This document shows, in pieces, positions 1 through 45,191 of a stretch of DNA of 45,191 bases. Each line of letters opens with the position of its first letter. Positions within the stretch are counted from its first letter, which is position 1. Location of the stretch: contig JAIPGP010000020.1 in NCBI GenBank assembly GCA_021735645.1, positions 1 through 45,191 of the forward strand, given 5' to 3'. The translations under genes and the position numbers were made by a program. The notes under the pieces were generated by a model. It searched no databases and was not told the DNA's origin. It was given only the letters and a program-made list of their open reading frames with translations. This DNA comes from Candidatus Cloacimonadota bacterium (GTDB lineage: Bacteria; Cloacimonadota; Cloacimonadia; Cloacimonadales; TCS61).

Positions 1-1181
1 ATTTTAGTGATGATATCATTAACAGAGATATTTTTAAGGACAGTGCAGGCAAATGAGGAGAATTTTTTAGAGAGATATCTGGCATGATCAAAGGCAGTTT
101 TATTCATATCAATTTCATTAAGATCAATAAAGACGCAGCGGCTGATAACCTGTTTATCGCGGGGGTTCACGACAGTAGTGATAATAGTGGGACCATTTAC
201 AGATCTTTCGGAGATATTACCCGGTTTAAAATCGCTGTATTTCACGGAACCTTGTCCATCGTATCTGCTTTTAATGAATTCGAATTCTTTTTCGGTTAAT
301 TCATTAAGAATGAGCGGCAGGTTGTTGAGGAGTATGGATTTATTTTCGATGCCGATTTTAGTGGAATTGCTTGAACAATTAACGTTGGAGAAAGGGTGTT
401 TGATGCCATATAGATTTTCAATAAGTTCTGTGAGTCCGGTTTTACCTCTGCCGGAGCCGGCTTTGATATAGAGCAGGGGGAACTTTTTTTCTTTTTTCAT
501 ATATTCCTGGAAGAAAAGAGAGGCAACGGCAAAGCCAATGATCAAAACAGCCTGCATACCATATAATTTATAAAAAGTATCCCATACTTGCGAGGGTTTG
601 CAAGGGCTTGGAGAAATATGCAGCATATCAGTTTCATTAAGGTAATAGCCTTTTTTTCCGAGCCAGACAGCAGGCATAAAATCGCGAAGCTCATTATTGA
701 CCAGGATCTTATTACCAAAGTTATAAATATGGTCGGCAACTCTGCCATAGCCCGTTGTATCGTTGATGATCTTACCATTATCCATTTTAATGATGACATT
801 AACCAGTTTATGGAATATTCGATTTGAGCAGGACAGGTCATAATTAGAGATAAGCAGCAGTTTGCGAAGATCATTACGATTCACCAGGTGTTCCGGTGTG
901 ATCTTAAAGATAGTGTCATTAATTTTAATGAAGCGGAATTTCTGGTTGTCCTGCACTTTATTGAACAGGTACTCGATATTTGAGAAATTGGAGATATTGA
1001 TAATCCCTGTTTTATGAGCCTGATATATGCCATTTTCATTAACTTCTAAGCCTGATTCTGCGAGTAGATCATGGAAGTGATTATTGTCTGGTAAATTATC
1101 AGTTTCAGCCAGGTCAGGTTTGATACCCACTAAAGACTGTTCTTTGGGGGAGTAGGAGAAAGGGTCTTGTCTGGTTTTCAT
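1..1181 (-). CDS. Partial DUF927/primase-helicase-like ATPase, C-terminus outside window
   Basis: An open frame runs from an ATG at 1181 to the left edge: 393 codons without a stop. AGGAGG (1187-1192) lies five bases upstream of the ATG, which decides the start. The first 200 residues have no motif I recognise. Residues 241-249 (AGSGRGKTG) form a Walker A P-loop preceded by a hydrophobic strand, and LPLILNE (about 288-294) sits where a Walker B would be, but with Asn in place of the usual Asp. This arrangement resembles the RecA/SF3-type ATPase domain of DUF927 and phage or plasmid primase-helicase proteins. Such proteins usually act in replication of mobile elements. The assignment rests on motif layout only. 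It could be another P-loop ATPase. The nearby repeats and group II intron fit an accessory or mobile setting. Confidence 0.7.
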   Translation of the reverse strand, partial: MKTRQDPFSYSPKEQSLVGIKPDLAETDNLPDNNHFHDLLAESGLEVNENGIYQAHKTGIINISNFSNIEYLFNKVQDNQKFRFIKINDTIFKITPEHLVNRNDLRKLLLISNYDLSCSNRIFHKLVNVIIKMDNGKIINDTTGYGRVADHIYNFGNKILVNNELRDFMPAVWLGKKGYYLNETDMLHISPSPCKPSQVWDTFYKLYGMQAVLIIGFAVASLFFQEYMKKEKKFPLLYIKAGSGRGKTGLTELIENLYGIKHPFSNVNCSSNSTKIGIENKSILLNNLPLILNELTEKEFEFIKSRYDGQGSVKYSDFKPGNISERSVNGPTIITTVVNPRDKQVISRCVFIDLNEIDMNKTAFDHARYLSKKFSSFACTVLKNISVNDIITK

Positions 1182-1392
1182 AATAACCTCCTATTTTAAA
1201 AAATCTTATTTACTTACCTGGTCAGAGATTGCGTCATTACCTGTTATCTTGTGAAGGATAAAATTCCGGGATTTTTGTTGTTTTAGACTTAGGGGGGAGG
1301 GGAGTAATTGAAAATGTAAAATTGAAAATTGAAAATTGAAGAGGGGAGGGGGCGAAGGGGTGAGGGAGTGAGGGGGCGAGGGAGCGAAGGGG

Positions 1393-1424
1393 GACTTCTT
1401 GACTTCTTGACTTCTTGACTTTTT
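1393..1424. repeat. 8-nt tandem repeat, four units
   Basis: GACTTCTT is repeated three times, followed by GACTTTTT. It lies in non-coding sequence and is probably a slippage-prone microsatellite. Confidence 0.85.
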
Positions 1425-1801
1425 GAAAATGGGAAGATGATGGGGATGGTATGTCTGAGAAAAAAGATTAATTTGGGGGACGGAGGGAACTTTTTACCAC
1501 AGAGTCACAGAGAACAGAGAACGAAGAGAACGCAGAGGAATGTAATGTGAGAATTATTTAACCGTGACTTGAGACTCGGAACTCGTGACTCGGGGATAAT
1601 GTAATGTAATGTAAGAGTTATTTAACCGCGAAAGCCGCTAAAACCGCGAAAGAATGTAATGTAATGTGAGAACAAGACTTCTTCGTACTCGGGGCAGGAG
1701 TTTTGAGCGACTTTGACTGATGGATTTAGGGTATGTAATCAGACCAGGGAGATAGTAATTGAAAATTGAAAATTGAAAATTGAAAATGTAAAATTCAATG
1801 T

Positions 1802-1836
1802 AATGTAATCAGACCAGGGATGGTCTGGGTACGCAC
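1802..1836. repeat. Dispersed hairpin element, copy 1
   Basis: AATGTAATCAGACCAGGGATGG-type sequence, with a CAGACC/GGTCTG stem and a following GGGTACGCA. It matches 6337-6370 almost base for base. A truncated copy lies at 1733-1750. It forms the outer part of the repeat that the group II intron interrupts. Confidence 0.8.
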
Positions 1837-1843
1837 ACTTCTC

Positions 1844-1885
1844 CCCGTCTCCCGTCTCCCGTCTCCCGTCTCCCGTCTCCCGACT
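1844..1885. repeat. 7-nt tandem repeat at the intron junction
   Basis: Five copies of CCCGTCT and one CCCGACT end exactly at the 3' junction of the intron (1885/1886). The uninterrupted paralogous repeat at 6378-6391 has only two such units, so the array has expanded here or contracted there. Confidence 0.85.
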
Positions 1886-1931
1886 GTAGAGTAGAGACAG
1901 GCTCAGGCGATTCCATCGCCTGCCCCCCTCA

Positions 1932-1965
1932 TCAAACCGTGCATGCGGTGTTCCGCACACGGCTT
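1932..1965 (-). ncRNA. Group II intron domain V
   Basis: Minus-strand AAGCCGTG pairs with CACGGTTT (8 bp). A 2-nt TG bulge follows, then a TGCGG/CCGCA upper stem. The AGC catalytic triad is at the base. The terminal loop is AACA, not a GNRA tetraloop; the right-edge copy has GAAAA. Domain VI follows at about 1887-1930. Confidence 0.85.
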
Positions 1966-1976
1966 ACCGACAAAGT

Positions 1977-3278
1977 TCATCGAAAGCATTCGCGGCTGTC
2001 AACAAGCTTGTAAATTATTGGGTCAATTAAACCATATCTCTTGGTTAAAACCTCAAAAGCTCCACGGCGATAGAGCTTACCAACTCGCTGACTTTTACGC
2101 TTGTAGTATATCCTGAGTCTGTCCCAGAGATAATTTTCAAGCTTGAATCTCCCTCCATTGGAATAGCTTACTCCTGGAATGATGATATAATTCAACCATC
2201 CCCGCATTATAGAATTTAGTCCCTTAGAAACTGCATACGGATTTTTCCTACCATTGTATCGTAGATAGTCACCCACTTTTTGACGTATATTAATTATACT
2301 CTTTTTAGTTGGTGAAATCCTGAGCCACTTCTTGTTTTTATTGTAGGAACTCCATACATACCTAAATGTAAAGCCCAAGAAATTAAATGGCTCTTGCCTT
2401 GCATTCAGAAGGTGTGTTTTGTCCGTATTGATAGTCAGTTCCATCCTTTCCAAGATAGTATGTAGGTAATTCATACATTCTGCGGGCATACGATATCCCA
2501 TCAATATGAAATCATCGGCATACCTGACAATATCTATCTTGTACTTCTGGAATACACCATCCTTCCTCTTTACAGCTTTATCTACCAGATTCAGGTAGAT
2601 ATTAGCAAGTAGAGGAGAGATAACTCCACCTTGTGGAGTACCTTTACTGTTCTTCTTAAATTGTTTTTCCTCATATACTGGTGCTTTGAGCCACATTCGG
2701 AGCAATTTCAATATTCTGCTATCCGATATACGCTGCTCAACCAGTATCATTAGCTTATCATGAGGAATGTTGTCAAAGTAACCACTGAGGTCAGCATCAT
2801 AAACCTGAACTTTACCTTGTTTCAGGTTATCGCTGATGACAGTTATGGCATCATGGGCAGAGCGTTTAGGACGAAATCCGAATGAGCAGTCCTCAAAATC
2901 GGCTTCGAATATTGGCTCTATAACCATTTTACAGCACATCTGCACTATTCTATCTTTGACGGTTGGTATTCCCAACGGTCTCAGCTTACCGTTTGCTTTT
3001 GGAATAAACACTCTTAGAACAGGTTGCGGTTTGTAGGTTTTGGTTCTCAATTCTTCTGCTATTTCCGATAGATACTTCTCAACTCCATACTTAATAACAT
3101 CAGATATCTTCAGCTCGTCATAACCGGCTGCACCACCATTGGCTTTTACCCGTTTCCACGCTTCACGCATTAAGTATCCAACTGTTAATTTGTCATAGAG
3201 CATATAAAAGCAAAATTCGCTTTCCTGCTTGGCTTTTCGATATAATTTACGCTGAAAAAAGACGCAGTCGTTCCTCAT
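1977..3278 (-). CDS. Group II intron reverse transcriptase/maturase (5' frameshift)
   Basis: The intron-encoded protein copies spliced intron RNA into DNA and helps splicing. The RT fingers and palm are intact: RPLGIPTVKDR at 100-110, DLSGYFDNI at 163-171, TPQGGVISPLLANIYLN at 214-230 and the catalytic YADD at 253-256. A maturase/thumb region follows (LGFTFRY, GWLNY). No C-terminal HNH nuclease is seen. The ATG at 3278 is not the ancestral start. A GTG at 3327, with GAGAGG upstream, opens a frame that reads through MTDEERLRLF and fits the usual RT N-terminus, but it is one base out of frame at a run of six Ts (3255-3260). With five Ts the protein would be 449 residues. The copy may be decaying, or the extra T may be a sequencing error. 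Confidence 0.92.
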   Translation of the reverse strand: MRNDCVFFQRKLYRKAKQESEFCFYMLYDKLTVGYLMREAWKRVKANGGAAGYDELKISDVIKYGVEKYLSEIAEELRTKTYKPQPVLRVFIPKANGKLRPLGIPTVKDRIVQMCCKMVIEPIFEADFEDCSFGFRPKRSAHDAITVISDNLKQGKVQVYDADLSGYFDNIPHDKLMILVEQRISDSRILKLLRMWLKAPVYEEKQFKKNSKGTPQGGVISPLLANIYLNLVDKAVKRKDGVFQKYKIDIVRYADDFILMGYRMPAECMNYLHTILERMELTINTDKTHLLNARQEPFNFLGFTFRYVWSSYNKNKKWLRISPTKKSIINIRQKVGDYLRYNGRKNPYAVSKGLNSIMRGWLNYIIIPGVSYSNGGRFKLENYLWDRLRIYYKRKSQRVGKLYRRGAFEVLTKRYGLIDPIIYKLVDSRECFR

Positions 3279-3828
3279 CAGTCATATCCTGACGTCGCTT
3301 GCTTTCCAGATTTCTTTCATCAATCACAAATTACCTCTCTTTCTCGTAAATTTCTTTGAAGTAATGTCCCTTCGCTACGAATGATTTATGCTAATCAAAC
3401 ATCAAGCACTACTATGGACACCTCCGACTTCCTGCACATCCAGTCATCACTTCGGTTACCCTTATAGATGACCGTTTAGGGTTGCCGTCCTTGAAACGCA
3501 GGAGCTCCCAAGTTCATCAAATGACATTTTACAGGCACGCAATCAGTTAAAACCCCGACAGCCTCTAATGGTGCTTTTTCCTATTACTTCCCATTAGATT
3601 ACCGGTTTCATCATAAGTGAAAGACTGACCGACTGTGTTTTAATAACGAGGCTAAACCTGTTCACTTTCGTTACAGCTTACCTGCTGCTTAGGAGAGCTT
3701 CGATCTGTGCCTTACGGCTGCAGCCGTCTCCTTCACTTCCGGCTGAATAGGAAATTAGCCGGATTGGACTTTCACCAACTAACCTATCAACGCTTCTTGG
3801 CGCACCACTATTCAGTGTTCACTACTAT

Positions 3829-4866
3829 TCATTTTGAACTGCGAACAAGGCGGAAGCCCAAATTGACAATGCTCTTACTATGCTCGAAGTAACCGCGGTA
3901 AGTCACATGACAGTCTCTGGCATCGTTGCTCCAGCTACCACCCCGAACCACACGGCCATCACCCATAAATGGACCCTTAGGGTTAGTCTGTTCACTACTG
4001 CTATAATTATATTTATACCTGTCCCAGCACCATTCATATACGCTGCCATTCATATCATAAATTCCTATTTCATTAGCCTGCTTACTACCAACACTATGTG
4101 TTTTACTACCCGAGTTACTCGAATACCATGCAACACTGCCAATATCATTGCTTCCTGAATATTTATACCCCTTGCTTTTATTTCCACCACGTGCAGCAAA
4201 CTCCCATTCCGCCTCTGTGGGCAATCTGTAACCATTGGCAGAAAAGTCACATTTAAAAAATATTAAGAATTTGCGAGAATAGCAGCGCTGCAAGCCATCT
4301 TGATCGCTTAATTTATTACAATAATTCACCACATCATACCAGCTTACTTTCTCTACCGGTGCATTAACACCTGAAATTTTAAAATAAGAAGGATTTTTGC
4401 CCATTACCTCTTCATATTCCCCTTGCGTCACCTCATGTATTCCAATATAAAAATCACTTAAAGTCACGCTATGCACCGGCTTTTCATTGTCATGACCATC
4501 ATTACTTCCCATCTGAAAAGTACCACCTTCCACAAAGACCATATTATCAGGTACATCACTTCCTTCATCCAGAGTTATTTGCCTTACTACTGTATCATCG
4601 GCAGACAAGCTAATATTCTCTTTATGAGTTTTGTGATTATCTGCACTTACAGTCAGTACATAATTTCCCACCGGAACTTCTGTAAAAGTTTCTCTGCCAT
4701 CGGCGGTATATAACTCACCTGCGTCTCCCAAAAGATTAATCTTTGCATCTGTGGGAATACACATCACCTGAATAGTACCATATTGCACTTCTGGGAATAT
4801 TTCTATTGTCTCATCAGCTTTGGATTTAAGAGTAATCACTCTGTTTATTGACTCTGCTTTTGGCAT
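3829..4866 (-). CDS. SUMF1/FGE-like domain, downstream part of an interrupted gene
   Basis: The first 90 residues continue the beta-rich PEGA-type repeats of the upstream frame. From about residue 105 there is a formylglycine-generating-enzyme-like (SUMF1) domain: MVFVEGGTFQMGS, EVTQGEYEEVMGKNPS, YRLPTEAEWEFAARGG, VRRGG-type VVRGGSWSNDARDCHV, and the terminal GFRLVR. Families of this kind are often structural or ligand-binding and not true formylglycine enzymes. The reading frame is the same as that of 4888-6000 and is separated from it only by a TAA at 4888-4890. No ribosome binding site precedes the ATG at 4866, so independent translation is doubtful. Together the two pieces would make a 723-residue secreted protein. 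Confidence 0.85.
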   Translation of the reverse strand: MPKAESINRVITLKSKADETIEIFPEVQYGTIQVMCIPTDAKINLLGDAGELYTADGRETFTEVPVGNYVLTVSADNHKTHKENISLSADDTVVRQITLDEGSDVPDNMVFVEGGTFQMGSNDGHDNEKPVHSVTLSDFYIGIHEVTQGEYEEVMGKNPSYFKISGVNAPVEKVSWYDVVNYCNKLSDQDGLQRCYSRKFLIFFKCDFSANGYRLPTEAEWEFAARGGNKSKGYKYSGSNDIGSVAWYSSNSGSKTHSVGSKQANEIGIYDMNGSVYEWCWDRYKYNYSSSEQTNPKGPFMGDGRVVRGGSWSNDARDCHVTYRGYFEHSKSIVNLGFRLVRSSK

Positions 4867-4887
4867 TTCTACAGTAATATTTAATAC

Positions 4888-6000
4888 TTAAGGAATAAAT
4901 TTTTTGCTGGCAAATCCACCTTTATAACTTTTCCCATTAATTTTCACAGTTGCGTTGGCATATGTTTTCACTGTCAGACTTGCGGAAATATCCTCTGGAA
5001 AAAGCTCAAATGTCTTGTTCTCCCCTTTCTTTAATGGATAGGCCTTTTCTATCGTCTCGCAAAATTCTTGTTCTACTTTAAAATTAATCGTTTGGGGCTG
5101 CATAAAAAGTTTATTAATTCCACCTTTGTAACTCTCCCCATTAAATTTCACTGTGGCATTGGCATAAGTTATTACTGTAAGAGTTGCACGTATATCCACT
5201 AATTCATAGTTCTTTTCGGTTTCGGGTTCAATGATTGTGATCTGATCATTAATCGTCTCATAGTTTTCTTTTTCTATGCGTATTGGGTATGTTCCTGCAT
5301 CAAAGAAACTACTTTTAGGAGATTCTCCAAATTTCAAGTCATCAATATAGATTGTTGCACCTTCCGGTGTAGTTGTAATTTTAACTGCAGCCGGCATTGC
5401 CGGAACAAGCTGAAAATCAAATGAGTTGTTTTCCAGAGAAACATCTTCTGCTATTGTCTGTGAAGCAAATCCCTCTTTGCTTACTGTAATTTCACGTTCA
5501 CCTGATTTGAGATTAACCGTCAGCATTTTATTTTCTGTCTTTCCCACTACCTCACCATCAACCAGAACTTCTACTCCCGACTGATTGCAGGTGATCATCA
5601 CAGGAATCTCTGACATTCCCCCATCCCCATCAATTATCATCTCATAAACTTTACCGGATTCTATCCTATTGATAGACTGCCGAAAATTTACCATGAGAGT
5701 AGCATAATCCACCTTCTTCAAATCCACATAAGCAGTTCCCGGTGAAAGCACCACCCAGTATTCTCCTGCTTTATTGATCTGCCGATGCCGCATGGGGCTA
5801 TCAATATTCATATCCTCAATCCCCGTCCGTACTATCAGCATCCCGCAAAGATCGCCATTGATATCATACCTGTCTTTTTCCGGCAGATTCACAAACCCGG
5901 CATGCATAGTCACCTCCACCGGCTCCTGCAAAATCTGAAACTGGCTGCCGAACATATAAACTGCTAAAAACAATATAAATATAATAAAAATCTTTTTCAT
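4888..6000 (-). CDS. Secreted PEGA-repeat protein, N-terminal part of an interrupted gene
   Basis: A signal peptide (MKKIFIIFILFLAVYMFGS) leads into a domain of unknown type (about 25-130). PEGA-like repeats follow, with phrases such as VLVDGEVVGKTENK, ATIYIDDLKFGESPKSSFF and GTYPIRIEKENYE. Two copies of a repeat beginning LTVxTYANATVKxNGxSYKGG then appear. The second copy is cut after KKFIP by TAA. Comparison with the first copy (PQTINFKV against P-stop-VLNITV) suggests the stop replaced Gln (CAA to TAA). The start is supported by GAGGG eight bases upstream and by a promoter-like pair of hexamers. The function is probably at the cell surface, since PEGA domains are carbohydrate or wall associated in other families. 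Confidence 0.87.
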   Translation of the reverse strand: MKKIFIIFILFLAVYMFGSQFQILQEPVEVTMHAGFVNLPEKDRYDINGDLCGMLIVRTGIEDMNIDSPMRHRQINKAGEYWVVLSPGTAYVDLKKVDYATLMVNFRQSINRIESGKVYEMIIDGDGGMSEIPVMITCNQSGVEVLVDGEVVGKTENKMLTVNLKSGEREITVSKEGFASQTIAEDVSLENNSFDFQLVPAMPAAVKITTTPEGATIYIDDLKFGESPKSSFFDAGTYPIRIEKENYETINDQITIIEPETEKNYELVDIRATLTVITYANATVKFNGESYKGGINKLFMQPQTINFKVEQEFCETIEKAYPLKKGENKTFELFPEDISASLTVKTYANATVKINGKSYKGGFASKKFIP

Positions 6001-6036
6001 AATCCCTCATTTCATTTCTGATATTATTTATCTAAC

Positions 6037-6065
6037 ATTATCAAAAGTATCACATTATCCGTCAA
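6037..6065 (-). promoter_or_regulatory. Putative sigma-70 promoter of the PEGA/SUMF1 gene
   Basis: On the minus strand TTGACG (6065-6060), a 17-base spacer and GATAAT (6042-6037) form a good -35/-10 pair, 59 bases from -35 to the ATG at 6000. This is the only site in the TTGACA series of this window with a clear -10 at standard spacing. Confidence 0.55.
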
Positions 6066-6336
6066 TTATTTTATTACTAATCTTCTGAATCAGGATTTGC
6101 AGGATTGAAGACATTTACAGGATTAATGTAAGACTATTAACCACGGAACACACAGAATACACGGAAGAATGTTAAGGTGGGGGCAAAGAAATGTAACGTA
6201 AGATTATTTAACCGCGAATAGCCTCCACAAGCTACGGCTCATCAAGAAGCCGCGAATGCCGCGAAAGAATTAAATGGATTTTTTAAAGGTGAATAGTGGT
6301 TAATAGTTATTGGGTTAATAGTTAGTGGTTAATAGG

Positions 6337-6410
6337 AATGTAATCAGACCAGGGATGGTCTGGGTACGCAGTCTTCTCCCGACTCCCGTCTCACTATTCA
6401 CAGTTCACTG
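6337..6410. repeat. Dispersed hairpin element, copy 2, uninterrupted intron target
   Basis: It contains the AATGTAATCAGACC hairpin, GGGTACGCA, two CCC-GACT/GTCT units and CACTATTCACAG. It is the empty-site counterpart of the sequence split by the group II intron: the position equal to the insertion point is 6391/6392. Confidence 0.85.
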
Positions 6411-6430
6411 TTCACTGTTCACTGTTCACA
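6403..6430. repeat. 7-nt tandem repeat GTTCACT, four units
   Basis: Three perfect GTTCACT units followed by GTTCACA, immediately beyond the dispersed element. The intron-bearing paralogue has one GTTCACT at the same place (3817-3823). Confidence 0.85.
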
Positions 6431-6470
6431 TCTTCCATCTCACTAATAATGAGAAATTGTGGATTTGAGC

Positions 6471-6476
6471 TTGACA
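6471..6476 (+). promoter_or_regulatory. TTGACA box upstream of the pepT-dap operon
   Basis: TTGACA lies 51 bases before the ATG at 6528, after a run of repeats. No TATAAT is found at 17 bases (AAAGTG there). Its position matches TTGACA boxes before other operons here. Confidence 0.4.
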
Positions 6477-6527
6477 TTAGAGAAGGGACAGGGAAAGTGA
6501 TGCTTGAGAAAGTACAAGGAAATCTGA

Positions 6528-7637
6528 ATGAGTAAAAAAGTATTGGATTATTTTCTGGAGCTGGTGCAGATAGACAGCGAATCGCTTTGTGAAGGAGCTG
6601 TGATAGCCTATTTGCAGGGTGAACTGGAGCGTCTGGGTTTGGAGACATATATTGATAATGCTGCGGAGTCCACTGGTGGCGAAAGTGGTAATCTGATTGG
6701 CTGGCTGGCAGGAGATCCTGATAAGGAGCCTTTATTTTTATGTGCTCATGTGGATACAGTGATCCCAGGGAAAGGTGTGGTGCCGGTGATAGATGGCAAC
6801 CTGATACGATCAGCGGGGAATACAATACTGGGTGCAGATGATAAGAGTGGAATTGCCATGATACTGGCTGTGATAGCAGAATATGTGGAAAGTGGAGCTG
6901 CTCATGCTCCCTTGGAGATAGTGTTTACAGTCTGTGAAGAGATAGGACTATTGGGAGCTAAAGCTCTTGATATGGAGAAATTGAAAAGCAAGCGCGGTTT
7001 TGCTTTAGATGGTAATAAACTGGGCGAGGTTGTGAGGGTATCACCTTCGCTGGCAGGCTGGAAAGCGAAGTTGATCGGCAAGGGTGCCCATGCGGGAATT
7101 GAACCGGAAAAGGGGATCAATTCCATCCGGGCGGCAGCGGCTGCTGTACTTGCCCTGCCGGATGGCAGAATTGATGATTTGACAACTATGAATACAGGAA
7201 AAATCAATGGTGGCAGAGCTACTAATATAGTGTGCGAAGAGACTGAAATAGCAGGGGAGATCAGAAGTCATAATGAGATGAAATTTGAGGCACTTTCGCA
7301 ACGGGTGAGACATATATTTGAGCAGACAGCTAAGGAATATGACTGCGGACTGGAATTTGAGTTGAAGCTTAATTTTCAATCTTTGCAGATAGATGAGGAT
7401 GACGAACTGGTGAAAATAAGTGAAGCCGCTTTCCGTCAGGCAGGAGTGGAGCAGGAATTAGCTATGAGTGGAGGGGGTAGTGATGCCAATGTATTTTTTG
7501 GCAGTGGATTGCAGGCGATAGTAGTAGGAACTGGAATGCAGAAGATTCATTCAACTAAGGAATATATCTTGCTTGATGATTTGCAGCGGGGCGGAGAATG
7601 GCTGAAAAATGTAGTGGAGTTATGGAGCGGAAAATGA
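6528..7637 (+). CDS. M20 family peptidase T-like aminopeptidase
   Basis: A cytoplasmic zinc peptidase of the M20 family, PepT-like branch, which releases N-terminal residues from short peptides. The metal and catalytic motifs are present: HVDT (His74, Asp76), GADDKSG (Asp104 bridging), CEEIG (catalytic Glu137 and metal ligand Glu138), the lid domain opening at GKGAHAG, and a late GGGSDANVF and HSTKEY. The length of 369 residues fits. AAGGAAA precedes the start. It is the first gene of a coupled operon and its stop TGA overlaps the dapB start (ATGA). The substrate is not shown by the sequence. Carboxypeptidase-like M20 activity is an alternative. Confidence 0.9.
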   Translation: MSKKVLDYFLELVQIDSESLCEGAVIAYLQGELERLGLETYIDNAAESTGGESGNLIGWLAGDPDKEPLFLCAHVDTVIPGKGVVPVIDGNLIRSAGNTILGADDKSGIAMILAVIAEYVESGAAHAPLEIVFTVCEEIGLLGAKALDMEKLKSKRGFALDGNKLGEVVRVSPSLAGWKAKLIGKGAHAGIEPEKGINSIRAAAAAVLALPDGRIDDLTTMNTGKINGGRATNIVCEETEIAGEIRSHNEMKFEALSQRVRHIFEQTAKEYDCGLEFELKLNFQSLQIDEDDELVKISEAAFRQAGVEQELAMSGGGSDANVFFGSGLQAIVVGTGMQKIHSTKEYILLDDLQRGGEWLKNVVELWSGK

Positions 7638-8374
7638 TAAAACTGGCGCTGATCGGATATGGACAGATGGGCAGAATGATAGAGAGTATGGCAGCAGATC
7701 ATGGCTTTGAAGTAGTGAGCAGGATAGACCCTCAACTGGGCACCAGCATTTGCCGTGAAGATATAAAGGGTGCAGAGATAGCAATAGAATTTACGCAGCC
7801 AGGTTCTGCTTATGCCAATATTTGCAGATGTATGGAACTGGGTGTGAAAGTGGTGAGTGGCACTACAGGCTGGCAGGAGCAATTGGAGGCAGTGAAAGAA
7901 CTTGCCGGGCAGTTGAATGGCAGCGTTGTATATGGCTCAAATTTCTCAATAGGGATGAATTTATTTTATGAGATAGTGCGCCAGGCTGCTCAGATAATGA
8001 AGGATTATGCTGATTATGATGTATATGGCTATGAATTGCATCATAGATATAAAAAGGACAGTCCTTCGGGCACAGCCAGGAATCTGGCAGCTATACTGCT
8101 GGAGGAATTACCGGCAAAGAATAAGGTGATATTTGAGAGTTTGCAGCGGGTAAAAGCAGAAGATGAGCTTCAATTTGCCAGTGTGCGAGGAGGCGAGATA
8201 CCGGGTGAGCACCGGATAGGTTTTGATAGTGTTTATGACAGCATAGAATTGCGTCATACAGCCCGTAATCGAAAAGGTCTGGCAGCAGGTGCTCTGCTGG
8301 CAGCGAGCTGGCTGATGCAGCGTGAAGGTGTATTTGAATTTGGAGAAGTGATCCGAAGCGGGGAAGAGGTATGA
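7634..8374 (+). CDS. dapB: 4-hydroxy-tetrahydrodipicolinate reductase
   Basis: Reduces hydroxy-tetrahydrodipicolinate to tetrahydrodipicolinate with NAD(P)H in lysine and diaminopimelate synthesis. The nucleotide-binding glycine loop is GYGQMGR (8-14). The substrate motif is ELHHRYKKDSPSGTA (134-148), with catalytic His136 and Lys140 and the SGT phosphate-binding loop. GTTGW (76-80) is the usual inter-domain motif. I chose the ATG at 7634, giving 246 residues, because ATGA overlaps the peptidase stop and MIKLALIGYG is the usual N-terminus. An upstream ATG at 7598 would add 12 unlikely residues. The gene is followed by dapF with another ATGA overlap, so the two are translationally coupled. Confidence 0.96.
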   Translation: MIKLALIGYGQMGRMIESMAADHGFEVVSRIDPQLGTSICREDIKGAEIAIEFTQPGSAYANICRCMELGVKVVSGTTGWQEQLEAVKELAGQLNGSVVYGSNFSIGMNLFYEIVRQAAQIMKDYADYDVYGYELHHRYKKDSPSGTARNLAAILLEELPAKNKVIFESLQRVKAEDELQFASVRGGEIPGEHRIGFDSVYDSIELRHTARNRKGLAAGALLAASWLMQREGVFEFGEVIRSGEEV

Positions 8375-9144
8375 AACTTGAATTTATAAAAATCACTGCT
8401 CAGGGCAATGATTATATCTATATAGACCGGCGGACGAGCAGTTTTGAACCGGGCGACATCAAGGAAATTGTGGTGAAGCTGAGTGACCGTCATTTTGGGA
8501 TAGGCAGTGATGGAGTAGTGTTTTTGACCGATAGTACTGAAGCAGATGTGCGAATGGAGATGTATAATGCCGATGGCAGCCGGGGCGCTATTTGTGGCAG
8601 TGCACTGAGATCAGTGGTTTATTTATTGGCGCAGGCGAAGGAGCAGGCGGAATACAGCATACTTACAGATAGCGGGTTACGCCGGGGTTGGCTGGATAAA
8701 GCGAGCGGACAGGTGAAAGTGGGGATGGGGAATGTGATGCAGTATGACGAAATACACATAGATAACGATTCTCTATATCTGGTGGATGTGGGGAACAGGC
8801 ACCTGGTGAAAATTGTAGACAGGCTAAGCGAATTAGACTTGCCGGCAGAAATAAGCGAGCAGGAGAATGAGCTTGATAAGAAAGATGTCAACCGTGAGTT
8901 TGTGGAAATAAGCGGGGCAGATTCAGTGACAATGAAAGTATATGAGCTGGGCAGCGGATTCACGCTTGCCTGCGGTTCCGGAGCAGTGGCAGCTGCCTAT
9001 ACCTGCCGTCAGGAAGGTAAGGTGATGGGTGATGAGATACGGGTGCTGATGCCAGGAGGAGAAGTGCTGGTGACCATGGGCGATGACGAGCTTTATTTAA
9101 CGGGTGAAGTGCAGGAAGTTTTTCGAGGTAATATTGAAATTTAA
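8371..9144 (+). CDS. dapF: Diaminopimelate epimerase
   Basis: Converts LL- to meso-diaminopimelate, the last step before peptidoglycan cross-linking or lysine. Both active-site cysteines are present in mirrored half-domains: Cys75 in NADGSRGAICGSALR and Cys201 in GSGFTLACGSGA. The N-terminal QGNDYIYID is typical. The usual GNPH motif is GNRH (141-144) here, a mild divergence. The gene starts at ATG overlapping the dapB stop (8371-8374). With dapA at 25730 and dapB, it suggests meso-DAP peptidoglycan and an outer-membrane cell plan. Confidence 0.95.
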   Translation: MKLEFIKITAQGNDYIYIDRRTSSFEPGDIKEIVVKLSDRHFGIGSDGVVFLTDSTEADVRMEMYNADGSRGAICGSALRSVVYLLAQAKEQAEYSILTDSGLRRGWLDKASGQVKVGMGNVMQYDEIHIDNDSLYLVDVGNRHLVKIVDRLSELDLPAEISEQENELDKKDVNREFVEISGADSVTMKVYELGSGFTLACGSGAVAAAYTCRQEGKVMGDEIRVLMPGGEVLVTMGDDELYLTGEVQEVFRGNIEI

Positions 9145-9460
9145 GATATTAATACTTATCATGCTTTTGGCAGGCAGTTTGCTGTATGGCAATGACTGGC
9201 TGGGCAGAGATAAAGTGGCGCATTTCAGCACCAGTATGTTTTTGACCTGCTATACCTGCGGCGGGAGTAATGATTTATTAGGTGAAAGCCGGGATAATAG
9301 TTTTTTGCTGGGAACGGGTATAACTTTCAGCATTGGACTGGGAAAAGAAGGATTTGACTTATTTGTGCAGAAAGAAAAGTGGAGCTGGGAAGATCTGGTG
9401 TGGGATGTGGCAGGAATAGCCTGTGGACTGGCGATAGTAAATAATCAGATAATGGAATAG
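9134..9460 (+). CDS. YfiM/DUF2279-like exported protein
   Basis: A protein of about 108 residues with an N-terminal hydrophobic signal (KFKILILIMLLAGSLLYG). DKVAHFSTSM, a glycine-rich middle and GKEGFDLF...WSWEDLVWDVAGIACG follow. The pattern DK..HF...G..KE..D.....W.DL..D..G matches the DUF2279/YfiM group of predicted periplasmic or membrane proteins of unknown role. I prefer the TTG at 9134, with GAGG seven bases before it, over the ATG at 9104. The TTG gives a clean signal peptide and only 11 bases overlap with dapF. The function is unknown. Confidence 0.7.
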   Translation: MKFKILILIMLLAGSLLYGNDWLGRDKVAHFSTSMFLTCYTCGGSNDLLGESRDNSFLLGTGITFSIGLGKEGFDLFVQKEKWSWEDLVWDVAGIACGLAIVNNQIME

Positions 9461-9466
9461 AGGAAA

Positions 9467-10123
9467 ATGATGGAAGAAAAAGAAATCAAGACAGAGAAGA
9501 GCATCGGGCAATATTTGAAATCAGTCCGGGAAGAAAAGGGACTGACGTTCAGTAAGCTGTCGAAGATGACCTGTATCAGCGAGAGGTATCTGGCTGATGT
9601 AGAGAATGACAAATTTGATGATATGGGCGGACTGGGCTATGCCAAGGTGATGACCATTAGCTATGCCAAAGCGTTGGGAGCCAATGATAAGCTGGTTTTG
9701 CATATGTTCAACAGCAGATATGTGAAGCCCATACCCCGGACATTATATAAGCGGGAGCAGCAACCCAAGAAATTTATGATACCAACCAGTCTGTTTTCAA
9801 TCCTGCTTCTAGTTATCTTAATAGTGGTACTCACAATGGTGATAACCAAGCTTTATAAAAATGGGGACCTTGCTTTTCCTTTTCGGGGCAAAGCAGAAAT
9901 CATCAAGGCGGAGAAGGCAGACATTTTGAAGCTTCCCCAGAAAAACACCCTCAGTCTTTATGACAGTCTGGAGGGTGAAAAGTCCAAAGATCAAGCTGAC
10001 AAAGCAGATCTGGAGGCAGTGAAAGCCGTTCAGATAGACATTTCAGCATTGCGGGATAGTACGGATTATGCCGATAAATACTTATTTAAGAGCAAAGATT
10101 CACCTTTTAATGTGAAAGAATAA
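9467..10123 (+). CDS. RodZ-like helix-turn-helix membrane protein
   Basis: Residues 12-75 form an HTH_25/RodZ-type domain (IGQYLKSVREEKGLTFSKLS, then SERYLADVENDKF and a YAKVMTISYAKALG helix). A basic stretch and one transmembrane helix (about 103-128) follow, then a 90-residue lysine- and aspartate-rich tail. RodZ proteins link MreB filaments to the cell membrane and shape rod cells. This one lacks the usual C-terminal beta domain (DUF4115), so it may be a reduced RodZ or another membrane-anchored HTH protein. GAGGAAA precedes two adjacent ATGs. Its stop overlaps the next start (TAATG). Confidence 0.75.
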   Translation: MMEEKEIKTEKSIGQYLKSVREEKGLTFSKLSKMTCISERYLADVENDKFDDMGGLGYAKVMTISYAKALGANDKLVLHMFNSRYVKPIPRTLYKREQQPKKFMIPTSLFSILLLVILIVVLTMVITKLYKNGDLAFPFRGKAEIIKAEKADILKLPQKNTLSLYDSLEGEKSKDQADKADLEAVKAVQIDISALRDSTDYADKYLFKSKDSPFNVKE

Positions 10124-12570
10124 TGCGCTATCAGAAAATCAGCTATGATCATCTACTGGAACGGGTAGAGAAACCAGGGCGATATACTGATTCGGAGGTG
10201 AATGCCTGCCATAAGCAGCCTTCGGAAGAGAAAATCTGTTTCTGTTTTGCCTATCCTGATGTTTATGAAGTGGGTTTTTCGCATCAGGGGATCAAGATAT
10301 TATACTCCATATTAAATAAGGAAGCCGATACAGTAGCTGACCGGGTTTATGCTCCCTGGCCCGACCTGGGCAGAGAGCTACGAAGAGAAAATATATTATT
10401 ACCGGCACTGGAATCTCAAGCAGCGATTAGAGATTTTGATGTATTGGGTTTCACATTGCAAAGCGAACTCACTTACACTAATATTCTCTATATACTGGAA
10501 CTGGGAGGAATAGGCATATTCCGAGCAGACAGAGCGGAAAATGAGCCGCTGGTGATAGCAGGTGGACCTTGCGGCAGCAATCCTGAGCCCTTAGCAGAAT
10601 TTATAGATGCCTTTTTGATAGGTGATGGGGAAGAAGCCATACTGGAGATCAAGAACTGTCTGCGGGATAATAAAGCAGGCAGCAGGGCAGAGCGGCTGCA
10701 GGCATTAGGCAGAATAGAAGGTGTTTATGTTCCTGAGTATTATGATAAATCGCAGGGCAGGATAAAAGCACGGAAGTATATGGATTTTGATAATGAGAAT
10801 ACCCAGGCGGATAATCAGATCGTGCCCTGGGTGCAGCCTACCCATGACAGGTTTGTGGCAGAGATCATGCGGGGTTGCGGCAGAGGCTGCCGCTTTTGTC
10901 ATGCCGGCTTCTTCTATCGTCCGGTACGTGAGAAATCCCCGGAACTGGTCAAGAAACTGATACAAAGCGAAGTGGAGAAAAATGGCTGGGAAGAAGTGGC
11001 ACTCACATCTCTTTCATCCAGTGATTATACAATGATCCGCCCGTTGCTGGTGCAACTGGCTGATTTAACAGGCTGCCGGCAGACCAAGCTATCTTTACCA
11101 TCATTGCGGGTGGACAGTCTGGATGAAACGCTAACGGGTTTGATGAATGACATGCAGCAGAAGAGTATCACCATAGCACCGGAAGCCGGGAGTCAGCGTT
11201 TACGGGATATAATCAATAAAAACATCAGTGAAACAGAGATACTGGAAGGTGTCAAAGTAGCTTTAAGCAATGGCTGGCGTGTGATAAAACTCTATTTTAT
11301 GATCGGCCTGCCTTTTGAGGAATGGAGCGATATAAAGGGTATTGTGGAACTGGTGGAAAAAATCATTGCTGTTGCTGGCAGAAAATTGCAGATCAATATT
11401 GCCGTTTCGCCTTTTGTGCCTAAGCCATTCACCCCCTTTCAATGGGCAAAAGCTGAAAGCCGTGAATTGCTGCTGGAAAAAGTGCAATATCTGAAAAGTG
11501 CTCTCATTCACCATAAATTTGTGAAATTAAAATATCACACTCTGGAGTATCAGGCAGTGGAATGCGTGCTGGGCAGAGGTGACAGGCAAGCAGGCAGGCT
11601 GCTGTATGCCGCCTATAAGCGGGACGCTATTTATGACGGCTGGTATGAATACTTTGATTATGCGAAATGGCAGCAGGCAGAAATTGACAGCGGTGTGAGC
11701 ATAGCAGACTATCTGCGGGAAATAGATAGAGATGCTGCTCTGCCCTGGGATTACATCTCGATTGGAGTGAGCAGGCAATATCTGGCTGATGAATACAAAA
11801 AAGCTGCTGCAGGGGAAACAACAGGCGATTGCCGTGATGAATGTACAGGCTGCGGTTTATGCACCGCGGAATTGAAGCCAGTCTATCATAGCGAGATCCT
11901 TCCACAGCAGACAATAGCGGCAGATAAGTCAGAGCCGCAATCGACAAAGAGTTTCCGGGTATTTTATGAGAAAGGCAAAGTTTTGAGATATATAGGTCAT
12001 CTGGACATGCTGAGAATGACCTATCGACTGGTGCGTGCCAGCAATTTGCCGATAATATACAGCGAAGGATTTAACAGGCATCCGCAGGTAAGTTTTGGTC
12101 CACCTTTGCCATTAGGCATGATCAGCGAATGCGAATACATCGATTTGAAGCTGGAAGGCAGCGAGATAACAAAGTCTGATGTGCATGAAGCACTGGAGAG
12201 AGTGTTTCCGCCCGGAATGGAACTGGGCAGCGTGACATATCCGGTAACAAAAGCCATGCGTTCCATGGAATATTATCAGGATGAAGTGATCATTTTGGAA
12301 TTACCGGGAAAAAATATTGACTATTATCAGGCAAGAATAAGAGAATATCAGACAGAAAAGCAATGGCAATTTACCAGAATCCGCAAACAAAAAGAGAAGG
12401 TGGTAGATTTGAAGACCATTATCCGCGAGATGGAGATTGATGGTGTGATGCTCCGTCTGCGAAAGAAAGTTTCTGGTGCCAGTATTTATGATGTGCTGGA
12501 GCATGTATTTGGTATTCAGAGAGTGGAAAGCAGTGGACTGAATATTAGAAGAGTAAATTTATTAAAATAA
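10123..12570 (+). CDS. Radical SAM protein (TIGR03960) fused to DUF2344 domain (TIGR03936)
   Basis: Three regions: an N-terminal B12-binding-like domain (about 35-200, IKILYSILN..., GGPCGSNPEPLAEFID), a radical SAM core and a C-terminal DUF2344 domain (about 610-815, FRVFYEKGKVLRYIGHLDML, YSEGFNRHPQVSFGPPLPLG). The cluster-binding CxxxCxxC is Cys252, Cys256 and Cys259 (GCGRGCRFCHAGFFYRP). A second cysteine set, C570-x3-C574-x2-C577-x2-C580, just before DUF2344, may hold another cluster or zinc. In many genomes these two parts occur together, often near rplU/rpmA and ribonuclease genes, and the reaction is unknown. It overlaps the HTH gene by one base. Confidence 0.92.
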   Translation: MRYQKISYDHLLERVEKPGRYTDSEVNACHKQPSEEKICFCFAYPDVYEVGFSHQGIKILYSILNKEADTVADRVYAPWPDLGRELRRENILLPALESQAAIRDFDVLGFTLQSELTYTNILYILELGGIGIFRADRAENEPLVIAGGPCGSNPEPLAEFIDAFLIGDGEEAILEIKNCLRDNKAGSRAERLQALGRIEGVYVPEYYDKSQGRIKARKYMDFDNENTQADNQIVPWVQPTHDRFVAEIMRGCGRGCRFCHAGFFYRPVREKSPELVKKLIQSEVEKNGWEEVALTSLSSSDYTMIRPLLVQLADLTGCRQTKLSLPSLRVDSLDETLTGLMNDMQQKSITIAPEAGSQRLRDIINKNISETEILEGVKVALSNGWRVIKLYFMIGLPFEEWSDIKGIVELVEKIIAVAGRKLQINIAVSPFVPKPFTPFQWAKAESRELLLEKVQYLKSALIHHKFVKLKYHTLEYQAVECVLGRGDRQAGRLLYAAYKRDAIYDGWYEYFDYAKWQQAEIDSGVSIADYLREIDRDAALPWDYISIGVSRQYLADEYKKAAAGETTGDCRDECTGCGLCTAELKPVYHSEILPQQTIAADKSEPQSTKSFRVFYEKGKVLRYIGHLDMLRMTYRLVRASNLPIIYSEGFNRHPQVSFGPPLPLGMISECEYIDLKLEGSEITKSDVHEALERVFPPGMELGSVTYPVTKAMRSMEYYQDEVIILELPGKNIDYYQARIREYQTEKQWQFTRIRKQKEKVVDLKTIIREMEIDGVMLRLRKKVSGASIYDVLEHVFGIQRVESSGLNIRRVNLLK

Positions 12571-12588
12571 GATATTGAGGATAAGAAA

Positions 12589-15500
12589 ATGAAAAGAGCA
12601 GTTGTGGTTTTAATACTATTATATGTAATTACTTTAGCGGCAGATTTTCCCAGACCCTGGGTTATAGTATTTTACACAAATTCCACAGTAGCCTATTGTC
12701 AGGTGACAATTGACGGAGAGATGGCGGTATCTGGAGATGAGGTGGGAGCATTTGTGGACAGCGAATGCCGGGGAGTAGGCGAAGTGATCATATCTGAAGA
12801 GCAGGCTATATGCTCGATGAACATTCAGGGCAATGTAATAGAAGAGGTGGAATTTGCTGTCTGGGATGCCAGTGAAGATCAGGTATGTGTGGTTAATTAC
12901 ACCACAAATACACTTCCTGGCGGCGATATTGGCTACCCTCCGAACTTATTACCAATCAATGCCATATCTGATCCCAATCAAAATCTTGCCCCGGTATGGA
13001 GTTTGCCAGCTGAAATCGAATGGGCTGAGGATAGCAATTATAATCTGAATCTTAATGCATATGCCAGTGACCCGGAGGGCAATTATCTGGTGTTTATCTG
13101 CCTGGAAAGTGGTGATCTGGAAGTAAATATTTCTATGGGACATGCCGTGCTGGTGCCGGCAGCCAATTATTTTGGTTCTTGTGAATTAGTATTTTCCGCC
13201 AGTGATGGCGAAAACATTTCGCTGGATACTTTGCAGGTAACTGTGACTGCTGTAAATGATCTGCCGGTGGTGTTTATCAGTGATATTTTTTCTTTTGCTG
13301 AGGATACGGAGCTGATAATTGATCTTACTGAATATGTTACAGATATAGATAATGATGATCTGGAGATAACAATCAGTAATAACTATCATATTCAGTGGTA
13401 CGTAGATGGGATGCTGCTCACTTTGAGTGGGCAATTGAACTGGAATGGCATGGAAAACCTGCTGCTGAGTGCCAGTGATGGAGAAGCAGCGGATTCAGAT
13501 AACTTTATGGTAATCGTAACACCTGTAAATGATGCACCGCAGATAAATTTGCCAGCAGCAGTAGCCTTTAATGAAGATACAGAACATATTGTGAATCTAA
13601 ATAATTACAGCAGTGACCCTGATGGTGAAAGCCTGAACTACAGCTATAGCGGTGGAGATCAGGTAAATTGCACGATCACGGGCAATTATCTGATTTTAAG
13701 TGCAGAAGCAGACTGGAATGGTGAAGAATATATCCTGATAACCGCTACTGATGCAGCTTCGGCTTCAGACACTGATACATTGCAGGTGATAGTTAATGCC
13801 GTAAATGATGCTCCGCAGATAGACCTGCCTGTAGAATTCACTTTTGCGGAAGACAGTCAGCTGGTAATAGATTTCGGTGAATATGTGAGTGATGTTGACG
13901 GAGATGAATTAAGCCTGCTGGTTTCGGGTAATTCGCAGATAAACGTTCAGATGAGCGAACTGGAAGTTACTTTTAGTGCTTCGGCAAACTGGTGGGGTGA
14001 GGAGCAATTGCAGTTCACAGTTAATGATGGACAGATTCGCGCCATTGCCAGCGATCAGGTGCTGATAAGTGTAAACTCAGTTAATGATGCCCCCATATTA
14101 AACCTGCCTGCGGAACTGAGTTTTTATTCTTATAGCCAGTTGACAGAAAACTTTTCTAGTTACATCTCTGACCCTGAAAATGATGATCTGACTCTGGCAG
14201 TAAGTGGAAATGACAGTATTTTTGTAGAGATAAACGGTTTGAATGTAACTTTTTCGGCTGAACCCGGCTGGTTTGGAATCGAAGAGCTCAGTTTCAGTGC
14301 CGATGATAGCGAGCTGGTTTCCACCGGTACTATGACCGTAGAAGTTCTTGAGCCCAGTGAGTTGCCGGATATTATTCTGCCGGAGACAATCAGTTTTGAC
14401 GAAGATACGGAGCTCAATCGTGATTTTTCGATCTACATATTCAATAGTGAAGGATTTGATCTGGCACTTACATCAGCCGGAAATGCGCAGATCGTGGTTG
14501 TTATTACAGATTACAGTGTAAATTTTTCTGCTCCGGCAGACTGGAGTGGCACAGAGGCGATCAGTTTTGTGATCAGTGATAATATGGCGGGTTTTGAGAC
14601 CTTTGACAGTGTAGTGGTGAATGTGAATCCGGTAAATGATGCTCCTCAGCTTGACTTACCGGAGGAAATCAGTTTTGAGGAGGATAGCATTTTTTCACTT
14701 GATTGTGCTCCGTATATCACTGATATAGATAATGAGGAATTTACTCTTTCTGTGACCGGGAATCAAATGATACTGGTGAGTATAGCAGGCACTCTGCTTA
14801 ATCTGAGCGGAACCACTGATTATTATGGAACAGAACAGCTTTATGTGACAGTGAATGATAATTCCGGCAGAGCCTTAGACACTGATACACTGATAGTGAA
14901 TGTGGAGCCTGTGAATGATATTCCTGTGCTTAACTTTCCGGCAGAAATATTATTCAATGAAGATGAAGTATATCAATTTGCGGTAAATGATTATATTTAT
15001 GATGCTGATGCAGATTCACTGGAGATAATATTCAGCAGTGACTTTGGCTGCGAATTTCTCTGGCAGGCAGAAGCAGTGAACCTGATACCCCCGGCAGATC
15101 ATTATGGAGACGGCTTGATCATAATAGATGTTTCAGATGGGATAGAAAGTCTTACTGGTGAAATTGAGGTAACTATCTTCCCAATAAATGATGCGCCTGT
15201 GCTGGAGCTGCCGGATAATTTCACTTTTGCCGAGGATGAAGTATTCAGTTTTGATTTCAGCGATTATGCCAGCGATGTGGACGGTGATAACCTGCAGATA
15301 GAATATGCAGGACCGTTTTTTATATTTGTGGATATCTCCGGAACTATCGTGGAACTGCAGCCGCTCTCAAACTGGAATGGTATTGCAGATATGACATTTA
15401 CGGTTAGTGACGGCATACTCACTGCCAGTGATGAAGTGGAGATAATTGTGGAAGCTGTGAACGATATGCCCAACCTGAGCAGTTTTTCACCAGAACAAAC

Positions 15501-18500
15501 AGAGCTGCTTTTTTATGGTGAAACTGGGTTGGATTTTTCTGTAAATGTGTATGACAATGATAGTGAACTTAATTATATCTGGTATATAAACGGGCTTGAT
15601 CAGGGAATAAATGCTGCTGCCATGCAGTATAATTTTTTGGAAAATGGTGAATACACCGTGCTGGTGGAAATCAGCGATGAAGAATATTTACTTACCCAGC
15701 AGTGGCAGGTAACCATTTATTCAGGACCCGGCTGGGAGTTAGTAGTTTATACTAATTCCACGGTGATCTATTCTGAGGTGACAATTGATAATGAGCCGGC
15801 TGAAGAGAACGATCTGGTGGGTGCTTTTATTAATGGAGAATGCCGGGGAATAGGTGAAATTGTTTTGGATGGAGATACATCTCATTCTTCTTTCCTGATC
15901 CAGAGTGAAGCGGTGGAAACTGTGAATTTTATGGTTTATTCTGCAGCTGATGAAGCTGTGTATAGCGTACTATATACCACACAAACTAATCCCGGTGGTG
16001 ACCTTGGTTATCCGCCTGATAACCTGATCCCGCTCGCTGCTTATACTACACCAGGTCCTGGCTGGGTACCGGTAGATACTTATGATAACTGGACAACTGT
16101 ATATTCCACGGTGACAATAGACGGTGAAATGGCTGCTGACTCAGACGTGGTGGGAGCTTTTGCTGCTACTGGCGAATGTCTGGGACTGGGCACTATAATA
16201 GTAACTGATGAAACAGCCTATTGCACAATAGATGTATTTCAGGATGTTGTGGCAGAATTCAGTTTCAAAGTCTGGGATGCCAGTGCTAATGATATATATG
16301 AAGATTATACCGTGTATAATACCATACCGCAGGGTCAGATAGGTGAACCCGGCTCAGAAATAGAAATTGCCGTACTTTCTATTACAGGTCCCGGCTGGGA
16401 ACCGGAGATATATACCAACAGCACAACAGCATATTTTGTAATCACCTTAGATACGGAACTGGTGCAGGAAGAAGACCTTCTGGGGGTATTTGTAGAAGAT
16501 GAATGCCGCGGGACAGGCAGCATAATCCATTACGAAGGTGAGTCCATTTCTACAATCGAAATACAGGGCGAAGCAGTGGAAACCTGCTCCTTCCGGCTTT
16601 GGGATGCCTCGGCAGAAGAAATCTTTTTTACTGATACGCAGATAGATTCAGAGCCCGGTGGAGAAATAGGCTATCCGCCAGATGAAATTGAACTGAATTT
16701 CTGGAGCTATGAACTGCCGGAATATGAGGAATTTCCGCGACCCTGGAACGTGGTATATTATACAAATTCCACAGTAGCCTACGGCAGCATCAATATTGAC
16801 GATCAGCCTGTGACCGTCGGTAATGAGATTGCCTCTTTTGCCGGCAGCGAATGCCGTGGACTGGCAGAAATTGTAATCAATGATGGTATTTCCGTTTTTA
16901 CGATGAATATACAGGGTGATGTAGCAGAGGCAGTGCAATTTAATTATTATGATGTAATGGAAGATCAGATTTACAGTGTAGAATATTTCACAATCACCAA
17001 TCCCGGCGGTGATATAGGCTATCCGCCTAATCTGCTGCCGCTGAATATCTATACGAACTTTGCTCCGGAAGTAAACCTGCCTCCTGGTTTCAGTTTTGAT
17101 GAAGACGAAGTAGTGGTTCAGGATATGAGTGAATATATCACTGATCCCGATGGCGATGAGCTTATCCTATCCTTTAGCGGGAATGAGCAGATAAATATCA
17201 GTATTGATGGTATGATAGTGACTGCTTATGGCGATGAAAACTGGAATGGTACTGAAACTATTAACTACAGCGTGGATGATGGCAATGGACACATTGTTAC
17301 CGGCACTCTGGTGCTGGAAGTGCTGCCTGTGAATGATCCCCCGGATATATCTCTGCCTTACAGCTTCACTTTGCAGGAAGATCAGGAACTCACAGTTGAT
17401 TTCAGTACTTATATCAATGATATAGAGGGTGACGAATGGTTCCTGACTGCCAGTGCAACCGAGAATATCACTGTTAGTATTAATGAAAGTATGGTCACAC
17501 TCACTCCTGATGCAAACTGGAATGGGCAGGAAACAATAACCTTCACTGCTGATGATTATCAGGACAGTAATTTCGATGATCTGATAGTGATAGTTAATCC
17601 CCAGCCGGATGCTCCAATTGTAAATTTACCTGACCAGTTTGATATTTATGAAAACACCTATCTCACAATCAGTATCGCTGAATATATCAGTGATCCTGAT
17701 GGCGATGATTTTTCAGTATATGCTACTAATACGGACGAAGTTTCAGTGGTGGTGAGCACAGATTCAATCACCATTATGCCCAATCCTGACTGGTGGGGAA
17801 CAGATACGATCACGATCAATGCTGATGACAGCACGATGCGATTAATTGGTTCTGATGACGTAATAATCAATGTAATACATGTTCATCAGCCACCTGATCT
17901 ATTTTTACCAGAGCAATTTATGATAGATGAAGACTCACCTGAGAATTTTGATCTTTCGGCATACTACTATCTGTATGAAGGGGAGGAGTTTGCCTTCTCA
18001 GCCACAGGTAATGACTCTATTATCCTCACTTTTGAAGGTGATATTCTCACAATTGCTGCCCCATTGAACTGGAATGGTATGGAAACAGTAGTTTTTACTC
18101 TGGATGATGAACCCGCCCGGCTCACAGTTTCCGATACCGTAAATATCATAGTTACAGAAGTAAATGACGAACCTGAGATAGTTAACTGGCAGCCGTATGA
18201 GCTGGATCTTGAAGTAATAATTGACAGCACTATCACCTTTAGTGTAGTAGTAGAGGATGTGGAAGGTGGAATAGGTTATAACTGGTATTTAAACGGTGTA
18301 GAGCAGCCGGACATTGTTGAAGAATATACAGTCACGTTTGATGCTGCCGGTGAATATGAAGTGGAGTGTATGGCATATGATGAAACAGCAGAGCGCTATA
18401 AAACGTGGAATATCACTGCTACTGAGGTAGATAATGATCCTTCAGGTCTATATGCTGCCACTGCCCTTACGGGTAACTACCCTAATCCCTTTAATCCTGA

Positions 18501-18729
18501 AACTGCCATTCGCTACTGTGTTTTAGCTGAAGACCTGCCGGCAGTTCTTAAAATCTTTAATTTGAAAGGGCAGAACCTGAAAACCTGGCAGATTTCCCTC
18601 AGCGGCAGCCGGCAGATAGTCTGGGATGGCTGCGATGACCAGGGGAAGAAGCAGGCTTCAGGGTTTTATATATACCAGTTGCAGAGCGGTGCCGGCATTG
18701 ATAGCAGCCGCATGCTCCTGCTTAAATAG
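12589..18729 (+). CDS. Giant secreted modular repeat protein with C-terminal sorting domain
   Basis: 2046 residues with a signal peptide (MKRAVVVLILLYVITLAADF). Order of modules: a YTNST domain (about 22-128); nine cadherin-like repeats of about 90 residues, most opening ND.P...LP....F.ED and containing SD.DGD.L (130-955); a PKD-like domain with WYINGLDQG (955-1045); three tandem YTNST domains (1046-1380); a fifth YTNST domain preceded by FPRPW (1381-1490); four more cadherin-like repeats (1490-1858); a second PKD-like domain; and a FlgD-like/T9SS type A-like sorting domain (1962-2046, GNYPNPFNPETA ... MLLLK). The YTNST unit has conserved YTNST.AY..VTID, VGAFV..ECRG.G, F.VWDA and PGGDIGYPP. 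It is very acidic and probably an adhesin or surface filament. GAGG precedes the ATG. The ligand is unknown. Confidence 0.88.
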   Translation: MKRAVVVLILLYVITLAADFPRPWVIVFYTNSTVAYCQVTIDGEMAVSGDEVGAFVDSECRGVGEVIISEEQAICSMNIQGNVIEEVEFAVWDASEDQVCVVNYTTNTLPGGDIGYPPNLLPINAISDPNQNLAPVWSLPAEIEWAEDSNYNLNLNAYASDPEGNYLVFICLESGDLEVNISMGHAVLVPAANYFGSCELVFSASDGENISLDTLQVTVTAVNDLPVVFISDIFSFAEDTELIIDLTEYVTDIDNDDLEITISNNYHIQWYVDGMLLTLSGQLNWNGMENLLLSASDGEAADSDNFMVIVTPVNDAPQINLPAAVAFNEDTEHIVNLNNYSSDPDGESLNYSYSGGDQVNCTITGNYLILSAEADWNGEEYILITATDAASASDTDTLQVIVNAVNDAPQIDLPVEFTFAEDSQLVIDFGEYVSDVDGDELSLLVSGNSQINVQMSELEVTFSASANWWGEEQLQFTVNDGQIRAIASDQVLISVNSVNDAPILNLPAELSFYSYSQLTENFSSYISDPENDDLTLAVSGNDSIFVEINGLNVTFSAEPGWFGIEELSFSADDSELVSTGTMTVEVLEPSELPDIILPETISFDEDTELNRDFSIYIFNSEGFDLALTSAGNAQIVVVITDYSVNFSAPADWSGTEAISFVISDNMAGFETFDSVVVNVNPVNDAPQLDLPEEISFEEDSIFSLDCAPYITDIDNEEFTLSVTGNQMILVSIAGTLLNLSGTTDYYGTEQLYVTVNDNSGRALDTDTLIVNVEPVNDIPVLNFPAEILFNEDEVYQFAVNDYIYDADADSLEIIFSSDFGCEFLWQAEAVNLIPPADHYGDGLIIIDVSDGIESLTGEIEVTIFPINDAPVLELPDNFTFAEDEVFSFDFSDYASDVDGDNLQIEYAGPFFIFVDISGTIVELQPLSNWNGIADMTFTVSDGILTASDEVEIIVEAVNDMPNLSSFSPEQTELLFYGETGLDFSVNVYDNDSELNYIWYINGLDQGINAAAMQYNFLENGEYTVLVEISDEEYLLTQQWQVTIYSGPGWELVVYTNSTVIYSEVTIDNEPAEENDLVGAFINGECRGIGEIVLDGDTSHSSFLIQSEAVETVNFMVYSAADEAVYSVLYTTQTNPGGDLGYPPDNLIPLAAYTTPGPGWVPVDTYDNWTTVYSTVTIDGEMAADSDVVGAFAATGECLGLGTIIVTDETAYCTIDVFQDVVAEFSFKVWDASANDIYEDYTVYNTIPQGQIGEPGSEIEIAVLSITGPGWEPEIYTNSTTAYFVITLDTELVQEEDLLGVFVEDECRGTGSIIHYEGESISTIEIQGEAVETCSFRLWDASAEEIFFTDTQIDSEPGGEIGYPPDEIELNFWSYELPEYEEFPRPWNVVYYTNSTVAYGSINIDDQPVTVGNEIASFAGSECRGLAEIVINDGISVFTMNIQGDVAEAVQFNYYDVMEDQIYSVEYFTITNPGGDIGYPPNLLPLNIYTNFAPEVNLPPGFSFDEDEVVVQDMSEYITDPDGDELILSFSGNEQINISIDGMIVTAYGDENWNGTETINYSVDDGNGHIVTGTLVLEVLPVNDPPDISLPYSFTLQEDQELTVDFSTYINDIEGDEWFLTASATENITVSINESMVTLTPDANWNGQETITFTADDYQDSNFDDLIVIVNPQPDAPIVNLPDQFDIYENTYLTISIAEYISDPDGDDFSVYATNTDEVSVVVSTDSITIMPNPDWWGTDTITINADDSTMRLIGSDDVIINVIHVHQPPDLFLPEQFMIDEDSPENFDLSAYYYLYEGEEFAFSATGNDSIILTFEGDILTIAAPLNWNGMETVVFTLDDEPARLTVSDTVNIIVTEVNDEPEIVNWQPYELDLEVIIDSTITFSVVVEDVEGGIGYNWYLNGVEQPDIVEEYTVTFDAAGEYEVECMAYDETAERYKTWNITATEVDNDPSGLYAATALTGNYPNPFNPETAIRYCVLAEDLPAVLKIFNLKGQNLKTWQISLSGSRQIVWDGCDDQGKKQASGFYIYQLQSGAGIDSSRMLLLK

Positions 18730-18746
18730 AAATAAGCGAGCTGAAA

Positions 18747-19943
18747 ATGAAACAAAGCATTTTCTTATATCTATTTTTCTCACTCTGGCTGTTTTGCCTG
18801 GCTGATCCTGATTGGGAACCAGTGATCTACACAAATTCCACAGTTGCCTATTCGCGTGTGACAATTGATGAGCTTTCTGCTGTTCCTGGAGATATTGTGG
18901 CTGCTTTTGTAGAAGGTGAATGCCGCGGGGTAGGCGATGTGATCATCGATGAGGGAGAAGCCTACTGCACAATGAATATTCAGGGTAATATTGCCGAACA
19001 GGTGAGTTTTCTCGTTTGGGATCAAAGCATAGACACGACCTGCTCAGTGGAATATACCACCATGACAGACCCCGGTTATGATATTGGTTACCCGCCGGAT
19101 TTTTTACCAATTGAGGCGTATTCAGGCAATCCTATCAATCATTACCCGGTCATGAATCTGCCGGACAGCTTCGTGATCCCCGAAGATATTCCAACTACTT
19201 ATGATTTTGCTGACTACTGTTCTGATGAGGATAATGATCCGCTGACGGTTACGGGTGAAAACAGTGAGCATATATATGTTTCAGGAAATGGATTAATAGT
19301 GACATTATCTTCTGCTGAGAACTGGGTTGGCTTTGAGTACGTTACACTGTGGCTTTCAGATGGCAGCTTATTTGTGCATGACAGCGTGGAAGTGTATGTG
19401 ACTGCAGTCAATGATCCACCCGAGATCACCGATACTTATCCCGCTACAGGTGCCATTGAAGTAGAGCAAAATAATCCTGTCAGCTTTGCTGTGATGGCTC
19501 AGGATATTGATTCCGCCATCAATTATACCTGGTATCTGGATGATGCTGTTCAGTCTTCTACAGATTATATATTTAATTACACTTTCACGGAATTAAGTAC
19601 CTATCAGGTACGCTGCCTTGTTTCAGACGGGTTTTATGAAGTAGAAGCTCTCTGGCAGGTAACCGTTAATATTGAGCCCGTTAACGAAAATTCGCTGACG
19701 AATTATTTGCTGATAACGCCAAACCCCTGCTCAGAGAATCTCACTATCCAGGGTCTGCTCTTAAGGACCGAAAATTGCCAACTGGCTCTTTACGATCTGC
19801 GAGGCAGAAAAGTTATGCAGTTAAATTCAACCAGAACAGGAAAAATTACTGCTCCTGTCTCACATCTACCTGCTGGCATCTACTTCCTGAATCTCACTTC
19901 TCCTGACCGGAATATAACCAGGAAAGTAACTATCAGCCGTTAG
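18747..19943 (+). CDS. Secreted YTNST-domain protein, short relative of its neighbour
   Basis: 398 residues: a signal peptide, one YTNST domain (about 22-128, YTNSTVAYSRVTID, VEGECRGVG, MNIQGN, PPDFLPIEAYS), one cadherin-like repeat (about 130-220), one PKD-like domain (NYTWYLDDAVQ, about 250-310) and a C-terminal sorting domain. The sorting domain here is the classic T9SS type A form (LLITPNPCSENLTI ... LYDLRGRKV ... LPAGIYFLN ... KVTISR), without PNPFNPET. It is 17 bases downstream of the giant gene and probably co-transcribed. It is the minimal version of the module order seen twice in the giant protein, so duplication and repeat expansion are likely. Confidence 0.87.
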   Translation: MKQSIFLYLFFSLWLFCLADPDWEPVIYTNSTVAYSRVTIDELSAVPGDIVAAFVEGECRGVGDVIIDEGEAYCTMNIQGNIAEQVSFLVWDQSIDTTCSVEYTTMTDPGYDIGYPPDFLPIEAYSGNPINHYPVMNLPDSFVIPEDIPTTYDFADYCSDEDNDPLTVTGENSEHIYVSGNGLIVTLSSAENWVGFEYVTLWLSDGSLFVHDSVEVYVTAVNDPPEITDTYPATGAIEVEQNNPVSFAVMAQDIDSAINYTWYLDDAVQSSTDYIFNYTFTELSTYQVRCLVSDGFYEVEALWQVTVNIEPVNENSLTNYLLITPNPCSENLTIQGLLLRTENCQLALYDLRGRKVMQLNSTRTGKITAPVSHLPAGIYFLNLTSPDRNITRKVTISR

Positions 19944-20074
19944 GCTTATCTAAGCTGATGATAACCGGTCAGTATATCTCTGGAAGATAGGTGAAAGTTT
20001 GCGAAAGTAGGGAACATTTTAACCGTGGTGAGTTATAAGAAAAGGTAGGATAAAATTATGAGCACTGATAATTC

Positions 20075-20080
20075 TTGACA
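20075..20080 (+). promoter_or_regulatory. TTGACA box upstream of gcvH
   Basis: TTGACA lies 54 bases before the gcvH ATG at 20135, in a 191-base gap after the secreted proteins. No TATAAT is present at 17 bases (AAAGTT). TAGTCA occurs after 22 bases. A promoter probably restarts transcription here. Confidence 0.4.
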
Positions 20081-20134
20081 GTGGTATGAACGGGAAAAAA
20101 GTTAGTCAAAATAATATTTTGAGTGGAGGTAATA

Positions 20135-20509
20135 ATGGTAAAGAAAGGATTGTATTATACTGAGAGCCATGAATGGGTAAAGATAGAAGGCGATGAGGCT
20201 TATATTGGCATCACAGAATATGCGGCAGAGGAGTTAGGCGAAATCGTTTACGTGGAATTACCAGATGAATCCGATGAAGTGACAGCAGGTGAGTCATTTG
20301 GCAGTGTAGAAGCCGTGAAGGCAGTGGAAGAGATCAAATCACCCTTATCTGGCGTAGTTATTGAGATCAATGAGGACCTGGAAGAGACACCTGATCTGGT
20401 GAATAAAGATGCCTTTGGCGAGGGCTGGATGATCAAGATCAAGATCAGTGACATATCCGAGAAGGACGATTTATTAAGTGCTGAAGAATATAGTGCAATG
20501 ATAGATTAA
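20135..20509 (+). CDS. gcvH: Glycine cleavage system H protein
   Basis: A lipoyl carrier that shuttles the aminomethyl group between the P and T proteins of glycine cleavage. It has 124 residues and a complete fold: YTESHEWVKIEGD, GITEYAAEELGEIVYVELP and the lipoylation motif GSVEAVKAVEEIKSP with Lys62. The ATG at 20135 has GGAGG six bases upstream. A GTG at 20123 lies inside that site and is unlikely to be used. No gcvT or gcvP is next to it. The stand-alone position could reflect scattered gcv genes or a role in lipoate relay. Confidence 0.95.
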   Translation: MVKKGLYYTESHEWVKIEGDEAYIGITEYAAEELGEIVYVELPDESDEVTAGESFGSVEAVKAVEEIKSPLSGVVIEINEDLEETPDLVNKDAFGEGWMIKIKISDISEKDDLLSAEEYSAMID

Positions 20510-20516
20510 ATAGCCA

Positions 20517-21140
20517 ATGCCTTATGAACATAAGCCTTATTTACTGATATTGATAGCTCCTTCCGGTGGAGGAAAATCTACTCTATGTGATGAGATTTTG
20601 AAGCGTTACTCTGATTTTGTGTATTCGATATCATCAACGACGCGTCAAGCACGGGGAGACGAACGGGATGGAGTGGATTATCAATTTCTGGCAGAAGCAG
20701 AATTTCTGAAGCGTCAGAAAGCAGGAGCCTTTATCGAGAGTGCTTTGGTGCACGGCAAGTGGTATGGCACCTCGCGGGAGTTCATCGGGCAGCAGTTAGC
20801 AGCAGGTAAAAATATCATCCTTGACATTGATGTTCAGGGGGCATTGAAGATACTTGCAAGTGGAATAGAATGCGTAACAGTATTTTTATTACCGCCCAGT
20901 CAGGCAGTATTGCGAGAGCGCCTGGAACGGCGGGGCACTGATGACCGGGAAGCCATTGAGCTGCGGATGCAGAATGCTGCGGATGAGATAGCATTGATCC
21001 ACCGCTTTGATTATCTGGTGATAAATGATGCCCTTGAATCAGCAGTAGGAGACCTGGAGAAGATAATCCGGGCAGAGAAGCTGCGAGTGGAAAGATATAA
21101 AGAGATACGAGAAAATTATTACAGGAGTGAAAATGCTTAA
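20517..21140 (+). CDS. gmk: Guanylate kinase
   Basis: Phosphorylates GMP to GDP with ATP in nucleotide metabolism. The P-loop is APSGGGKST (14-22, Lys20). The GMP-binding stretch SISSTTRQARGDERDGVDY, the ESALVHGKWYGTS motif and the LERRGTDD lid follow. 207 residues is the usual length. It starts seven bases after gcvH and overlaps the next gene. gmk followed by rpoZ is a common pairing in bacteria, which supports the call of the next gene. Confidence 0.96.
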   Translation: MPYEHKPYLLILIAPSGGGKSTLCDEILKRYSDFVYSISSTTRQARGDERDGVDYQFLAEAEFLKRQKAGAFIESALVHGKWYGTSREFIGQQLAAGKNIILDIDVQGALKILASGIECVTVFLLPPSQAVLRERLERRGTDDREAIELRMQNAADEIALIHRFDYLVINDALESAVGDLEKIIRAEKLRVERYKEIRENYYRSENA

Positions 21141-21375
21141 TCCCAAAGTGGAAAAGTTTTTGGAAGAGAACAATATGACCTACCTTTTTTTAATGTTAGC
21201 CAATCTGGAAGTGGAGCGGTTATCAAATCTTCCTGATGTGATCAAGCAGAAGTTTGAAGGGAAAATAACTGAAACTGCTTTAGAACATGTAGCTGAGAAC
21301 ATAATACCTGATTATCTGGCAGATATGCCGGAAGGTCCGGTGGTAGAAGAAGAAAATGTGAATCCTTTTGAATAG
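21133..21375 (+). CDS. Putative RNA polymerase omega-like subunit
   Basis: 80 residues, acidic at the C-terminus. The middle (YLFLMLANLEVERLSNLP ... KITETALEHVAENII) follows the omega pattern of a hydrophobic helix, a basic or polar helix, then a T.xAL..IAE.xI motif, but with weak identity: the usual AKRAR is NLEVER. Omega stabilises beta-prime in core polymerase. Its place directly after gmk is the classic rpoZ locus. I chose ATG 21133 over GTG 21127 because AGGAG (21123-21127) overlaps the GTG and sits five bases from the ATG. The function is inferred mainly from context. Confidence 0.6.
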   Translation: MLNPKVEKFLEENNMTYLFLMLANLEVERLSNLPDVIKQKFEGKITETALEHVAENIIPDYLADMPEGPVVEEENVNPFE

Positions 21376-21386
21376 AGCAGACTAAG

Positions 21387-22058
21387 ATGTCTGTGAAAGC
21401 TTTTTATCAATATCTTGAGTTCCTGAAATTAGCAGGGATTCAGGATATTTTTATAAAGGAGCCGGAGCCTATTGTGGAAGCAGTAGAAGAAGGTTGCGTT
21501 GATAAAGCCAGGATACTGCATGATCTGAGCCAGAAGTATGCGAACTGCCAGAAATGCGGTTTGAGTCAGGGTCGGATCAATCTGGTGTATGGTCAAGGCA
21601 ATGCAGATGCGAAACTGATGCTGATAGGAGAGGGACCCGGAGCGAACGAGAATAAAACAGGTCAAGCATTTGTGGGCGCGGCAGGCGAGCTTTTAGACAG
21701 GCAGCTACATGCCATAAAATTAACACGGCAGGAAGTATATATAGCTAATATCGTGAAATGTCAACCGCCCTACAATCGCAATCCTGAAGCCAATGAAGTC
21801 CAAGCCTGTATGCCCTATCTGCTGGAGCAGATCGAGATCGTTGCACCTCAGATCATTCTGCTGCTGGGCAGAGTGCCGGCACATGCAATACTGGAGACTA
21901 CGGAATCGATAAGCCGTTTGCGTCTGCGAAGGCATTTATTTCGGGAGATACCGGTTTATGTGACATATCATCCGGCGGCGTTACTGCGTGACCCGAAATA
22001 TCGAGTGCCGACCTGGGAAGATCTGCAGCGGGTGCGAGATCATTATTTCAGTTTATAA
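21387..22058 (+). CDS. Type 4 (Fe-S) uracil-DNA glycosylase
   Basis: Removes uracil from DNA, starting base-excision repair. The four Fe-S cysteines are Cys54, Cys57, Cys125 and Cys141, spaced as in the type 4 (UdgA) family. Motif A is GEGPGANENKTGQAFVGAAG (81-100), YIANIVKCQPPYNRNP follows, and the late motif is TYHPAALLRDP. 223 residues. The N-terminal 40 residues are variable in the family. It has been annotated in some genomes as a phage SPO1 DNA polymerase-related protein. It lies between the omega-like gene and dnaB. Confidence 0.92.
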   Translation: MSVKAFYQYLEFLKLAGIQDIFIKEPEPIVEAVEEGCVDKARILHDLSQKYANCQKCGLSQGRINLVYGQGNADAKLMLIGEGPGANENKTGQAFVGAAGELLDRQLHAIKLTRQEVYIANIVKCQPPYNRNPEANEVQACMPYLLEQIEIVAPQIILLLGRVPAHAILETTESISRLRLRRHLFREIPVYVTYHPAALLRDPKYRVPTWEDLQRVRDHYFSL

Positions 22059-22082
22059 GAGAAGAATAAATAAGAAGGTAAA

Positions 22083-23468
22083 ATGGCAGAATATAGTAGA
22101 AATGCTGCGAATACAGATGAGCGTACGCTTGTAGAAAAGCAATTACCGAATGATGCAAATGCGGAGGCAGCAGTATTATCTGCCATGCTGATAGACTCGT
22201 ATAATGTGAGTTATACGATGACGTGGATATCGGAGAAGGATTTCTACCGCAATAGTCATAAAACGATATTCAGGGCAATGAAGAAGCTTTATGAGCAAAG
22301 CATAGAGATAGATGTAATCACGCTGACTGATGAATTGAAAAAGAGCAATGAATTTGATAAAGTGGGTGGATTTGAATTTATCAACCGGTTGACCAGTGTA
22401 GTGCTAAGTGGTGCAAATATCAAAGAGCATGTGAATATCATCCGTGATAAATCCACCTTACGGCAATTGATCACTGCTGCGAATAATATCATAGAAGTAA
22501 GTTATAGAGCGGAAGAAGATGTAGCAAAGATACTCGATCAGGCAGAGCAGCAGATATTTGATATAGCAGAGAATCCATTGAAGGAGTCATTTGGCAATTT
22601 CCGTCAGGAGATAGATAACACGGTAGAAGTGATCCAGGAAATAGCGAGTAAGAAAAGAAGCGTTTTAGGAGTTCAAACTGGTTTCATAGACCTTGACAGT
22701 CTTTTAGGTGGATTCCGAAGCGGTCAGTTTGTTATCATAGCAGCACGTCCGGCGATGGGAAAGAGCTCCTTTGCTCTAAACATGGCTTTTAATGCTGCAG
22801 TATCTTATGATCTGAAGATAGCGATTTTTACGCTGGAGATGGAGAGTCAGGAACTGATAATGCGCATGCTGAGTTCGGCAGCGGAAATACCGATGCAAAA
22901 TATGCTGCGTGGCAGTGACCTGGGCATAGAGAAAATAGGCAGAATCGTAACAGTAGCTGAGGTATTGCGGGATTGTAATATATACATAGATGATAATGGA
23001 CATCAGACATTAAACCAGATACGGGCGAGAACGCGTCGTCTGGCAGCGGAAGTGGGCAAGCTTGATATGATCATCATAGATTATCTGCAGTTAATGTCAT
23101 CTAATAATCCTAAGAGCAGGGATAGCCGACAGCAGGAGATTTCAGAGATTTCCCGAGGTTTGAAAGTACTGGCAAAAGAGATGGAGTTACCGGTGATAGC
23201 TTTGTCCCAGCTAAATCGTCAGGTAGAGACCAGGGATGATAAGCGTCCGATTTTGGCGGATTTACGTGAATCAGGGGCAATTGAACAGGATGCTGATGTG
23301 GTGATGTTTATCTACAGGCAGTTTATTTATAGTAAGAAACAGGAAGATATAGGAAAAGCAGAGATATTGATCAGGAAGAATCGGCATGGTAAGGTCGGGA
23401 CAATTAATATGACTTTCCTGAGTGAATTCACCTCGTTTCGTAATGCGGATAAGCGTATAGAACAATAA
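22083..23468 (+). CDS. dnaB: Replicative DNA helicase
   Basis: The hexameric 5'-3' helicase of the replication fork. The N-terminal DnaB domain opens at LPNDANAEAAVLSAML (about 20-120). The RecA-like motor has the P-loop ARPAMGKSS (221-229, Lys227), the FTLEMESQELIMRML motif H1a, a Walker B DMIIIDYLQLM, and the ALSQLNRQVE and LRESGAIEQDADVVMFIYR motifs. There is no intein. 461 residues is normal. GAAGG lies six bases before the ATG, and its stop overlaps the next gene start (TAATG). Confidence 0.97.
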   Translation: MAEYSRNAANTDERTLVEKQLPNDANAEAAVLSAMLIDSYNVSYTMTWISEKDFYRNSHKTIFRAMKKLYEQSIEIDVITLTDELKKSNEFDKVGGFEFINRLTSVVLSGANIKEHVNIIRDKSTLRQLITAANNIIEVSYRAEEDVAKILDQAEQQIFDIAENPLKESFGNFRQEIDNTVEVIQEIASKKRSVLGVQTGFIDLDSLLGGFRSGQFVIIAARPAMGKSSFALNMAFNAAVSYDLKIAIFTLEMESQELIMRMLSSAAEIPMQNMLRGSDLGIEKIGRIVTVAEVLRDCNIYIDDNGHQTLNQIRARTRRLAAEVGKLDMIIIDYLQLMSSNNPKSRDSRQQEISEISRGLKVLAKEMELPVIALSQLNRQVETRDDKRPILADLRESGAIEQDADVVMFIYRQFIYSKKQEDIGKAEILIRKNRHGKVGTINMTFLSEFTSFRNADKRIEQ

Positions 23469-24226
23469 TGCTGTCACATATAAAATCTTTTATAGAAATA
23501 ACGGGAGAATTTACCCGGTTTCAATTTGCTGTATTAGCTTCTCTTAAAAATATTGGCAAGCGCAGGAATATGATACTGGAGCAGATGGAAAAGATAGGCT
23601 ATGATTCCTTATTACTGATAACAATAACTGCCGGTTTCACAGGGTTAGTAACTGCTGTGCAGGCGTCATATCTCACAAACGGCTATATTCCCCCGAACCT
23701 GATCGGAGTGCTGGTGGGCAAATCTACGATGATAGAACTGGCACCAGTGCTGACAGCTCTGGTGCTGGCAGGTAAAGTGGGGGCATCAATAGCTGCTGAG
23801 ATCGGGACAATGAAGGTGAGTGAGCAATTGGACAGTTTGCTTTCGATGGCGATAGAGCCGGCAGATTATCTTTATATGCCCAAGGTGGTAGCGGGTTGCA
23901 TAATGGTGCCGATATTGACAATTTATGCAGATTTTATTGGTATATTATCAGCATTTGGGCTTTCAGTGCTGAAATACCGGATAAATGGTTATACTTTTTT
24001 TCTGGAGATGAAGAATTATTTTATGCCTTCCAATCTTTGGGGTGGACTGGTAAAAGCTTTTTTCTTTGGCTTATTTATCACCATGATAGGCTGTTTTGCC
24101 GGCAGTAGAACGGAAGGTGGAGCACAGGGAGTGGGAAGAGTGGCGACAGCTACAGTGGTACATGCTTCCATAGCGATATTAATTCTGGATTTTGTGGTAG
24201 CCAGTGTATTGATCGGGGGATATTAG
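23468..24226 (+). CDS. MlaE-family ABC transporter permease
   Basis: Inner-membrane permease of an MCE/Mla-type lipid transporter, with about five hydrophobic segments. Signature stretches are GFTGLVTAVQASYL, ELAPVLTALVLAGKVGASIAAEIGTMKVSEQLD and the conserved GCFAGSRTEGGAQGVGRVAT. 252 residues. Mla systems move phospholipids between the two membranes, which implies an outer membrane. No ATPase (MlaF) or MCE protein (MlaD) is adjacent in this window; they must lie elsewhere if it works as usual. It overlaps the dnaB stop by one base. Confidence 0.93.
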   Translation: MLSHIKSFIEITGEFTRFQFAVLASLKNIGKRRNMILEQMEKIGYDSLLLITITAGFTGLVTAVQASYLTNGYIPPNLIGVLVGKSTMIELAPVLTALVLAGKVGASIAAEIGTMKVSEQLDSLLSMAIEPADYLYMPKVVAGCIMVPILTIYADFIGILSAFGLSVLKYRINGYTFFLEMKNYFMPSNLWGGLVKAFFFGLFITMIGCFAGSRTEGGAQGVGRVATATVVHASIAILILDFVVASVLIGGY

Positions 24227-24227
24227 A

Positions 24228-25250
24228 ATGAAGCTGTATATTTTGCTGCTGACAGCATTGCTGTTAATCAGTGGCTGTGGCAGGGATAATTCTGCGGTGC
24301 AGCTGCCAGACCGCGATTTAGTGATATATACAGGTGAACCTTTTATGACGGAGTCAATCTGGAATGATCTGAGCTATTTTGAGGCAAAGTATAACTGCCG
24401 GCTGCTCATAAAAAATTTTCCTGATATCTGGCAGGTTCTGGACAGTTTAAAGCAGGAGGCTGATTCCACTGATGCGGACGTTATCTGTGGGATTAACAGT
24501 GCTTTAGTGGTGGAAGCAGTGGAGAGTGGGCTTTTTGGGGAATACAAGTCAGAAAATCTTAAATTCATCGACAGCAAATTTTGTTTTGACAAAACTAATC
24601 ATTTCACGCCTTATGCCTATGGTTATTTAGGTTTGCTTTATGACAGCAGATATATAGCGAATCCGCCGCGTAATTATGGAGAATTGCAGGATAATTGCTG
24701 GGATGAGGCATTGATCATGCCAGACCCGGAGAAGACAGGAATGGGTCGGGCATTTTTGCATCAGACGGCAGCCCAGTTCGGGAAGAATGGGTTTCGCTAT
24801 CTCTGGCAGGGGATAAAGAAGAATATATCCATATATCCACTGTCTTATAATGATGCCTATAAAAGATTTCTGGCAGGTGAAGGTTACTTGATTCCGGCAT
24901 ATACTACGATGTCTTTATTTCACTCCCAGAGTAGGAGTGATTATTACAAAGTGGTGGTGCTGGAAGAGGGCACTTTTCTGGTAGAAGAGTTTGCAGGTAT
25001 CACAGCAGCCACAGATAAACTGGTTTTGGCTCAGCGTTTTATAGATTATCTGCTGAGTGAAGATTTTCAGTCGCGTATCTGCCCTGAGAAATGGATGTAT
25101 CCAGTACACCGAAATGTAGAGCTGGCTGCGGAATTTGCGGAGGTGAGGCAGATCGCCAAAGATGAAATCTATAGTATGAGTGCTAAAACAGTGAAAGCTG
25201 AGGAAAAAACCTGGCTGAAGAAACTAAAGAGTGATCTAGGGAGAAATTAA
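24228..25250 (+). CDS. Thiamine-type ABC transporter substrate-binding lipoprotein
   Basis: A lipoprotein signal with lipobox LLISGC (Cys17) is followed by a two-lobed binding protein of family 1 type: LVIYTGEPFMTESIW, DADVICGINSALV, FTPYAYGYLGLLYDS, MPDPEKTGMGRAFL, YTTMSLFHSQSRSDYYKV and MYPVHRNVEL. The DPEKTGMGRAFL and Y(T/S)T-rich pattern resembles thiamine-binding TbpA/ThiB. 340 residues. No permease or ATPase gene is next to it, so it is either an orphan or works with a distant transporter. Iron(III)- or spermidine-type ligands are possible alternatives. Confidence 0.78.
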   Translation: MKLYILLLTALLLISGCGRDNSAVQLPDRDLVIYTGEPFMTESIWNDLSYFEAKYNCRLLIKNFPDIWQVLDSLKQEADSTDADVICGINSALVVEAVESGLFGEYKSENLKFIDSKFCFDKTNHFTPYAYGYLGLLYDSRYIANPPRNYGELQDNCWDEALIMPDPEKTGMGRAFLHQTAAQFGKNGFRYLWQGIKKNISIYPLSYNDAYKRFLAGEGYLIPAYTTMSLFHSQSRSDYYKVVVLEEGTFLVEEFAGITAATDKLVLAQRFIDYLLSEDFQSRICPEKWMYPVHRNVELAAEFAEVRQIAKDEIYSMSAKTVKAEEKTWLKKLKSDLGRN

Positions 25251-25736
25251 TTGTTTAAGATAGTATTGTATCAACCTGAAATACCCGCAAATACGGGGAA
25301 TATCGGGAGACTATGTGTGGGGACAGATTGCGAACTGCACATAATTAAACCCATGCGGTTTATGATCAATGATAAGTATCTTAAACGAGCCGGACTGGAT
25401 TACTGGCAGAACCTGAAATTTTTCACGCATGACAATCTGGCAGAATTGCAGGCGAAATATCCCGAAAGCAGGATATATTTTTGTACAACTAAAACTGCTC
25501 GCAAATATACTGAGCCGGAATATAAGGCAGGAGATTTATTTGTCTTTGGTCCTGAATCACAGGGAATCCCGGAAGATATTTTAATAAAAAATAAAAATCA
25601 GACTATAACCATACCCATGTCAGCAAAGTTGAGGTCAGTTAATCTCAGCAATAGTGTGGCGATTGTGCTTTATGAGGCATTACGTCAAGTGCAGTGGGTT
25701 GGTGAAGATAATAATGACAGGAGGATTATATGTTGA
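25251..25736 (+). CDS. trmL: tRNA (cytidine/uridine-34-2'-O)-methyltransferase
   Basis: A SPOUT-class methyltransferase that 2'-O-methylates the wobble base of some leucine tRNAs. The N-terminus FKIVLYQPEIPANTGNIGRL is characteristic. The trefoil-knot SAM site is made by FGPESQGIPEDIL and IPMSAKLRSVNLSNSVAIVLYEAL. 161 residues. The start is TTG at 25251, directly after the previous stop, with GGGAGA upstream, and alignment with the family N-terminus agrees. It overlaps dapA by seven bases. Confidence 0.93.
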   Translation: MFKIVLYQPEIPANTGNIGRLCVGTDCELHIIKPMRFMINDKYLKRAGLDYWQNLKFFTHDNLAELQAKYPESRIYFCTTKTARKYTEPEYKAGDLFVFGPESQGIPEDILIKNKNQTITIPMSAKLRSVNLSNSVAIVLYEALRQVQWVGEDNNDRRIIC

Positions 25737-26608
25737 AAGGATCGATAGTTGCACTGGTGACGCCTTTCAAGAACTCTCAGATCGATTATAATGCTCTCGA
25801 TAAGCTTTTAAAACTGCATCTTGACCAAGGGACTGATGCGGTTTTATTGTGTGGTACTACAGGCGAATCTCCAGCGTTGGCAGAGGATGAAAAAGATTTC
25901 TTCATTAAGTACTGTCTTCGCAAACTGGCTGGCAGGCTGCCGGTGATTGTGGGAACCGGGACAAATAATCTTTCCCGGACAATAGCAGCTACCTTGAAAG
26001 CTCAAAAGGCAGGAGCGGATTATGCTCTGGTAATAACACCTTATTATAATAAGCCTACTCAGAAGGGGTTATATGAGTTTTTTTACCAGGTAGAAGCCGA
26101 GGTGGATATCCCGTTGATCATTTATAATGTACCTGGGCGTACCGGAGTGAACATCAATACTGAGACTACCGTGAAACTTGCAAAGGATTGTGTCGGCATA
26201 GTAGCGATCAAGGAAGCATCGGGCAATATTGTTCAGGCTTCGGAGATAATCCGTGATGCTCCGGCAGACTTTGCCTTGTTTTCGGGTGAAGACGCTCTTA
26301 ACCTGGCATTAATGGCTTGCGGAGCAGTGGGAACAGTATCCGTGACGGCAAATATAGTACCGCAGAAGGTGCACAGTCTTATTCATCATTGCCTGGAGAA
26401 TAAATTTGAGCAGGCAAAGCAGGAGCATCTGGCACTGCTGGAATTGAATAGAATAATGTTTATCGAGACCAATCCTATCCCCGCCAAAGAAGCTCTGGCA
26501 ATGATGGGTCTGATAGAAAGGGAGTTTCGGTCACCAATGACCACAATGAGTGACGATAATTTACTGAAATTGCAGCAGACACTGCATGATTATAAACTGG
26601 TTAAATAA
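25730..26608 (+). CDS. dapA: 4-hydroxy-tetrahydrodipicolinate synthase
   Basis: Condenses pyruvate with aspartate semialdehyde, the first committed step of the DAP/lysine route. Schiff-base Lys161 is in VAIKEASGN, the Tyr is in IIYNVPGRTG (Tyr132), and the Thr-Thr pair is in CGTTGESP (43-44). 292 residues. AGGAGG lies seven bases before the ATG at 25730. It is unlinked to dapB and dapF (18 kb apart) but on the same strand. The next gene begins on the base after its stop. Confidence 0.96.
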   Translation: MLKGSIVALVTPFKNSQIDYNALDKLLKLHLDQGTDAVLLCGTTGESPALAEDEKDFFIKYCLRKLAGRLPVIVGTGTNNLSRTIAATLKAQKAGADYALVITPYYNKPTQKGLYEFFYQVEAEVDIPLIIYNVPGRTGVNINTETTVKLAKDCVGIVAIKEASGNIVQASEIIRDAPADFALFSGEDALNLALMACGAVGTVSVTANIVPQKVHSLIHHCLENKFEQAKQEHLALLELNRIMFIETNPIPAKEALAMMGLIEREFRSPMTTMSDDNLLKLQQTLHDYKLVK

Positions 26609-26983
26609 GTGCGAAGAGTAGGGAAGAAGAACCGTAACCTGGTAGTTTGCCCTCACAACAAGCAATTCAAAGACCTGGTGGTCTGTGCAGCCTGTTGTGA
26701 CAAGTTCTGTTCGCAATATATTGAAGGTATCAAGCTGGTAGAGCTGCAGAAATACGTAGAAGAACATCCTGAATATAAAATAATAGGAGTAATTATGGCT
26801 GGACAAAAAACTGCCCCAAGCCCGAAGAAATTATTTTGGGTAATAGACTCAGACAAGAAAGTGAGAGAAGTAGAAGAGAAAGAGATAATAAACAATCCTC
26901 AGGCATATCTGAACATGGAAATCTGGGATAGGCCGCCTTACAAATATGAAGTAATCATTGCCCTGAAACGCGTTAAAGCTTGA
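26609..26983 (+). CDS. Cysteine-rich small protein of unknown function
   Basis: 124 residues from a GTG that abuts the dapA stop. No other start precedes residue 63. The N-terminal 35 residues hold CPH (Cys14, His16), Cys26, Cys29, Cys30 and Cys34 (CAACCDKFC), a likely zinc or Fe-S site. The rest is a charged mixed fold (LFWVIDSDKKVREVEEKEI, then YEVIIALKRV). I do not recognise the family. Translation is probably coupled to dapA. Its last 11 bases overlap the end of the converging VanZ-like gene. Confidence 0.7.
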   Translation: MRRVGKKNRNLVVCPHNKQFKDLVVCAACCDKFCSQYIEGIKLVELQKYVEEHPEYKIIGVIMAGQKTAPSPKKLFWVIDSDKKVREVEEKEIINNPQAYLNMEIWDRPPYKYEVIIALKRVKA

Positions 26984-27344
26984 GCAACGGACTTCTTTTA
27001 AGCAGATAGTACACCAGAAAAGCCAGGGAAGCTCCTGCCCAGTCGGCAGAAAAATCCAGAAGCGAAAATTCTCTGCCTCTGATGAATAACTGGTGTATCT
27101 CATCTCCCATGGGTAGTAGTATAGCTAGAAGCAGGTAGTTTTTCAGGAGCGGTTTCTGTTTTCTGGCAATTTTCATGAGGATAAAGAGAATGGAGAGAAT
27201 AAAATACTCAGTAAAGTGGGCATATTTATCAAATCCCAGCAGTGTTTCATTTTTAGAGCCGATGTCCGGGATAGAAGAAACAATCAGAATAGCTGTCAGC
27301 CATAAATAGAAGAGCCAGGTAAGCCAGGTAGCAATTTTATTCAT
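26973..27344 (-). CDS. VanZ-like membrane protein
   Basis: 123 residues with four predicted membrane helices. DKYAHFTEYFILSILF and DEIHQLFIRGREFSLLDFSADWAGASLA carry the VanZ family pattern (DK..HF..Y, DE..Q.....R..s..D...D..G). In enterococci VanZ lowers teicoplanin sensitivity. The wider family is uncharacterised and often called phosphotransmitter-like. I chose ATG 27344, which overlaps the stop of the DUF3108-like gene and has GGAAG upstream. It is the last gene of the minus-strand operon and overlaps its convergent neighbour tail to tail. Confidence 0.82.
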   Translation of the reverse strand: MNKIATWLTWLFYLWLTAILIVSSIPDIGSKNETLLGFDKYAHFTEYFILSILFILMKIARKQKPLLKNYLLLAILLPMGDEIHQLFIRGREFSLLDFSADWAGASLAFLVYYLLKRSPLLKL

Positions 27345-28047
27345 AAGCTTCCAGTATCCAGTAAACCGCAAATGGTTTCATGCTGTAGCGAGCTTTGAGC
27401 GGAATATTTTCTTTAGAAGTAGAAATCCATAAAGTGAGCAGATTATCTTCATTGACCAGATTATTAGTCAGCATATCAGACCTTTCCCGTTTTGACTGAG
27501 AGATTCTGGAAAATCTTATTTCCACTATATAAGCCTCCTGTTTACCAATAACAGTATTAATTTCAGCAGTATCCACCACCTGATATTCTGCCTGCCAGAT
27601 CAAAGAATTAGCATCCAGATAGAGTGTTTGTGGATGATCAAGATGGAATCTGATATAATACAGAGCGGAAAAGAAATCTCTGCTGGCAGCTTGAATGGGA
27701 TATTCACGATTCAAAGTGTTACTTAGAAAGCTTTGGCGTGATGCCAGTAAATTCTCTCTGTCATAAGTAGTAATTCTATTTTCGGAATATTTCTTCTGAC
27801 TGATTCGTTTTATGTAATGAACCGGCAAATAGTCGTCAGAATAGAGACTTTGATAGGTGTTATCCATAGAGCTGGCAATACTGCCTAATCCAGTTGCTTT
27901 GGCGTTAACGGTGAGGATGCTGTCTTCATCCAGCATATCAACATTTACTACTTTAAGACCCAGATAGCTGATACTCAATTGCAGGTGTTCGGCAGATAAG
28001 CTTAAACTAAGGCAAAGCAGCAGAGCAGTAAGAAATTTAGTTCTCAA
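27337..28047 (-). CDS. DUF3108-like exported protein
   Basis: A signal peptide (RTKFLTALLLCLSLSLSAEH) is followed by a beta-rich protein of 236 residues. LQLSISYLGLKVVNVDM, NTYQSLYSDDYLPVHYIKRIS, DFFSALYYIRF and LLTLWISTSKENIPLKARYSM follow the layout of DUF3108 (periplasmic proteins of unknown role with an aYxxG-type beta-barrel or lipocalin-like fold). The start is TTG at 28047, overlapping the previous stop as TTGA. It sits between the CorC-like and VanZ-like genes. Other lipocalin-like families are possible. Confidence 0.75.
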   Translation of the reverse strand: MRTKFLTALLLCLSLSLSAEHLQLSISYLGLKVVNVDMLDEDSILTVNAKATGLGSIASSMDNTYQSLYSDDYLPVHYIKRISQKKYSENRITTYDRENLLASRQSFLSNTLNREYPIQAASRDFFSALYYIRFHLDHPQTLYLDANSLIWQAEYQVVDTAEINTVIGKQEAYIVEIRFSRISQSKRERSDMLTNNLVNEDNLLTLWISTSKENIPLKARYSMKPFAVYWILEAYE

Positions 28048-29315
28048 CTTGTCTTCAGTTTTTTCATACGCACATAATTAATGCGCCTTGATTTAATATT
28101 GGTAACAGAAAACTCTATCCGGTTTTCGTACACATAGGAGTCATTCTTAGCAGGAACGCGATTGAAGCTGTCATAAAGGAATTCTGCCAGATTATCATAT
28201 TCATCTTCTGGAATATCGAGGTCAAATTTCTGGTTTAATTCAGAGATAGTAACCATTCCATTGATGATATATTCATGATCATTCACCTTGCTGATCGTAG
28301 GTCCTTCCAGGTCATATTCATCCAGAATTTCCCCAACCAGTTCTTCCAGAATATCTTCCAGAGTAAGAAGCCCGCTGGTGCCACCATATTCATCAACCAC
28401 CAGAGATATCTGGATTTTCCTCTGCCGGAACAGGTTCAAGATATCACTGATCTGTCTGTTCTCGGTAACGTAATTAGACTCACGCATCAGTGATATTATC
28501 GAGTTTTTGTCTGGATTCAGTATAACATCTTTGGCATAGATGAAGCCAATGATGTTATCTAAGCTGCCTTCATATACCGGCAGTTTGGAATGCCCGGATT
28601 CCAGCAGGCAGTTTTTCAGGTTTTCATAGCTCTCTGTATTCTCGATTCCAATTATATCTACTCGAGGTGTCATTATTTCTCTCGCTTTTGTACCGGAAAA
28701 GAAACGGAAGATACTTTGAATAATCTCCTTCTCACTATCTTCCAGAGGATGGTGAGTAGAATCAGAGTCCAGCAGATTTCTCAAGTCCTGGGTAGTGATA
28801 TTATTCTTTATCTCTATCCGTCGTGAGCTATTGGTGAATAATGAATTGATGAATTCCAGGCTTTTTATTATGGGAAAGAATAAATAATAGAGAATGGTCA
28901 CTGGCAGACTGGTATATCTGCTAAACTTCTCAGCGCTGTTATAAGCTATCAGTTTAGGTGTTATCTCGCCGAATATCAGTAGGATAAGCGTCATGATCAC
29001 AATCTCAAAAAATATTAAGAATCCATGACTGACAGCTCTAAAGAACTTCTCTCCCAGTTTTATGGCAATAACAGCCGCAAAACTGGAGGCAGTGACATTC
29101 ACCAGTGTATTCCCCAGTAATATGAGCACCAGCAGCGATCTGGGATTGAGCAGCAGTTTACTTATGCGTCGTTCACTGGCGTGTTTACTTTTTTCATACT
29201 TCTTAATTTGAATTTTAGTCAAAGAAAAGAAGGCTGTTTCAGACCCTGAAAAAAAAGCTGATAAGACCAATAAGATTATTAAAAAAATATACGGCAGGCT
29301 TTCTTCCGCTCCCAC
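28044..29315 (-). CDS. CNNM/CorC-family membrane protein (DUF21-CBS-CorC_HlyC)
   Basis: 423 residues. An N-terminal DUF21 domain with three to four membrane helices (AFFSGSETAFFSLTKIQIKK; LVLILLGNTLVNVTASSFAA; FGEITPKLIA) is followed by paired CBS domains (REIMTPRVDIIGIE, GHSKLPVYEGSLDNIIGFIY, QISLVVDEYGGTSGLLTLEDILEELVG) and a C-terminal CorC_HlyC domain (INGMVTISELNQKFDLDIPE). Family members export Mg2+ (with Na+) or act in metal homeostasis; older names call them hemolysins. The start is GTG at 29315, two bases after ybeY. Confidence 0.92.
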   Translation of the reverse strand: MGAEESLPYIFLIILLVLSAFFSGSETAFFSLTKIQIKKYEKSKHASERRISKLLLNPRSLLVLILLGNTLVNVTASSFAAVIAIKLGEKFFRAVSHGFLIFFEIVIMTLILLIFGEITPKLIAYNSAEKFSRYTSLPVTILYYLFFPIIKSLEFINSLFTNSSRRIEIKNNITTQDLRNLLDSDSTHHPLEDSEKEIIQSIFRFFSGTKAREIMTPRVDIIGIENTESYENLKNCLLESGHSKLPVYEGSLDNIIGFIYAKDVILNPDKNSIISLMRESNYVTENRQISDILNLFRQRKIQISLVVDEYGGTSGLLTLEDILEELVGEILDEYDLEGPTISKVNDHEYIINGMVTISELNQKFDLDIPEDEYDNLAEFLYDSFNRVPAKNDSYVYENRIEFSVTNIKSRRINYVRMKKLKTS

Positions 29316-29316
29316 T

Positions 29317-29763
29317 TTATTTGCTAATCTCCTTTATGTATTTACGATACAATTTTTCTTTTTTATGCATTTCCAACTGCTGTTTTTGGGTTATATGATC
29401 ATACCCCAGAAGATGGAGCAAACCATGCAAAAACAATGTCTGAACTTCAAAATTTAATGACATGTCTCCTTTTTGATTAAAAGCCTTTTCAATGTCAATA
29501 ATAATATCTCCCAATTGAGGAATTTCCGGGTAATCACCTCTAAATGAAAGGACATCCGTCTTGGCATCAGTACCGCGATATTTGCGGTTCAATTCACGAA
29601 TCATTTCTCCTTCGCACAGAATCAGACATAAATCCGGAGCCGGCTGTATCATGCCTTCCTGGTCTGCGAGTTCTTCTATCAAGATCTTTTCAGCCAGTTC
29701 AGCAAATACATCTTCAGCAAAAGATTCACTCGTTTTATTGATAACAGTTAATGTGCTATTCAT
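29317..29763 (-). CDS. ybeY: Endoribonuclease YbeY
   Basis: A metal-dependent endoribonuclease for 16S rRNA 3' maturation and ribosome quality control. The zinc motif is HGLLHLLGYDH (His113, His117, His123). RELNRKYRGTDAKTDVLSF and LGDIIIDIEKA are the other family motifs. 148 residues. It overlaps the end of the PgpH-like gene by eight bases. The order pgpH-ybeY-corC-like is widely conserved and supports all three calls. Confidence 0.95.
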   Translation of the reverse strand: MNSTLTVINKTSESFAEDVFAELAEKILIEELADQEGMIQPAPDLCLILCEGEMIRELNRKYRGTDAKTDVLSFRGDYPEIPQLGDIIIDIEKAFNQKGDMSLNFEVQTLFLHGLLHLLGYDHITQKQQLEMHKKEKLYRKYIKEISK

Positions 29764-31849
29764 TTTCAGGGTACTCTATCCGCGTATTATAGACACCCAG
29801 CAGAATGGGGTGCATGGCATTGCTGATATCCCGCAAATCTTTGATCGTAAGAGGTGCCTGATTGAGCTGTCCATTATTGATGAGCTTATTAATAGTATCA
29901 TCCAGAAGTTTATAAAGGATCTGGCTGTTTATAACGGAGAGAGATTTGGAATGAGATTCCACAATATCGGCAATCATTATGATGGCAGCCTCACGAGTTT
30001 GCGGTTTAGGTCCCGGATATTCAAATTCCTCTGCCTCATAGTCCAGATGTTCCACCTGTGCTTTATTGAGGAAAAATCTTATTTTAGATGTTCCATGATG
30101 CTGCTGAATAATATCTATCACCTTTTCTGGTAAACCAGCTTCCCTGGCAAGTTTTATTCCTTCCAATATATGACTCCTGATCAAATTCGCACTACTGGTT
30201 GCCAGCATATCATCATGCAGCACATTAGAATTCGGATTGTTTTCAATATATATCTGCGGATGTGCCAGTTTACCCAGATCATGATATAAGCTGCCGACTC
30301 TTGCCAGCAGATGGTCTGCTTCAATCGATGCTGCTGCACTTTCCGAAAGAGTACCCACAACCATGCTATGGTGATATGTGCCTGGTATTTCTTTTCTCAT
30401 ACGCATCAAAAGCGGATTGTCTGTGCTTAGAAGTCCCTTCAACCGTTCCTCGGTTACTATCTTGAGACGTCGTTCAAGATAGGGAATAAAAAATATCGAC
30501 AGCAAGGCGGAAAACACTATAGATAGCGAGCCCAGAAGGATCCGCTGGAAAAAATCACCCAATGTAGATACCTGGTTCAAACTCATTGATAGAGTAAATA
30601 GAATATATAGAACTATTGTGGATACAGTAAAAACAAGATAGTTCAAATTTATCGTCTTCTGATAGGTTACCAGCAGGATGGAAAAAGACGCCAGGGTCAG
30701 CAATAAAGGATTGATGAAATTCCAATTTAATAATAAACTTACCAGGATTAACTGCGTGATTGTATATAGAAAAGCTGTCTGTCGGTCATACAGCTTCATT
30801 GTGGCAAAAGTGAAAAAACTGAATGGTATCAGCAATGAGGATAGCTCAAAAACATTGGAGATTGCCAGACTGATCAATGACTGCACCAGAAAAAATATTA
30901 GTAAAAGATGAAAACGCCGCTCAGTGATTTCCAGTTTACTTTGATTATGCAAAAGCAGATGAAAAAATGTAAGCAGCAGTAAAAGGATAAAAAATAAGCT
31001 TCCACTGCTGGAAATAATCAGCCGGCGGTTATTTCGCTCCAGTTTACGGGTTTTCAAAGATTTTTGCAGCGAGTTAAGCTTCTGTAGATGCTCTTCATTT
31101 ACTCGTTCACCCTTGCGGATAATAGTTTCATTTTTCAGTACTTTGCCAGCAGTGATATCAATAGCCATACGGGCTTTCTGTTTGAGTTGAGCCGTGGTTT
31201 CACGATCGCTGATGATATTCACAACCAGGATATTATCAGTGATATCGGTAATTGCTACTTTACCTTTGGCATCACTAAATCCGTCAATAATCTTATCCCT
31301 AGCTTCATTAAAAGCGTACAACTTAAAGAGATAATAATTTTTCACCACCCCTTTACGCTTCACATTTATCGTGGGATCACTATAGCTTTCGGGATATATA
31401 CCAATTTCCAGAACTCTCGCTAATTTTTCACTCATATAGCTGTAAACGCGATTGCGGTTCTCGGCTGACATCAGATAGTTTATTGTTGCAGGTTGGAAGT
31501 TGTAGCCTTTCTGTTTCAGATTATTACTTATTTCCTGGGTAGTTTGCTCCGAACTATTCTCAAAGTGGCGGATGATGATGTCCAGATTGCGAATGGCATT
31601 GAAAGTGATATTATCTGATAAAGTATAGATCTCAATTACTTTGTCTTCTGCGGCATTTCGTTCTTTCCGCAGGTTTTCTTCACTTTTATATACATTAAAT
31701 TCTATTGGTGAGATAATATCCTGATCGGCTATTTGACCGATACTCAGACTTGTAGAGCGGTTCCAGCTACGATAAGGATTCATGATCAATTGAGCGATAG
31801 TGATCAGTAAAGCAGTAATGATAATAAAAAATAATTGTTTTTTATTCAT
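29756..31849 (-). CDS. PgpH-type 7TM-HD cyclic-di-nucleotide phosphodiesterase
   Basis: 697 residues: a short N-terminal membrane anchor, a 7TMR-HDED extracellular domain (about 35-270), seven membrane helices (about 280-480) and a cytoplasmic HD domain. The metal motifs are GTYHHSMVVG, LYHDLGK (the HD pair), HILEGIKLAREAGLP and QQHHGTS. In Firmicutes, PgpH hydrolyses cyclic di-AMP. The ligand here is inferred from that relation. The gene heads an operon with ybeY and the CorC-like gene and lies just after a terminator, so its own promoter is probably within 31850-31913 or it depends on read-through. Confidence 0.9.
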   Translation of the reverse strand: MNKKQLFFIIITALLITIAQLIMNPYRSWNRSTSLSIGQIADQDIISPIEFNVYKSEENLRKERNAAEDKVIEIYTLSDNITFNAIRNLDIIIRHFENSSEQTTQEISNNLKQKGYNFQPATINYLMSAENRNRVYSYMSEKLARVLEIGIYPESYSDPTINVKRKGVVKNYYLFKLYAFNEARDKIIDGFSDAKGKVAITDITDNILVVNIISDRETTAQLKQKARMAIDITAGKVLKNETIIRKGERVNEEHLQKLNSLQKSLKTRKLERNNRRLIISSSGSLFFILLLLLTFFHLLLHNQSKLEITERRFHLLLIFFLVQSLISLAISNVFELSSLLIPFSFFTFATMKLYDRQTAFLYTITQLILVSLLLNWNFINPLLLTLASFSILLVTYQKTINLNYLVFTVSTIVLYILFTLSMSLNQVSTLGDFFQRILLGSLSIVFSALLSIFFIPYLERRLKIVTEERLKGLLSTDNPLLMRMRKEIPGTYHHSMVVGTLSESAAASIEADHLLARVGSLYHDLGKLAHPQIYIENNPNSNVLHDDMLATSSANLIRSHILEGIKLAREAGLPEKVIDIIQQHHGTSKIRFFLNKAQVEHLDYEAEEFEYPGPKPQTREAAIIMIADIVESHSKSLSVINSQILYKLLDDTINKLINNGQLNQAPLTIKDLRDISNAMHPILLGVYNTRIEYPENE

Positions 31850-31860
31850 GGCTGGGTTCT

Positions 31861-31896
31861 AAAGAAAAGAAAGCCTCCAGAATTGCGGAGGCTTTC
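31861..31896 (-). terminator. Rho-independent terminator after the LysM gene
   Basis: A perfect 10-bp stem (31869-31878 with 31887-31896, GAAAGCCTCC/GGAGGCTTTC) with an 8-base loop. On the minus strand it is followed by TTTTCTTT (31868-31861). It separates the LysM gene from the PgpH-like operon on the same strand. Confidence 0.88.
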
Positions 31897-31913
31897 TTTA
31901 ATTATTTATCTGC

Positions 31914-32810
31914 TTAGTCGCGCGGAATCTCAAATACCTGATTTGGATAAATCAGATCAGGGTCCTTGATCTTGTCTTTATTTGCCCGATAGATCAGAGG
32001 CCACTTAGCACCATTGCCATATACTTCCGGATAGGAAGCTATCCGCCATAAAAATTCACCTTTATATACTTTCCAGGTGTTAGGCTTGCCACGTGGTATC
32101 TTTAATACTAAATCCGGATTTATGATATTCGGATCCTTGATCTGATCACGGTTAGCACGATAAATGATGCCCCACTTGGCGGGATCATTATAGATAAAGT
32201 GATAACCTGATATCTTGGAAAGAGTTTCGCCTTTCACTACTGTATAAGTATCTTCATAATATTTAGGTCGCTTCGATTCAAGCTCAGTCTCAAGTCTGGT
32301 CAAACGATTTTCGATCATCATAATGTCATCCTGAAAATCCGGCACCTTAGCATAATTATCTGCTCGATAATCATTCCATTCTTCACGTAAAGCATAAATC
32401 TGCTTCTTTGCCTGCCACAACTCACTGTCTGACAGAGAATTAAAATTATTTATCTGGGCATTAAAATAGGCTATCTTGCCCTCGATATCTTTCCACTTCG
32501 CCATATTATTCTTATCTACTTTCAGATAATCAAGTATTTGATCGTAAGTTGTCTGGTGTTCCTGCTCTACAGCAGCTATCTGCCTGCGAAGCTCTTCGAT
32601 TCTGGCTGTAGCATTATCCTTACGATTCTGGGCATCTGATCTACGTTCTGCAAGATCCTGTAATTCAGTTTCCAGACGCTGCCAGTAATCAAGTCGTTCT
32701 GACTTTTTTAATTTCTTGTATTCTGCTTCACTAAGATAATTCACCTTAGAAACCAGTAAGACGGGAAGTACCAGCATTGCTATGATCACTATTATTGCTA
32801 ATTTACGCAT
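31914..32810 (-). CDS. Exported coiled-coil protein with two C-terminal LysM domains
   Basis: 298 residues. A hydrophobic signal or anchor (residues 4-20) precedes a long helical, coiled-coil region (about 25-185, rich in E, R, Q and L). Two LysM domains follow: YTVVKGETLSKISGYHFI...NPDLVLKIPRG and WKVYKGEFLWRIASYPEV...YPNQVFEIPRD. LysM binds peptidoglycan, so the protein probably ties a helical stalk to the cell wall in the periplasm. It lies nine bases after a small lipoprotein that also carries a coiled coil, so the two may interact. It ends at a strong terminator. Confidence 0.87.
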   Translation of the reverse strand: MRKLAIIVIIAMLVLPVLLVSKVNYLSEAEYKKLKKSERLDYWQRLETELQDLAERRSDAQNRKDNATARIEELRRQIAAVEQEHQTTYDQILDYLKVDKNNMAKWKDIEGKIAYFNAQINNFNSLSDSELWQAKKQIYALREEWNDYRADNYAKVPDFQDDIMMIENRLTRLETELESKRPKYYEDTYTVVKGETLSKISGYHFIYNDPAKWGIIYRANRDQIKDPNIINPDLVLKIPRGKPNTWKVYKGEFLWRIASYPEVYGNGAKWPLIYRANKDKIKDPDLIYPNQVFEIPRD

Positions 32811-32819
32811 GTTATCTCC

Positions 32820-33068
32820 TTATTCCTCTGCCTTAAGTTTCTTGTCATAGGCTTTCAGTTTGTTTAAATCGCTCTCTTTTGCGGCTAGATCTTGTTCTAA
32901 TCGCTTAACTTCCTGTTCCAGTGCAGTGGCTTCTGTCTCTAAAGCAATTGCTTCCTGCTCGGCTATCTCTAATTGAGTTTTCTGTACCGGTGGTGGTGGA
33001 GGGGCACAGGCACTCAGAAATAATGAAACTGCTATTATGACTAATAACATCAATCTTATGATTTTCAT
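32820..33068 (-). CDS. Small coiled-coil lipoprotein
   Basis: 82 residues. A lipoprotein signal with lipobox LSAC (Cys21) is followed by a proline run (APPPPPVQ) and a Glu/Ala/Leu-rich heptad coil to the end (LEIAEQEAIALETEATALEQ and onward). This resembles Lpp-like or Pal-partner helical lipoproteins, without a recognisable family motif. I chose ATG 33068, with AAAGGAGA seven bases upstream, over the ATG at 33104, which would bury the signal peptide. It is probably an operon leader with the LysM protein. Confidence 0.82.
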   Translation of the reverse strand: MKIIRLMLLVIIAVSLFLSACAPPPPPVQKTQLEIAEQEAIALETEATALEQEVKRLEQDLAAKESDLNKLKAYDKKLKAEE

Positions 33069-33144
33069 AGAATCTCCTTTATTAAAAAATTTTTCATTCT
33101 TCACTATATTTCATTAATTTACTTCCTGCACTTGCTCTAAATTC

Positions 33145-33150
33145 TGTCAA
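33145..33150 (-). promoter_or_regulatory. TTGACA box upstream of the lipoprotein-LysM operon
   Basis: Minus-strand TTGACA, 76 bases before the ATG at 33068. TAAATT occurs after 23 bases and there is no -10 at 17. Confidence 0.35.
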
Positions 33151-33365
33151 GCATAATTATCTGCATACTCTGCTTTTCTTTTTTATTCTTAATCTATTCC
33201 ACCAAATGAGCCTCTCTGACCAGTATATCAGCCAACGCACATGTACAATTATATTTGCCGGGCTCAGACTTTCAAGAATTTACAATCTATTAAATAAACC
33301 TCAAAAGTCAGGCAGAATAATTGTAATTATCAATTCTTGCTTATGATTGAGACATTATAATTTAC

Positions 33366-33399
33366 TTGACATGAAAAATATAAAATGAAAATGATATAA
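33366..33399 (+). promoter_or_regulatory. TTGACA box upstream of the beta-helix gene
   Basis: TTGACA (33366-33371) is 56 bases before the ATG at 33428. A perfect TATAAT follows after 23 bases (33395-33400 region), longer than the standard 17, so either the spacing is unusual or only one of the two boxes is used. Confidence 0.4.
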
Positions 33400-33427
33400 T
33401 TATTAAAATTAGATGTAGGAGATTATT

Positions 33428-35368
33428 ATGAGAAGAGCATTAATGACAATTCTGGTTATAACGGCAGTAATAAGTCTTTGGGCAGAGACATATTTTGTGC
33501 CGGCTGATTTTGAGACAATTCAAGGGGCAATCAGGAATGTAGCAGACGGTGATGTTATAATAGTATCACCAGGGATTTATTGGGAGAATATAAATTTTTT
33601 GAGTATGTCAATAATTGTTGGTTCTTTTTATTATACAACTCAGGATACGAGTTACATTGCTCAAACTGTGATAAATGGTAGTGCCTCTGGCAGTGTGGTG
33701 CAATTTGACAGTGGAGAGGATTCTACCTCAGTATTATCTGGATTTACCATTACAAATGGTTATGTGAGTAGTGAATTGCCGGAAGATGGTGGAGGCGGAA
33801 TTTGTTGTCGATTTACGAGCCCAAGTTTGCAGAACTTGATCATAACAGGCAATACGGCAGGTTTTGGGGGAGGAATATATTGTTATGAAAATTCCACTGT
33901 TCATCTTATGAATGTATTGATCGAGAATAATACCGCCAATTTAGCGGGAGGTGGCATGTGCCTGTATCAGAATTCTAGTGCAGTTATGGAGGGAGTAAGA
34001 ATTTATAATAATGAAGCATTAGGTTTTGGATCTGAGCAGCATCCCCAGTGTGGAGGAGGCATATATAGTGATATAGATTGTTCTCTGGAAATAGATAATG
34101 TGATTGTAGCAGGCAATACCGCCCTTGGAGGGGGAGGATTAATGCTGCTTTGGAATGCTGAGAGCTTTTATGAGAATCTTACAGTTGAGAATAACACCGC
34201 AGGCATTGGCGGCGGGATTTATATCCTTGTTAGCGAAATACATCTGAATAATTCAATATTAGAAAGCAACACAGCCGACATAGCAGGGGGGTTATTTTGC
34301 GCAGGAAATAGAATGAATGACCGTCATCCCACCTTTAACAATGTAACAGTAGCTAATAATAGATCCAGTAGACAGGGGGCAGGAATGCTGTTTGACGGGT
34401 CTATACCGATTATGACAAATATGTTGATAGAAGGGAACTGCTGTTATGGAATAGATTATTCCATGGGTGGCGGGATGTATTTTCGAGCCTCTAATCCCTG
34501 GTTGAGGAATGTAGTCGTAAGGAATAATTCAGTATTTTATTTTGGTGGAGGAATATATCTAAATGAGTTTTGTGAAGCAAGATTAGAGAATGTGCAAATA
34601 ACTGATAATGAGGCATATCACAGTGGAGGAGGTATTGGCGTTTATAATGCTGCAGCGGAATTGGTCAATGTAACCATAGCTGAAAATAGATCTCAGGATT
34701 ACGGGGGAGGATTAAGTAGCTATCAATCCAGCACAACTCTGGTAAATTGCATATTTTGGAATAACCTTCCCGGTGAAATTTATCTGGAAGATTATGAGAA
34801 TAATCCGGGTGAGATGAATATTGCTTATTCCGATGTATCAGGTGGGGAAGCTGGGGTGGTAGTTAATGATAACCATTTAAACTGGTTGGGGCATAATATT
34901 GATGCAGACCCGTTGTTTATGGATATTATTAATGGAGATTATCATTTGGAAAGCAGCTCTCCCTGCGTTGATGCAGGAACAGATTATTTTATTTACGAAG
35001 ATGAAGTCCTGGTGGATTTGAGTGAAGAGCAATATTGGGGAAGTGATCCGGATCTGGGGGCTTATGAATATTTCTCAGATGATAGTGCTGAAGCTGAGAT
35101 ATTACCCGTGGGAATAAGTATGCATAATTTTCCCAATCCATTTAATCCGGAGACGAGGATTTATTTTGAACTGCAGGAGCCTGTTAAGGTGAAACTTTCT
35201 GTTTACAATGTGAAGGGACAATTAGCAGAGGAATTGATAAATGACAATCTGGAGGCAGGAGAGCATGACGTGGTGTGGGACGCCAGCAGGATGAGCTCTG
35301 GTGTGTATCTGGTGAGATTGCAGGCGGGAGTAGAGACTACAGTGGGAAAAGTTTTGCTTTTGAAGTAA
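33428..35368 (+). CDS. Secreted right-handed beta-helix protein with sorting domain
   Basis: 646 residues. A signal peptide (MRRALMTILVITAVISLWAE) is followed by FVPADFETIQGAIRNVADGD, the start of a pectin-lyase-like parallel beta-helix (about 22-480). It is built from rungs with repeated N.A...GGG(I/M).....N (for example NTAGFGGGIYCYENS). The rung pattern matches the polymorphic outer-membrane/CSLREA-like class. The end (about 565-646) is a FlgD-like sorting domain with NFPNPFNPETRIYFELQ and KVLLLK. It is probably a surface adhesin or glycan-binding protein; no catalytic residues can be assigned. GTAGGAG precedes the ATG. It converges on the C10 protease gene. Confidence 0.88.
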   Translation: MRRALMTILVITAVISLWAETYFVPADFETIQGAIRNVADGDVIIVSPGIYWENINFLSMSIIVGSFYYTTQDTSYIAQTVINGSASGSVVQFDSGEDSTSVLSGFTITNGYVSSELPEDGGGGICCRFTSPSLQNLIITGNTAGFGGGIYCYENSTVHLMNVLIENNTANLAGGGMCLYQNSSAVMEGVRIYNNEALGFGSEQHPQCGGGIYSDIDCSLEIDNVIVAGNTALGGGGLMLLWNAESFYENLTVENNTAGIGGGIYILVSEIHLNNSILESNTADIAGGLFCAGNRMNDRHPTFNNVTVANNRSSRQGAGMLFDGSIPIMTNMLIEGNCCYGIDYSMGGGMYFRASNPWLRNVVVRNNSVFYFGGGIYLNEFCEARLENVQITDNEAYHSGGGIGVYNAAAELVNVTIAENRSQDYGGGLSSYQSSTTLVNCIFWNNLPGEIYLEDYENNPGEMNIAYSDVSGGEAGVVVNDNHLNWLGHNIDADPLFMDIINGDYHLESSSPCVDAGTDYFIYEDEVLVDLSEEQYWGSDPDLGAYEYFSDDSAEAEILPVGISMHNFPNPFNPETRIYFELQEPVKVKLSVYNVKGQLAEELINDNLEAGEHDVVWDASRMSSGVYLVRLQAGVETTVGKVLLLK

Positions 35369-35410
35369 TGGTATGCGAGGATTTTGTTCAAGTATGGGGA
35401 TATAAATTGC

Positions 35411-35449
35411 AAAAGAAAAGACTCCTGTCCGAATTGGGGCAGGAGTCTT
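35411..35449. terminator. Bidirectional terminator between convergent secreted-protein genes
   Basis: A 10-bp stem (35418-35427 with 35440-35449, AAGACTCCTG/CAGGAGTCTT) with a 12-base loop. It can act for the beta-helix gene on the plus strand and the C10 protease on the minus strand. The T tract is better on the minus side (TTTTCTTTT from 35419 downward). Confidence 0.75.
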
Positions 35450-35471
35450 GATATATCCTTGGAAAATTAAA

Positions 35472-37430
35472 TTATTTCAATAAGACCATTTTGCCTGTGC
35501 TGGTATAGCGTCCTGATCTGACCTTGTAGTAATATAATCCACTGCTTACTGAGTGGTTATTATCATCCAGTCCATTCCAGATTGTCCGCTGTTCACCTGC
35601 CGCAACTCTGGCATTAACCAGTTGACGTATCATCTGCCCTTTCAGATTGTATATACTCAGGTTCACATCTGCGGCAGTTTTTACATTATAGACAATTTCC
35701 GTTTCAGGATTGAAAGGATTGGGATGATTTCCCAAAAGTTCAATATTTCCGGCGGCTATTTCATCTTCATCGCTGCCAGTGAGTGCTACAGTGATCACTA
35801 CTTCATCAGGATCACTGAAGAAGGTGCCATCAGAGACGGTTAGAGTAATGATATAATCAGTTTCTTCAGTAACTGCCGGAGCAGTGAAAACAGGATTAAC
35901 TATAGAGCTGCTGGAAAGAGTGATCCCTACCGGGGCAGTCCAATAATAAGAGAGGGCATCACCATTAAGGTCATAAGACCCGCTGCCATTAAGAGTTACT
36001 ACTTCCCCGGAAACCGCAGTTATATCATCTCCGGCATCTGCCACAGGTGCTGTAGCGGGAGCAATATTAATAGTAACCATTTCGCTCATATCAGATTCAC
36101 CCGTCACAAATAAAGCTGTCACCCAGAATAAATAAGTGCCATTAGGCAGGTTATTGACCATATAGCTTGGTTCATCAGGATCAGTAGTATCTTCCAGTAA
36201 ACCGTTATTATAAACATTAAATCCCAGTAAACTGCGATCTAATTCATTATGATCCCAGCTTAATAATACATCATTACCATTTAAAACCACTCCTGTAACA
36301 TCATAAGGTGCTGAAAGGTCTTCGTAGGGGAATAAACTAAATACTCCACCCTGTTGTTCATTAAAACTACTGCCGCCGGGATTAAGATTTGATAAATAGA
36401 AATAACCGTTAGCATATCCTGACCAGCCCCAATTGAAGTGGAAAAAACTTGTTCCCTGATAGCCATCCAGATTGAAAGCATGTCCATACCCTCCACCAAC
36501 ACCACTATAGATCAGCGGGTAACCGGCATCAAGGTCTGCTCTGATATAGGCTTCATAAGTGCTGGTAGAATAACTATCTTTTGCCCGGAAAGTTGCTCCA
36601 GGATGATAATCAAAATTTGCTACCATGGCATTACGTGCACTATAATTGCCATAACCAACCTGGGCACCGGAACCATCTGAGCCATAATCCATTTCTACTG
36701 CCACTCCGCAAGCCCACTGCAATTCTTTAGTTTCATAAGTAGCATAACTATTATTCATACTATCATAATCAAAATCTGTAGCACTAAAATCACAGCTTAT
36801 ATTTCCATATTGCGGATGATTATAGCTATGTGAACCAGTCCCGGTAGTCGGATGACCCCAGTAATACATTACCTGTGCCATAGATACTGCCACGCAGCCG
36901 GAATATACAAAAGGATTATTTTGCCCTGGTCCGCGTGGGCAATGCTGATTCCAGGGAGAGTCCTGATTCCAGTTACAGGTCAGAAGTGGAGACACATCCC
37001 GCAGATCACGAACAGGGGTAAATTCTTCTGAGGGCACCAGTAATCGCTGCCATTCTGCTTCAGTCTGCTCACCTGCTGCCAGATCATTAGTGCGGATTTC
37101 CGCCATCTGCCACTGCCATTCGAAGAACCAGTCCGCTAATTGCACCGGAGCAGTTGCCGGATCATAAATGCCTTCAAAACTGTATGCCAAGACCGGGACT
37201 GCCCGGTCGTCAGCAGAAATCATCACATAACCGCTATTATTATAATTAAATACATATAGATCAGCTTCTTCTGCACCGATCTGATAAAACCCTGTCCATT
37301 CCAGGTTTTCCATCCCCCCACGCTCTGCTATCATATTACCTGCCGCCAGTTGAGCATCTTCAATAGACACTGCTGCTGACCACAAAAATCCTACCCCCGC
37401 TATCAACATCAATAACATTAATTTCTTCAT
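35472..37430 (-). CDS. Secreted C10 family (streptopain-type) cysteine protease with sorting domain
   Basis: 652 residues: a signal peptide (1-19), a propeptide (about 20-140, VMISADDRAVPVLAYS), a C10 catalytic domain, a fibronectin III-like domain (about 390-475), a PKD domain (about 480-560) and a FlgD-like sorting domain (about 575-652, GNHPNPFNPETEIVYNV). The nucleophile is Cys179 in YSGCVAVSMAQVMYYWG and the general base is His317 in GYGHAFNLDGY. FHFNWGWSGYANGYF completes the site. The family cleaves proteins outside the cell, and the propeptide keeps it inactive until processing. Nearest start: ATG with GGAGTG upstream. Confidence 0.93.
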   Translation of the reverse strand: MKKLMLLMLIAGVGFLWSAAVSIEDAQLAAGNMIAERGGMENLEWTGFYQIGAEEADLYVFNYNNSGYVMISADDRAVPVLAYSFEGIYDPATAPVQLADWFFEWQWQMAEIRTNDLAAGEQTEAEWQRLLVPSEEFTPVRDLRDVSPLLTCNWNQDSPWNQHCPRGPGQNNPFVYSGCVAVSMAQVMYYWGHPTTGTGSHSYNHPQYGNISCDFSATDFDYDSMNNSYATYETKELQWACGVAVEMDYGSDGSGAQVGYGNYSARNAMVANFDYHPGATFRAKDSYSTSTYEAYIRADLDAGYPLIYSGVGGGYGHAFNLDGYQGTSFFHFNWGWSGYANGYFYLSNLNPGGSSFNEQQGGVFSLFPYEDLSAPYDVTGVVLNGNDVLLSWDHNELDRSLLGFNVYNNGLLEDTTDPDEPSYMVNNLPNGTYLFWVTALFVTGESDMSEMVTINIAPATAPVADAGDDITAVSGEVVTLNGSGSYDLNGDALSYYWTAPVGITLSSSSIVNPVFTAPAVTEETDYIITLTVSDGTFFSDPDEVVITVALTGSDEDEIAAGNIELLGNHPNPFNPETEIVYNVKTAADVNLSIYNLKGQMIRQLVNARVAAGEQRTIWNGLDDNNHSVSSGLYYYKVRSGRYTSTGKMVLLK

Positions 37431-37480
37431 CTATCACTCCATTCTCACGTTTCGGGAAAAGTTATCAATAACCACCACAC

Positions 37481-37486
37481 TGTCAA
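37481..37486 (-). promoter_or_regulatory. TTGACA box upstream of the C10 protease gene
   Basis: Minus-strand TTGACA 50 bases before the ATG at 37430. GATAAC follows after 14 bases. There is no -10 at 17 bases. Confidence 0.4.
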
Positions 37487-37517
37487 TCACAAAATTATAC
37501 ACTCACTAATTTGACGG

Positions 37518-37709
37518 GAGAAGAGGAGAGGGATTGAGGGAATGAGGGAATGAGGGAGTGAAAAGGAGAAGAGGAGAGGGATTGAGGGAATGAGGGAGTG
37601 AGGGAGTGAAAAGGAGAAGAGGAGAGGGATTGAGGGAATGAGGGAATGAGGGAGTGAAAAGGAGAAGAGGAGAGGGATTGAGGGAATGAGGGATGAAAAG
37701 GAGAAGGGG
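37518..37709. repeat. 48-bp tandem minisatellite, about four units
   Basis: Units start at GAGAAG at 37518, 37566, 37614 and 37662, each 48 bp. A final unit, shortened to 39 bp, ends near 37700. Each contains GAGGAGAGGGATTGAGGGAA and two or three GAGGGAATGA/GTGA sub-repeats. It is non-coding and strongly purine-biased on the plus strand. Confidence 0.92.
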
Positions 37710-38082
37710 AGAAGGGGTGAAGAAAGGTTAGAAGGTTAGAAAACTGGAGGAGGTGATGGGGTGAAAAGAGGAATTGAGGGAGTTAAACACTTGTTATAGT
37801 TTTATCTCATAACTTATAATTTCTTTGCAAAAGCCACAGGGAAGCCACAGGGAGGGTACAGTAGGGTTATTAATTGAAAATTAAAAATTAAAAATGGAAA
37901 ATCAGTGAGTATGAGGGCGTTTAGAGGAGATAAGAGTTTAAATGAGAGAAATACGTGGTCGAAATTTCGTTATGGAAAGTAAAACAGGCGGGAGAGATAC
38001 AGACGTTATATTGATTAGTAGTGATTTTGAGGGGAGAATGTATTGAACACGGATTGGGCGGATTGGACGGATGGGTACGGAT

Positions 38083-38165
38083 AATGTAAGCTACGGAGAC
38101 GCCTGCAGCGGAAAGGCAGAGATCTAAGCTCCCCTTAGCGGTTGTCGGGTTTAAAGTCTTACATT
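38083..38165. repeat. Inverted repeat with nested small hairpins
   Basis: AATGTAAG (38083-38090) and CTTACATT (38158-38165) bracket 67 bases that contain CTAAG-CTCCC-CTTAG and a GCCT..AGGC pair. It lies just past the stop of the histidine kinase gene. It could be a folded 3' RNA or a small mobile repeat unit (MITE-like). No T tract is seen. Confidence 0.45.
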
Positions 38166-38179
38166 GAATTATTCCGGGA

Positions 38180-39520
38180 TCAGGAGAGGATTTGAGGGAG
38201 AGTGATCTGGAAAGTGGTTTCCAGGTTGGGTATGGAACTCAGGGTAATTTCTCCTTTGTGAGATCTGATGATCTGGCGGGAAAGAGCCAGTCCGATGCCG
38301 GAGCCACCGGTTTTAGTGGTGAAGAAGGGAATGAAAATATTCTGCTGGGCAGAAGGTGCTATGCCATGACCGTTATCTGTGAGTTTGATGATAGTAATTC
38401 CCTGGCTGCATACAGCAGAGAGCTGGAGGGAGGGAGCTGCTACGTCTTTAAGCGCTTCGAGAGAGTTTTTGATCAGATTTATAAAGACCTGCTGAAGTAA
38501 TGATTGATCAGCCAGGATTTGGACAGCAGGTTCTGGCATAATTATCCGGGGAGTGATCTGGCGGCTACAGAATTCTGGTTCAAAGAAGAGCATGGTATCA
38601 TTAATGAGTTGGTTAAGCGGAATGATTTTCAGTTCAGGTACTGGCAGGAGTGCAAGCTGGCGGAATTTTTGCACAAAGCTCATCAGATTTTTTGATCTGC
38701 GTGCGATAAGGTCGAGGGATTTTTTCACAGTTTCCTGGTCTTTATCGTTAGAAGCAGCAGAAATTTTAGGGATCATAGCCTGAGATAGTGAGGAGATAGG
38801 TGTAAGTGAATTCATAATCTCGTGGTTGAGCACCCGGATAAGTTTTTGCCAGGAAGCCATTTCTTTGGAGTCTAATTCAGATTTAATGCTTTTCATGGAA
38901 ACCAGAAAGCAGGTGGTATTATTCAGTGAGAATTTGTTTTTAGAGATGAGCAGTTCCTGGTTATCTGAGTTATCAGGTACAGAGAAGACTATCTGCTGCT
39001 GGTCAGGGATATTTTTCCAGGCAGAGATGATATTTTGATATTCATGAGGATAAGCCGTGATATATTCATGTCGAGTGCCTAGTATTTTCTGGCAGAGCAC
39101 ATTAGTATAAAGCACTTTTCCGGTATCTTCATAGACGATGATCGCGAAAGGGAAATGTTCCACAATATTATTCATCAGCAGCACACTAAGAGCATTTGTG
39201 TCTCTGGTGCGGATAATTATCTTCTGCAGATAGCCAAGCTCCTGGTTCAACGCCTGCAATTCATCAGCAAAACCTGGAATATGCAGATCGATAGCGGAAT
39301 CTGTATCATTGTAGGAACGGATAAGCAGAAGGGTATTATCCAGAATGCGTTTTGTGTACCCGGGAATTCCTATTAAAATCAGTAAAGTGATAAGCAAGGC
39401 AATCCAGCCAGCCAGATAATCCTGGTTCACAAAAAAGAAGACAGTCGCTGCCGCTGTAACGCACATAGTGAGGTTTGCAGGCATAATAAAGCGAGTGATA
39501 GAGCCAGTTTTATAAGCCAT
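38180..39520 (-). CDS. Sensor histidine kinase (NtrB/NtrY-like)
   Basis: 446 residues: two membrane helices (about 12-31 and 37-57) with almost no periplasmic loop, a linker coil, a PAS-like domain (about 110-210, FPFAIIVYEDTGKVLYTN), a HisKA region with LNHEIMNSLTPI (His233) and an ATPase domain (NLIKNSLEAL, LTDNGHGIAP, FFTTKTGGSGIGLALS). It should sense a membrane or cytoplasmic signal and phosphorylate its partner. Its ATG overlaps the end of the response regulator gene by 11 bases, so the two are co-translated. The tiny loop argues against a large external ligand. Confidence 0.93.
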   Translation of the reverse strand: MAYKTGSITRFIMPANLTMCVTAAATVFFFVNQDYLAGWIALLITLLILIGIPGYTKRILDNTLLLIRSYNDTDSAIDLHIPGFADELQALNQELGYLQKIIIRTRDTNALSVLLMNNIVEHFPFAIIVYEDTGKVLYTNVLCQKILGTRHEYITAYPHEYQNIISAWKNIPDQQQIVFSVPDNSDNQELLISKNKFSLNNTTCFLVSMKSIKSELDSKEMASWQKLIRVLNHEIMNSLTPISSLSQAMIPKISAASNDKDQETVKKSLDLIARRSKNLMSFVQKFRQLALLPVPELKIIPLNQLINDTMLFFEPEFCSRQITPRIIMPEPAVQILADQSLLQQVFINLIKNSLEALKDVAAPSLQLSAVCSQGITIIKLTDNGHGIAPSAQQNIFIPFFTTKTGGSGIGLALSRQIIRSHKGEITLSSIPNLETTFQITLPQILS

Positions 39521-40880
39521 ATTTTTTTAATCTCCTGTAAAGTGAAGTGCGGTTTATGCCCAGCAGTTTTGCTGCCCTGGACATGTTGCCTTCTGCTTTA
39601 AGCAGAGCTTCACGCACGAGTTTTTCTTCGGCAGCGTCTATATTCAAGCTCTGCAGGCGCAAAGCTGAGCCTTTGGTAGTAGATTTCAGAGAGAGATCAT
39701 CAGCGGAAATAGTATTTGTAGCGCATAAGATCACAGCCCGTTGGATGATATGCTTCAGTTCTCTGACATTTCCCGGGAAATCATAATCTGCCAGTCGGTT
39801 CATAGCAGATTGCGAGCAGCCTTTGATATTTTTATGATATTTCTGGTTGAAGATTTGCAGGTAATATGAGCAAAGCAGGGGAATATCCTCTTTTCTCTGG
39901 CGCAGTGGCGGGATATTAATCTCAATAGTATTAAGCCTATAGAGCAGATCACGCCGGAATCTGCCCTCTTCCACCGCTTCATCAAGGTTCGTGTTCGTGG
40001 CACAGATCAGGCGAATATCTATTGATGAATATTTATTGGAGCCTAAGGGACAGGAGCGTCTGTCTTCCAGCACTTTGAGCAGTCGGGTTTGCTGATCCAG
40101 GGGAAGATTACCTATTTCATCCAGAAACAGTGTACCGCCAGAAGCAGCGATGATCTTGCCTATCCGGTCTTGAGAAGCTCCTGTAAACGCACCTTTTACG
40201 TGTCCAAAAAGTTCTGAATCAAATAGCTCACGGTTCACAGCTCCCATATCCACTGTGAGAAACACATGCTCAGCCCGTGCAGAATGGCGATGAATTGCCC
40301 GGGCTATCAGTTCCTTGCCAGTGCCATTTTCCCCGGTGATAATGATCTCTGCATCAGTGGGAGCAACTTTTTTGATAGTGGCAAATAGCTCAGTTATCTG
40401 AGGTGAATTTCCAATAATATCCTGAAACTTAAGATTTATCTGGTTATTGAACAAGTCCCGCTGGGTGGAGTGGATAGCATTTTGCCGGCAGGAACGAGCA
40501 TAGCGGACAGCAGCATTCACGGTGGCAATGATCTTTTCATTTTGCCAGGGTTTGGTGATAAAGTCATAAGCACCTGCCCGGACAGCTCTCATCGCCTTTT
40601 CTATATCACCATAAGCTGTGATGAGAATCACCGGAGTATCCGGAGATATATGTCTGATCTGCTGCAGCCAGTGGAAGCCCTCTTCGCCACTAATAGCATC
40701 TTTAGAAAAGTTCATGTCCAGTAGAATAACATCAAATTGACTGCTTGCCAGCAGTTGAGGAATCTGCTGCGGGTCTGAAAGTGAAATCAATTCATCACTG
40801 ATAGATTCCAGCAGCACCCGCAGCGTAAACAGAATATCTGCATCATCATCAATAATCAGAATACGAGCATCTGAGATCAT
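39510..40880 (-). CDS. Sigma-54-dependent response regulator (NtrC family)
   Basis: 456 residues. The receiver domain has the acidic pocket Asp11-13, phospho-acceptor Asp55 (VILLDMNF) and Lys110. The AAA+ domain has Walker A GENGTGKE (183-190), the sigma-54 contact GAFTGA (230-235), Walker B GGTLFLDEIG and an arginine finger region FRRDLLYRL. A Fis-type HTH closes the protein (NMSRAAKLLGINRTSLYRRLKK). All motifs needed for enhancer-dependent activation are intact. It is transcribed divergently from the RDD gene, whose promoter is a sigma-54 consensus. AGGAG lies seven bases before the ATG. Confidence 0.95.
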   Translation of the reverse strand: MISDARILIIDDDADILFTLRVLLESISDELISLSDPQQIPQLLASSQFDVILLDMNFSKDAISGEEGFHWLQQIRHISPDTPVILITAYGDIEKAMRAVRAGAYDFITKPWQNEKIIATVNAAVRYARSCRQNAIHSTQRDLFNNQINLKFQDIIGNSPQITELFATIKKVAPTDAEIIITGENGTGKELIARAIHRHSARAEHVFLTVDMGAVNRELFDSELFGHVKGAFTGASQDRIGKIIAASGGTLFLDEIGNLPLDQQTRLLKVLEDRRSCPLGSNKYSSIDIRLICATNTNLDEAVEEGRFRRDLLYRLNTIEINIPPLRQRKEDIPLLCSYYLQIFNQKYHKNIKGCSQSAMNRLADYDFPGNVRELKHIIQRAVILCATNTISADDLSLKSTTKGSALRLQSLNIDAAEEKLVREALLKAEGNMSRAAKLLGINRTSLYRRLKKYGL

Positions 40881-40939
40881 AATATACTCCTGACTCTGCT
40901 AAATATAGCAAAGCGACGAAAGCCTTGCCATATCAGTCT

Positions 40940-40945
40940 TGTCAA
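40940..40945 (-). promoter_or_regulatory. TTGACA box upstream of the response regulator gene
   Basis: Minus-strand TTGACA 59 bases before the ATG at 40880. It lies just beside the first 16-bp activator-like site (40957-40972), so bound regulator could also affect its own transcription. Confidence 0.35.
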
Positions 40946-40956
40946 TCTTTTTATTA

Positions 40957-40972
40957 TGTTCGATATGGAACA
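40957..40972 (+). promoter_or_regulatory. Putative enhancer site 1 for the NtrC-type regulator
   Basis: TGTTCGATATGGAACA, an imperfect palindrome with TGTTC/GAACA arms around a 6-base centre, 77 bases upstream of the -24 element. The same 16-mer recurs with one change 21 bases downstream. Confidence 0.65.
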
Positions 40973-40977
40973 CAATA

Positions 40978-40993
40978 TGTGCGATATGGAACA
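40978..40993 (+). promoter_or_regulatory. Putative enhancer site 2 for the NtrC-type regulator
   Basis: TGTGCGATATGGAACA, 15 of 16 bases equal to site 1. The 21-base offset is two helical turns, so both sites face the same side of the DNA, as is usual for cooperative dimers of NtrC-family activators. Confidence 0.65.
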
Positions 40994-41048
40994 CTATAAA
41001 TCATGTGTATAAATAGCTTATACCATATATTTCAGTTAGTTATCGATA

Positions 41049-41064
41049 TGGCACGTTTATTGCT
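41049..41064 (+). promoter_or_regulatory. Sigma-54 (RpoN) promoter of the RDD genes
   Basis: TGGCACG-TTTA-TTGCT matches the sigma-54 consensus TGGCACG-N4-TTGCW at every fixed base, with GG (41050-41051) and GC (41062-41063) ten bases apart. Transcription should start near 41075, 39 bases before the ATG. A short GCTGC-CTG-GCAGC hairpin (41085-41097) lies in the leader just before the ribosome binding site. Confidence 0.88.
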
Positions 41065-41113
41065 CTATATTTAGATAAAAAGAGGCTGCCTGGCAGCAAA
41101 AGGAGTGTGGTCA

Positions 41114-42952
41114 ATGAATAATGAGAAAGTTTTTAAGGCAGGAGCAGGACTAAAAAGGCTGACAGCTTACATTGTGGATATTCTGGTTTTGATAGCTATT
41201 TATATTCCCATCGGACTGCTTTTTAAAAATGCACTGACAAATCTTCTGATACACGGCACAGGCTCAGGAGCTTATATTCTGCTGACCCTTGCTATATTTG
41301 TGTTACCATCGATCTATCTGATCTTGATGTGGCATTTTGTGGGAGCTACTGTGGGCCTGCTGGTTTTCAGACTCAGGTTAGTGGAAATTAGTACAGGAAA
41401 GAAGCCGGCACTTTTTATTGCTTTATGGCGTTATATGATCTTTTTACTGTCCTGGTTTTCACTTTTTATCGGCTTTCTGTGGATGTTGTGGGATAGTCGG
41501 CAGCAGAACTGGAGTGACAAACTGGCAGGCACAGTGGTTATCCCCAGAGGTGAAGAATTACCCGGCGCAGCAAGTGAGAAAGATATCAGAAACTGGAAAA
41601 GGGGCAAGATACTGGTGCTAGCTTCCGTATTTGTTCTCATCATAGTGAATGTGATCTGGCAATATGAAGTTCCGCTTTCGGCAGGAGCATTAGCCACTTT
41701 GGGAACTTATGGACCCGAAGAGAATCCTGGCGGGAACGGCTTTTATGAATTACCCTGCTTTGGAGCAGGCTCAGACGTTGACGCCTTTGAGCTGGGATTG
41801 AAAGAAATTGAGAAGGTCAATGCTTCCACAATGGCACTATATAAATCAGCAGGATTCTGGGGACAGAAATATGATGTAGAAATGGAAAGCATCTATTATA
41901 ACAGTCTGGGAAATGACCTTGATACTTTAATGACAATTTCAGATGCGGAAGATTTTTGGGGAGAAATAGCTGCCAACCGGGAGATGATTGAGCGAAATTT
42001 CCAGAAATATGATTATCTGGAAGAGCGGTATAATCGACTTGGCGATTATGAATACTATCAAACCCGCCTGTTTCCTGATATCTTTGTAGAAATACCGATC
42101 TTTTTACCTCTGGTGAAATACCAGCGTCTCTACTGCGCCAATATTTGTCTGCAGTATATGGATAACAACCGCGAGGAGGCAATTGCTAATTACCTTAACA
42201 GTATCCGGATTGTAACACATTTGATGGAGCAAAGTGATTATCTGATCACAAAACTGATTGCTATCGTCCTTTATATTATCAGTCAGGATACTTGTGCAGA
42301 ACTGATCAATTATGAAAAAGAGATTGATCCCGGACTTGCTGAGGCTATCTTGAACCTGCCGGAATTATCCGCTGCAGCCAAAAGCTTCCGCAAAGCTGTA
42401 TATGGTGAATTCAATTTGGGTGCCTCATATTTAGTGAGACTGATAGAATCACCACAGGGATTTCAGGATTATAAGATCGATAAAGAAGATGTGCAAAAGG
42501 CAAACCCTCCCTTTATCAAAGCTAATCAGATATTGAATATAGAGTTTAAGTTCTGGGAATTATCCGCTGAGCTTTCCGAATTACCACAATGGCAATTTAA
42601 TCAAGAATATCAGCATAAAATATCAGTGAAAATCAACTGGCTGGAATACATCAATAATCCTCTGGGAGTAATACTCGCAAATCAGCATACCACTCCTGTT
42701 TACACATCTTATTTTGTAATTGCCCAGGATCTGGAAATCCGTGATAATCTGCTTAAAGCTGCCTGTGCTATCAAATTGAATAACATTGAGCGGTCAGAAA
42801 TCCCCGACTATCTGGAAGCCAATAAAGAGAAATGGGGGAATCTCTATCTGAATGAAGCTCTGGACTGGAACGCTGAAACGAGTGAACTCTTCTTTCGCGG
42901 ACCTTTGCAGGAAGATAAGAAAGAACAGAGAAAAATATTTCTTGCTAACTAA
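41114..42952 (+). CDS. RDD-domain membrane protein with large non-cytoplasmic domain, paralogue 1
   Basis: 612 residues. Residues 1-155 form an RDD domain with four hydrophobic segments: GAGLKRLTAYIVDILVL, GATVGLLVFRLRLVEISTGK, and ...WDSRQQNWSDKLAGTVVIP. A further helix (about 163-182, ILVLASVFVLIIVNVIW) leads to about 430 mostly helical residues with no family I recognise. RDD proteins are membrane proteins linked to transport in a few cases. ATG 41114 has AGGAG eight bases upstream and is preferred to the GTG at 41105. It lies under the sigma-54 promoter and before a 600-residue paralogue. The role is unknown; a signal-induced envelope function is my inference. Confidence 0.82.
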   Translation: MNNEKVFKAGAGLKRLTAYIVDILVLIAIYIPIGLLFKNALTNLLIHGTGSGAYILLTLAIFVLPSIYLILMWHFVGATVGLLVFRLRLVEISTGKKPALFIALWRYMIFLLSWFSLFIGFLWMLWDSRQQNWSDKLAGTVVIPRGEELPGAASEKDIRNWKRGKILVLASVFVLIIVNVIWQYEVPLSAGALATLGTYGPEENPGGNGFYELPCFGAGSDVDAFELGLKEIEKVNASTMALYKSAGFWGQKYDVEMESIYYNSLGNDLDTLMTISDAEDFWGEIAANREMIERNFQKYDYLEERYNRLGDYEYYQTRLFPDIFVEIPIFLPLVKYQRLYCANICLQYMDNNREEAIANYLNSIRIVTHLMEQSDYLITKLIAIVLYIISQDTCAELINYEKEIDPGLAEAILNLPELSAAAKSFRKAVYGEFNLGASYLVRLIESPQGFQDYKIDKEDVQKANPPFIKANQILNIEFKFWELSAELSELPQWQFNQEYQHKISVKINWLEYINNPLGVILANQHTTPVYTSYFVIAQDLEIRDNLLKAACAIKLNNIERSEIPDYLEANKEKWGNLYLNEALDWNAETSELFFRGPLQEDKKEQRKIFLAN

Positions 42953-43022
42953 AGCTTTGATTCCAATACTGGGATTGAGAATAATAAATATTGATTTTTA
43001 AACCATGAAATGAGGAGATTTT

Positions 43023-44825
43023 ATGAGTAATACCGCTGGAAGTTTTGGTTTTGGGATGAAACGTCTGGTTGCCTTTGTTATTGATTTTATGTTGCTATTC
43101 TGTGTCTATATGATGGCAGGAGAAGCAGTCAATGGAAAGGGATTAGCCCTGATCATATTAGTTACTGTGCTGATCATCCCGGCTGTTTATATGATACTAT
43201 TCTGGGCTTTAGCTGGAGCTACACCGGGGATGCTGATATTCCGATTGCGTTTACGTAAGATACATACCGGCAGGAAACCGGATTTACTGACTGCACTCTG
43301 GCGATTTATCATATTCCTTATCTCCCTGTTTTCCTTTTTCCTGGGATTTCTCTGGCAGTTTTGGGATAGCCGGCGCCAGATCTGGGCAGACAAGCTTTCC
43401 GGATGCGTGGTCACTGCCAAAGGGCAGGAAATTCAGGAAACTGAAACTGCTGGTGATCTTAAGAAATGGCGGGTTGGTAAGATTCTGGTTTATATTTCTG
43501 CCCTGATATTTGTGCTCTTTAATGTAGTAATCCAATATACAGAACCAATATTACCGGAAACTGAATCCTGGTTAATTGATTACAGCACTGAGTCAAACCC
43601 GCAGGATAATGGTTATTACCAATTGCTCTGTTTTGCTGTTGAAAGCGATGTAGATCCCTATGAGCAAGGTTATCAAATGATCAAGGATGCGAATGATTCT
43701 ATTATGGAATATTATAGATCGCGGGAAGCAGGAAAAAAAAGAGACGAGATGCCACCCCAACCAGACCTTAGTTTTACGCTGGATATCGATTTCAATACTT
43801 TGATCTCCATCTGGCAGGCAGAAGATTTCTTTGCTGCCTTACTAGCAGAGCAGGCATTTATCAAGTCAAATATGGAGAGATTAAGTTATCTGCAAAAACG
43901 CTATTACCGGATTGCAGATTATCCCTATATCAGCACAAGACTCTTCCCTGAAATGTCAGTGATATCTCCACCAATGACTGCGCTGGTCAATTATCATCGG
44001 CTTTTTTTAACCAATGTCTGCCTGGAATATCTCACGGGTGATAAAGATGATGCCATCGATATGCTGCTGAAGACCTTTGATATTAATAATCGATTACTGG
44101 AAGAGAGCGATTCCATGATCATGAAACTTACAAGCTGCGTTTTGATGCAGCTCTCGCAGGATACCTGCGCCCGATTGCTCAATTATAAGAATAACCCAGG
44201 TCCTGTTTGTGAAAAATTGCTCAATGGGATTGATATGAGTCGTGAAGCTCTCAGCTTTCGTAATGCCTATGTCTATGAATTTAATATAGAAGCTTCTTAC
44301 ACAGTTTCCATGCTGGATTCCCCTTATGGTTTTATTGATTATAAAGTTGATCTGGAAGATATAAGAAATGCTAATCCGCCCTTATTGAAAGCAAGCCAAA
44401 TAATCAATTTCAGTCTTAGAGCATTTAAGCAATACATAGCCGTTTCTGAGTTGCCATTTCCTCAATTTACCCGGGAAATCTCTAACCTTAGTTTACCAAA
44501 ACCCCACTTCATTGAATACTTCAATAACCCCTTAGGAATTGCCCTGGAAATGACAAGAGTAGATAGCTTTTATAGTCGCTATATGGTTATGATCAGGGAC
44601 CTTGAACTGAAAAACAATTTGCTGCAGGCAGCGGCTGATATTAAACTTCAGCAGATTGCCTTAAGTGATGTACAATTATTACTTAATAATAATAAAGATA
44701 AATGGCATAATCTATATACTGGTGAACCATTAATCTGGGATGAAGCAAGCCAGGAAATATCATATACTGGACCATTACAGAATGATTATGCTGATAAGCG
44801 GAAGCTAAAATTAAATCTGAATTAA
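43023..44825 (+). CDS. RDD-domain membrane protein with large non-cytoplasmic domain, paralogue 2
   Basis: 600 residues with the same plan as the preceding gene: an RDD domain (FGFGMKRLVAFVIDFMLLF; GATPGMLIFRLRLRKIHTGR; WDSRRQIWADKLSGCVV), an extra helix (about 158-176) and a 420-residue domain. The most conserved parts of the pair are SQDTCARLLNY, SFRNAYVYEFNIEASY, DSPYGFIDYKVDLEDIRNAN, NPLGIALE, and the C-terminal LYTGEPLIWDEASQEI with TGPLQND. A TGAGGAG site precedes the ATG. It probably shares the sigma-54 transcript, since the 70-base gap has no terminator and no TTGACA. The function is unknown. Confidence 0.82.
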   Translation: MSNTAGSFGFGMKRLVAFVIDFMLLFCVYMMAGEAVNGKGLALIILVTVLIIPAVYMILFWALAGATPGMLIFRLRLRKIHTGRKPDLLTALWRFIIFLISLFSFFLGFLWQFWDSRRQIWADKLSGCVVTAKGQEIQETETAGDLKKWRVGKILVYISALIFVLFNVVIQYTEPILPETESWLIDYSTESNPQDNGYYQLLCFAVESDVDPYEQGYQMIKDANDSIMEYYRSREAGKKRDEMPPQPDLSFTLDIDFNTLISIWQAEDFFAALLAEQAFIKSNMERLSYLQKRYYRIADYPYISTRLFPEMSVISPPMTALVNYHRLFLTNVCLEYLTGDKDDAIDMLLKTFDINNRLLEESDSMIMKLTSCVLMQLSQDTCARLLNYKNNPGPVCEKLLNGIDMSREALSFRNAYVYEFNIEASYTVSMLDSPYGFIDYKVDLEDIRNANPPLLKASQIINFSLRAFKQYIAVSELPFPQFTREISNLSLPKPHFIEYFNNPLGIALEMTRVDSFYSRYMVMIRDLELKNNLLQAAADIKLQQIALSDVQLLLNNNKDKWHNLYTGEPLIWDEASQEISYTGPLQNDYADKRKLKLNLN

Positions 44826-45059
44826 ATAAATTATAGCGGCTGTCAGGTTTTGCTATATTTCTAAAGGTATATTGTCCATAGTAAGTGCCTGATATTGGGT
44901 AGTGGAGGTTTACCTGAGAGAAGCATTTGACTGCAATCCAGAGACAATTGAACTTTCATTTGACGAACCCTTGCAGGATGTGAGGGTGCGTACCCAGCGC
45001 ATCCTTGCTCTGGGAAAGTGGAGCATTAAAAGTGAAATGTAATGTAAGATATTCAACCA
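44826..45059. other. Intergenic region with gene remnant and dispersed hairpin repeat
   Basis: It holds a remnant of a third RDD-paralogue C-terminus (44893-44982). GGTGCGTACCC next to a CCCAG-(12 nt)-CTGGG hairpin (44992-45013) is an inverted relative of the GGGTACGCA elements. An AATGTAATGTAAGATATTCAACC motif (45036-45058) sits directly against the second intron. No terminator is seen after the RDD pair. Confidence 0.6.
44893..45042 (+). pseudogene. Remnant C-terminus of a third RDD-type paralogue
   Basis: The frame after a TGA at 44890 reads VEVYLREAFDCNPETIELSF, then DEPLQD. It lines up with the C-termini of the two RDD proteins (LYLNEALDWNAETSELFFRG, then PLQED; LYTGEPLIWDEASQEISYTG, then PLQND). 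About 14 of 24 positions equal paralogue 1, with no gap. Nothing upstream of 44890 continues the match. From about 44983 to the stop at 45040 the frame runs through the intergenic repeat. It is too short to act as a gene and best read as a decayed duplicate. Confidence 0.72.
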
Positions 45060-45191
45060 GTAGAGTAGAGACAGGCTTCAAGTATTCTATCCACCTGTCC
45101 CCCTCATCAAACCGTGCATGCGGTTTTCCCGCACACGGCTTTCCGACAAAGTTCATTCCAAGCATTCACAGTTTCATCAGTCGAATCTGCT
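45060..45191 (-). mobile_element. Second group II intron copy, 3' end only in window
   Basis: On the minus strand the last 132 bases hold an intron 3' region: domain V at 45107-45141 (AAGCCGTGTGCGGGAAAACC and onward, with the AGC triad), a domain VI stem (GGGGGACAGG/CCTGTCTC) and the end CTCTAC at 45060. It is homologous but not identical to the copy at 1886-3805, and it has the same orientation. The rest lies beyond the window. The bases past 45150 no longer read through as an intact RT end. Confidence 0.87.

What the first reader, a model, noticed from the sequence alone, without database searches (positions are those of the whole stretch)
1886..3805. Group II intron with both ends proven by an in-window empty site
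The flanks of the intron join into a repeat whose unbroken copy lies at 6337-6410. On the minus strand GAATAGTG|AG(T/A)CGGGAG is shared across the junction and the outer AATGTAATCAGACC hairpin also matches. This gives base-exact ends (GTGCG at 3805, CTCTAC at 1886). It also shows that this intron uses a multicopy intergenic repeat as its landing site, a safe-haven strategy.
Basis: seen in the sequence. Interest (0 to 1): 0.7.

Follow-up and report, generated by a model that had tools for sequence, protein, structure and literature searches.

The report
Intron that homes into tandem repeats
This is a self-splicing mobile intron in an uncultured Cloacimonadota-type bacterium, and it and its relatives insert almost only into short tandem repeats between genes, using a five-letter guide that changes to match the local repeat, so they can spread with little harm to the host.

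Summary
Window 1886-3805 (minus strand) is a complete 1,920-nt group II intron with GTGCG...CTCTAC ends. Rfam matches its D1-D4 and D5-D6 regions, and it encodes a reverse transcriptase/maturase with no endonuclease domain. Its joined flanks match 6337-6410, which is a paralogous (not orthologous) unoccupied copy. Close relatives in other genera sit in different heptamer arrays at the same phase. Lag-7 periodicity in flanks is 11.2/17 versus 5-6 expected, 0 of 50,000 resamplings. Sister subfamilies, including the one truncated at 45060, occupy another quasi-tandem repeat (..ATCCGTGnnATCCG|TGG..). An unbiased scan of intron-exon complementarity picks exon -5..-1 paired with intron nt 187-191 (EBS1) as its best signal. 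EBS1 covaries with the repeat occupied: CGGAT/ATCCG, CGAATT/AATTCG, CAGAT/ATCTG, CACTT/(A)AGTG. Only 10 of 76 junctions abut a long open frame, versus 76% of random points. I read this as an ordinary group II intron with an unusual, repeat-tracking homing specificity: a new variant of a known kind. Mobility was not observed, and the IEP class is unresolved.

The parts
1886..3805 (-). Group II intron, 1,920 nt, GTGCG...CTCTAC
   Evidence: Ends read directly; Rfam D1-D4 and D5-D6; same ends in relatives
3647..3781 (-). Domain I region, Rfam group-II-D1D4-4 (RF02003)
   Evidence: 67.2 bits, E 1.1e-12
3601..3636 (-). EBS1 stem-loop (intron nt 170-205), EBS1 in the 10-nt terminal loop
   Evidence: Consensus fold of 13 related introns, 3 of 9 pairs with compensatory changes
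3615..3619 (-). EBS1 (CACTT, intron nt 187-191)
   Evidence: Top hit of an unbiased exon-intron covariation scan, z=6.9, own 4.57/5 vs 3.13/5 for swapped pairs
3806..3810 (-). IBS1 (TAGTG) at the 5' exon end; 4 of 5 positions pair with EBS1
   Evidence: Sequence
3806..3828 (-). 5' exon: heptamer array remnant ..GTGAACA CTGAATA GTG|, starts right after the stop codon (3829) of the sulfatase-modifying-factor-like gene
1844..1885 (-). 3' exon: heptamer array |AGTCGGGAGACGGGAGACGGG..
   Evidence: D6; 15 of 17 lag-7 matches
1977..3278 (-). Intron-encoded reverse transcriptase/maturase (433 aa, YADD present, no HNH endonuclease domain)
   Evidence: TIGR04416 384.7 bits; RVT_1 and weak GIIM only; translation
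3247..3327 (-). Likely original N-terminus of the RT, in another frame (VIDERNLESKRRQDMTDEERLRLF..), interrupted at a T6 run 3255-3260
   Evidence: Three-frame translation against intact relatives L002, L116, L086
1886..1967 (-). Domains V and VI (RF00029)
   Evidence: 44.2 bits
1802..1838 (-). Dispersed hairpin TGCGTACCCAGACCATCCCTGGTCTGATTACATT downstream of the 3' array; not the target
   Evidence: About 46 places in the genome, most without heptamer array
6337..6423 (-). Paralogous unoccupied site: GTGAACA GTGAACT GTGAATA GTG.AGACGGG AGTCGGG + hairpin
45060..45191 (-). 3' part of a second intron of sister subfamily B, cut by the contig end; 3' exon |TGGTTGAATATCTTACATTACATT
   Evidence: RF00029 54.7 bits; 87% to window intron D5-D6, 9 identical copies in the genome
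6136..6162 (-). Unoccupied subfamily-B-type target TTCTGTGTGTTCCG|TGGTTAATAG
   Evidence: Sequence compared with B junctions

Best explanation
This is a mobile group II intron with an endonuclease-free RT/maturase. Its EBS1 loop (CACTT) recognises the AGTG or AAGTG end of a unit in intergenic heptamer arrays (GTGANNN)n and reverse-splices the intron between GTG and A. Every unit of an array is a potential target, and arrays lie outside genes, so insertion costs the host little. Without an endonuclease, the cDNA is probably primed from replication-fork strands, as in RmInt1. Related introns in the same order exploit other quasi-tandem intergenic repeats by changing EBS1. Shown by sequence: intron identity and ends, EBS1-IBS1 covariation, array preference, avoidance of open frames. 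Inferred: actual reverse splicing, fork priming, and benefit to the element.
For: Intron anatomy and RT. EBS1-IBS1 ranked first among all exon offsets and about 310 alignment columns (z 6.9), inside a conserved stem-loop with compensatory pairs. Examples: CGGATA/TATCCG, CGAATT/AATTCG, CAGGTG/CACCTG, TAATG/CATTA, CGGAGA/TCTCTG. Heptamer arrays: of ten A-subfamily flanks (nine sites, three genera), mean lag-7 matches 11.2/17 vs 5.05 (own genome) and 5.77 (G015) at non-ORF GTG|A sites; 0 of 50,000 resamplings reach it, and no other lag from 4 to 12 is comparably raised. The G015 3' flank |AGACGGGAGACGGGAGACGGGAGAAG nearly repeats the window's, in another genus. (GTGANNN)3: 135 vs 18 for the reversed control in the own genome. 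For the IBS1-type TYHG relatives, 35 of 43 junctions have a further unit upstream vs 28% of non-ORF sites. 10 of 76 junctions abut an open frame of 100 codons or more vs 76% of random points.
Against: At the window site EBS1 pairs at 4 of 5 positions (T-T mismatch at -5). EBS1 of the closest array-inserted relatives (G015, G048) is not visible because their contigs end inside the intron. One A-subfamily copy (G048:C104) lies in no array. Only nine A sites are known, so the numbers are small and partly related. No EBS2 was found, so 5 nt alone seems too little for specificity, and the IEP or array structure must add something not shown. No mobility, splicing or orthologous empty allele was seen. 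The RT frame is broken near its N-terminus in this copy (or the assembly is wrong), so this copy may be inactive.
Confidence: 0.8

Rival explanations
1. The intron inserts anywhere with a short IBS1 match. Insertions in genes are purged, and the repeats are simply what intergenic DNA in these genomes consists of.
For: Selection against genic copies is general for group II introns (PMC5894124), and (GTGANNN)n arrays and ATCCGTG repeats are common in these intergenic regions.
Against: Compared with non-ORF sites carrying the same core (GTG|A or TYHG|TG) in the same genomes, insertions are far more periodic: 11.2 vs 5-6 at lag 7, and 81% vs 28% with a recurrent unit.
Confidence: 0.13
2. The intron is a passenger of the composite array-hairpin repeat and was copied with it rather than inserting independently.
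For: Array and hairpin flank both the intron and the empty copy at 6337-6410.
Against: The hairpin occurs in about 46 places, mostly without array or intron. Relatives sit in different arrays with different downstream hairpins, always at the same GTG|A phase.
Confidence: 0.03
3. A class-C (IIC) type intron that recognises a terminator-like hairpin.
For: The IEP lacks an endonuclease, recognition uses EBS1 without a detectable EBS2, and a hairpin is nearby.
Against: Class C introns insert after terminator motifs (PMC4424553). Here the 5' exon is a heptamer array and the hairpin lies downstream, about 50 nt away. Sister introns have ATCCGTG repeats in the 5' exon.
Confidence: 0.04

Closest known systems
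Thermosynechococcus elongatus TeI3/TeI4 introns (CL/IIB1; PMC2882425)
   Same: Proliferated group II introns split into families by diverged EBS sequences, each with its own target; most copies intergenic
   Different: Targets there are dispersed single sites, an IS element or other introns, not tandem short-repeat arrays; some of their IEPs carry an En domain
RmInt1 (IIB3/class D, Sinorhizobium meliloti; PMC5894124, PMC8914252)
   Same: IEP without endonuclease; multicopy target; a lagging-strand template route is available
   Different: Homes into an insertion sequence. No sequence-level membership was tested here; an alphaproteobacterial (Mesorhizobium) IEP is about 41% identical to the window IEP
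Group IIC/class C introns at terminators and attC (PMC4424553)
   Same: Short EBS1-only recognition, no endonuclease, non-coding landing sites
   Different: Target is a tandem repeat array rather than an upstream hairpin
Pseudomonas putida group II intron in REP sequences (PMC1525189)
   Same: Some copies of a group II intron lie in an intergenic repeat
   Different: Only 2 of 9 copies there, palindromic REP; here nearly all copies, tandem units, with matching EBS1
Enterococcus, Mesorhizobium and E. coli introns with RF02003
   Same: Same Rfam D1D4-4 type, IEPs 41-46% identical
   Different: Landing sites not examined

Membership tests
Group II intron | GUGYG 5' end and AY 3' end | tested here: met
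   GTGCG...CTCTAC, shared by relatives
Group II intron | Domain V/VI and domain I structure | tested here: met
   RF00029 44.2 bits, RF02003 67.2 bits, both above gathering
Group II intron | RT/maturase ORF in domain IV | tested here: met
   TIGR04416 384.7 bits over cut-off 300; YADD present
Group II intron | EBS1-IBS1 pairing | tested here: met
   Covariation over 14 introns, z 6.9, best of all positions
Group II intron | EBS2-IBS2 pairing (IIA/IIB) | tested here: inconclusive
   No second signal in the scan
Group II intron | EBS3-IBS3 pairing | tested here: inconclusive
   Intron nt 256 complements +1 in 7 of 8 introns, but maxima of 7 or more arise in about 4% of permutations
Class C (IIC) | Insertion after a terminator or attC hairpin | tested here: not met
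   5' exons are mostly tandem arrays in 52 distinct junctions, read by eye and by periodicity or recurrence tests; no folding of each exon was done
Class D (RmInt1 type) | IEP phylogenetic class | not tested
   No class-labelled reference set at hand; only pairwise similarity to an alphaproteobacterial IEP
Class D (RmInt1 type) | IEP without endonuclease domain | tested here: met
   No HNH hit in Pfam or NCBIfam
Active mobile element | Retrohoming observed | not testable with these tools
   Only indirect: nine 3' ends of subfamily B are identical over the aligned region in the own genome

The most novel reading that the evidence does not exclude
A whole clade of group II introns in Cloacimonadales specialises on tandem short-repeat arrays, retuning a 5-nt EBS1 whenever the dominant intergenic repeat of a genome changes. 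The periodic array itself (same core every 7 or about 10 nt) would be part of the recognition: a fourth target class beside homing sites, terminators and attC.
Probability: 0.4. Interest if true: 0.65.

Novelty: new variant of a known kind. Interest (0 to 1): 0.5.

Why it matters
A 2015 review lists three target specificities for bacterial group II introns: homing sites, terminators and attC (PMC4424553). Introns that live in tandem intergenic arrays and follow them by changing one loop would show how a selfish ribozyme can multiply without hitting genes. They would also give a natural series of EBS1/IBS1 pairs for testing how little base pairing is enough for retrohoming.

Tried and rejected
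The CTATTCA loop (about intron nt 56) looks complementary to the window's TGAATAG, but the loop is conserved in relatives with quite different exons, so the match is coincidental. A search for EBS2 found nothing. Rfam type D1D4-4 does not settle the IEP class, since introns from several phyla match it. A genome-contig scan with the RT found only one relative, a Candidatus Cloacimonadota MAG, which gave the taxonomy. An orthologous empty site downstream of the sulfatase-like gene could not be identified, because that gene is a many-copy family in the sister genomes. Paper searches found no report of group II introns in heptamer arrays or in Cloacimonadota, but only open-licence papers were searched.

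Full report
What was checked. The window is contig C147 of a 3.77-Mb, 151-contig genome. A 'same order' genome held here (G090) contains the contig JAGOKK010000098.1 of a Candidatus Cloacimonadota MAG, so the host is a member of the same order, most likely Cloacimonadales (inference).

The element. On the minus strand 3805-1886 is a 1,920-nt group II intron: GTGCG start, CTCTAC end, Rfam D1-D4 type 4 at 3781-3647 and D5-D6 at 1967-1886. The ORF 1977-3278 is a reverse transcriptase/maturase with YADD and no endonuclease domain. Its natural N-terminus lies in another frame (start about 3327) and is cut off at a T6 run at 3260-3255; three relatives are open there. Either this copy is decaying or the assembly has one base too many. 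The intron starts 23 nt after the stop codon of a sulfatase-modifying-factor-like gene (3829-4866) in the same orientation.

The empty site. The joined flanks read ..GTGAACACTGAATAGTG|AGTCGGGAGACGGGAGACGGG..GAGAAGTGTGCGTACCCAGACCATCCCTGGTCTGATTACATT, and 6423-6337 reads ..GTGAACAGTGAACTGTGAATAGTGAGACGGGAGTCGGGAGAAGACTGCGTACCCAGACCATCCCTGGTCTGATTACATT. The local score is 98, against a shuffle maximum of 33. Because the sequence is periodic, the alignment can slip by 7 nt (it does), so the comparison fixes the junction modulo one unit. The intron's own ends fix it fully. The copy is paralogous.

What the landing site is. The 74-nt stretch is a mosaic. Its 3' half, the hairpin, is dispersed in about 46 places preceded by all sorts of sequence. 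Its 5' half is a run of 7-nt units GTGANNN. Such runs, (GTGANNN)3, occur 135 times in the genome versus 18 for the reversed control, and 125 vs 32, 95 vs 6, 405 vs 92 and 6 vs 1 in four relatives.

Relatives of this intron. Copies 94-96% identical at an end occur in two other genera (G015, G048), with an 88% copy and further 3' ends in G015 and G002. Their flanks are GTTAATCGTGAGACGTG|, GTGACTCGTGATTAGCGACTCGTG|, GTGAGAAGTGAGAAGTG|, AATTATGAATTATG|, |AGACGGGAGACGGGAGACGGGAG, |ATTGGTGATTGGG and |AGAAGTGAGTCGTGAGAAG. These are different heptamers, with the junction at the same phase, GTG|A (ATG| in one). One copy, G048:C104, has AGAAGTG| but no array. Over ten flanks the number of lag-7 identities is 11.2 of 17. 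At non-ORF GTG|A sites it is 5.05 in the own genome and 5.77 in G015, with no resampling of 50,000 reaching the observed mean and no other lag from 4 to 12 comparably raised.

The sister subfamilies. The second intron in the window (3' end at 45060) belongs to subfamily B, which has nine identical 3' ends, mostly at contig ends (a sign of unresolved multicopy sequence), and about as many 5' ends in the genome. B and further relatives in G001, G015, G017, G029, G048, G077, G094 and others mostly end their 5' exon in TCCG, TTCG, TCTG or TCAG within a repeat of the type AATCCGTGTNNATCCG|TGGTTAA. Of 43 such junctions, 35 have another unit upstream, against 28% of non-ORF sites with the same core. 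An unoccupied site of this type lies at about 6144/6143 of the window.

The recognition element. A scan of all exon offsets against all intron alignment columns in 14 introns gave exon -5..-1 with intron nt 187-191 as the strongest signal: 4.57 of 5 pairs with the own exon vs 3.13 with others, z 6.9. No second element emerged. The position lies in the loop of a conserved hairpin with compensatory changes, which is where EBS1 is expected. Pairs seen include CGGATA/TATCCG, CGAATT/AATTCG, CAGATT/GATCTG (one G-T pair), CAGGTG/CACCTG, TAATG/CATTA, CGGAGA/TCTCTG and CTGAT/TTCAG (4 of 5). In the window, CACTT pairs with 4 of 5 bases of TAGTG and would pair fully with AAGTG, the end of the common unit GTGAGAAGTG. 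A candidate EBS3 (nt 256) is not significant enough to claim.

Safe haven. Only 10 of 76 distinct junctions touch an open frame of 100 codons or more, versus 76% of random genome points.

Mechanism. The RNP of lariat and IEP most likely finds an array unit by EBS1 and reverse-splices at GTG|A. Having no endonuclease, it takes its primer from the replication fork, as shown for RmInt1 (PMC5894124, PMC8914252). Five base pairs are too few for a site in a 4-Mb genome, so further contacts (IEP, or the repeated array) must contribute; these were not identified.

Known or new. Families of introns with diverged EBS are known in T. elongatus (PMC2882425), and two of nine copies of a P. putida intron lie in REP sequences (PMC1525189). 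I found no report of introns specialised on tandem heptamer or ATCCGTG-type arrays, within an open-licence library only. I file it as a new variant of a known kind.

Noticed in passing
window 3247-3327: The RT reading frame is interrupted at a T6 run near the N-terminus; three relatives are open at this place. Real decay or a homopolymer assembly error.
   Followed up: partly
window 45060-45191: 3' end of a second, sister-subfamily intron at the contig end; its identical copies lie mostly at contig ends, so this intron probably broke the assembly.
   Followed up: yes
window 1802-1838 and 6337-6373; G000 C101:23087-23337, C131:39573-39760, C133:11-1426: Dispersed hairpin AGACCATCCCTGGTCT, also as tandem blocks with a 32-33 nt period and in 228-398 nt spaced series; function unknown.
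   Followed up: partly
L014/L015 (G000:C106:21357-21934) and L063 (G015:C73, 795 nt), L103 (876 nt): Shortened introns that keep D5-D6 but lack most of the RT ORF; possible ORF-less derivatives that could be mobilised in trans.
   Followed up: no
L062 (G007:C120), L103 (G053:C324): Divergent introns starting GTACG with exon CATTA|, not in repeats; in L103 the EBS1 TAATG matches, so this is a lineage with another target.
   Followed up: partly
window 1303-1424: Other short tandem repeats beside the intron: AATTGAAAATTG, GACTTCTT and (GGGGGCGA)n-like runs.
   Followed up: no

Follow-up and report, generated by a model that had tools for sequence, protein, structure and literature searches.

The six related segments found in two adjacent genes of the window (the whole stretch of 45,191 nucleotides that was analysed) are copies of a real unit that is previously unnamed in the libraries and literature searched, and that from its predicted all-beta sandwich fold is an autonomous domain of about 105-110 residues. 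As a beta-sandwich module carried by exported proteins it is of an ordinary kind, while its placement inside the phosphate permease PstC is odd and lifts its interest above that of a routine new domain. The reading we favour, to which we would give a probability of about 0.45, is that the unit, called here the YTNST module after its first motif, may be a module that surface scaffolds and adhesins use for non-catalytic binding, multiplied in this lineage from a mainly T9SS-exported family, and that it holds onto an extracellular polymer. It is favoured because of the cohesin-dockerin context in which the module occurs, its fold class and its conserved loops. The two genes and their parts are as follows.

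12589..18729, + strand: P0001, giant secreted protein of 2046 aa (open reading frame, translation, Pfam/NCBIfam)
12643..12984, + strand: YTNST module 1 of P0001 (blastp/alignment; E 7.6e-54 in the genome profile search, the value of a training member since this copy was among those that built the profile)
12997..15708, + strand, limits approximate: first cadherin-like/Big_9 repeats of P0001 (Pfam Big_9, Cadherin_4 and Cadherin_5; limits from translation)
15715..16047, + strand: YTNST module 2 of P0001 (blastp, alignment, profile)
16048..16380, + strand: YTNST module 3 of P0001, divergent, with YDNWT and ECLG (blastp, alignment, profile)
16381..16710, + strand: YTNST module 4 of P0001 (blastp, alignment, profile)
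16726..17064, + strand: YTNST module 5 of P0001 (blastp, alignment, profile)
17077..18468, + strand, limits approximate: second cadherin-like/Big_9 block of P0001 (Pfam; limits from translation)
18478..18714, + strand: C-terminal sorting-type tail of P0001 (TIGR04183, FlgD_ig)
18747..19943, + strand: P0002, neighbour protein of 398 aa (open reading frame, translation, Pfam/NCBIfam)
18798..19130, + strand: YTNST module 6 of P0002, the copy folded by AlphaFold2 (blastp, alignment, profile, model)
19137..19367, + strand: cadherin-like/Big_9 repeat of P0002 (Pfam)
19461..19649, + strand: PKD domain of P0002 (Pfam, 23.9 bits, cut-off 23.5)
19719..19934, + strand: Por_Secre_tail (T9SS sorting domain) of P0002 (46.2 bits, over the cut-off of 27)

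Following a signal-like N-terminus, P0001 carries module 1, a cadherin-like/Big_9 region, modules 2-5, the second cadherin-like block and a T9SS/FlgD-type tail. P0002 is a shorter version with a signal-like N-terminus, module 6, a cadherin-like repeat, the PKD domain and a T9SS tail. A C-terminal sorting domain of the kind that marks type IX cargo is clear in P0002 and weaker in P0001, where TIGR04183 scores 23.0 bits, exactly at its NCBIfam cut-off of 23, and FlgD_ig scores 25.3 bits, under its Pfam cut-off of 27. A candidate component of the secretion machinery in the genome is a PorU-like open reading frame (C48, E 7.6e-115) whose 383.7 bits lie below the 420-bit cut-off. Neither window protein has a cohesin or a dockerin by Pfam. 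Elsewhere in the window, a C10-family peptidase with an Inhibitor_I69 propeptide-like domain, a PKD domain and a T9SS tail is encoded at 35472-37430 (-), and a protein with a T9SS tail and polymorphic-membrane-protein-like (Chlam_PMP) repeats at 33428-35368 (+).

The initial annotation had described six copies of this unit, five in P0001 and one in the adjacent P0002, and this is borne out. With module 6 as the blastp query the other five are found at E 2e-18 to 7e-44 in a database of the two proteins, and a degenerate DNA pattern for YTNST has five matches against 0.02 expected from shuffled sequence. The alignment of the six copies has 15 invariant columns and a mean column identity of 59%. 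The proposed motifs hold in part: YTNST and ECRG are each exact in five of the six copies, while conservation is looser than claimed elsewhere, with exact MNIQG, F..WDA and PGG.IGYPP each present in just three. Module 3 has lost both YTNST and CRG, reading YDNWT, ECLG and IGEPG. The module had also been said always to precede cadherin-like repeats, which is correct within the window but not across the genome, where other copies follow cohesins (C110, C43, C69 and C98), lie within a permease loop (C97) or share a protein with PKD domains and a dockerin (C36).

No match to an existing named domain turned up, the one outcome on which the description of the unit as new had been staked, and identity with a named domain is rejected at the level of sequence across Pfam, NCBIfam, PHROGs and the sequences of the PDB. 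Searched singly, none of the six window copies matched Pfam even with the limit set at E 10, NCBIfam gave rows of chance level alone (best 0.02, far below cut-off), and nothing credible matched the module among PDB sequences. An alignment of the wider family (A4, 19 rows, with diverged relatives from other phyla) matched no model either, the best values being 0.081 in Pfam and 0.015 in NCBIfam. A 17-row alignment of Cloacimonadota and Desulfobacterales copies (A3) reached 0.035 at best against PHROGs, and with only such chance-level rows there a viral or phage origin found no support in that library. The cadherin-like, Big_9 and tandem-95 repeats (PF17803, PF17892, PF17963 and NF012211) also recur as beta domains in these exported proteins, but none of these models matched the modules, and with no Pfam or NCBIfam profile match the copies are ruled out as cadherin-like repeats or cohesins. 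Nor was there a sequence match to the Cohesin and Dockerin profiles of Pfam or to any carbohydrate-binding module (CBM), and no publication in the library searched mentions by name either the module or the insertion in PstC.

Structure prediction, which the initial annotation had suggested, returned a confident beta domain. The AlphaFold2 model of module 6, built from 46 homologous rows from the window and related loci, has a pLDDT of 95.2 and a pTM of 0.87, with seven predicted strands (residues 14-23, 32-38, 41-51, 54-62, 68-75, 80-89 and 103-108); a model of three modules in tandem has a pLDDT of 84.8 and a pTM of 0.69. Foldseek against the PDB gave nothing at E ≤ 0.001. Its best row was the CBM20 starch-binding domain of STBD1 (8x8k, E 0.017, probability 0.96, TM 0.39-0.42), and the next rows include further starch-binding domains such as that of B. 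cereus beta-amylase. VIA-align placed a rhamnogalacturonan lyase at the top (94 residues, rmsd 3.6) with a Z of 8.0, in the range that the tool itself calls common or background, followed by ushers, the CBM20 of CGTase, CnaB and transthyretin, with CBM20 rows at Z of about 6-7. Since the Z values do not rise above the stated background, they suggest only the fold class, and the weak matches include non-binding folds. Most of the matches are to what we take to be prealbumin-like sandwiches (SCOP b.3). The predicted fold of the module may resemble those of CBM20 and other prealbumin-like sandwiches, but the module differs from CBM20 in having no sequence match to that family, either in Pfam to E 10 or among PDB sequences, and a TM of about 0.4.

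In strand order, YTNST is at the start of strand 1, ECRG in the hairpin between strands 2 and 3, IQG...E in the loop between strands 4 and 5 and PGG.IGYPP in that between strands 6 and 7. Taking the DSSP strands to alternate up and down, rather than measuring from the coordinates, all four would share one end of the sandwich.

The window genome, by inference a Candidatus Stygibacter-type member of the Cloacimonadota, is 3.77 Mb in size and 95% complete. It has 89 module matches at E ≤ 0.01 by profile search, in 19 open reading frames, the largest of 6106 aa. Such a profile search had also been proposed at the outset, and it matched the module widely in the phylum, in 74 of 124 Cloacimonadota genomes at E ≤ 1e-3. 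The broader A3 profile matched 85 of 386 genomes at E ≤ 1e-4, including five that are not Cloacimonadota; by inference this divides into 80 of 124 genomes inside the phylum and 5 of about 262 outside. Out-of-phylum copies mostly retain the (A/G)AF, R-G, second-half F and WDA-like positions, and some directly precede T9SS-type tails. From this spread, wide in the Cloacimonadota with a few diverged copies elsewhere, the unit is therefore a lineage-expanded Cloacimonadota branch of a wider, library-unnamed domain family that is mostly T9SS cargo. With a predicted fold of its own, no library match, exported hosts of T9SS type and 89 matches in one genome, the original description of a recurring undescribed surface module stands.

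Named relatives with the module include Ca. Stygibacter frigidus, the Cloacimonadota MAG Tobar13.5m-G51 and a Desulfobacterales MAG. In the last of these, a protein (L034:4129-6492, +) has fn3 and PKD domains, then one typical module of 55-57% identity, and at its end an EF-hand/dockerin-like tail, which Pfam does not confirm; this module copy could possibly have arrived by horizontal transfer. Small one-module open reading frames are also found in three other genomes, at L090/L041 (G096:C34, 230 aa), L088 (G088:C230, 221 aa) and G082:C90 (229 aa). The 230-aa protein, the one read through, has a single module between a signal-like start and a cadherin-like half, and no T9SS tail was seen in it.

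The module is under purifying selection. Compared with copies from Stygibacter frigidus, five of the six window modules have a dN/dS of 0.05-0.12, with dS at 1.5-2.5, near saturation; the ratio is undefined for module 3. In a tree of modules, which has few columns and unsettled bootstrap values and whose deep forks were not used, each of modules 2-5 of P0001 has as its partners, with starred support, the modules that occupy the corresponding place in two other MAGs. This position-wise pairing indicates that the order of modules in P0001 is old and has been kept, and it leads us to reject recombination as what keeps the P0001 copies alike. The gene pair itself recurs in three genomes (G087, G088 and G082) as a large or contig-cut open reading frame beside one of 399-412 aa. 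In contrast to P0001, the 6106-aa open reading frame (G000:C29, L057:1233-19550, -), which has 17 modules, contains 12 of them consecutively in one run, eight of which have a counterpart elsewhere in that protein with an identity of 98% or higher. These copies look as they would after recent tandem duplication, with the proviso that near-identical tandem repeats may be miscounted in a MAG.

In the window genome dockerins are matched 32 times and cohesins 21 times, and the module is present in five of its eight cohesin-bearing open reading frames (Fisher p 0.0006), or in five of six if only those of at least 1100 aa are considered (Fisher p 0.004), the tests being made from typed lists of open reading frames with at least 150 scored in the tail list. 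In C110 and C69 a run of cohesins is followed by a module within about 30 aa and in C43 after about 57 aa, giving module starts 26-57 residues after the cohesin; the copies in C69, C110 and parts of C98 and C43 are weak, diverged matches. C36 combines nine modules with PKD domains, Laminin_G_3 and Dockerin_1. Most module copies lie in proteins without a cohesin. A cohesin-dockerin complex has already been proposed for Ca. Stygibacter (PMC8542988), a genus shared with the window genome by inference, and the dockerins, cohesins and module-bearing cohesin proteins seen here are a point of likeness to it. Section 7 of that paper describes cohesin and CBM2/CBM3 domains for the Stygibacter scaffold and does not mention the module.

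Conservation was counted over 119 weighted copies (effective number 41), after 25 weak or partial matches out of 144 had been excluded. The positions most strongly kept are E41, C42 and R43, each at 95%, followed by D75 (89%), D32 (86%) and E67 (85%). It was from the Cys-Arg-Gly and acidic positions that the initial annotation had proposed metal or ligand binding, with Ca2+ or Cys-linked metal sites, and the retention of these four acidic residues and the cysteine is what such a module might show. The argument from Cys-Arg-Gly is nevertheless weak. Among 11 typical rows from other phyla, a count that excludes six more diverged out-of-phylum rows of the same alignment, Arg-Gly is kept in all 11 while the cysteine is replaced by isoleucine or valine in nine and kept in two. 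A metal role for the cysteine is thus unlikely as a function of the family, and the substitutions suggest that position 42 fits a buried hydrophobic residue better than a metal ligand. Calcium may still be bound, D32 and D75 being widely conserved, but Pfam matched no calcium-loop motif in the module, and overall we consider a metal-binding module very unlikely.

The module is also found in an unexpected place. In the window genome a PstC phosphate permease of 557 aa (G000:C97, L065:2936-4606, +) has two modules inserted between its first transmembrane segment and the WHPT region; the only Pfam match of this open reading frame is BPD_transp_1, and it was named PstC by eye from its sequence and gene order. 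The same fusion is seen in four genomes, G000, G087 and G082 with two modules each in C97 and its counterparts, and G096 with three, each time in a pst gene cluster beside PstS-, PstA- or PstB-like open reading frames that were likewise named by eye (L065, L076-L079). Since it recurs in four genomes, in pst clusters and with module sequences of their own, an assembly error is rejected. Among 121 genomes of the phylum searched, 60 had a PstC match at E ≤ 1e-60, and the open reading frame is long in four of them; in the remaining 56 it is of 169-347 aa, two of these being fragments. Of six aligned relatives lacking the insert, five have a cleanly empty site, the sixth being cut short at its beginning. 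The modules of PstC nest, in the tree, inside the expanded clade of secreted modules, so they most likely derive from it. Extra soluble domains attached to phosphate permeases of the Pst type are known in DUF3333 and DUF3708. The present fusion is similar in adding soluble domains to the permease but differs in that its insert consists of YTNST modules and Pfam sees only BPD_transp_1. The loop that holds the modules is presumably periplasmic, by the usual Pst topology.

What the module does has to be judged against these settings. As a structural spacer, it would be an Ig-like brick that lengthens or stiffens giant surface proteins, its motifs serving folding or packing between modules. The alternation with cadherin-like, Big_9 and PKD repeats is consistent with this, the 12-module run with its near-identical copies is as length-adjusting repeats would show, and the pTM of the three-module model is compatible with a partly fixed packing. 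Single, non-tandem copies that follow a signal peptide, in P0002 and in the 230-aa protein, keep the motifs however, and the copies of P0001 are distinct and in the same order in other MAGs, something that spacing by itself would not call for, so that we regard the spacer reading as possible but somewhat unlikely. The module could instead bind a partner protein much as a cohesin binds a dockerin; a secreted enzyme, an S-layer or a further module might be that partner. Co-occurrence with cohesins and a dockerin would fit, and PstS is a plausible example of such a protein for the two or three copies that PstC has in its periplasmic loop; as no candidate partner family was identified and the module does not match Cohesin or Dockerin in sequence, docking seems unlikely.

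Under the binding-module reading that we favour, the Stygibacter lineage would have hugely multiplied the Cloacimonadota branch of a T9SS-exported domain family. Giant surface or secreted proteins would present arrays of the module, spaced by cadherin-like and PKD repeats, and these arrays may hold the cell, or cohesin-dockerin enzyme scaffolds, onto an extracellular polymer, for example a glycan or matrix. At one end of the sandwich, the conserved YTNST, ECRG, IQG...E and PGG.IGYPP would together make up a putative binding face. Extracellular glycan binding does not obviously explain the modules in the PstC loop. It is conceivable, though we think it distinctly improbable, that YTNST is a general ligand-capture module used on both sides of the outer membrane, outside the cell as long arrays and in the periplasm as part of a PstC hybrid that, close to its channel, would sense or hold a phosphate-bearing polymer, its partner PstS or its substrate.

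The libraries searched are blind to a domain that one genome carries in 89 copies and that has relatives in over half of the Cloacimonadota genomes examined, and because of this gap only the spacer repeats are annotated along tens of kilobases of giant genes. Once the module has a name, the domain layout of Cloacimonadota surface proteins and cohesin scaffolds could be read. Related genomes that have one and the same permease, some with the modules and some lacking them, are a clean natural experiment on module function, which becomes testable in a transporter assay. If the ligand-capture reading were true, surface binding and phosphate uptake would share one recognition module.

Follow-up and report, generated by a model that had tools for sequence, protein, structure and literature searches.

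What switches on two adjacent genes for RDD-type membrane proteins in a Candidatus Cloacimonadota bacterium, and where does that switch come from? The window, meaning the whole stretch of 45,191 nt that was analyzed, contains both genes together with a divergent two-component pair and the control region between them. A sequence-only reading had proposed that the kinase pair turns on the RDD genes, and its parts (a promoter, two palindromes, a divergent regulator with GAFTGA, an overlapping kinase gene and the two RDD genes) were all recovered where it had placed them, as listed here from left to right.

38180-39520, minus strand: sensor histidine kinase, 446 aa, with two TM helices, a PAS-like middle, HisKA/HATPase and the H-box VLNHEIMNSLTPISS
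39510-40880, minus strand: NtrC-type response regulator, 456 aa, with a receiver (LLDMNF Asp), a sigma-54 AAA+ domain and a Fis-type HTH
40957-40972, strandless: predicted upstream activator site 1, TGTTCGATATGGAACA, starting 92 bp upstream of the -24 element
40978-40993, strandless: predicted upstream activator site 2, TGTGCGATATGGAACA, 21 bp from site 1
41049-41064, plus strand: sigma-54 (-24/-12) promoter TGGCACGTTTATTGCT, TGGCACG-TTTA-TTGCT, a perfect consensus
41117-42952, plus strand: RDD1, with an RDD domain (PF06271), a further TM and a helical C-terminal domain (CTD) of ~430 aa
43023-44825, plus strand: RDD2, a paralogue of RDD1 (41% identical) that starts 70 bp after it
44905-45043, plus strand: remnant of a third RDD-CTD gene, a C-terminal fragment (VEVYLREAFDCNPETIELSFDEPLQD...)

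The control region and its regulator

The kinase and regulator genes overlap by 11 bp and run divergently from RDD1-RDD2. The regulator has the domains of the NtrC class (PF00072, PF00158, PF25601 and PF02954) with an intact GAFTGA, and the other features of that class, namely upstream sites, a -24/-12 promoter and rpoN, were found for the RDD1 locus. The proposed switch depended on rpoN, and one copy is present in the genome alongside 12 strong sigma-54 activator domains. Genome-wide statements here and below refer to pattern and family searches of a 3.77-Mb assembly in 151 contigs that is 95% complete. The central loop reads GAFTGA in the window regulator versus G[AS][FY]TDA in every compared relative, a difference from which no mechanistic reading was drawn.

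The exact sigma-54 consensus was matched only once in the window, at 41049-41064, and three times in the 3.77-Mb genome in a pattern search. When up to one mismatch was allowed, there were 33 genome sites compared to 4 with a reversed control pattern. Transcription of RDD1 is expected to start at about 41074-41076, giving a leader of ~40 bases in which a good ribosome site, AAAGGAG, precedes the ATG at 41117; an alternative GTG start lies at 41105. The two predicted activator sites are 16-bp near-palindromes that differ from each other at a single base. Both are imperfect, with 7 of the 8 half-site positions pairing in site 1, and four near-palindrome matches were observed when shuffles gave an expectation of 0.40. 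Across the genome, the pattern TGTNCNATATNGNACA was matched exactly at the two window sites and nowhere else, and the pattern search found no second pair with the window-site sequence elsewhere in the genome.

The kinase had been singled out earlier for being an almost loop-less sensor. A very short loop between two apparent TM helices was indeed read from the sequence and from the family alignment, but the alignment of paralogues showed that the loop is common to the whole kinase family and is thus not peculiar to this locus.

A module that usually faces exporters

The kinase search returned a paralogue in each of ~20 related genomes, with ~35% identity to the window kinase, and this genome has its own paralogue on contig C76 (6945-8189). 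Nearly all examined kinase paralogues had a partner regulator that shares 48-52% identity with that of the window; such regulators occurred in 25 of the 124 other Cloacimonadota genomes, where none was closer. The pair is usually divergent from an HlyD gene that is followed by genes for an ABC ATPase and MacB/FtsX permeases (Pfam HlyD, ABC_tran, MacB_PCD and FtsX). At the exporter loci, tandem TGTNCG-N4-CGNACA palindromes are 22 bp apart, and the first lies 91-93 bp upstream of a sigma-54 promoter.

The layout was then written as a scan rule that required a sigma-54 site and, beginning 89-97 bp upstream of it, a pair of 16-mers resembling TGTTCG-N4-CGAACA at a spacing of 20-23 bp. The rule matched the window (92 and 21 bp), 13 other genomes and the genome's own C76 exporter operon, so that 14 paralogous loci share the full layout with the window. 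There was no further match in the 1.33 Mb of fetched sequence, in which some loci overlap, and simulated sequence (60 windows, 2.7 Mb in total) gave no match at all. In every examined locus with the full site layout, an HlyD gene was faced by the pair. In the C76 exporter operon, HlyD lies near 34.7-36.0 kb and the sites at 36069-36106, and the tail of the operon adjoins the C76 kinase-regulator pair. Of all the evidence, this comparative footprint speaks most strongly for the palindromes as activator sites and for the RDD1-facing promoter as their target.

The likeness extends beyond the sites. Gene order and overlap of kinase and regulator, the short-loop two-TM kinase and the tandem palindromes are shared between the exporter-facing modules and the window, and the distances almost coincide (91-93 versus 92 bp to the -24 element, and a spacing of 22 versus 21 bp). 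The window thus has the homologous pair and the tandem palindromes at the fixed promoter distance, but the adjacent HlyD, ABC ATPase and MacB/FtsX genes are absent and the target is instead a pair of RDD-CTD genes. Some homologous regulators in Bacteroidota and Pseudoalteromonas are likewise preceded by similar half-sites, and in most cases they run divergently from ABC transporter genes; in Hymenobacter, the HlyD, ATPase and permease genes are again divergent and follow the same order. TGTNCG-N4-CGNACA is therefore put forward as the predicted tandem binding site for a kinase-regulator family of Cloacimonadota, Bacteroidota and one Gammaproteobacterium.

On these comparisons, the window switch is a diverged paralogue of a kinase-regulator module conserved in Cloacimonadota and Bacteroidota. 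The earlier statement that no system of this make-up has been described does not hold as regards the switch, which belongs with a module that is widespread and, as a rule, faces HlyD-MacB/FtsX exporters. Judged from gene content, what is new here is a target swap, an RDD-CTD pair in place of an exporter. The genome accordingly carries a sigma-54 two-component cassette beside the exporter and a parallel, paralogous one beside the RDD pair. Their promoter geometry matches while their outputs differ, and such a genome makes regulon rewiring by target swap directly open to study.

In the regulator tree, the window regulator formed a long, early branch beside the exporter-type clade, with a support of 98/96 for the joint clade. 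A transfer of the pair straight from another phylum was considered and not adopted. With Bacteroidota copies included, the tree gave the long-branched window regulator no firm position and fits transfer and duplication within Cloacimonadota alike.

Searches of the open-licence literature found no papers on an NtrC-MacB/HlyD module, on sigma-54 in Cloacimonadota or on RDD proteins under sigma-54 control. The regulators of Bce modules are OmpR-type and not sigma-54 activators. The intramembrane-type short-loop kinase of these modules (BceRS-BceAB) resembles the window kinase (PMC3023708, PMC10314905), and, unlike the window, Bce modules contain no RDD proteins. By resemblance, the exporter paralogues may be Bce-like in that a kinase is tied to the controlled transporter with its large extracytoplasmic part. 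Sigma-54 control of COG0577 (FtsX-like) permeases was previously proposed from promoter predictions (PMC12316311), and the exporter arm was therefore at least partly anticipated.

Linking the switch to the RDD genes

Taken together, the site layout, the promoter and the gene order make it probable that the genes for the two RDD-CTD membrane proteins form an operon under the control of a diverged exporter-type kinase-regulator paralogue. The kinase would sense a membrane or envelope condition and, as the conserved residues suggest, phosphorylate the receiver of the regulator; membrane or internal stress as the signal is a guess. The regulator would then bind the tandem sites at 40957-40993, as supported by the conservation of their sequence, spacing and position across the paralogous loci, and would remodel sigma-54 RNA polymerase at 41049-41064 through GAFTGA, as the promoter sequence and rpoN would allow. 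RDD1 would thereby be transcribed, and RDD2, 70 bp downstream, would be co-transcribed by read-through. The original proposal is thus supported as regards a dedicated sigma-54 switch, given the layout of 14 paralogous loci, a site-pair sequence matched nowhere else in the genome and the presence of rpoN, and the activation of the RDD genes themselves is what we infer from position and sites. RDD2 could have its own promoter; no sigma-54 site of its own was found, and sigma-70-like matches were at chance level.

The near-identical HTH recognition regions of the two regulators, RTSLYRRLKKYGL against RASLYRRLKRYDL, raise the question of whether the C76 exporter-type regulator also binds the window sites. 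The RDD pair would then belong to the exporter regulon, with the local pair as a mere modifier, and the half-sites TGTNC...GNACA are common to the window and the exporter loci. However, the inner position reads GGAACA in both window sites versus CGNACA in most exporter sites, which would fit insulation, and a divergent regulator close by is a simpler candidate for their partner. Such cross-talk is therefore considered unlikely.

The sites could also serve mainly to autoregulate the kinase and regulator genes, with the RDD operon transcribed mostly from another promoter and the sigma-54 link minor. Single palindromes ~70-85 bp upstream of regulators that face no exporter, in the C76 copy and in the related genomes G001, G002 and G015, would fit such a role, as no sigma-54 site accompanies them. 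The window differs from those loci in its second palindrome and in a perfect sigma-54 site that points at RDD1 from the distance typical of the family, which makes autoregulation as the main role improbable. A dedicated switch for the RDD genes remains the preferred reading.

The distribution of the genes shows how narrow the association is. RDD-CTD proteins occurred in 8 of the 124 other Cloacimonadota genomes, and no kinase-regulator pair of this kind was found near their genes as far as the contigs reach. The recurrence in relatives that the sequence-only reading had looked to was not seen, as the kinase-regulator-RDD order was found in none of the 124. The switch is joined to RDD genes in one genome only; elsewhere the RDD-CTD genes are orphans.

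The sister species G001 has an RDD2 orthologue (78.5% identical) and the same left neighbor as the window, a C10-like peptidase gene that extends to window position 37496. An 82%-identical stretch runs from window position 42894 rightwards, and its left end, KKEQRKILLAY-stop, corresponds to the end of RDD1, KKEQRKIFLAN-stop. This 11-codon scar shows that RDD1 formerly preceded RDD2 in G001 and was then lost. By this reading of the scar, the RDD1-RDD2 pair predates the split of the two species; the scar is silent on how old the kinase and regulator are in G001. At the RDD2 locus of G001 there was no kinase, regulator, sites or promoter, and RDD2 can thus exist without the window switch. That the kinase-regulator pair merely happens to adjoin RDD1, or has been deleted from G001, and has no functional tie to the RDD proteins is hardly probable. 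In favor of such a reading, the arrangement is known from a single genome, and the entire kinase-regulator-promoter-RDD1 block is absent from G001. Against it, a useless promoter and sites would be expected to decay, and here they are intact, aimed at RDD1 and in the family geometry.

The RDD proteins and their C-terminal domain

RDD1 and RDD2 scored 64.6 and 71.8 bits for the RDD domain compared to a curated cut-off of 24.1, which places both in the family, and they are the only two PF06271 copies in the genome. Among characterized RDD proteins, one from Halobacillus is a Na+(Li+,K+)/H+ antiporter (PMC5996927) and SppI of B. subtilis inhibits the protease SppA (PMC7568657). Compared to both, RDD1 and RDD2 add an extra TM and the 430-aa helical domain, and no sppA-like neighbor was noticed within the window.

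The CTD, described earlier as an unknown domain of 420 residues, is ~430 aa long. No model of it was found in Pfam, NCBIfam, PHROGs or PADLOC. Its AlphaFold model is all-helical with a small beta C-terminus, mostly with a pLDDT above 85-90. No relatives of RDD-CTD among solved structures were found by sequence (best E 0.65, PDB) or by fold (best E 0.11, model pLDDT 83). A weak match to SspE (E 0.011) was treated as chance, and a defence-system reading was dropped because there was no supporting match whatever. A CTD-only profile matched 14 of 369 sampled Gammaproteobacteria (~4%; best E 1.7e-39, one of the 14 marginal). These proteins are mostly 415-480 aa long with one N-terminal TM and no RDD, and those tested had no family model either. 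The CTD was not found in 15 genomes with other RDD genes, and plasmids gave no match. The CTD is thus an undescribed helical domain that is RDD-fused in Cloacimonadota and single-TM-anchored in Gammaproteobacteria, and a ~430-aa domain absent from Pfam and NCBIfam is now defined in two phyla.

In the last step of the proposed mechanism, the RDD proteins would hold the helical CTD on a multi-TM anchor. The RDD pair is most likely an envelope-stress protection or ion-flux device, a speculative reading by analogy with the exporter module, and may, again speculatively, feed back on the short-loop kinase. More tentatively still, the RDD-CTD pair could be the exporter's stand-in, an envelope-protection or flux-sensing device with an RDD anchor and a periplasmic CTD that was joined to the kinase by the target swap. 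The single-TM form of the gammaproteobacterial proteins suggests that the CTD of RDD1 and RDD2 is probably periplasmic, and it also suggests that the last TM of RDD1 and RDD2 would be an anchor equivalent to that single TM. In RDD2, the last TM is preceded by a positive stretch, KKWRVGK.

Repeats, introns and a third RDD-CTD copy

The tandem array of RDD-CTD genes formerly comprised at least three copies. A fragment of a third gene follows the second, and directly after it come a group II intron end and the contig end.

44905-45043 (+): third RDD-CTD gene, C-terminal fragment
45060-45143 (-): group II intron end (RF00029)
1886-3781 (-): group II intron, near the left contig end
1977-3278: reverse transcriptase ORF inside that intron
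37517-37693: minisatellite, 48-bp unit, 3.7 copies, 98% match

The minisatellite lies between a C10-like peptidase gene and the kinase gene, and adjoins the point where synteny with the sister species (G001) breaks.

The C-terminal domain in Gammaproteobacteria

The undescribed domain of ~430 aa, preceded by one N-terminal TM, was found in roughly 4% of sampled Gammaproteobacteria (loci L179, L181, L182, L183, L186, L188 and L191), with gene neighbours that differed between loci. No model for this TM-anchored domain was found in Pfam or NCBIfam.

The GAFTGA loop and exporter-type regulators

Sigma-54 activators usually carry the loop sequence GAFTGA. Among the regulators compared (L082-L091, L133-L160), GAFTGA was read in the window regulator only, and every exporter-type regulator carried G[AS][FY]TDA; sigma-54 promoters were nevertheless present at many loci of the latter. 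An exporter-type sigma-54 promoter with tandem sites heads a very long exporter operon on contig C76 of the genome to which the window belongs (8389-35974; L082, L161, L162), in which many consecutive MacB/FtsX-type permeases lie between HlyD at one side and a TolC-like gene at the other.
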